Positions 1 to 26,227 of a DNA stretch of 26,227 bases are shown here, piece after piece. Location of the stretch: positions 1 to 26,227 of IMG/VR virus record IMGVR_UViG_3300017758_000103. One strand, 5' to 3'. The stretch's first letter is position 1; the number at the start of each line of letters is the position of its first letter. Both the position numbers and the translations under genes were made by a program. The notes beneath the pieces were generated by a model that saw only the letters and a program-made list of their open reading frames with translations, was not told where the DNA came from and ran no database searches. The stretch comes from a virus.

Positions 1-114
1 CAAAAAATTTTCTTTTGCTTTAGCAGATGTATCTAATTCTTTTTGTCGTAGCTGTAACTTTAAAATTAGATCTTTAGCTTCTTCAGGACTTGTGGTGTCA
101 AAATCCAAAGACAT
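1..114 (-). CDS. terL: Terminase large subunit, N-terminal fragment (probable)
   Basis: Thirty-eight codons run off the left edge of the window. The peptide begins MSLDFDTTSPEEAKDLILKL and continues with a charged helix ending in KAKENFL. This is the usual look of the TerL N-terminus in marine short-tailed phages, where a Leu/Glu/Lys-rich helix precedes the FVKxxWP segment, which would lie outside the window. The ATPase and nuclease motifs are not visible, so the call rests on the N-terminal pattern and on terS lying in the same orientation about 3 kb upstream. The ATG is preceded by AGGA with almost no spacer, so initiation looks weak or the true start could differ. Portal-like or unknown proteins cannot be excluded. 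Confidence 0.55.
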   Translation of the reverse strand, partial: MSLDFDTTSPEEAKDLILKLQLRQKELDTSAKAKENFL

Positions 115-150
115 TCCTAGTATGTACAATTTTTTTTAAAATTTTTCAAC

Positions 151-270
151 CAACTTGTTTTTCTGAAGTTGTGGGGGGAGTCCCTGACTGTGCAAAACAG
201 TGATGCAAGGGGAGGCTATATGATAAGAGGGGGGAACGGGGCAGACTCAGGAGATTTTTCTGGGCGTGGT
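151..270. other. GC-rich, structured leader upstream of terL; candidate packaging or control region
   Basis: The stretch from 115 to 447 holds no credible gene. Within it, 172-270 is much richer in G (on the + strand) than its surroundings, with several runs of four to six G. It includes the small hairpin ACTGT-GCAAA-ACAGT at 188-202 or close by. Another inverted repeat, CAACTT/AAGTTG, lies at 151-171. Being next to terL and downstream of a terminator, it would form the terL leader and could hold a cos/pac-type recognition site. That role is inference only; there is no sequence match to a known packaging site. Confidence 0.3.
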
Positions 271-300
271 CGCCAAAAGATTTAACTAACTTTAATAATA

Positions 301-324
301 GAAAAAGCCCCACGATTGTGGGGC
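301..324 (-). terminator. Rho-independent terminator
   Basis: A perfect 7-bp stem GCCCCAC/GTGGGGC (307-313 with 318-324) encloses the loop GATT. Read on the minus strand it is followed directly by a T-run (complement of 301-306). This is a textbook intrinsic terminator for the leftward transcript carrying the genes at 1073-448, and it separates them from terL. Confidence 0.85.
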
Positions 325-404
325 TGTGGGTAAATTGTAATGTGTATTTAATTTATTGGATCGGTGTTGTTGCAACAAACCAAAACCATAATAAGAAAAG
401 AAGC

Positions 405-427
405 AAGGCACTAGTGAGTAGTGCCTT
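405..427 (-). terminator. Second hairpin, probable tandem terminator
   Basis: A perfect 9-bp stem AAGGCACTA/TAGTGCCTT (405-413 with 419-427) has a 5-nt loop. On the minus strand it is followed by GCTTCTTTTCTT, an imperfect T-rich tail. It sits 20 bases past the stop of the gene at 448-705 and about 80 bases before the stronger terminator at 301-324, so the two probably act in series. Confidence 0.55.
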
Positions 428-447
428 ACATAAATAAATAATATACT

Positions 448-705
448 TCATTGTTCTTTAGACAATCCGAAGTTAGTCGCTAACTTAGATGCAAGGTCAA
501 TACCAAATTGAGTAATGACTTCATTATCTTTATTAGCCAATATGAATTGGAATATCTCTTGATCTAAAAACCCAGCCAGTAATTGCCAGTTGATCTGTTT
601 ATTCATATTGTTGACAATAGGCATATCGCTATTGTTGGTACTAATGGGGTTATCCCCATTAGTTGTTATTAAACTATTTAATTGTGTTAGATCAAAGTTA
701 GGCAT
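448..705 (-). CDS. Hypothetical protein, 85 aa
   Basis: I do not recognise this protein. It starts MPNFDLTQLNSLITT, has an Asn/Thr/Ser-rich low-complexity stretch over residues 15-37, and ends in an amphipathic helix-prone segment (about residues 40-85). No Cys clusters, membrane segments or catalytic motifs are seen. Its ATG overlaps the stop of the upstream gene as TAATG, so translation is very likely coupled. A hairpin and a strong terminator follow its stop, making it the last gene of its transcript. It shares the AT-rich composition of the genome. Confidence 0.65.
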   Translation of the reverse strand: MPNFDLTQLNSLITTNGDNPISTNNSDMPIVNNMNKQINWQLLAGFLDQEIFQFILANKDNEVITQFGIDLASKLATNFGLSKEQ

Positions 706-1073
706 TAGCTACCTACTTTCAATAGTCTAACTAGTTCAGTATCAACATTGTTAGCACTTCCACTAACATTTTTAATACCTACACTTACTGAAGTCTTGTA
801 AGGTATAGCTAGTTTTTTAGAAGTTAATAGTTTTTTAACTTCCGATTGATTAAGTATATCTCTTTGGCTTTGAGATATAGCAAATGTATCATTGCCAAAT
901 TCAAATACAAAGTTTTTCTTATCACTTACTAACTTATGATTACTAACGATTTCAGTAAATTCACTTCTTAGTTGAGATACTAACTTATCAATACTATTCT
1001 TAATGTCTAAAGCAGTTCTGTACTCAACAAGAGTAGCAATAGCTTTGTCATTTAATTTAGATTTTTTAGTCAT
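705..1073 (-). CDS. Hypothetical protein, 122 aa, helical N-terminus
   Basis: Not recognised. The first 50 residues are Lys/Glu/Leu-rich and helix-prone (possible short coiled coil), followed by a mixed segment containing FVFEFGNDTFAIS and a basic region near residues 77-92. No membrane segment or catalytic motif is apparent. The ATG is preceded by AGAAAGAGGTTATT, giving a usable GAGG ribosome-binding site. It is first of a two-gene unit with the 85-aa gene, overlapping it by one base. The pair lies between the GC-rich repeat array and terL, so packaging or virion assembly roles are possible but unsupported. Confidence 0.65.
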   Translation of the reverse strand: MTKKSKLNDKAIATLVEYRTALDIKNSIDKLVSQLRSEFTEIVSNHKLVSDKKNFVFEFGNDTFAISQSQRDILNQSEVKKLLTSKKLAIPYKTSVSVGIKNVSGSANNVDTELVRLLKVGS

Positions 1074-1197
1074 AATAACCTCTTTCTAAATGGTTAAGTC
1101 AATTAATTAATTTAATTGATAACTAACTAAACAACATCTTATAACAAATTGCAACATAATAAATAAATATTTGTGCATAACTTTCAAACCCATTCTA

Positions 1198-1226
1198 TAT
1201 AGATGACTAACTAATTTAATTGACAA
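1198..1226 (-). promoter_or_regulatory. Candidate sigma70-type promoter for the 1073-448 genes
   Basis: On the minus strand, TTGTCA is followed after 17 bases by TCTATA (or after 19 by TATATA). It lies about 125 bases upstream of the 122-aa gene. The intervening AT-rich leader holds repeats of TTTAATTGA and ACTAACTAA around 1105-1130 and 1203-1224. The -10 element is poor, so this is a weak call. Confidence 0.35.
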
Positions 1227-1238
1227 GCCACAGAAACT

Positions 1239-1307
1239 CCGGCCGGCCGGAAAGTTTTACTATAAGGAAAAACCCCCAAGAAGGTTGCCAGTCAGCGTAT
1301 TTCAATT
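1239..1307 (-). repeat. Composite repeat, copy 1 (palindrome + core)
   Basis: The perfect palindrome CCGGCCGGCCGG at 1239-1250 is followed, after a gap of 32 bases, by the core at 1283-1307 whose end reads GCGTATTTCAATT (+ strand). The sequence just after the palindrome (AAAGTTTTACTATAAGG) is nearly identical to the matching part of copy 2. On the minus strand the core directly follows a TAA codon. Confidence 0.8.
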
Positions 1308-1525
1308 AGCTGCATCAGAGCAGCAGAACCAGGAGCTGCTGCAGCAGTCCTTCCTGGAGCTGGGCTGCAGCGAACCAGGCGACCACTGCGATCCAAAAAA
1401 TTGGCCAAAACATTAGCTTTTTCTCCATGCGTCATGCTTCCCATCACCTGCAACCATCTGTGATTCAGGGAACGAATCATATAGAATGGCTGTTTTCTGC
1501 GGGTTATTTTCAAAAGTTTTACGAA

Positions 1526-1592
1526 CCGGCCGGCCGGAGTTTTTACTATAAGGCATAGATCCCCGAACGGCTGAAAACCAACGTATTTCAAT
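1526..1592 (-). repeat. Composite repeat, copy 2
   Basis: Palindrome CCGGCCGGCCGG at 1526-1537, followed by AGTTTTTACTATAAGG, then the core 1569-1592 reading GGCTGAAAACCAACGTATTT plus CAAT on the + strand. The palindrome-to-core gap is 31 bases, the same as in the other copies to within one base. On the minus strand the core begins at the TGA stop of the 114-aa gene. Confidence 0.85.
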
Positions 1593-1936
1593 CATGCAGA
1601 AGCCTCCAGCATCTGCTGCATCTGCGACCAGGCCGCAGCTTCAGAGTCAACCAGGACATGTGCACCATCTCCCCAATCCAGAAACCAGTATTCCAAGCGG
1701 TGAATTTCTTTATGTTCGTTAACGTATGCCCTGAGCTCATCCGATGGACCACCCCAGCTGAACTGCCAGCGCCAGTAACCTTCTATCTGATCATTAAATG
1801 TATGCGGTTCTACATAGTCGAAGCCAAGCGCCTCGTACTCAGGGTCTTCCAGATCCATCTTTCTTCCTTTCCACATGTGCTTCACCAGCTCTGCGCAGGT
1901 GGGGTTCTTCTTTATTACTGTTACAGTCTCTGTCAT
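1592..1936 (-). CDS. Hypothetical protein, 114 aa, in the GC-rich region
   Basis: Not assigned to a named family. The acidic, Trp-rich middle contains GYWRWQFSWGGPSDELR and, further on, EYWFLDWGDGAHVLV. This looks like a compact conserved alpha/beta fold of the kind found in hypothetical proteins of phages and gammaproteobacteria, though I cannot name it. I chose the ATG at 1936 (MTETVTV) because GAAAGGA lies just upstream; an earlier in-frame ATG at 1996 would overlap the -10 region. Its GC content and codon choice differ markedly from its AT-rich neighbours, pointing to recent transfer. It has its own promoter and is flanked by composite repeats. Confidence 0.75.
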   Translation of the reverse strand: MTETVTVIKKNPTCAELVKHMWKGRKMDLEDPEYEALGFDYVEPHTFNDQIEGYWRWQFSWGGPSDELRAYVNEHKEIHRLEYWFLDWGDGAHVLVDSEAAAWSQMQQMLEASA

Positions 1937-2000
1937 GTTGTTCCTTTCTTTAATGGGGGCGTTTGCAAAACTTCTAAACGGATTCGGTACCCCCACTACA

Positions 2001-2029
2001 TATATAGTTATAACTTATTATAATGTAAA
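2001..2029 (-). promoter_or_regulatory. Promoter for the 114-aa gene
   Basis: On the minus strand, TTTACA (2024-2029) is separated by exactly 17 bases from TATATA (2001-2006). The start codon is 65 bases downstream of the -10 box. The motif fits host sigma70 consensus well and lies in a short AT-rich island inside the GC-rich region. Confidence 0.6.
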
Positions 2030-2084
2030 GCAAAAAGATTTAAATTTTTTGAATAACTTCCAGACTGGTATCCATCCCAGTTCG

Positions 2085-2154
2085 CTGCCCGGCCCAGCTC
2101 ACTTCACTATACAGGATTCAGGAACAAACGGCTGAGAATCAAGGTATTTCAATT
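2085..2154 (-). repeat. Composite repeat, copy 3 (degenerate palindrome)
   Basis: The core at 2130-2154 (GGCTGAGAATCAAGGTATTT then CAATT) is well conserved. At the position where the palindrome should lie (2085-2096) the sequence is CTGCCCGGCCCA, a decayed version of CCGGCCGGCCGG. The conserved spacing is what identifies it. On the minus strand the core follows a TAA codon. Confidence 0.65.
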
Positions 2155-2261
2155 ACAGGATCCTGACCCCTGGCAGCAGCTGCGGGCTGCAGCTTCAGAT
2201 GGAACTGAGAATCGGCAGACTTCTGCCATTTATTATACTTGACATGAGGCGAAAACACGGA

Positions 2262-2329
2262 CCGGCCGGCCGGTGAATTATACTAATAGTTCGAATTAAA
2301 CCGTGGGCTGCAACTCAAGGTATTTTAAT
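2262..2329 (-). repeat. Composite repeat, copy 4, overlapping the VRR-NUC 3' end
   Basis: Palindrome at 2262-2273, gap of 32 bases, core at 2306-2329 (GGCTGCAACTCAAGGTATTT then TAAT). Here, unlike in copies 1-3, the core is coding. It specifies the last residues of the VRR-NUC protein (LKYLELQP) and the gene's stop lies inside the unit. Confidence 0.8.
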
Positions 2330-2727
2330 ATCTGATCTCCTGTCCAAGGATCAGGTATCATGTACCCTGAACCCTGGTTCAGTAGTTCTAAACCATGAAC
2401 ATGTAGTTCACGAATCATATGTCCTGGGAATACAGCTATACCTCCAGGGCCCTTGGCCCTATTGCTAATTTTTACAAATATATAACTCACACCACCATGC
2501 TTTGTATGAGCATAATGCCATGCAATTTGCTTTGGCGAAATGATAACTTTTTGTAACTTGTTACATTTTAATTCTACCCAAAATTGTATTCCCTTTTTAT
2601 TGTCTAAACCCTTGAAAACTCCAAACAAATCAGGCACTCCAGGTGAAGCCCATGACTCTATTCTAGTCCAATTAACATTCGACATCTTATTTTTAATTTC
2701 TTGCCAAAATTTCTTTTCAGGACGCAC
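2296..2727 (-). CDS. VRR-NUC domain nuclease
   Basis: A stand-alone 143-aa VRR-NUC protein of the PD-(D/E)XK superfamily, the standard phage size. Visible motifs are GVPDL (residues 31-35, catalytic Asp33), FWVELK (49-54, Glu52 and Lys54) and SPKQIAWH (64-71, the conserved Gln). Family members cut branched or structured DNA, so roles in recombination, Holliday-type resolution or trimming before packaging are likely. It starts with GTG preceded by AAGGAAG at good distance, and overlaps the 3' end of the HNH gene by 11 bases. The C-terminal codons (LKYLELQPTV) lie within composite repeat copy 4, whose core is echoed three times further on. Confidence 0.85.
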   Translation of the reverse strand: MRPEKKFWQEIKNKMSNVNWTRIESWASPGVPDLFGVFKGLDNKKGIQFWVELKCNKLQKVIISPKQIAWHYAHTKHGGVSYIFVKISNRAKGPGGIAVFPGHMIRELHVHGLELLNQGSGYMIPDPWTGDQILKYLELQPTV

Positions 2728-3157
2728 TACTAACTTCCTTTTTTGTTAATATTTTATGGCAATTTGAACACAAAATATCACACTTTTTTACCTCTTCAAC
2801 TATGTTGTTAAGCTGTGTCCAACTGCTTTTTCTAATATTTGACACATTATTAGACTTGTTATTTCTATTACGATGATGAAATTCTAAAGCGTAAGGACTC
2901 TCGTTGTAACCACATTTTTGACAACCTTTACTTAATTTATAATTGTTTAAATAATTAGATACTTTGTCATACAGCTTCTTTTTGTATAATTTCTTATAAG
3001 CTACGTTTTTTTTAAAACTACTAGGCTCTCTCCAATTCTCTTTAAAATATCCATCTCTCTTTAATCTTGCAGTTATATAACCATCAAATAAATATCCATC
3101 TTCTCTGACATCTCCGCATACAAATAATTTGTTAGTCTTGGGATTCAATCTCTTCAT
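2717..3157 (-). CDS. HNH endonuclease beside the terminase
   Basis: A 146-aa protein with a C-terminal HNH fold: zinc-type pair C79xxC82, the catalytic His pair HH at 94-95, and the second knuckle C130xxCH (130-134). The N-terminal 70 residues are Lys/Tyr-rich and probably bind DNA. HNH proteins encoded next to terminases are a known component of packaging machines, where they assist TerL in cleaving DNA (work on HK97-like phages). Homing endonucleases look similar, so a selfish role is the main alternative. The frame overlaps the 3' end of terS by 26 bases and the start of the VRR-NUC gene by 11 bases, a compact three-gene unit. Confidence 0.8.
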   Translation of the reverse strand: MKRLNPKTNKLFVCGDVREDGYLFDGYITARLKRDGYFKENWREPSSFKKNVAYKKLYKKKLYDKVSNYLNNYKLSKGCQKCGYNESPYALEFHHRNRNNKSNNVSNIRKSSWTQLNNIVEEVKKCDILCSNCHKILTKKEVSSAS

Positions 3158-3617
3158 GAGATACGTCTACAATTACTTCCGGAAATCTATTCCTAAGATC
3201 TTTAAGCCTATCTGCTACTTCAATCTTACTCATTTTATCAATTGATCCTGTTAATATTTCTTTACGATCTACATATAATCCAGCAGCTCTGCCTCGTGAT
3301 ACTTCTGCATTAACTGCCGCTGAATAATTTTTTTCTGACTCTGCGTTCTTACTTAATTCATCTAATCTTTTCATATGTCTTGTTATATTTGACATATACT
3401 TTTTATGAATTTCTTCTCTTAATAGAGATATATAATTAGCAACCTTTGGAAACTCTTTAGCTGATTGCAATCTACTAGCATAAATTCTAGCTGTCTTTTT
3501 TGGATAACCAGATAATATAGCACATTCAGTTGCACTTTTGTCTCCATCATACTTAACTAAAAGCTCTGCAAACTTTCTTTGTTTTGATGTTAAATTAATT
3601 TCAGTTAATTGACTCAT
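3132..3617 (-). CDS. terS: Terminase small subunit
   Basis: A 161-aa protein with the typical TerS layout. The N-terminal helix-turn-helix DNA-binding domain (residues 10-52) contains SKQRKFAELLVKYDG and an SGYPKKTARIYASRL recognition-helix region. A central helical oligomerisation segment (about 60-115) and an acidic C-terminal tail (EVIVDVSHEEIESQD) for TerL contact follow. TerS binds the packaging site and recruits TerL. The ATG has no clear ribosome-binding site of its own but overlaps the stop of a small upstream frame as ATGA, hinting at coupling. A dense cluster of GGTTACACC repeats lies just upstream. Confidence 0.8.
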   Translation of the reverse strand: MSQLTEINLTSKQRKFAELLVKYDGDKSATECAILSGYPKKTARIYASRLQSAKEFPKVANYISLLREEIHKKYMSNITRHMKRLDELSKNAESEKNYSAAVNAEVSRGRAAGLYVDRKEILTGSIDKMSKIEVADRLKDLRNRFPEVIVDVSHEEIESQD

Positions 3618-3829
3618 TTTACAATGTATAGGATGTTTTTAACAGAAAACATATATAATGTCTCAAAAAATTCTTTTACGCTGGCTTTATAGGTTACACC
3701 AGTTACACCTTGGTTACACCTTAGTGTAACCCATTTGTTAAGCTGGATAAGGGTTACAGAAGCGGTTACACCGGTTACACCATTTTCAACATTTTTTCTA
3801 AAATAATTTGTAAATATATTTCTATGCAT
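3614..3829 (-). CDS. Doubtful 71-aa frame across the GGTTACACC repeats
   Basis: The frame translates the repeat cluster as recurring GVTGVT peptides, has no ribosome-binding site at its ATG, and matches nothing I know. This suggests a control region that happens to be open. On the other side, its stop overlaps the terS start as ATGA and terS lacks its own ribosome-binding site, so translation through this frame could feed terS. Either a leader peptide or a fortuitous frame is possible. Confidence 0.3.
   Translation of the reverse strand: MHRNIFTNYFRKNVENGVTGVTASVTLIQLNKWVTLRCNQGVTGVTYKASVKEFFETLYMFSVKNILYIVK
3692..3781. repeat. Iteron-like cluster of GGTTACACC repeats
   Basis: Seven copies lie in 90 bases: GGTTACACC at 3692, AGTTACACC at 3701, GGTTACACC at 3712, an inverted copy GTGTAACCC at 3724-3732, GGGTTACA at 3751, and GGTTACACC at 3764 and 3773. 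The copies at 3692/3701 and 3764/3773 abut with 9-base periodicity. Such clusters serve as binding sites for initiators or regulators. The place just upstream of terS also allows a TerS-binding packaging site. Confidence 0.7.
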
Positions 3830-3835
3830 TCTATA

Positions 3836-4048
3836 CTAAAAAAATTTAGGATCTAACATTAACAATTCTTTAGGAATATACATATGACGTCTCATAGCAT
3901 TAAATCCTTTACGAACCAGTTCCTGCCACACTTCTGACTTTACAATGACATCATTTTTGGGGTCTAAGAAATGCAGTGTTACCCTGCCACATTTGTGACA
4001 ATGTTTAACTTCCTTGATTGGACTGTTTGGCAGTGAATAAGAGGACAT
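3836..4048 (-). CDS. Small protein with a CxxC zinc knuckle, 70 aa
   Basis: Not assigned to a family. The peptide has a single CHKCGRV knuckle (C17, C20, with H18 and H26 nearby) that may bind zinc with a partner or as half of a site. A helical, basic segment (KGFNAMRRHMYIPKELL) follows. A very good ribosome-binding site, GGAGGGAGACA, precedes the ATG. The gene overlaps the 3' end of its upstream neighbour by 44 bases. Nucleic-acid binding is a reasonable guess only. Confidence 0.65.
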   Translation of the reverse strand: MSSYSLPNSPIKEVKHCHKCGRVTLHFLDPKNDVIVKSEVWQELVRKGFNAMRRHMYIPKELLMLDPKFF

Positions 4049-4205
4049 TGTCTCCCTCCATTTGTTTTAATTGTTGTTGAATTAATTTTTTATCAAAGAT
4101 TTTATACTTGGCAAGCAAAGAAAGCGCCCTGGCTTTAGACAATCCAGGACGCAATCCTTCAATCATACGATTTAATATGCTTTTTTGGGCTTCGTTTAGG
4201 TTCAT
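4005..4205 (-). CDS. Small helical protein, 66 aa
   Basis: Not recognised. The product MNLNEAQKSILNRMIEGLRP continues with a Lys/Ala/Leu-rich helical stretch (LSKARALSLLAKYKIFDKK) and looks like a small helical DNA- or protein-binding domain. I prefer the ATG at 4205, which has GAGGG upstream at suitable distance; another ATG five codons earlier lacks one. It is the first gene after a strong promoter at 4290-4318, so it opens the unit that includes terS, HNH and VRR-NUC. Confidence 0.65.
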   Translation of the reverse strand: MNLNEAQKSILNRMIEGLRPGLSKARALSLLAKYKIFDKKLIQQQLKQMEGDNVLLFTAKQSNQGS

Positions 4206-4240
4206 GACCAATTCCCTCATAGGCCGTTCCTATAAATATA

Positions 4241-4263
4241 TGTTCTAAGCCTAAATTAGAACA
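4241..4263. promoter_or_regulatory. Inverted repeat, operator or mRNA hairpin
   Basis: TGTTCTAA and TTAGAACA form a perfect 8-bp inverted repeat with a 7-base spacer. It lies about 20-40 bases downstream of the predicted transcription start from the promoter at 4290-4318, and about 36 bases before the next ATG. The position fits a repressor site or a leader hairpin. Confidence 0.5.
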
Positions 4264-4289
4264 CAATCTTCGTACTAAACCTTATGCAA

Positions 4290-4318
4290 ACTATACAACA
4301 TATTGTGTAAAATCGCAA
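4290..4318 (-). promoter_or_regulatory. Sigma70-type promoter of the terS/HNH/VRR-NUC unit
   Basis: On the minus strand TTGCGA (4313-4318) and TATAGT (4290-4295) are spaced by 17 bases. The element begins directly after the stop of the GcrA-like gene. It is the best promoter in the leftward block and lies just before the gene starting at 4205. Confidence 0.65.
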
Positions 4319-4320
4319 GA

Positions 4321-4641
4321 CTACCCTCCAAACTTGTAATTATCAGTTCTCTTACATGGTTCGCAGAATCTCTGTAACACAGAAGTGATATCAAATTTTT
4401 GATTACATAAATTACATTTACGTTGACCAATTTTTTCTGATGAAGTCATATATCTCTTTATCTGTCTGTGTTTAAATTTTGGTGTATGACCATTTTTAAT
4501 CCTAATTCTATGTAATCTACCCGCAACCGAGTTTTTACTTTTGTTCATTCGTATGGCAATATCTCTTACTCTTACACCTTTTTGATCCAATTCAATAAGT
4601 CTTGCATTATCTTCTTCACTCCACATGTTCTCCACGTCCAT
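4321..4641 (-). CDS. GcrA-like DNA-binding regulator with zinc ribbon
   Basis: A 106-aa protein. Residues 6-48 follow the GcrA/Myb-like N-terminal pattern: a Trp-starting helix with acidic residues (MWSEEDNARLIEL), then a helix-turn-helix ending NSVAGRLHRIRI, comparable to the NAVIGKVHRLGL segment of GcrA. GcrA proteins of alphaproteobacteria bind methylated promoters and sigma70. The C-terminus adds a zinc-binding segment, C76xxC79 and C93xxC96. A ribosome-binding site, AAGGAGAG, precedes the ATG. A phage copy may redirect host sigma70 or regulate the phage early genes next to it. It also supports an alphaproteobacterial host. A plain Myb-like DNA-binding protein is the alternative. Confidence 0.65.
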   Translation of the reverse strand: MDVENMWSEEDNARLIELDQKGVRVRDIAIRMNKSKNSVAGRLHRIRIKNGHTPKFKHRQIKRYMTSSEKIGQRKCNLCNQKFDITSVLQRFCEPCKRTDNYKFGG

Positions 4642-4787
4642 AAGTCTCTCCTTTTTGTTATTTTATTTACGAACCACAAATTATCTTCATGGCTGTAAAC
4701 ATATGTAATCACCTTATCTTTCTTAATAGTGTTATAATATATAGTCAAAATGGTGGTTCCTCCCCTTTTTTAATATCCACAATAGGT

Positions 4788-5015
4788 TTACTCTGGATAA
4801 ATTTTGTAGTTTTTGAAACATTCCGGATCAAGCAATGGTCCGTAATAGATCGACAAGGAATCACTAACGCCCTCTGTCCACGTTTGGCGATAATACTTAT
4901 CTTCCTTGAGTTCCCCTTGTGAGTTACAAACCTTACACTGCTCAATGGATTGTTCCGCCTCGAATCTAAGCTTATGATACCCATTACCCTTGCACTCGTG
5001 ACATATTATTGCCAT
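4788..5015 (-). CDS. DnaJ-type zinc-finger small protein, 75 aa
   Basis: The N-terminus CHECKGNGYHK and then CKVCNSQGE (residues 5-36) form the CxxCxGxG-like pairs of the DnaJ central zinc domain, with one repeat pair visible. No J-domain is present. Small stand-alone proteins of this kind are common in phages and may bind unfolded protein or nucleic acid. A strong GGAGGGTAAAA site precedes the ATG. It overlaps the upstream ribbon-helix-helix gene by 32 bases. Confidence 0.65.
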   Translation of the reverse strand: MAIICHECKGNGYHKLRFEAEQSIEQCKVCNSQGELKEDKYYRQTWTEGVSDSLSIYYGPLLDPECFKNYKIYPE

Positions 5016-5157
5016 TTTTACCCTCCAATTTTTTTATTTCTTTTTCTACTAATTGTTCAATATATCCGCCTACTGTCTGATAACTATGTTTTGCTAATTT
5101 CTTAATGTTATCATGCACTTTAGGTTTAATTGCTATCGTGGCATATCGTGATTTCAT
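4984..5157 (-). CDS. Ribbon-helix-helix (CopG/Arc-like) protein, 57 aa
   Basis: The N-terminal strand SRYATIAIKPKVHDNIKKLA is followed by a turn and a second helix (VGGYIEQLVEKEIKKLE), the size and pattern of an Arc/CopG/MetJ ribbon-helix-helix dimeric DNA-binding protein. The start at 5157 is chosen because GGAGAAGG lies just upstream and its ATG overlaps the stop of the 49-aa gene as TAATG. An earlier in-frame ATG at 5169 would lie inside that gene. It is a likely transcription regulator of this phage's early genes. Confidence 0.65.
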   Translation of the reverse strand: MKSRYATIAIKPKVHDNIKKLAKHSYQTVGGYIEQLVEKEIKKLEGKNGNNMSRVQG

Positions 5158-5306
5158 TACCTTCTCCATGTATCTTCTCCTTTAACAAATGTTTTGCGAT
5201 CAGTTGCCAACCAACCAATTACACCATAATGTTGTGAATTATAAATGTGTCTCCAAATTAAAGTAGGCTCTTTCTTTTTAAAATAATTAAAAATCTTTTT
5301 TAGCAT
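5157..5306 (-). CDS. Small basic protein, 49 aa
   Basis: A short gene supported by an excellent ribosome-binding site (AGGAGGTAAGA before ATG) and by neat overlaps. Its start lies 20 bases inside the DUF6378 gene and its stop overlaps the next start as TAATG. The product opens MLKKIFNYFKKKEPTLIWRH and continues with aromatic and polar residues (NSQHYGVIGWL). It has no recognised domain. The basic, amphipathic N-terminus might bind nucleic acid or a membrane. Confidence 0.7.
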   Translation of the reverse strand: MLKKIFNYFKKKEPTLIWRHIYNSQHYGVIGWLATDRKTFVKGEDTWRR

Positions 5307-5580
5307 TCTTACCTCCTAATACTATATCACCTGCAATTGCGGCATAACCTGCCATATCAACAAAATGATCTTTCACTGCTTTTCTTGATTTAGTTCTACC
5401 AATCTTTAACAACACCATCATTATTGCTACTTCATCAGCAGTAATAGGCATACCTAAATAGGCAGTCCATAGATCAGCTATGTTGTTATTATTGCTTACG
5501 CACTCACCATGAGTAAATTCACGAGACGCTACGGCCTCGTTAGCTTCTTCTAATATATCAGTTTTTACATCATCCGACAT
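5287..5580 (-). CDS. DUF6378 family protein
   Basis: A 97-aa protein matching the remembered DUF6378 pattern: an N-terminal helix with THGE, then NNIADLWTAYLGMPITADEV, then AIMMVLLKIGRTK, and finally DHFVDMAGYAAIAGDIV. The family is widespread in phages of alphaproteobacteria and others; its function is unknown, though the fold recalls all-alpha nucleotide pyrophosphohydrolases. I take the second ATG (5580) because AGAGGT is correctly spaced for it and too close to the first ATG at 5586. It overlaps its upstream neighbour by 11 bases. Confidence 0.8.
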   Translation of the reverse strand: MSDDVKTDILEEANEAVASREFTHGECVSNNNNIADLWTAYLGMPITADEVAIMMVLLKIGRTKSRKAVKDHFVDMAGYAAIAGDIVLGGKNAKKDF

Positions 5581-5731
5581 AGTCATACCTCTTTCTCATT
5601 ATTTTATGTAATCGTTCCCAATGCATACGATCAGAAACTTCTTTCCAATTTGTGCAATCTCTTTTTGCACGTTTACCTGCTTCGAAATAAGCAGCATAAA
5701 TTCTTTCTTTAAGTGATCTTACTTTACCCAT
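5570..5731 (-). CDS. Small Arg/Lys-rich protein, 53 aa
   Basis: Reads MGKVRSLKERIYAAYFEAGK and then a basic, aromatic helix-prone tail (residues 20-50) ending YDYVG. It is not recognised. It overlaps the membrane-protein gene upstream by 13 bases and the DUF6378 gene downstream by 11 bases, which supports real translation in this tightly packed unit. AAGGA lies about 11 bases before the ATG. The many Lys, Arg and Trp residues fit nucleic-acid binding. Confidence 0.6.
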   Translation of the reverse strand: MGKVRSLKERIYAAYFEAGKRAKRDCTNWKEVSDRMHWERLHKIMRKRYDYVG

Positions 5732-5883
5732 GACATCATATATCCTTGAAAACCACCGTAATTAACTTCTAAAATAAATAACATTGCTAATACAAACAAA
5801 GTTAAAATAAATATATGACGCCAAAATAAAACTAAGGCAACAATACTTGCAATGGCAATTATTCCAAATTTAGTTATAAACAT
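5719..5883 (-). CDS. Small membrane protein, 54 aa
   Basis: Two hydrophobic segments, roughly residues 6-20 (KFGIIAIASIVALVLF) and 24-40 (FILTLFVLAMLFILEV), joined by a short WRH turn, give a likely hairpin in the inner membrane with a short polar tail. The ATG overlaps the upstream stop as TAATG. Size and topology would suit a small holin-like or host-takeover peptide, but the early-gene context makes lysis less likely than a membrane effector. Confidence 0.65.
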   Translation of the reverse strand: MFITKFGIIAIASIVALVLFWRHIFILTLFVLAMLFILEVNYGGFQGYMMSWVK

Positions 5884-6026
5884 TACTTATCCTTATATCT
5901 TTTCATTAAATTTTCATCGGTGCTATCATCAATGAAATAAGTGTAACCATTTAATTCCACCATAAGAGAATCTTTATCTGTTATGGTAATAGTTATCTTA
6001 CCAACTTTTATTTCTGTTCGTTCCAT
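5883..6026 (-). CDS. Small acidic/basic protein, 47 aa
   Basis: A short beta-rich peptide opening MERTEIKVGKITITITDKDS with strand-like alternation, and ending in a charged helix. No family is recognised. The start at 6026 has an AAAGG site five bases upstream; extending to 6077 would run through a stem-loop in the leader. It is the first gene after a 230-base structured leader and starts a chain of overlapping small genes. Confidence 0.6.
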   Translation of the reverse strand: MERTEIKVGKITITITDKDSLMVELNGYTYFIDDSTDENLMKRYKDK

Positions 6027-6239
6027 ACAAACCTTTCTTTCTTTTAGTGAGTAGGGGGGTTCTTTGACTACCCCCAACCTTTTCCCGACAAGTCAAATAT
6101 TCCTATTTAACCAGTACTTCAGTACCAACCCTCACACCCTCAGTCATGCGACCATACTTTGTGAGACCCGTGCCTTACTACCTTGTTACAGTTGTTCAGC
6201 CATACTCCGAGAATGTTGCACCATCCTCATTTAAAATAG
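6027..6239 (-). promoter_or_regulatory. Long structured leader, GC-richer than its surroundings
   Basis: About 210 untranslated bases separate the promoter at 6240-6268 from the small gene at 6026. The leader includes the stem GGGGGT/ACCCCC (6055-6060 with 6070-6075), which lies 29 bases before the ATG, and a GTACT/AGTAC hairpin near 6118-6130. No tRNA or known riboswitch pattern is recognised. It may be a regulatory leader or a small RNA. Confidence 0.4.
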
Positions 6240-6268
6240 TCTATATAATATATTATAACTTATTGCAA
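6240..6268 (-). promoter_or_regulatory. Candidate promoter overlapping the helicase stop
   Basis: On the minus strand TTGCAA (6263-6268) is followed after 17 bases by TATAGA (6240-6245). The -35 box contains the last sense codons of the helicase gene. It would drive the small-gene cluster below it independently of the helicase. Confidence 0.5.
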
Positions 6269-7720
6269 CCATTCTTTTAAATCTTCACCTAAAATTGTTG
6301 ATGCTAGATTTATCTTGGTTTTCAGGGCTTTTATGATGTTCTCATCAATAGTTTTTCTTGCAACAAGATCTATGTATGTTGCTTTTGATGTCTGACCAAT
6401 CCTATGTATACGATCTTCAGACTGCATTCTAACTTCTAAATCATAACTGTTAGAATAATAAATAATAGTATGTGATACAGTTAAATTTAAACCATAACCA
6501 CCTGTTCTAGGATTAGCTACAAGATACTGTAGCTCGGAGTCAGGGGCCATGAAGCGTGATAAAATATCCTCTCTATCTTGCTGCTTGGTGTCTCCATAAA
6601 AACTCTCGGTACTTTGCGGTCCGTACTTTTTACGAAGAGCAGTAGTTAAATGTTTTATGTTATGTCTGTAGTTCGCCCAGATAATTACTTTACCATCTAC
6701 TTCATCTAAAATATCTAATAACGTTTCTAGTCTAGGTATCTTACCTTTCGCATCATGTAAATCGACGAGCCTACCGTCATCGGTAGTCATAAATCCACAC
6801 GTTACTTGATGAAGTCTCATCAGCTGTGTTAAGGCAGAGAACGTCGTCATCGAACCTTCTTTAAGTTCAGCAACAGCAAACTCTTTTAGTTGATGATAAG
6901 CATCTATTTGTTTTGCACTAAGATCAACCTCTCGTGTCATGTAAATTTTATCCGGAAGATCAAGACATTCATCTTTAAGTACCCGGTAGGAAAATGTATC
7001 AATTAATTTTGTCAGCTCATCTAAATTTTTATAACTAACAATCATATTAAATTGGTGTGAGCCACTGATACGTCTTTTTACCATTACACAGTAACGGGAC
7101 TTAAACGTCCAGAAGGATGGTTGGTCGAGGAACGCCGGATCGAGAAACTCAGCTTGTGAATAAAGATCGAGTGGACTTTTAGTAACAGGAGATCCTGTAA
7201 GAATTCTACGGTACTGTGCCATTTTACTTAACTTAACAACAGACTTTGTTCTAGCAGCTGTTGGTGTCTTAATAGTTGTGGACTCATCAATAGCGAATAA
7301 GGATCGATGACCAAGTAAAAACTTTGTAGCAATGTCTTGGCCTTTCTTTGTACTGAACGCTTCGATGTTCATCAGAAATATTGTCAAGCAATCTTTTTCT
7401 TCAAACAAGAAATTTAGTTCTTCCTTTTCTTTCTTTGTTGGACTAGGATTCCACACCACAATTTTATACATGACATGATCTGGCATATGTCGTTGAATTT
7501 GTTCATTCTTCCAATTTGTATAGACCCCTTTAGGAGCAACAATCAGTGCCCCGTTTATAGATCCTTGGTCATATAACATAGCAATGTTATCAATCAGCAC
7601 CTTAGATTTACCGGTGCCCATCTCCATAAAATAAGCAAAGCTTTCCTTATTCCAGGAGCATCCAAGCGCTTTCAATTGATGTTCGAAAGGCTTAGTTTTA
7701 AATTTATAATTTAAATCCAT
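6260..7720 (-). CDS. SNF2-type superfamily 2 DNA helicase/translocase
   Basis: A 486-aa protein with the full set of SNF2-like SF2 motifs: FEHQ (12-15), Walker A MGTGKS (34-39), ALIVAPKGV (58-66), motif II DEST (145-148) and TGSPVT (175-180). In the C-terminal RecA lobe are VIIWANYRHN, GGYGLNL and the arginine-finger motif RIHRIGQT. Phage relatives are annotated as DNA helicases and may remodel or translocate on DNA during replication or recombination. It is the first gene leftward from the divergent region, facing away from the other replication genes. No ribosome-binding site is obvious before the ATG at 7720. Confidence 0.85.
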   Translation of the reverse strand: MDLNYKFKTKPFEHQLKALGCSWNKESFAYFMEMGTGKSKVLIDNIAMLYDQGSINGALIVAPKGVYTNWKNEQIQRHMPDHVMYKIVVWNPSPTKKEKEELNFLFEEKDCLTIFLMNIEAFSTKKGQDIATKFLLGHRSLFAIDESTTIKTPTAARTKSVVKLSKMAQYRRILTGSPVTKSPLDLYSQAEFLDPAFLDQPSFWTFKSRYCVMVKRRISGSHQFNMIVSYKNLDELTKLIDTFSYRVLKDECLDLPDKIYMTREVDLSAKQIDAYHQLKEFAVAELKEGSMTTFSALTQLMRLHQVTCGFMTTDDGRLVDLHDAKGKIPRLETLLDILDEVDGKVIIWANYRHNIKHLTTALRKKYGPQSTESFYGDTKQQDREDILSRFMAPDSELQYLVANPRTGGYGLNLTVSHTIIYYSNSYDLEVRMQSEDRIHRIGQTSKATYIDLVARKTIDENIIKALKTKINLASTILGEDLKEWLQ

Positions 7721-7741
7721 TATTTCTACATTCTTATTTAT

Positions 7742-7770
7742 TTGAATTTCGTATCAGAATCAAATATAAA
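7742..7770 (+). promoter_or_regulatory. Promoter of the replication block
   Basis: TTGAAT (7742-7747) and TATAAA (7765-7770) are spaced by 17 bases in the 152-base divergent region. On the opposite strand TTGATT-17-TAAATA nearby could serve the helicase. Together they make 7721-7872 the divergent control region between the two blocks. Confidence 0.6.
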
Positions 7771-7776
7771 ATAAGG

Positions 7777-7842
7777 TGTAAAAAGTTTCTCCTTTTTACA
7801 ATAGGCAAATAAAGGAATGCGAGGGAGCCTAAAAACTCCCTC
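7777..7842 (+). promoter_or_regulatory. Two hairpins in the leader of the replication block
   Basis: TGTAAAAA/TTTTTACA (7777-7784 with 7793-7800) and GAGGGAG/CTCCCTC (7821-7827 with 7836-7842) are perfect stems between the promoter and the first gene. Neither is followed by a T-run on this strand, so they look like leader structures or protein sites rather than terminators. Confidence 0.45.
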
Positions 7843-7872
7843 CGACTTTAGAAGGAGAGACGGAAAGAAATA

Positions 7873-8181
7873 ATGACGGTTTTTATTATACAGAAAGTTC
7901 CACGTAGAGATTTTAGTTCTGCGAAGAAGTATGGAGAGTTAAAAGGTGTAGTGCCTTATCATGAACAGATTGCATTATCACCAGGACCTGTCGTTTTTGC
8001 AGCCAATAAAATTTTAAAAAATTTTTGCAATGATGATTACTTGCTATTAGTGGGGGACCCTAGTATAATAGGAGCGTGTTGTGCAATTGCCAGCCGATAC
8101 AATAACGGACGATATAAAGTTCTGAAGTGGGACAGACAACTAAGTAAGTACTTCCCGATAGAATTTAATATCTTAATATAA
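7873..8181 (+). CDS. Conserved-looking hypothetical protein, 102 aa
   Basis: First gene of the rightward block. The product starts MTVFIIQKVPRRDFSSAKKY and contains DDYLLLVGDPSIIGACCAIA followed by YKVLKWDR. That layout recalls small proteins in the same place in marine phage replication operons, but no function is known to me. It has one compact alpha/beta-looking domain and no membrane segment. AAGGAGAG lies upstream at a longer than usual spacing, and GGAAAG closer in. Confidence 0.65.
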   Translation: MTVFIIQKVPRRDFSSAKKYGELKGVVPYHEQIALSPGPVVFAANKILKNFCNDDYLLLVGDPSIIGACCAIASRYNNGRYKVLKWDRQLSKYFPIEFNILI

Positions 8182-8190
8182 GGAGAAACG

Positions 8191-8754
8191 ATGAACGAAA
8201 TATTCGATTTAATTAATGAGAAAGATAATTTAAATAAAGTTAATGATGCAGACCTAAGTGAGATGGGTCAATTATGTAAGCAACTTGTTGAAATGAAACA
8301 AGATGTAAAGAAAACTGATTTAGAATTAAAAGCTAAAAAAGAAGCACTACAAGAATTACAAAATAGAATAGCCAATGCACTAAAAGATAAAAATTTATAT
8401 TCATTTAAATTAATGGATGGATCTACAGTGACATGGAAAGAAAAAATTCGTGCACACATTAAACCTGAGAACATTGATGATGCTTATACATTTATCAGGG
8501 ACCAGGGTGCAGGGGACTTGATTAAAAATGAAGTCTCATTTAGTTTCGGAAGAGGACAAGACAACCAAGCGCAATACATCAAAGAGATGTTTCGTAAGGA
8601 AGGCTTAGAACCTTCAGAGAAAGAGGGTATTCAATGGAATACTCTAGATGCCTGGGTAAGAGAGTCATTACAAAAAGCTGCGGAAAAGGGTGAGCCTTTT
8701 CCCGAAGAGACTTTTGGTGTCTTTCGAACCAACGACGTAACAATAAAAACATAA
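8191..8754 (+). CDS. Hypothetical protein, 187 aa, coiled-coil N-terminus
   Basis: Residues 20-65 are a strong coiled coil rich in Lys, Glu and Leu (DVKKTDLELKAKKEALQELQ). A folded C-terminal part with SFKLMDGSTVTWKEKIRA and a conserved-looking NTLDAWVRESLQKAAEKG segment follows. I do not recognise a family. A clean AAGGAG site precedes the ATG by five bases, and the gene lies nine bases after its neighbour and 12 bases before the ssDNA-binding candidate. Its place suggests a replication or recombination accessory, perhaps a dimeric DNA-binding or nuclease-inhibiting factor. Confidence 0.65.
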   Translation: MNEIFDLINEKDNLNKVNDADLSEMGQLCKQLVEMKQDVKKTDLELKAKKEALQELQNRIANALKDKNLYSFKLMDGSTVTWKEKIRAHIKPENIDDAYTFIRDQGAGDLIKNEVSFSFGRGQDNQAQYIKEMFRKEGLEPSEKEGIQWNTLDAWVRESLQKAAEKGEPFPEETFGVFRTNDVTIKT

Positions 8755-8766
8755 AAGGAGTAACTT

Positions 8767-9558
8767 ATGAATCAAACGTCAACTGCAAAAAAACCTAACA
8801 ATGCACTTGCAGAAGTGTTTTCGTTAGCAGAAGCCAAACAAGGAGACGGGTTATCAAACGTCAGTACCAAAGATGTTATGATACCTCGTATCAAACTACT
8901 ACAAAAGATGTCGCCGGAAACTGATAATGAATCACTTCCGACAGCAAAAGCAGGGCAGATATTTAATTCTGCATCACAAAATGTGTATGATGGACCTACT
9001 GGCATAAGAGTAGTCCCTTGTGAGTACATTCGAACTTACGTCGAGTGGGCTCCAGAAGGCACGGGTAATAAAGCGCCTGTGAACATACATCCTGCTACCT
9101 CAAATGTTATGAGCCTAGCAAAAAAATCTCCTACAGATAATCGTTTCTATTTAGATAATGGTAATTATGTAGAAGAGACAGCAAACCACATTGTTCTTAT
9201 CTTAGATGACAACAACAATGTAGAGTCTCGTGGCATACTGACGATGAAATCATCTCAGTTAAAAAAGTCTCGTCAATGGAATTACATGATGATGACTGCT
9301 ACAATGGAAGGTGGCGGTAAAACCATAACACCTCCCTCTTATGCAATCGTGTACCGATTAAGTACACTGCAAGAGGAAACCAATGGTAAAAAATACTATG
9401 GGTGGACTGTAGCAAAAGAAGGTTTTGTTCCTACAAAAGAAATCTTTACGACGGGTGAAAGTTTTGCTTTAGCTTTCCGTCAAGGAGATGTGCTTGCTGC
9501 ACCAGAAGGTGATGAGCCTAAAAAACTGGAAGCAAGTTCTGGAAAGGAACATTTTTAG
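8767..9558 (+). CDS. Candidate phage single-stranded DNA-binding protein
   Basis: A 263-aa protein whose middle resembles an uncharacterised family common next to primases in marine phages: a VMIPRIKLLQKMSPE start, YDGPTGIRVVPCEYIRTYVE, and later SSQLKKSRQWNYMMMTATME. The acidic stretch near the C-terminus (EGDEPKK) and the final Phe recall the acidic, Phe-ended tails that ssDNA-binding proteins such as T7 gp2.5 and bacterial SSB use to contact partners. That is suggestive, not proof. AAAGGAG precedes the ATG. The gene lies immediately before the primase, separated by a structured gap. Confidence 0.5.
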   Translation: MNQTSTAKKPNNALAEVFSLAEAKQGDGLSNVSTKDVMIPRIKLLQKMSPETDNESLPTAKAGQIFNSASQNVYDGPTGIRVVPCEYIRTYVEWAPEGTGNKAPVNIHPATSNVMSLAKKSPTDNRFYLDNGNYVEETANHIVLILDDNNNVESRGILTMKSSQLKKSRQWNYMMMTATMEGGGKTITPPSYAIVYRLSTLQEETNGKKYYGWTVAKEGFVPTKEIFTTGESFALAFRQGDVLAAPEGDEPKKLEASSGKEHF

Positions 9559-9560
9559 TC

Positions 9561-9628
9561 ACCTGCCGGAAGGGTTAATCGGAGATACATTAGACTTCGT
9601 AAGGTGGTAAGGGTTCCGGTAGGTTTTC
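9561..9628 (+). terminator. Long-stem structure with T-run, attenuator-like
   Basis: ACCTGCCGGAA (9561-9571) pairs with TTCCGGTAGGT (9614-9624) through 11 positions with one G-U pair, closing a 42-base internal region. TTTTCC follows at once. This has the outline of an intrinsic terminator or of a folded RNA domain with an expression platform, three bases after the ssDNA-binding candidate's stop. Confidence 0.5.
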
Positions 9629-9662
9629 CTCCCAGAAACAGCTCTTCCCATCAAACTAATGC

Positions 9663-9686
9663 GGGGCAAGTTTTGTCACTTGCCCC
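9663..9686 (+). promoter_or_regulatory. Strong hairpin upstream of the primase
   Basis: GGGGCAAGT/ACTTGCCCC, a perfect 9-bp stem with loop TTTGTC, lies 21 bases before the primase ATG and just before its AAAAGGAGAAAC site. No T-run follows. It may protect the 3' part of the transcript or tune primase translation. Confidence 0.55.
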
Positions 9687-9707
9687 ACTAAAATTAAAAG
9701 GAGAAAC

Positions 9708-11210
9708 ATGGAACGATTTAAAAATATATTTGAAGGATTGCACCGGGCTTATGGTACATTCAAGGAAGAAGATCAGGACGAGAACGGCAAGAAAAAAGGG
9801 AAAGCTTACATCATTAAAGCTCCCGTTACAGACCAGCTTTGGGAAGATCATCTTTCTGGCAAAGCAAGCTTGGGAATTATTCCTATTCGTGATGACTCAA
9901 AGTGCAGGTGGGGTTGTATTGATATTGATTCTTACACTTTGGATCATAAACAAATTATTGACAAGCTAAATGAATTTAAAATACCACTTGTATGTTGCAG
10001 ATCTAAAAGTGGTGGAGCACATCTATTCTTATTTCTTACAGACTTTGTCGAAGCTAAGAAGCTTCGTAACAAACTTGTCGAGTTAGCAGGTGAGCTAGGC
10101 TATGCTGATTGTGAAGTTTTTCCAAAACAAATTGAGATCCGTGCAGACAGGGGCGATACGGGAAACTTTCTTAATCTGCCTTATTTCGCTGGCGACGACA
10201 GTTTTCGTTACGCTTTTACTGATACAGGTCTTAGTTGCACACTGGATAATTTCTATTCAATCGTGGATAAAAAAGCTGTCGATCCAAAGAATTTATCTAA
10301 GATTAAAGTTGTTCGTAGCAACCAAAAGAAATTAGAGGAAGGACCACCATGCTTAGAAACATTAATGAACATGGGTATACCAGAAGGTGGCAGAGATAAT
10401 GCTTTGTATCAATATGCTGTGTATGCAAAGAAAGCGTATCCGGATGCATGGAAAGATAAAGTAAATGAATTTAATTCTAAACATATGGACAGGCCTCTTG
10501 GTTTTTCACAAGTGGAGAAAACAATAAAACAACATGAGAAAACTGATTATCAATACAAATGCAAAGATCAACCAATGTGTGCAGTATGTAATGCACCTCT
10601 TTGCAAAGCAAGAAAATTTGGAATCGGAGATAACTATGATGTTATTATTTCTGATCTTACTAAGTTGGAATCTGACGAGTCTATGTGGTTTTTAAATGTA
10701 GATGGTAAGAGAATGTCATTAAACACAGAACAATTATTTGATCAACAAAAATTTAGAAGAGCATGTATGGATTATCTAACCATACTGCCTATGGCTATGA
10801 AAGCTAATGACTGGACTGTAAAGGTCAGAACACTATTAGAAAACGCAGAGATAATACCTGCTAAAGAACATTTTGATACAACAACTTTTGGTAAGTTTGA
10901 TGAACACTTTAGTACTTTTATTTTTGAGCAGGGGGCAGGGCTCGAGATGGATGAAGTCATAACCGGGAAATGTTTTACAGAAGAAGGTAAGACTTATTTT
11001 AAAATGGTACATTTAGAATCTTATCTCAGTAAAAAAAGATTTACAGAAATGAAAACCATGCAGATCGTACAAAGATTACGAGACATGGAAGGTGGTTCTA
11101 CATCAAGAAAAATATTAGGTAAGACAGAGAGACTATGGTTCGTTCCTCAAATACAAAGAGAAGAGAAATCTTTAAAAAGACCAGAGATAAATGATGCAGC
11201 ACCTTTCTAA
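9708..11210 (+). CDS. Archaeo-eukaryotic-type primase (TOTE-like)
   Basis: A 500-aa primase. The N-terminal AEP domain shows the metal-binding DxD in CIDIDSY (D72, D74), the CRSKSGGAHLFLF segment (about 97-109, catalytic His105), and CEVFPKQIEIRAD then NLPYF (135-160), a pattern known from TOTE conflict-system and phage AEP primases. A PriCT-like helical region (about 220-275) and a Cys cluster (C285, C291, C294, C299, zinc- or iron-sulphur-type) follow. The C-terminal 190 residues are not recognised. It would lay down primers for the phage polymerase. No helicase domain is fused; the UvrD-like helicase is encoded next, overlapping by 20 bases. Confidence 0.8.
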   Translation: MERFKNIFEGLHRAYGTFKEEDQDENGKKKGKAYIIKAPVTDQLWEDHLSGKASLGIIPIRDDSKCRWGCIDIDSYTLDHKQIIDKLNEFKIPLVCCRSKSGGAHLFLFLTDFVEAKKLRNKLVELAGELGYADCEVFPKQIEIRADRGDTGNFLNLPYFAGDDSFRYAFTDTGLSCTLDNFYSIVDKKAVDPKNLSKIKVVRSNQKKLEEGPPCLETLMNMGIPEGGRDNALYQYAVYAKKAYPDAWKDKVNEFNSKHMDRPLGFSQVEKTIKQHEKTDYQYKCKDQPMCAVCNAPLCKARKFGIGDNYDVIISDLTKLESDESMWFLNVDGKRMSLNTEQLFDQQKFRRACMDYLTILPMAMKANDWTVKVRTLLENAEIIPAKEHFDTTTFGKFDEHFSTFIFEQGAGLEMDEVITGKCFTEEGKTYFKMVHLESYLSKKRFTEMKTMQIVQRLRDMEGGSTSRKILGKTERLWFVPQIQREEKSLKRPEINDAAPF

Positions 11211-12837
11211 AAAATTTCCGTTAGATATACAAAAGATTAGCAAAGAAGAAACACGTTCGTACTTTGAAAATAAAACAACAACTATCTTTGGACCACCAGG
11301 CACAGGTAAGACTCACACTTTACTAAGCATTGTAGAAAAACATTTAGACGAGGGATACCGGCCGGAAGAAATAGGCTACTTCGCTTACACCAAGAAAGCG
11401 GCTAACGAAGCAATTGACAGAGCTACAAGCAAATTTGAATATGAAGAAAAAGACTTTGAGTGGTTTAGAACTTTACACAGCATGGCTTTTAAACAATTAA
11501 ATTTAACAACCAAAAGTGTTATGAAAGATAGGGACTACAAGGTTCTTGGCAAGACTTTACAGATAAAAGAATTTTTAAATGCTAACATTCAGATAGAAGA
11601 TAATGGACAAAGTATGCAGAAAAATCCTTTCATGCGTATCATAGAGTTAGCAAGAAACAATATGGTAAACATAGATACACAATGGAGAAGATCTCAAGGC
11701 CATGTAGAAGGTGGGTTTGAAGAATTAGAAAGAATATATGGAACATACATAAAGTATAAACAAGAACATGAGCTTTATGATTTTAATGACATGTTATTAG
11801 AATTAGTAAATGAGGGTGTTGTTCCCTCATTACCAGTCATCATAATAGATGAGGCTCAAGATTTAAGTATGCTTCAGTGGTACGCTGTAATTCTTTTAGC
11901 GAAAAGCACAAAACATATTTACATAGCCGGCGATGATGATCAAGCAATATTTAAATGGGCAGGTGCAATACCAGAAATGTTAATGCGTACACCTGGTAAC
12001 AAAAAGGTTTTAAATCAATCATTTAGAATACCAAAACGAGTGTATGATGTAGCAGAATCAGTAGCAAATAAAATTAAAGTTAGAGTAAAAAAAGAATGGT
12101 CGCCAACATCAAAGACAGGTGATGTATCACATTACTCTTCTATAGAATATGTTCCGTTTAATAAAGATGGTGAATACTATGTGCTAGCACGAACTAAATA
12201 TGTACTACAAAAAGTTGAAGAATATTTTAAACGAGAAGGAATAATTTACAATAGGTTTAATAAAAATAAATCTATATCAGAGAAAGTTTGTTACGCTATA
12301 AACTGTTGGAATAAGTTAGTTAATGGAGATACTATATCTTTAGGCGGGGCAAAGAATATGTACAAATACATACCAGGAGATGGTCCTATCAAAAGAGGAT
12401 TTAAAACCTGGGACAAAGCTTTGGAAGATGACATTGTTGTTAGTTACAATGATTTAGTTAATAATCATGGGTTACGAGTTCCTAAAGATTTAGCTTGGAA
12501 CGATGTATTAACGTTAATAAATGAAGATATTATCTTATATATTCGTAAATGTGAGAGAAGAGGTCAAGATATAAATGCTATACCTAAGATAAAAATACTT
12601 ACAATTCATGGATCGAAGGGTGGCGAAGCTGACAATGTTGTGTTATTATCTGAATTATCTCGTAAATCACATACGAGTTTATTAAAAAATGGAGACGATG
12701 AGAGAAGAGTTTTTTATACAGGAATTACTAGAACTAAAAGAAATTTATTCTTGGTTCGCTCATCTAACGATTACGAATATTCAGAAATGTTTTTAAGACA
12801 AAACTTTGGATTAAATAGGATAGAACATGCCGACTGA
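11191..12837 (+). CDS. UvrD/Rep-like superfamily 1 helicase
   Basis: A 548-aa SF1A helicase. Motif I GPPGTGKT (34-41), motif Ia FAYTKKAANEA, motif II DEAQ (220-223), motif III GDDDQAIFKWAGA (from 247), motif IV LNQSFR, motif V IHGSKGGEADNVVL (about 471) and motif VI YTGITRTKRNLF (about 508) are all clear. It is shorter than UvrD and lacks most of the 2B insert. Enzymes of this class unwind 3'-to-5' or, in the Dda-like branch, 5'-to-3'. It should act as the replicative or recombination helicase with the adjacent primase. The ATG overlaps the primase 3' end; an ATGATG doublet makes the exact start uncertain by one codon. Confidence 0.9.
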   Translation: MMQHLSKKFPLDIQKISKEETRSYFENKTTTIFGPPGTGKTHTLLSIVEKHLDEGYRPEEIGYFAYTKKAANEAIDRATSKFEYEEKDFEWFRTLHSMAFKQLNLTTKSVMKDRDYKVLGKTLQIKEFLNANIQIEDNGQSMQKNPFMRIIELARNNMVNIDTQWRRSQGHVEGGFEELERIYGTYIKYKQEHELYDFNDMLLELVNEGVVPSLPVIIIDEAQDLSMLQWYAVILLAKSTKHIYIAGDDDQAIFKWAGAIPEMLMRTPGNKKVLNQSFRIPKRVYDVAESVANKIKVRVKKEWSPTSKTGDVSHYSSIEYVPFNKDGEYYVLARTKYVLQKVEEYFKREGIIYNRFNKNKSISEKVCYAINCWNKLVNGDTISLGGAKNMYKYIPGDGPIKRGFKTWDKALEDDIVVSYNDLVNNHGLRVPKDLAWNDVLTLINEDIILYIRKCERRGQDINAIPKIKILTIHGSKGGEADNVVLLSELSRKSHTSLLKNGDDERRVFYTGITRTKRNLFLVRSSNDYEYSEMFLRQNFGLNRIEHAD

Positions 12838-13702
12838 AAGAAGTAAAAAATATCCAGGAGACTTAAACATTATAAGTTTAGGAGCAGGTGTACAATCATC
12901 AATGATGGCTCTTGCATTTAGTAGAGGAGAATACGAAGTTGTGCCAGGAGGTTCTGGTAAAATAGATTTTGCTATTTTTGCAGACACACAAAACGAAGGT
13001 GATGGTACATATGCATGGTTAGATTACTTAGAAAAACAATTAACTTTTCCAGTGATCCGGGTGACATGGGGCAATCTTCAGGAAGATGTAGAAAATTATA
13101 TAGACAACGGCGTCTATAAAAGAGGAGCATCAATACCTTTTTTCTTAGTAGGATTAGATGGCAAGAAAGGTTTAGCCAACCGAAGATGTACATCCACATA
13201 TAAAATAGAACAGATAGAACAAGGAATAAGACGAGAGTATGGTCTTAAAAAAGGACAGAGATGGCCTAAAGGTATGGTAGTTAATCAATACTTAGGTATC
13301 TCTTACGATGAAATATTTAGAATGAAAACATTTGAGAAAGCTTCTTATCGTTTTCACTACCCTCTTGTTAATAAAAAAGTAACAAGAATGGATTGTTTTA
13401 AATGGATGGAAGAGAGACAATATCCAAAACCTGCGAAGAGTGCATGTGTTTATTGTCCTTACCATGATAATAAATTTTGGAAAGAGATGAGAGATGAAAG
13501 ACCTAAAGAATGGAAACAGTGTGTTGACTTTGATAAGAAAGTTAGGAACGCAGGACCTGCATTAGGTTTATCGAGAGCTAAAGAACTATATATACACTCA
13601 CAAAGAATACCTTTAGATCAAGTAAATTTAGATAAAGGTTCAGATCAACCAAGTCTGTTTGGAGATATGGCGGATGAATGTGAAGGTATGTGTGGAGTAT
13701 AG
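12827..13702 (+). CDS. PP-loop ATPase, PAPS-reductase-like, with Cys clusters
   Basis: A 291-aa protein of the adenine nucleotide alpha-hydrolase (PP-loop) fold. The PP-loop SLGAGVQSS is at residues 17-25. RRCTSTYK (C121), a CVYCPYH pair (C207, C210) and a CEGMC pair (C285, C289) are typical of Fe-S-bearing PAPS-reductase-like, TtcA-like and DndC-like proteins. Phage members are usually labelled PAPS reductase, but the true substrate is unknown: sulphate reduction, tRNA thiolation or DNA sulphur/base modification are all conceivable. An AGGA site precedes the ATG and it overlaps the helicase gene by 11 bases, so it is expressed with the replication genes, which favours a nucleic-acid role. 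Confidence 0.75.
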   Translation: MPTERSKKYPGDLNIISLGAGVQSSMMALAFSRGEYEVVPGGSGKIDFAIFADTQNEGDGTYAWLDYLEKQLTFPVIRVTWGNLQEDVENYIDNGVYKRGASIPFFLVGLDGKKGLANRRCTSTYKIEQIEQGIRREYGLKKGQRWPKGMVVNQYLGISYDEIFRMKTFEKASYRFHYPLVNKKVTRMDCFKWMEERQYPKPAKSACVYCPYHDNKFWKEMRDERPKEWKQCVDFDKKVRNAGPALGLSRAKELYIHSQRIPLDQVNLDKGSDQPSLFGDMADECEGMCGV

Positions 13703-13738
13703 TAACTAAAGCCAGTTACATTAATAACAAGGAGAAAT

Positions 13739-15619
13739 ATGGCTGAAATAGAATGGGTACCTCCTAGTGAGATACCAGAATTAGTATATGAAGCAGATGT
13801 AGTTGCTATTGATTTAGAAACACATGATCCAGATATAAAAACAAAAGGTCCAGGTTGGGCTACAAACAATGGTAAAGTTATTGGCGTTGCAATCGCAGCT
13901 AATGGTTGGAAAGGATACTTTCCTGTAGGTCATGAAAAAGGTCCTAACATTGATGAAAGAATATTTAAAAGAAATTTTAAAAAGATTTTAGATAAAGATA
14001 ATATAAAAGTTTTTCATAACGCTATGTATGATGTTGGTTGGATGCGTCAGTGGGGACTAGAAGTTAAAGGAACTATTGTTGACACAATGATAGCTGCTCC
14101 TTTGATTGATGAGAATAGATTTAGATACTCATTAAATGAATTATCAAAAGATTATTTAAAAGAAAAAAAATATGAGTCAGGTTTATATGAAGCCGCAGCT
14201 CAGTGGGGAACTGATGCCAAAGGTGAGATGCATAAATTACCTGCTATGATAGTTGGTCCTTACGCAGAAAAAGATGCAGAACTTACTTTAAAATTATGGA
14301 ACATATTTAAATTACAAATAAAAGAAGATGAGCTTCAACAGGTGTTTGAGTTAGAAACTAAATTATTTCCTGTTTTATTTGAAATGAAATCAAAGGGAGT
14401 GAGGGTAGATCTTGACAGAGCAGAAAGTATTAAGAAAAATTTTAAGAATACAGAGAAGAAGATACTTGATAAAATATTACAAGATACGGGCGTTGCAGTT
14501 GACATTTGGGCTGCGGCAAGCGTTGCGAAAGCTTTTGACTCGGCGGGTATAAAATATGAAAGAACTGCTAAGAGTAAACAGCCTAAATTTGATAAAGGTT
14601 TTTTATCTAATCATCCTTCAGATTTAGCTCGTATGGTTGTAGAAGCCAGAGAGATAAACAAAGCTAGCACTACTTTTATTGATACATTATTAAAACATTC
14701 ACATAATGGTAGGATACATGCAGAGATACATCAATTGCGTGGAGATAAAGGAGGCACTGTATCGGGTAGACTAAGTATGTCGAATCCTAATTTACAACAG
14801 ATACCTGCAAGACATCCTACAATTGGACCTGCAATAAGAAGTTTATTTATTCCTGAAGAAGGAGAACAGTGGGGAGCCTTTGACTATTCACAGCAGGAGC
14901 CACGAATCATTGTTCATCACGCAGTATTACATGATCTTCCTGGAGCAAAAGAAGTTGCTAGTGCTTACATAAATGACCCTACTACAGACTTTCATCAAAA
15001 AGTTGCTGAGATGGCAAACATAGATCGTAAAAAAGCTAAGACAATTAATCTTGGTTTATCTTATGGCATGGGCCAGGGAAAGTTAGCCACGGAGCTTGGT
15101 CTTAATGAACAAGATGCCATAGACTTGTTTAAAGAATATCACAGTAGTGTTCCTTTTATAAGACAACTTAAAAGTATGGCAACTCAACAAGCCAGTAGAC
15201 GTGGGGAGAACAAAGGTTTTGTTAGAACAATCATGAAAAGAAAATGTCGTTTTAATTTATGGGAACCTGACACACCATTTAAAAAAAGAAAACCAGGAGA
15301 TGTTATACAATTTAATCAACCTTTACCAAAGCAACAGGCTGAAGATGAGTACGGTCCGGCTATACGAAGAGCTTTTACTTACACTGCTTTTAATAGAATT
15401 ATACAAGGATCTGCTGCGGATCAAACCAAGCAAGCAATGATAGATCTTCATGCAGAGGGAATAACACCAATGATACAGATACACGATGAGATAGCTGTAT
15501 CAGTTCGTGATCATCAAACAGCTAAAAAAATTGTAGATATCATGGAGAATGCATGTCAGTTAAAAGTACCTAGTAAAGTAGATGCTGAGTTAGGAAAAAA
15601 TTGGGGAGACTCAATGTGA
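13739..15619 (+). CDS. polA: Family A DNA polymerase with 3'-5' exonuclease
   Basis: A 626-aa phage PolA. The N-terminal DnaQ-like proofreading domain shows DLE (D25, E27), HNAMYD (D98) and YAEKD (Y175, D179). The polymerase domain has GRLSMSNPNLQQIPAR, motif A FDYSQQEPR (D382), motif B RKKAKTINLGLSYG and motif C IHDE (H582, D583). No 5'-nuclease domain is present, as in T7. In motif B the position equal to Phe762 of E. coli Pol I is Leu438. All key catalytic residues appear intact. AAGGAGAAAT precedes the ATG, with a 36-base gap from the PP-loop gene. It is the likely replicase. Confidence 0.92.
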   Translation: MAEIEWVPPSEIPELVYEADVVAIDLETHDPDIKTKGPGWATNNGKVIGVAIAANGWKGYFPVGHEKGPNIDERIFKRNFKKILDKDNIKVFHNAMYDVGWMRQWGLEVKGTIVDTMIAAPLIDENRFRYSLNELSKDYLKEKKYESGLYEAAAQWGTDAKGEMHKLPAMIVGPYAEKDAELTLKLWNIFKLQIKEDELQQVFELETKLFPVLFEMKSKGVRVDLDRAESIKKNFKNTEKKILDKILQDTGVAVDIWAAASVAKAFDSAGIKYERTAKSKQPKFDKGFLSNHPSDLARMVVEAREINKASTTFIDTLLKHSHNGRIHAEIHQLRGDKGGTVSGRLSMSNPNLQQIPARHPTIGPAIRSLFIPEEGEQWGAFDYSQQEPRIIVHHAVLHDLPGAKEVASAYINDPTTDFHQKVAEMANIDRKKAKTINLGLSYGMGQGKLATELGLNEQDAIDLFKEYHSSVPFIRQLKSMATQQASRRGENKGFVRTIMKRKCRFNLWEPDTPFKKRKPGDVIQFNQPLPKQQAEDEYGPAIRRAFTYTAFNRIIQGSAADQTKQAMIDLHAEGITPMIQIHDEIAVSVRDHQTAKKIVDIMENACQLKVPSKVDAELGKNWGDSM

Positions 15620-16275
15620 GTGTTTCTATATCTAAAATTTTACAAGTATTAGATAACCCTGAAGCTTTACAAAATTGGAGAGAAAGAGTTGGTCATGCAG
15701 AAGCAGAAAGAATAAGTAAACGTTCTTCTACTATAGGCACTGCTATGCATAAGTTTCTTGAGCATTGGATTGGTGATGACAAAGATTGTGTTGATCTAAC
15801 AGAAGAAGGTATCTTGGGTAGAAAAATGGCACAGCAAGTCTATGACCATGCAATCAAACATAAGTTAGAAGATTGTTGGCATATGGAATCTAAATTAAAA
15901 TTTGGAGATCACTATCATGGTAGATTAGATTTAGCTGGTATTTATTATCATCAACCTGTTGTTATAGATTTTAAACAATCAAACAAACCTAAAAGAAAAG
16001 AATGGTGTTGGAAGTATATGTGTCAGTTAGCAGCTTATGTGCTAGCACATAATAGCACATTCCCTAATAGACCTAAGATAAAAAAAGGTATTGTATTAAT
16101 GTGTTCACAAAATCTACACCTACAAAAATTTGAGTTAGAAGGCCAAGAATTAATAAAAGCTTGGAATCATTTTAAAAGTGCGATACGCTTTTGCAAAGAT
16201 AATGATATCTACGAAATCACACCAAAGCATTTCGATAAGATAAATATATTTAGAAGTAAATTAGGACTTAGATGA
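15616..16275 (+). CDS. PD-(D/E)XK nuclease, Cas4/RecB-like
   Basis: A 219-aa exonuclease-type protein. The GTAMHKFLEHW segment carries the N-terminal His, ESKLKF and GRLDLAG supply the conserved Glu and Asp, IDFKQ the Asp and Lys, and CQLAAYVLA the motif-QxxxY region. No four-Cys iron-sulphur cluster of the full Cas4 type is clear. It would process DNA ends during recombination or degrade host DNA. I choose the GTG at 15616, which overlaps the polymerase stop (GTGA) and has GGGGAG at good distance; a TTG five codons earlier has none. Coupling to the polymerase is likely. Confidence 0.85.
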   Translation: MSVSISKILQVLDNPEALQNWRERVGHAEAERISKRSSTIGTAMHKFLEHWIGDDKDCVDLTEEGILGRKMAQQVYDHAIKHKLEDCWHMESKLKFGDHYHGRLDLAGIYYHQPVVIDFKQSNKPKRKEWCWKYMCQLAAYVLAHNSTFPNRPKIKKGIVLMCSQNLHLQKFELEGQELIKAWNHFKSAIRFCKDNDIYEITPKHFDKINIFRSKLGLR

Positions 16276-16490
16276 TTAAAATATGGTTATTAATTTCAAT
16301 GGTGTCTATGCCAAGTTGGCCTTCAGTAAAACATAATGCTGAAGTTTGGTTTGATGAGACTAAATGTGAAAACAGACGCATTGAAGTAGAAAACAAATTA
16401 TATGATATTGCTTCGATGCAAGGACATGAAGTTTTATTTGTACAAACTTGGTGTTTAGAATCTGATATGTTTGTTCTTATAGGTTCTTGA
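16272..16490 (+). CDS. Small probably secreted protein, 72 aa
   Basis: The start MIKIWLLISMVSMPSWPS looks like a signal peptide (basic start, hydrophobic core), and the mature part has two Cys (in ETKCENR and TWCLES) that could form a disulphide in the periplasm. No family is recognised. ATGA overlap with the nuclease gene and an AGGA site support translation. As the penultimate gene of the replication block it may be an envelope-acting accessory. Confidence 0.6.
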   Translation: MIKIWLLISMVSMPSWPSVKHNAEVWFDETKCENRRIEVENKLYDIASMQGHEVLFVQTWCLESDMFVLIGS

Positions 16491-16696
16491 TAAAAATAAT
16501 TTTATTTTGCATTACAATTTTAATATGTGTAGGTGCCTTTATTTATTTTTCACCTTACCAAACGTTCATGCGTGACTGTCGTGTCGATGATTTTTTAGGT
16601 GGAGACATGAGTGATGAGTATTGTACATGGTTGTACAATGAATTTAGAAAAACCAAACCCATTACAGAGCTATTTTACCTTAAATGCACGCTATAG
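16487..16696 (+). CDS. Small membrane-anchored protein, 69 aa
   Basis: One hydrophobic N-terminal segment (IILFCITILICVGAFIYF, residues 4-21) and a polar, Cys-containing tail (C32, C46, C67). It could be a membrane-anchored or secreted protein. The start is a TTG overlapping the upstream stop (TTGA), so the coding call depends on coupling. It is not recognised. Together with its neighbour it resembles the small exported-protein pairs that some phages use for superinfection exclusion, which is a guess. Confidence 0.5.
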   Translation: MIKIILFCITILICVGAFIYFSPYQTFMRDCRVDDFLGGDMSDEYCTWLYNEFRKTKPITELFYLKCTL

Positions 16697-16799
16697 TTGT
16701 TTTTTTACACACCAGAACAAAAACATAGTTTTCTGGTACAATCACCCTACCGACCCCTAAACTTTGCATTGTAGGGGTCATTACGGGATAAAAATTTCT
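16697..16799. terminator. Convergent intergenic region with two hairpins
   Basis: The rightward replication block and the leftward virion block meet here. ACCAGAA/TTCTGGT (16711-16717 with 16731-16737) and GACCCCTA/TAGGGGTC (16752-16759 with 16772-16779) are perfect stems. Neither has a proper T-run downstream on either strand, so bidirectional termination is plausible from position but not canonical in form. Confidence 0.5.
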
Positions 16800-16970
16800 T
16801 TACTTCTTGGTTCTACCGCCTGATTTACGTCTTGTAGCTGCAGTTTTACCTCCAGCCTTTCTTTTGGTAGCTCCTCCTTTTTTGTATCCTTCGTTTCGAC
16901 GAATCTCTTTATCAACTCTTCTAATTTCATCTTTTTCATTCATGATATGTTTAGTTCTACTACTTTTCAT
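16800..16970 (-). CDS. Tiny basic Gly/Lys/Arg-rich protein, 56 aa
   Basis: The N-terminal 30 residues form a charged helix (MNEKDEIRRVDKEIRRNEGY), and the C-terminus is a disordered, very basic KGGATKRKAGG-type tail with repeating GG-K/R units. AAGGA lies seven bases before the ATG, which overlaps the upstream stop as ATGA. No family is recognised. The tail would bind DNA or acidic surfaces, and the gene ends the virion transcript. Confidence 0.7.
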   Translation of the reverse strand: MKSSRTKHIMNEKDEIRRVDKEIRRNEGYKKGGATKRKAGGKTAATRRKSGGRTKK

Positions 16971-17185
16971 TTAGCCATCCTTTCAAGTTTTTTATTAATA
17001 TTAATAACTTCGTTCTCAATGACAGCAATGCGTGTTTCTATTTTAGTAAAAATTTGTATTGCTGTTTCCATACGGTCTAAGTCTGTTTCCATAGCCGTAA
17101 CTCTTTGACTTGTCATACCCCAAGTAGCACCTAAGGCAACAAAAACTCCTACAAGCCAAACTGTATCTTTAAAGGTAAAAGTCAT
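16967..17185 (-). CDS. Membrane-anchored coiled-coil protein, 72 aa
   Basis: An N-terminal membrane segment (VWLVGVFVALGATWGM, residues 9-24) is followed by a predicted coiled coil with heptad-like Ile/Met/Leu spacing (residues 30-70). This layout is seen in phage lysis accessories such as spanin-like or holin-associated proteins, and in small DUF-type virion-block proteins. No family is certain. GGGAG lies upstream and the ATG overlaps the previous stop as ATGA. Its place at the end of the virion genes fits a lysis role. Confidence 0.65.
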   Translation of the reverse strand: MTFTFKDTVWLVGVFVALGATWGMTSQRVTAMETDLDRMETAIQIFTKIETRIAVIENEVININKKLERMAK

Positions 17186-18693
17186 ACTCCCATTAATCCT
17201 TCTTCATCTTGTATATCTACTATACCTAACATCTGAGCTGCTGTTTTAGGAGCATACTGTTGTGGCCTAGTATTACCTCCCATGTTTCTTTCAAGAACAG
17301 ATAGTGGTGTTTTATTAAATGAATTCATTAATGGATCTTGTGGTGTCATCTGAGGAAATAATCCTCCACCATTATTATATTCGTATCCTTGATTATAAAA
17401 ATCTCTCATGTTTTTCATATCTTGAAAAGCTTCTGATTGTGGATCCATTCCCGCAACTGTTCCTGTATATCCAAATTTATTTACATTAGTAGGAATACTT
17501 TGATCCATCATATTTGCAAAAGGCATTAAACCAAAACCATCTGTGTTTAATTTTTCTTGAGCTGCTTGTTTATAAGGATTAGTTGATCCATAAATATTGT
17601 ATTGATCAAATAAATCTAAAGGATCTCCCATTGCTAAATTTTCTCTAAATTTATTTTCTCCTGTTAAAGGTCCTTGAACGTCTGAAACTTCTTCTGTTGC
17701 CATTACTCCTTGATTATTACTTGTTAAGCTAGATACATAATCTTTGATGTCCTCCATTTTATCCATAGCAAGATCTTTACCTTGTCCCAATACCTTACTT
17801 AATATGTTTCCTAAAATTCCACCTTTCTTAATGTAATTTTCTATTAAAGAACTTGGTCCTTTTGTAAATCCTGCATCGTAAAATCTTTCGTCTCCTCCTC
17901 TTACTTTAATTTTTTCTAAAAAATCAGAATATTCTTTTCCATCCATTCCAGATTGTTCTCTAAAATCAACAATCTCTTCCATGTCAATACCGCCTGTTCC
18001 AGCACTATCTACAATTTGATTGTATTTATCTTCATTGTTTTGATTAATTGTAGAAGAACTTGGTGAAGTATTTATTGTACTGTTATTGTCATTAAAAGGA
18101 TTGCTTGGACCCGTGTTGTAGTTGCTTGGAGAAGAACTAGATGTTGCTGCAAATGCTTCAAAAGCCTCTTCATCAGGACCCTCATTTAATTGAGAAAAAG
18201 GATTACCTCCTGGTGCAAACTTCATTGTGCCACCATTAGCTTTTGTGTCTGCATATCTTGGAGTACTTTTTTCATCTTCAGTCAAAAATCTTTCAAGAAC
18301 ATTGTTATATTTTTGATATTGTTGAGGGTCTCTTATATCTTCAGTTTCACTAAAAGAAAAAGTTGTAGGATTACCATCTACATCATAATGATATGTAGTT
18401 CCTTCTGTTAAAACTTCTTCCCCAACCATTTTATTATCATCTGTTACATTTCGTGCTTGTTCCATTAATTCTGCAATGCCTGATAATTTACTACCTGCGT
18501 TTTCTCCAAATTTAAGTAATAACATTTCAATTAATTCTTTAAGTCCAGATTGTCCGGCGCCTTTACCAATTCCTCTTCCCATTGCATTCATTTGATTGTC
18601 TGTCATTTGATTGTCTGTCATATCAACTGTGTTACTACCTTCACGAACCGCTCTTGCTTCACCTTCTGTTAAATATAATTTATTATCAGCCAT
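17182..18693 (-). CDS. Unrecognised virion-block protein, 503 aa
   Basis: A long acidic, Gly/Asn/Met-rich protein. The N-terminus (MADNKLYLTEGEARAVREGS) is followed by a perfect tandem MTDNQ repeat and a helical segment (LKELIEMLLLKFGENAG). Further on come an NGGTMKFAPGG motif, a Ser/Asn/Thr-rich flexible linker, and a Met/Asn/Pro-rich C-terminal third containing NNGGGLFPQMTPQ. The ATG overlaps the previous stop as TAATG. It probably belongs to the particle, perhaps as a tail-tip or ejected protein. No enzymatic motif is seen. Confidence 0.65.
   Translation of the reverse strand: MADNKLYLTEGEARAVREGSNTVDMTDNQMTDNQMNAMGRGIGKGAGQSGLKELIEMLLLKFGENAGSKLSGIAELMEQARNVTDDNKMVGEEVLTEGTTYHYDVDGNPTTFSFSETEDIRDPQQYQKYNNVLERFLTEDEKSTPRYADTKANGGTMKFAPGGNPFSQLNEGPDEEAFEAFAATSSSSPSNYNTGPSNPFNDNNSTINTSPSSSTINQNNEDKYNQIVDSAGTGGIDMEEIVDFREQSGMDGKEYSDFLEKIKVRGGDERFYDAGFTKGPSSLIENYIKKGGILGNILSKVLGQGKDLAMDKMEDIKDYVSSLTSNNQGVMATEEVSDVQGPLTGENKFRENLAMGDPLDLFDQYNIYGSTNPYKQAAQEKLNTDGFGLMPFANMMDQSIPTNVNKFGYTGTVAGMDPQSEAFQDMKNMRDFYNQGYEYNNGGGLFPQMTPQDPLMNSFNKTPLSVLERNMGGNTRPQQYAPKTAAQMLGIVDIQDEEGLMGV
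18591..18620. repeat. Tandem 15-base repeat inside the 503-aa gene
   Basis: TTTGATTGTCTGTCA occurs twice head to tail without a gap. It adds the in-frame pentapeptide repeat MTDNQ-MTDNQ, so its copy number can change without breaking the frame. Confidence 0.85.
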
Positions 18694-21566
18694 TAAATTT
18701 TCCTATTATTCATTGCAATTCCTTGCAATAATGGATCATTACCTGCCAATGCAAGTCTTGAATTTTGATTTATTCGTGTAGGATTAAACATATTAGTTTT
18801 GTTTGTAGCACTCAAATTGTTTGTTGTCGATGTTGGTGTAGCTACTGGAGTTATATCTGGAGTATTTATTGGCGTTATATTAGCCGGTTGGTCAACAGGA
18901 ACTGTTCTATCTCCTACTCTTGCGCCAGGGATAATCATTCCCGTGCCTTCTAAAGTTTCTTCAGCATTCTGTCCTAAAATATTATTAATAGCTTCATTCA
19001 TTTCACCTGTGCTAAGTTTTTTCATCTCCTCTAATTGTTCTTTTCCTACATTTAATCCTTTAGTTCTAAACTGTAACATATTAAATCTGTTGTCTAATTC
19101 ATTAGGTATGTCTGCATCAGTTCTAAATAATTCTCTAATAGCTCTTTGACTAGCTAACACTGCTGCTTGTATGGCTTTGTCTTTTTTAGTTCCGCCTGCT
19201 ACTGCATTAGCCACAGTCCATTTTTTAAATGCTTCAGAATAAGAATCAGTAACCATTGGTCTAGCTAAAATTTGCGATGCTTTATAAAATGCAGTTACAC
19301 CTAATAACGTTGCCATTGGACTTGCCATAGCTGCTGTACCACTTCCTGCAAGAGAAGCTGCAGGAATAAGAACTCTTACTAAAGAATCAGTTCCACCTAA
19401 CGCCGCACGTCTAGTTAAGAACGTACTAATATTCATATTTTTTCCATTAAAGAAAGTTCCGGCCGCATCTGCAAAATTTAATAATTCTTGAGCTGTTGGA
19501 AGTTTAGCTCCACTATCTGCTCCTAAATCTAATCCTTTAGTTAATGCATCTAATTTTCTTTTTAAAGGTTTACCTGCTTCATCTAATCCTAATGCTCTTT
19601 TAAAAGAAACAGAATCAAATGCTAAGTCATCAAAACTTTCAAAGAAGTCATCTCCTATGTTTGTTAATCCAGGTTTAGTTGTAGATTTAGTAAAAGAATT
19701 TTGAAAAGCATCAATTAGTTTAGATTTCATTACTCTTCCAAACATTTCTCCACCTAGTATTTGATGCAATCTTTCCATTGCTTCTGGAGATCTAAAATCT
19801 TTTAATGCAGAATCTAATAATTCATTTGCATATTTACTGCCTGGTTGTTTAATTTGATTTACATATGCAAACTTAGAATTCTTACCTAAAGCTTTAACTG
19901 TAGGATCTCCAAATAAAATCATCATGTTTTTAAATGATTGATCAGCATCTTGTAAAAGTTTGTCTGCATTTTTGTATAAATTAGGATTTGCTTTAACTAA
20001 GTTAGCCATATCTTCTTCCATACCACGAAGTACATTTCTAGCAACGCCTTTCATTTCTACAGATAAATCTTTATTGTATAGGACATCTTGGGTTAAACCT
20101 AACCTCATCTGTTTCCATTGTTCTGCAGTCATAGGAGCTCCTGCTTTCCATGGAGAATTATCTGCTAGTCCTCCATAGTTAGATAACTTTCGATACAAAC
20201 TATTTTTATATAAATCTTCTGGAGGTAGTCCTAAACTTTCCATCCATTTAGCTCCTTCAATAGTTTTAGCTCGAGCGGCATTCCAAGCAATAGATGGGTT
20301 ATCTCCAAGAGCTTCATACCAAGCTGCATATTTACTATCTACACTTTGAGCAATTTCTTTTGTAATTCTTTCACGGACCGCTGACATATCATGTCCTAAG
20401 TCTGCTAATGAAAAAGTAGGTCCATTTAAAAATATTTTTTCTTTAGCTGTATTAAATAATTTTTGTTGTTTTTCTGAAGTGTATTTAACAAAAGGACGTC
20501 TAAAAAAAGGTAATCTACCTATAACTTGAGGCATAGCTCTTATTATTTCATATCTAGATATATCAGAAATACTTGGTGTAATACCTGTAGCTTCTTTTAT
20601 TGCTCTAGCTGTAGCTACTTCATTTTTACCTACACCAGTAACAATGTTTCTTACTCCTCCACCTAAAGCTTTAAATACAGGTCTAGCTGCAAAGAATCCT
20701 CCTTGGAACATTGCATCTACTTTAGCTTCATGTTTTAAATAATCCATTAACTTTTCTTTTGTAGGTCTGTTAATACCTTTTCTATTTCCAATAAACTCAC
20801 CTAACTCATTATAAGTTGGAGTGTAGAGCATTCCTTTTCTATTTAAATCATTAAGAGTTAATTCATATCCAAGTAAACTACCTACATATCCAAGAGTACC
20901 TCCAATCATTCCACCTGCTAACATTCCCCAAGGTCCTCCAAAACGGCCAATACTTGCTCCTACTCTGGCTCCAGTTTTACCTCCTACTATGTTTCCTGCA
21001 GTACCTCCAATAATTGAACTTATTAATTTGTAAGCTGGAAAAGGATTTGGCTGATCAGTGTTGTATAATTCATAACCTTTAATTGCTTTAGATTTTATTT
21101 TATCTGCAGCTAATTCATTAGGACTGTATCCTGCTTTTGCAATAGTAGCATTAATCATATCTACAATTTCTTTATCTTCTTTTTTAAGCATCATTCCTTT
21201 AACAGTAATTTGCTTAATTAAATCTCTCATTTCAGTTGGTTTCATTTTATGTTTATTAGGATCATAAACTTCTTCTTCCATAGACGAACCACTAAAACTT
21301 TCTGCTGCTTGTGTACCTACATTTAAGCCAAATATTTTTCTTGGAATAGGAACTCCTGCAACGTTTAATTGAGGAAGTTGCTCTCCTTTTTCTTTTACTT
21401 CTACCTCTACTTTTTCTTTTACTTCTAATCCATCTTGAGCTTTTATCATTCCAGGTTCTTGTTTAGGATTACTTGTTGATGTAATTGCAGCAAGAGGATC
21501 AACTCCTTGCTCTCTAAGCATCTCACCTGTTTGTCTTGCTATTACTAATTCTTCTAATGTTATCAT
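18693..21566 (-). CDS. Large probable internal/ejection virion protein, 957 aa
   Basis: The largest protein of the window. A charged start with a KVEVEVKEKGE stretch (residues 51-62) leads to a long glycine-zipper, membrane-active region (about 181-234, with SIIGGTAGNIVGGKTGARVG and GGMIGGTLGYVGSLLG). A mostly helical body of about 600 residues follows, with a second hydrophobic Ala/Gly patch near residues 730-765 and a Pro/Thr/Asn-rich tail. Size, order and the membrane-inserting segment suit an ejected internal-core protein similar in role to T7 gp16. No lysozyme or transglycosylase motif was spotted. It starts right after the stop of the upstream gene. Confidence 0.65.
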   Translation of the reverse strand: MITLEELVIARQTGEMLREQGVDPLAAITSTSNPKQEPGMIKAQDGLEVKEKVEVEVKEKGEQLPQLNVAGVPIPRKIFGLNVGTQAAESFSGSSMEEEVYDPNKHKMKPTEMRDLIKQITVKGMMLKKEDKEIVDMINATIAKAGYSPNELAADKIKSKAIKGYELYNTDQPNPFPAYKLISSIIGGTAGNIVGGKTGARVGASIGRFGGPWGMLAGGMIGGTLGYVGSLLGYELTLNDLNRKGMLYTPTYNELGEFIGNRKGINRPTKEKLMDYLKHEAKVDAMFQGGFFAARPVFKALGGGVRNIVTGVGKNEVATARAIKEATGITPSISDISRYEIIRAMPQVIGRLPFFRRPFVKYTSEKQQKLFNTAKEKIFLNGPTFSLADLGHDMSAVRERITKEIAQSVDSKYAAWYEALGDNPSIAWNAARAKTIEGAKWMESLGLPPEDLYKNSLYRKLSNYGGLADNSPWKAGAPMTAEQWKQMRLGLTQDVLYNKDLSVEMKGVARNVLRGMEEDMANLVKANPNLYKNADKLLQDADQSFKNMMILFGDPTVKALGKNSKFAYVNQIKQPGSKYANELLDSALKDFRSPEAMERLHQILGGEMFGRVMKSKLIDAFQNSFTKSTTKPGLTNIGDDFFESFDDLAFDSVSFKRALGLDEAGKPLKRKLDALTKGLDLGADSGAKLPTAQELLNFADAAGTFFNGKNMNISTFLTRRAALGGTDSLVRVLIPAASLAGSGTAAMASPMATLLGVTAFYKASQILARPMVTDSYSEAFKKWTVANAVAGGTKKDKAIQAAVLASQRAIRELFRTDADIPNELDNRFNMLQFRTKGLNVGKEQLEEMKKLSTGEMNEAINNILGQNAEETLEGTGMIIPGARVGDRTVPVDQPANITPINTPDITPVATPTSTTNNLSATNKTNMFNPTRINQNSRLALAGNDPLLQGIAMNNRKI

Positions 21567-23810
21567 TTAATTTGCCAGTTGGTTTGGTAACTCCATACCA
21601 AAACTATTATACATTTCTTCTAAACTTTGAAACTGTACTTTACCTCCAATGTCTTGTGAAACATCAGGATCTTGTAAATTCATTGTATCTCCAAGTTTAG
21701 GATTACTTTGATTTACGTTAGCCCAGTTTAAATAACCTCCCATTACATTGTAATTTCCATCTACATATAATTTATTTTTGTTTATCTTATCCATTTCTGT
21801 TGCAGGATCATAAATAAAAGAAAGTTTATCATTATAATCTTCTACATATTTTGTAATATTATCATTAAGTTTTGCCATCATTTGTCTATCACCTGATTTA
21901 TAAACATTCATAATATCCATGGCTTCTCTAATAACATCTCTAAGAAGTCTGTTTGATCCTTGAAGATAACGAGCTCTACCAAATGCAGATTTTTGCATTA
22001 ATGATTCCATTAAGTTAAGACCTTCTCTTCCTTTTAGTTCATTAGCTGCTGTTTCCATTGTTCCAATGTAAGCTTTGTTTAAATTATATTCTTCTTCTGT
22101 TAATGCATCAGGTCCACTAACTGCAAACATTTGATTATTGTATTGTTTCATTGCTTGTATGTCTTGACTAATACTTGCATGAATTCCTTCTGGAGTAAAG
22201 TCATGTCCTGCAGCTGCCATAGAATCATAAAATTCTCTGTAATCATTTTCTCCTGATAATTCATTAAGAATAGGAACGCCTTCACTAACTCCTAAAAACT
22301 TAGCTAATGAATTTAATTTTTCTGCATTAACTTGTGTAAATTTACCTAACGCTGCACCATAACCAGCTTGTGGCTGATTACCTGGAACCATTCCTAAAGC
22401 TACAAATTGCATCATTTGTGCATCGTTTTTAATATGCGCTTCTAAGAATTGCATACCGCTTACGTTTGCATTAAATGCTGTAGGATTATTTGCAAAAATA
22501 CCATTACCCATTGGACTTCCAAAATCTTCTTTTTTACCTGTAGTTTTATTTATAGAAAAAATAGGTAATCCTTGAATGTTTTCTGGAGTCTTAGCTAACT
22601 CTTCTTTTGTATGTTGACCTGCTGCTACGCTTTGTTCTGAAGGGTACATCATAGACTTATAGTAATTTATTTCAGCTGGTGTTGTTATTTGACCCATAAA
22701 AGTACTACCACCTCTTAAAACACCGTTTGGTCCGTAATCAGTAGCATACACATTAAACAAATCTTGATACTCATAATCTTTTGCACTTCGTTTTTGTTGT
22801 GCTTCGTAAACTCCATAAGCTTGCAAGGCTAAAGCTCTGTCTTGTTCTTGTCTTTTTAAATCGTAAGCAATTAAAGTATCTGTTACTGGTTCAATAGCTT
22901 GACCTAATTCTTCTAAAAATTTAGGCATAGCTCCTCGTCTATTACTTCTTGCTCTTAATAAATTAGCTCCAAATTTCATCATCAATAATTCTTTTGGTAT
23001 TTCTTGTTCTGGCATTACTTTTAATAATTCTTCTTTAATTTTTTCTACTGCAGTTTTTGTTCCTTCTTCTGTTAATTCTGTTGTAGAAGCTTTAGCTTCT
23101 AATTCTATTTCTCCTGCTCCTTTATCAAATATTTTTTGAGAGGACTCTGACGACACAGAGTTTTCATCTTCTGCTAAAATAGCTGCATCTTCTAATTGAT
23201 TTTTAGAAATATTATTTGGTTCATTTAAACCAATTAACAAATTAGGATTTTGTTCTGCTTGTGATGTAATTGCAGCTTCTGATTCTGCCATTGCATTCCA
23301 AACATTTTCATTATAAGCTTGATCTTCATCTTGTGTTATTTGAATAGCCTTGTGCGCTGCTATTTCACCATCTTCTGTTGCTGTTGGAACATTAGTATTA
23401 TTAACAGCTGCTGATTGATCAGGGTTTAATGTTTCTGTAGTTCCTGTTTTAGAAAGTAATTGTCTGTCTATTTGTTGTAAAGCAATATCATATCCTGTAG
23501 CAAAAGATTTTGATGTAGCATTACTCTTTTTTTTTATAATATTATTTTTAGCATTGGATAATTCTTCAATAGACATATTCATAATGTCATCATAGCTAGG
23601 AGCTTCTACTCCTGACATAGTTACAACGTTATTGTATTGAGTTTTTTCTCCGGAAGTTTGTAAAAAATTACTAACAGGAGTAATAACATTATCTTTAATG
23701 TTTTGATAACTTTGTTCGGGGTTTAATTTTTTAGTGTAGTCATAATCTACACCTTTAAACTGACGTTCTTCTTCTGTTAAAGGAACTCCCGCTGTAAAAA
23801 AAGTAGCCAT
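21567..23810 (-). CDS. Probable internal virion protein, 747 aa
   Basis: A long, mostly helical, soluble protein rich in Gln, Asn and Glu, without membrane segments or recognised domains. The N-terminal 250 residues look low-complexity and acidic; the middle, containing IPKELLMMKFGANLLRARSN and LEELGQAIEPVTDTLIAYDL, looks like the conserved helical core seen in ejection proteins of marine podophages. In the order Gln/Gly-rich protein, long helical protein, very large membrane-active protein, it takes the place of T7 gp15. That is an analogy by order and composition, not a homology claim. The ATG overlaps the preceding stop (TAATG). Confidence 0.6.
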   Translation of the reverse strand: MATFFTAGVPLTEEERQFKGVDYDYTKKLNPEQSYQNIKDNVITPVSNFLQTSGEKTQYNNVVTMSGVEAPSYDDIMNMSIEELSNAKNNIIKKKSNATSKSFATGYDIALQQIDRQLLSKTGTTETLNPDQSAAVNNTNVPTATEDGEIAAHKAIQITQDEDQAYNENVWNAMAESEAAITSQAEQNPNLLIGLNEPNNISKNQLEDAAILAEDENSVSSESSQKIFDKGAGEIELEAKASTTELTEEGTKTAVEKIKEELLKVMPEQEIPKELLMMKFGANLLRARSNRRGAMPKFLEELGQAIEPVTDTLIAYDLKRQEQDRALALQAYGVYEAQQKRSAKDYEYQDLFNVYATDYGPNGVLRGGSTFMGQITTPAEINYYKSMMYPSEQSVAAGQHTKEELAKTPENIQGLPIFSINKTTGKKEDFGSPMGNGIFANNPTAFNANVSGMQFLEAHIKNDAQMMQFVALGMVPGNQPQAGYGAALGKFTQVNAEKLNSLAKFLGVSEGVPILNELSGENDYREFYDSMAAAGHDFTPEGIHASISQDIQAMKQYNNQMFAVSGPDALTEEEYNLNKAYIGTMETAANELKGREGLNLMESLMQKSAFGRARYLQGSNRLLRDVIREAMDIMNVYKSGDRQMMAKLNDNITKYVEDYNDKLSFIYDPATEMDKINKNKLYVDGNYNVMGGYLNWANVNQSNPKLGDTMNLQDPDVSQDIGGKVQFQSLEEMYNSFGMELPNQLAN

Positions 23811-24757
23811 TATTTACCCATCATTTTATTAAATGATCCCAGACCTCCTAAGATTGTTGCACCTGTTCCTAACATTTGAGAGAAAGGACTTCCTGCTTGT
23901 CCGTAATTTTGAGTATATTGATAGCCCATTGTAGAAGGAGCACCTGATAAAATATCAGACATAAAGCCATACATTTGCATAGGACGATTAATAGCCTGTA
24001 GTTGATTTGCTCTTTCCATATCAAGATAAGCTTGACCTTGTTGTTGCTGCATTCCTCCAATACCCATTAATTGACCTATACCAGAAGCAGATAATGCATT
24101 TTGCATTTGTGCTTGATTTTGATAACCTTGATTCATTCCCATTCCAAGTGCACCTAATCCTTGAGCTCCTGCAAATTGATTTGCTTGTTGATTTTGAAAA
24201 GTGTTAAACGCTTGGCCCATTGCATTATTATAATTTTGAGCTGTTGCTTGTCCTATAGTATCAAAAACATTTCCTTGTATTTGTCCTTGCTGTATTTGAC
24301 CTCTAGATCCGCCATACACTCCACCCATAGCTTGTTGTCCTGCTGCTTGGTTTTGTGCCATTTGTCCTTGTTCATTAATTGCTGCCGTAATTTCATCTTG
24401 AAAAGGATTTAAATATTGTTTGTAAGATCCTGGATCAAATTGAGCACCTGCTGCTTGATTGTATAAAGCTCCAGCTTGATTGCCATAAGTACCTAAAGCA
24501 CCAAGTCCCATAGCCATTTCCGGTTGACCTACTGCATCTCCTGTTTTTGTAAATCCTGTTGTTGGATCATAACTATAACCTTGAGAAGCATAAGCCATAT
24601 TCATAGCTTGTTGCTGTGCTGGACTAAATCCTGCTAATTGAAAATTAGGAAGAGGCTGTGCTCCTCCAACATAATCTTGTACGTTTTTAATAAGGTTTGT
24701 GTAACCTTGTTGTATATACTCAGGAGGTAATGCTTGTGTGATTTGTGTCTCAGCCAT
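23810..24757 (-). CDS. Gln/Gly/Ala/Met-rich probable internal virion protein, 315 aa
   Basis: Extremely biased composition: Gln, Gly, Ala, Asn and Met dominate from residue 45 onward, with repeated QGQ/QNQA patches. The start reads ALPPEYIQQGYTNLIKNVQD followed by LPNFQLAGFSPAQQQAM. Proteins of this shape, with a GGSRGQIQQGQIQGN-like middle, are common in the ejection-protein neighbourhood of marine phages and are often tagged as internal or DNA-transfer proteins. It could match T7 gp14 in role. A GGGAG site precedes the ATG, which lies eight bases inside the upstream gene. Confidence 0.6.
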   Translation of the reverse strand: MAETQITQALPPEYIQQGYTNLIKNVQDYVGGAQPLPNFQLAGFSPAQQQAMNMAYASQGYSYDPTTGFTKTGDAVGQPEMAMGLGALGTYGNQAGALYNQAAGAQFDPGSYKQYLNPFQDEITAAINEQGQMAQNQAAGQQAMGGVYGGSRGQIQQGQIQGNVFDTIGQATAQNYNNAMGQAFNTFQNQQANQFAGAQGLGALGMGMNQGYQNQAQMQNALSASGIGQLMGIGGMQQQQGQAYLDMERANQLQAINRPMQMYGFMSDILSGAPSTMGYQYTQNYGQAGSPFSQMLGTGATILGGLGSFNKMMGK

Positions 24758-26075
24758 ATCTTACACTCCCATCTTCTGCACCTTTAAAATTATATCCCAT
24801 TTTATCAGCTATTGTTTTAGTTTCACTTCTTAACTTGTTCATCATTTCATGACCTTTTTCAGTGTCTCCTCCACCCATAGCATACAAAGTATACTCTGGT
24901 ATAATATGTTCATTATTACTTACCAACATATCACTTGTTTGTCCTGTGTTTCTATCAACTATTTTTCCTGGTATAATATCTTCCCGGCCGGTGCCAGGGC
25001 CCATGATTTCTCCACCATAATTAAATTGTGCAATACCTCCGTTTTGTGCAGCTTTTGTTTGTCCTGCTTTTTCCATTACCATTTGTACTGCTTGTTGAAA
25101 TTGTTCGGGAGTAAGTTCACCAGAATCTTTTAACATAGTTAATTGATCAATATAAATTTCTAATTCTTCTAAAGACAATATTCCTGACTCTTCCATAATA
25201 CCTTGTGAACTTGGTAAGTTAGGATTAGGAACAATAAGTTGTTCCATTGAAGGATTAGTGCCTTTACCATCTGCAAATGTTTCTTCTGTTTTTTTAATTA
25301 AAGTTGTTTTTACTTCTCCAGTTTCTGGATCTTTATAGGATTCTCCAAATTCATATTCACTTAAATCATCAGGTAAATTAGGATTCATTTTTTCAAAAAG
25401 TATTTCTAAATCTGTTTTTAATCTTTTCTCAGGATGTCTACTATCTCTACCTCCACCTGCAAAAGACATGACTCCTCCACCATCTCTCATAGCCCCAATA
25501 GATTGTAAATAACTGTAGATAGAATCTGCTTGACTGCTAGGCATTGAACCATACAAATCATAAAACTTTTGATTAATACCTTTTAATGGATCATTGTCTG
25601 GATCGTATTTATATTCTTTTGGAATTGCATCTTCTGGAAGAGGTTGTTCATCAAACAAACCTGCTGCATAAGCAGCTCCTGTTCCTAGTCCAACTAATGG
25701 AAGATAATCCATCATTCCTTTTTTAATAGGATTTCCTGCTTTATCTAATTTTTGAGCAGTGTCAAAAATGTTTCCGCCTTCACCAATTAATCGGGAACCC
25801 ATTCCTTCAAAAACACCTTTGTTTATAAATTTTTCAGGACCAAATAAACCTTTAGCATTAAATAATGGATTACTTGCTCCAAATGCTTTACCTCCAAAAT
25901 ATCCACCAAGACCACCTGCTATAGCTCCTTTAGATCCTCCACCAATTCCTCCAATTAAAGCTCCGAGACCGGCAGCCATACCTGGATTCATTCCAAAAGC
26001 ACCTAACGCTAACCCTGCATATGGGGCAGCTTTCTTAGCAAACGATTTAACTTTTTTTACTAGATTCTTAAACAT
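24750..26075 (-). CDS. Glycine-zipper virion protein, 441 aa, first gene of the block
   Basis: Starts MFKNLVKKVKSFAKKAAPYA, a basic amphipathic helix, then a glycine zipper (about residues 20-65) such as GLGALIGGIGGGSKGAIAGG that can insert in membranes. Two GG-hydrophobic-x-F motifs (GGGVMSFAGGG and NGGIAQFNYGGE) follow. Near residues 359-393 lies GPGTGREDIIPGKI followed by a LVSNNEHIIP element, a variant of the GPGTGTSDSIPA...SDGEFV signature common in marine phage virion proteins. I chose the ATG at 26075 because CAGGAGAT precedes it; a TTG 13 codons earlier has none. A promoter lies 80 bases upstream. Confidence 0.65.
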   Translation of the reverse strand: MFKNLVKKVKSFAKKAAPYAGLALGAFGMNPGMAAGLGALIGGIGGGSKGAIAGGLGGYFGGKAFGASNPLFNAKGLFGPEKFINKGVFEGMGSRLIGEGGNIFDTAQKLDKAGNPIKKGMMDYLPLVGLGTGAAYAAGLFDEQPLPEDAIPKEYKYDPDNDPLKGINQKFYDLYGSMPSSQADSIYSYLQSIGAMRDGGGVMSFAGGGRDSRHPEKRLKTDLEILFEKMNPNLPDDLSEYEFGESYKDPETGEVKTTLIKKTEETFADGKGTNPSMEQLIVPNPNLPSSQGIMEESGILSLEELEIYIDQLTMLKDSGELTPEQFQQAVQMVMEKAGQTKAAQNGGIAQFNYGGEIMGPGTGREDIIPGKIVDRNTGQTSDMLVSNNEHIIPEYTLYAMGGGDTEKGHEMMNKLRSETKTIADKMGYNFKGAEDGSVRYG

Positions 26076-26153
26076 ATCTCCTGTTGCAATTATGAATTGT
26101 CTTATTTTGAGCAAGGAGGCTAGACTTGTGCATTATGCCTATTTAATCATACA

Positions 26154-26182
26154 ATTATAGTCAAAATATTGGTATAACACAA
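26154..26182 (-). promoter_or_regulatory. Promoter of the virion block
   Basis: On the minus strand TTGTGT (26177-26182) and a perfect TATAAT (26154-26159) are spaced by 17 bases. It lies about 80 bases upstream of the 441-aa gene and would drive the overlapping genes from 26075 down to 16800. Confidence 0.7.
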
Positions 26183-26227
26183 GAGCAATAATGTCTAGTA
26201 CAGAAAAGTTCGATATTACCAAATGTC

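Follow-up and report, generated by a model that had tools for sequence, protein, structure and literature searches.

A repeated promoter-like unit with a GC-rich hairpin in a cassette array between the terminase genes of marine phages

A marine phage related to phages of SAR11 bacteria carries an array of four composite repeats between the genes for its two terminase subunits. We read each repeat as a transcription-control element, comprising a non-standard promoter and a leader hairpin, whose similar copies permit the exchange of the small gene cassettes lying between them, and we place the probability of this reading at roughly 60%. The window, the whole stretch of DNA analysed, is a 26,227-base IMG/VR virus record in which the array spans 1238-2328, with all four units on the minus strand and co-directional with the genes. 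The neighbouring genes are without exception encoded on the minus strand, which makes this the natural strand for reading the unit. In the proposed mechanism, AAATACCTT near -50, CAGCC or CACGCC near -35 and TATAGT or TATAC near -10 would serve as promoter boxes, and the GC-rich stem-loop would form at the 5' end of the transcript. The unit copy at the end of most array genes would provide whichever small gene or gene-less segment comes next with a start of its own. Homologous recombination in and around the copies would then allow phages to swap, gain and lose cassettes, an exchange made possible because the copies are alike and placed between the cassettes.

Architecture and conservation of the unit

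On the minus strand the unit runs AAATACCTT-N6-CAGCC, an unconserved spacer of 17-19 nt, TATAGT and a GC stem-loop, usually (CCGG)3; one subtype has CACGCC for CAGCC, and TATAC can stand for TATAGT. Unit 1 (2261-2328) features AAATAC at 2320-2325, CAGCC at 2306-2310, the -10-like box TATTAGT at 2282-2288 and the stem-loop ACCGG(CCGG)CCGGT at 2261-2274, and overlaps the 3' end of a nuclease gene. Unit 2 (2084-2152), the copy first described as decayed, has AAATAC at 2144-2149, CAGCC at 2130-2134, TATAGT at 2106-2111 and the stem-loop GCTG(GGCCGGG)CAGC at 2084-2098. Unit 3 (1526-1591) starts right after the stop codon of a gene for a 114-aa protein and comprises AAATAC at 1583-1588, CAGCC at 1569-1573, TATAGT at 1545-1550 and CCGG(CCGG)CCGG at 1526-1537. 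Unit 4 (1238-1305) comprises AAATAC at 1297-1302, CAACC at 1283-1287, TATAGT at 1259-1264 and TCCGG(CCGG)CCGGA at 1238-1251.

The first-pass annotation had proposed a four-copy composite repeat with fixed internal spacing, and its palindromes and four cores were re-found at the positions it gave. The 12-base palindrome CCGGCCGGCCGG occurs with 0 mismatches at 1239, 1526 and 2262, where 0.02 copies with up to two mismatches are expected by chance in the window; the minus-strand sequence GCTGGGCCGGGCAGC at about 2084-2098 is a degraded copy. The cores at 1283, 1569, 2130 and 2306 form one repeat family, although the common ending first ascribed to them needs correction at 2306, where the core ends GTATTTTAAT, not GTATTTCAAT. 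In the three intact units, 31-32 nt indeed separate the palindrome end from the core, but the palindrome shifts by several bases and the rigid part of the unit is AAATAC/CAGCC/TATAGT. A profile search of the window recovered exactly these four copies and no others; the profile was built from these same units, and its E-values serve for ranking matches only.

The geometry holds among relatives. Across 66 units from 16 arrays, the AAATAC offset is fixed, the CxGCC box ends at 23-24 and the -10-like box lies at 40-45, with box offsets searched within fixed windows of profile-aligned units, which somewhat limits their scatter. The spacer measures 17-19 nt in these 66 units, with one exception of 21 nt, and the stem-loop begins 10-18 nt from the first base of the -10-like box; one unit, truncated by a contig end, showed no -10-like box. 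Within the CAGCC subtype, AAATAC and most positions of CAGCC carry 1.7 bits of information, the spacer drops to about 0.1-0.5 bits and TATAGT is mostly at 1.1-1.7 bits. Core identity among close relatives is 94%, versus 96% for the flanking genes, and in the 40 nt past the hairpin mean identity is 87%, with a minimum of 62%. Every array has its units on the coding strand, and a unit frequently starts at a stop codon or overlaps one.

A spacer of constant length and unconserved sequence leading into a -10-like box is characteristic of promoters. Combined with the constant orientation and gene-end position, it is best fitted by a promoter whose upstream boxes are unusual, followed by a leader hairpin, in keeping with an early suggestion that the repeat might be a control site. 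The core thus probably acts as a promoter, and the units may represent a candidate class of non-standard promoters. None of the units was recognised as a promoter in a scan with the sigma-70 consensus, which implies that transcription would depend on an activator or an altered polymerase; we speculate that a phage activator, or RNA polymerase modified by the phage, reads the core.

The stem-loop keeps its place as its sequence changes: (CCGG)3, GCTG..CAGC, CGGACC..GGTCCG and ACCGGC..GCCGGT all occur at the same position, and GGATCG(GCTT)CGATCC is placed likewise in a second-site unit of one relative (L143). The score exceeds the mean of shuffled sequences in 46 of 55 stem-loops, few of them individually at p<0.05. 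This excess is modest, with GC composition supplying part of the signal, and (CCGG)n may for that reason have a role at the DNA level. In RNA, the hairpin would probably act as a leader stabiliser, attenuator or operator. Separately, a locally stable hairpin zone lies just upstream of the units (offset -40 to -18), possibly marking terminators of the upstream genes. The unit was rejected as protein-coding: some copies are open (a 60-aa ORF spans 1413-1595) and others contain in-frame stop codons.

Cassettes, recombinant arrays and the neighbouring nuclease

Relatives differ in the segments that separate their units and carry them in reassorted combinations, bearing out the initial impression of a cassette array. 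In the window, the first cargo slot (1592-1936, minus strand) encodes the 114-aa protein, with a weak match to phrog_36747 (unknown function), and in L013, L014, L015 and L104 it holds an unrelated protein of 126-129 aa instead. By tblastn against cultured phages, the 114-aa protein of the window gave only weak matches, in four Vibrio phages, and the other slot 1 proteins gave none; no cargo protein matched Pfam or PDB significantly by sequence. The second slot (1315-1428, minus strand) encodes a 37-aa hydrophobic peptide of FWPI type, which in relatives is replaced by an MQFQ (52 aa) or MSSIL (38 aa) peptide; judged from composition, all three types are apparently membrane-located. Five slot 1/slot 2 pairings occur: (114,FWPI), (129,FWPI), (114,MSSIL), (129,MSSIL) and (114,MQFQ). 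Four of them, formed by two alternatives in each of two slots, pass the four-gamete test, and since all four exist, any single tree would require exchange or parallel change to account for them.

 L007 matches L016 at 90-100% through unit 2 (U2) and loses the match at U3, and matches L010 mostly at 95-100% from the slot 1 leader onward. It is a recombinant with an L016-like left and an L010-like right part, the switch point lying after U2 and before the slot 1 gene; its slot 2 replacement begins at U3. In L241 (1158-2150), the nuclease belongs to another lineage (49% identity), the leader region differs and U1 and U2 are absent, while the block of slot 1, slot 2, U3 and U4 is near-identical to that of relatives; this contig is likewise a recombinant, with a different left flank. 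These data agree with the earlier proposal of a recombination point for cargo exchange, and the units themselves are probably favoured exchange points. Ordinary homologous recombination in the flanking sequence also explains the exchange of cassettes.

The slot 1 gene is further preceded by an ordinary promoter-like sequence, TTTACATTATAATAAGTTATAACTATATATG (1997-2030, minus strand), which is distinct from the units and also kept upstream of the 129-aa genes; with its own promoter-like sequence in place, a unit is not obviously needed there. Its leader contains a conserved hairpin (1955-1994, minus strand) of two helices, with a GGGGG/TGTGGC outer stem, a CCGTTT inner stem and two compensatory pairs, which precedes both the 114-aa gene and the 126-aa gene of L104.

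Beyond unit 1 lie, all on the minus strand, genes for a 143-aa PD-(D/E)XK nuclease (2296-2727), an HNH endonuclease (2717-3157) and the terminase small subunit (3132-3617). On the other side are genes for a 122-aa protein of unknown function (705-1073), which forms the right border of the array in related contigs reaching that far, an 85-aa protein (448-705) and, by collinearity with L023, the start of the terminase large subunit (1-129), cut by the contig end. A location between packaging genes, as first annotated, is thereby upheld. The 143-aa nuclease conserves a PD...ELK motif over 16 relatives and matched nothing significantly in Pfam or PDB by sequence. The best PDB matches of its AlphaFold2 model (mean pLDDT 83) are the Holliday junction resolvases Hjc and RecU, at TM-scores of about 0.5-0.6, and it is a matter of speculation that the nuclease assists cassette exchange.

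This resemblance, the overlap of the nuclease gene with unit 1, the reassorting cassettes and the rise in divergence past the palindrome would all suit a dedicated recombination system, in which the palindromes extrude as cruciforms and are cut by the resolvase-like nuclease, driving exchange. We consider this unlikely, as it is the AAATAC/CAGCC/TATAGT core that is conserved best while the palindrome changes sequence, and dozens of distant relatives have the nuclease without the unit. Furthermore, neither a tyrosine integrase (PF00589) nor a Y1 transposase (PF01797) was matched in three contigs, which are possibly incomplete; controls for the integrase search did match.

The gene-less segments between units align across arrays and are rich in short hairpins, raising the prospect that each unit and the following ~100 nt form a tandem structured small RNA gene, with periods of 150-177 nt, into which protein genes were later inserted. 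The odds on this are low: downstream folding energies do not stand out from those of dinucleotide shuffles (most z values between -2.5 and +2), the region has no Rfam match and the segments are less conserved than the core. These energies and the lack of an Rfam family also led us to reject a structured small RNA following the hairpin.

Distribution among marine phages

An initial pattern scan turned up seven other viral contigs with the unit, and protein-anchored searches added further ones, giving at least 22 other IMG/VR contigs in total. Units are present in 24 of 24 tabulated loci, and complete arrays hold 4-5, except in the recombinant L241. The array site is constant, from the nuclease gene to the 122-aa gene between the terminase small and large subunits, and thus the recurrence at one terminase-side locus that the first-pass annotation had looked to as support is observed. 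In a single subclade (L016/L153, L019, L020 and L143), a homologue of the 85-aa gene precedes a further unit of the same geometry, about 800 bp further on. At this second site, L143 (4480-4505) and L153 (near 5854) feature a T-arm-like hairpin with the loop GTTTGAAAT, and the loop region includes the AAATCC box of the second-site unit.

Elsewhere, the tripartite core gave chance matches only, two among 2.9 million viral contigs, and a single match in 85,000 prokaryote genomes, within an unrelated Lachnospiraceae sequence. The broader pattern AAATAC..CGGCCGGCCG gave mostly chance matches in viral contigs, yet yielded L104, L143 and L094. Similar DNA was found in none of the cultured phages searched. 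The nearest cultured relatives include the Pelagibacter phages HTVC027P and HTVC023P, and the unit profile had no matches in HTVC027P, 023Pt_psg01 or DSL-LC04.

The position between terS and terL, the repetition of the sites and the nearby HNH gene are what packaging-initiation (cos/pac) or terminase-binding repeats would predict. That the units are such sites is nevertheless improbable, given that they stand at gene ends, spread over >1 kb and carry a -10-like box at fixed distance, and that the HTVC027P locus has other repeats and no unit. Although a GC palindrome is repeated, copy number varies and one subclade has a second site, a miniature transposon or REP-like repeat dispersed by a trans-acting transposase is very hard to reconcile with confinement to one locus in almost every genome, the single orientation and the searches above, and the self-mobile element initially entertained thus finds no support.

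GC-rich sequence downstream of the nuclease extends further than the unit. Among more distant relatives, about 50 loci with the nuclease (33-43% identity) were examined, and there too the downstream region is GC-rich, though without the unit. Its first blocks typically reach 45-58% GC, where the locus as a whole has 32-42%; the enrichment is weaker in a few. The island of HTVC027P contains GCTTGAAGCTTG-type repeats and that of L163 contains ATTATTAC palindromes; in L028 (4281-4354), L163, L169, L173, L183 and L222, GCTTGAAGCTTG-like or ATTATTAC repeats replace the unit in the GC-rich island after the nuclease. We regard with considerable doubt a wider reading, in which the repeated promoter-hairpin units are joints of a gene-swapping island where the co-encoded resolvase-like nuclease acts, and the islands of these distant relatives are variants with other repeats. 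HTVC023P-type phages, distant relatives of the window phage, are reported to be widespread in the ocean (PMC9599517). In such genomes the array reveals the site and manner of small accessory gene swapping, and host-takeover genes could be sought in the GC-rich exchange island that lies between the two terminase genes.

Comparison with known systems

Like REP/BIME elements, the units place GC-rich palindromes between genes; they differ in their single locus, one orientation and long conserved flank with fixed boxes, and a RAYT-type Y1 transposase was not found in the three contigs. Integron attC sites similarly recur behind each gene and make cassettes exchangeable, whereas the units are promoter-like in layout. 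The attC relation considered at the outset is unsupported, as no tyrosine integrase was detected in the three contigs and informal inspection revealed no inverted pair of core sites (RYYYAAC/GTTRRRY). Lambda-type cos/pac regions also have repeated binding sites adjoining terminase genes, whereas the units here occupy gene ends, carry a promoter-like core and are dispersed over >1 kb.

The closest parallel is found in the promoter early stem-loops (PeSLs) of T4-like phages (Arbiol et al. 2010; Comeau et al. 2014; both cited in PMC4503421), although no named phage element of this form had been recognized initially. PeSLs are likewise described as composites of promoter and stem-loop, repeated between small genes and tied to gene shuffling in a variable region. 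The reassorting cassettes and recombinant arrays match this modular shuffling. Compared with PeSLs, the units lack the host-like sigma-70 promoter, having two other boxes in place of the TTGACA -35 and only a conserved -10-like box; their stem-loop is followed on the coding strand by at most marginal tails and no U-tract; and they sit at essentially one locus in relatives of HTVC023P and HTVC027P, not in T4-like myoviruses. With sigma-70 promoter, U-tract and T4-like genome all differing, we file the unit as PeSL-like and not as a PeSL. By analogy it would work as PeSLs do, making them its nearest functional analogue and extending the idea of promoter-hairpin cassettes as gene-exchange joints past the T4-like phages.
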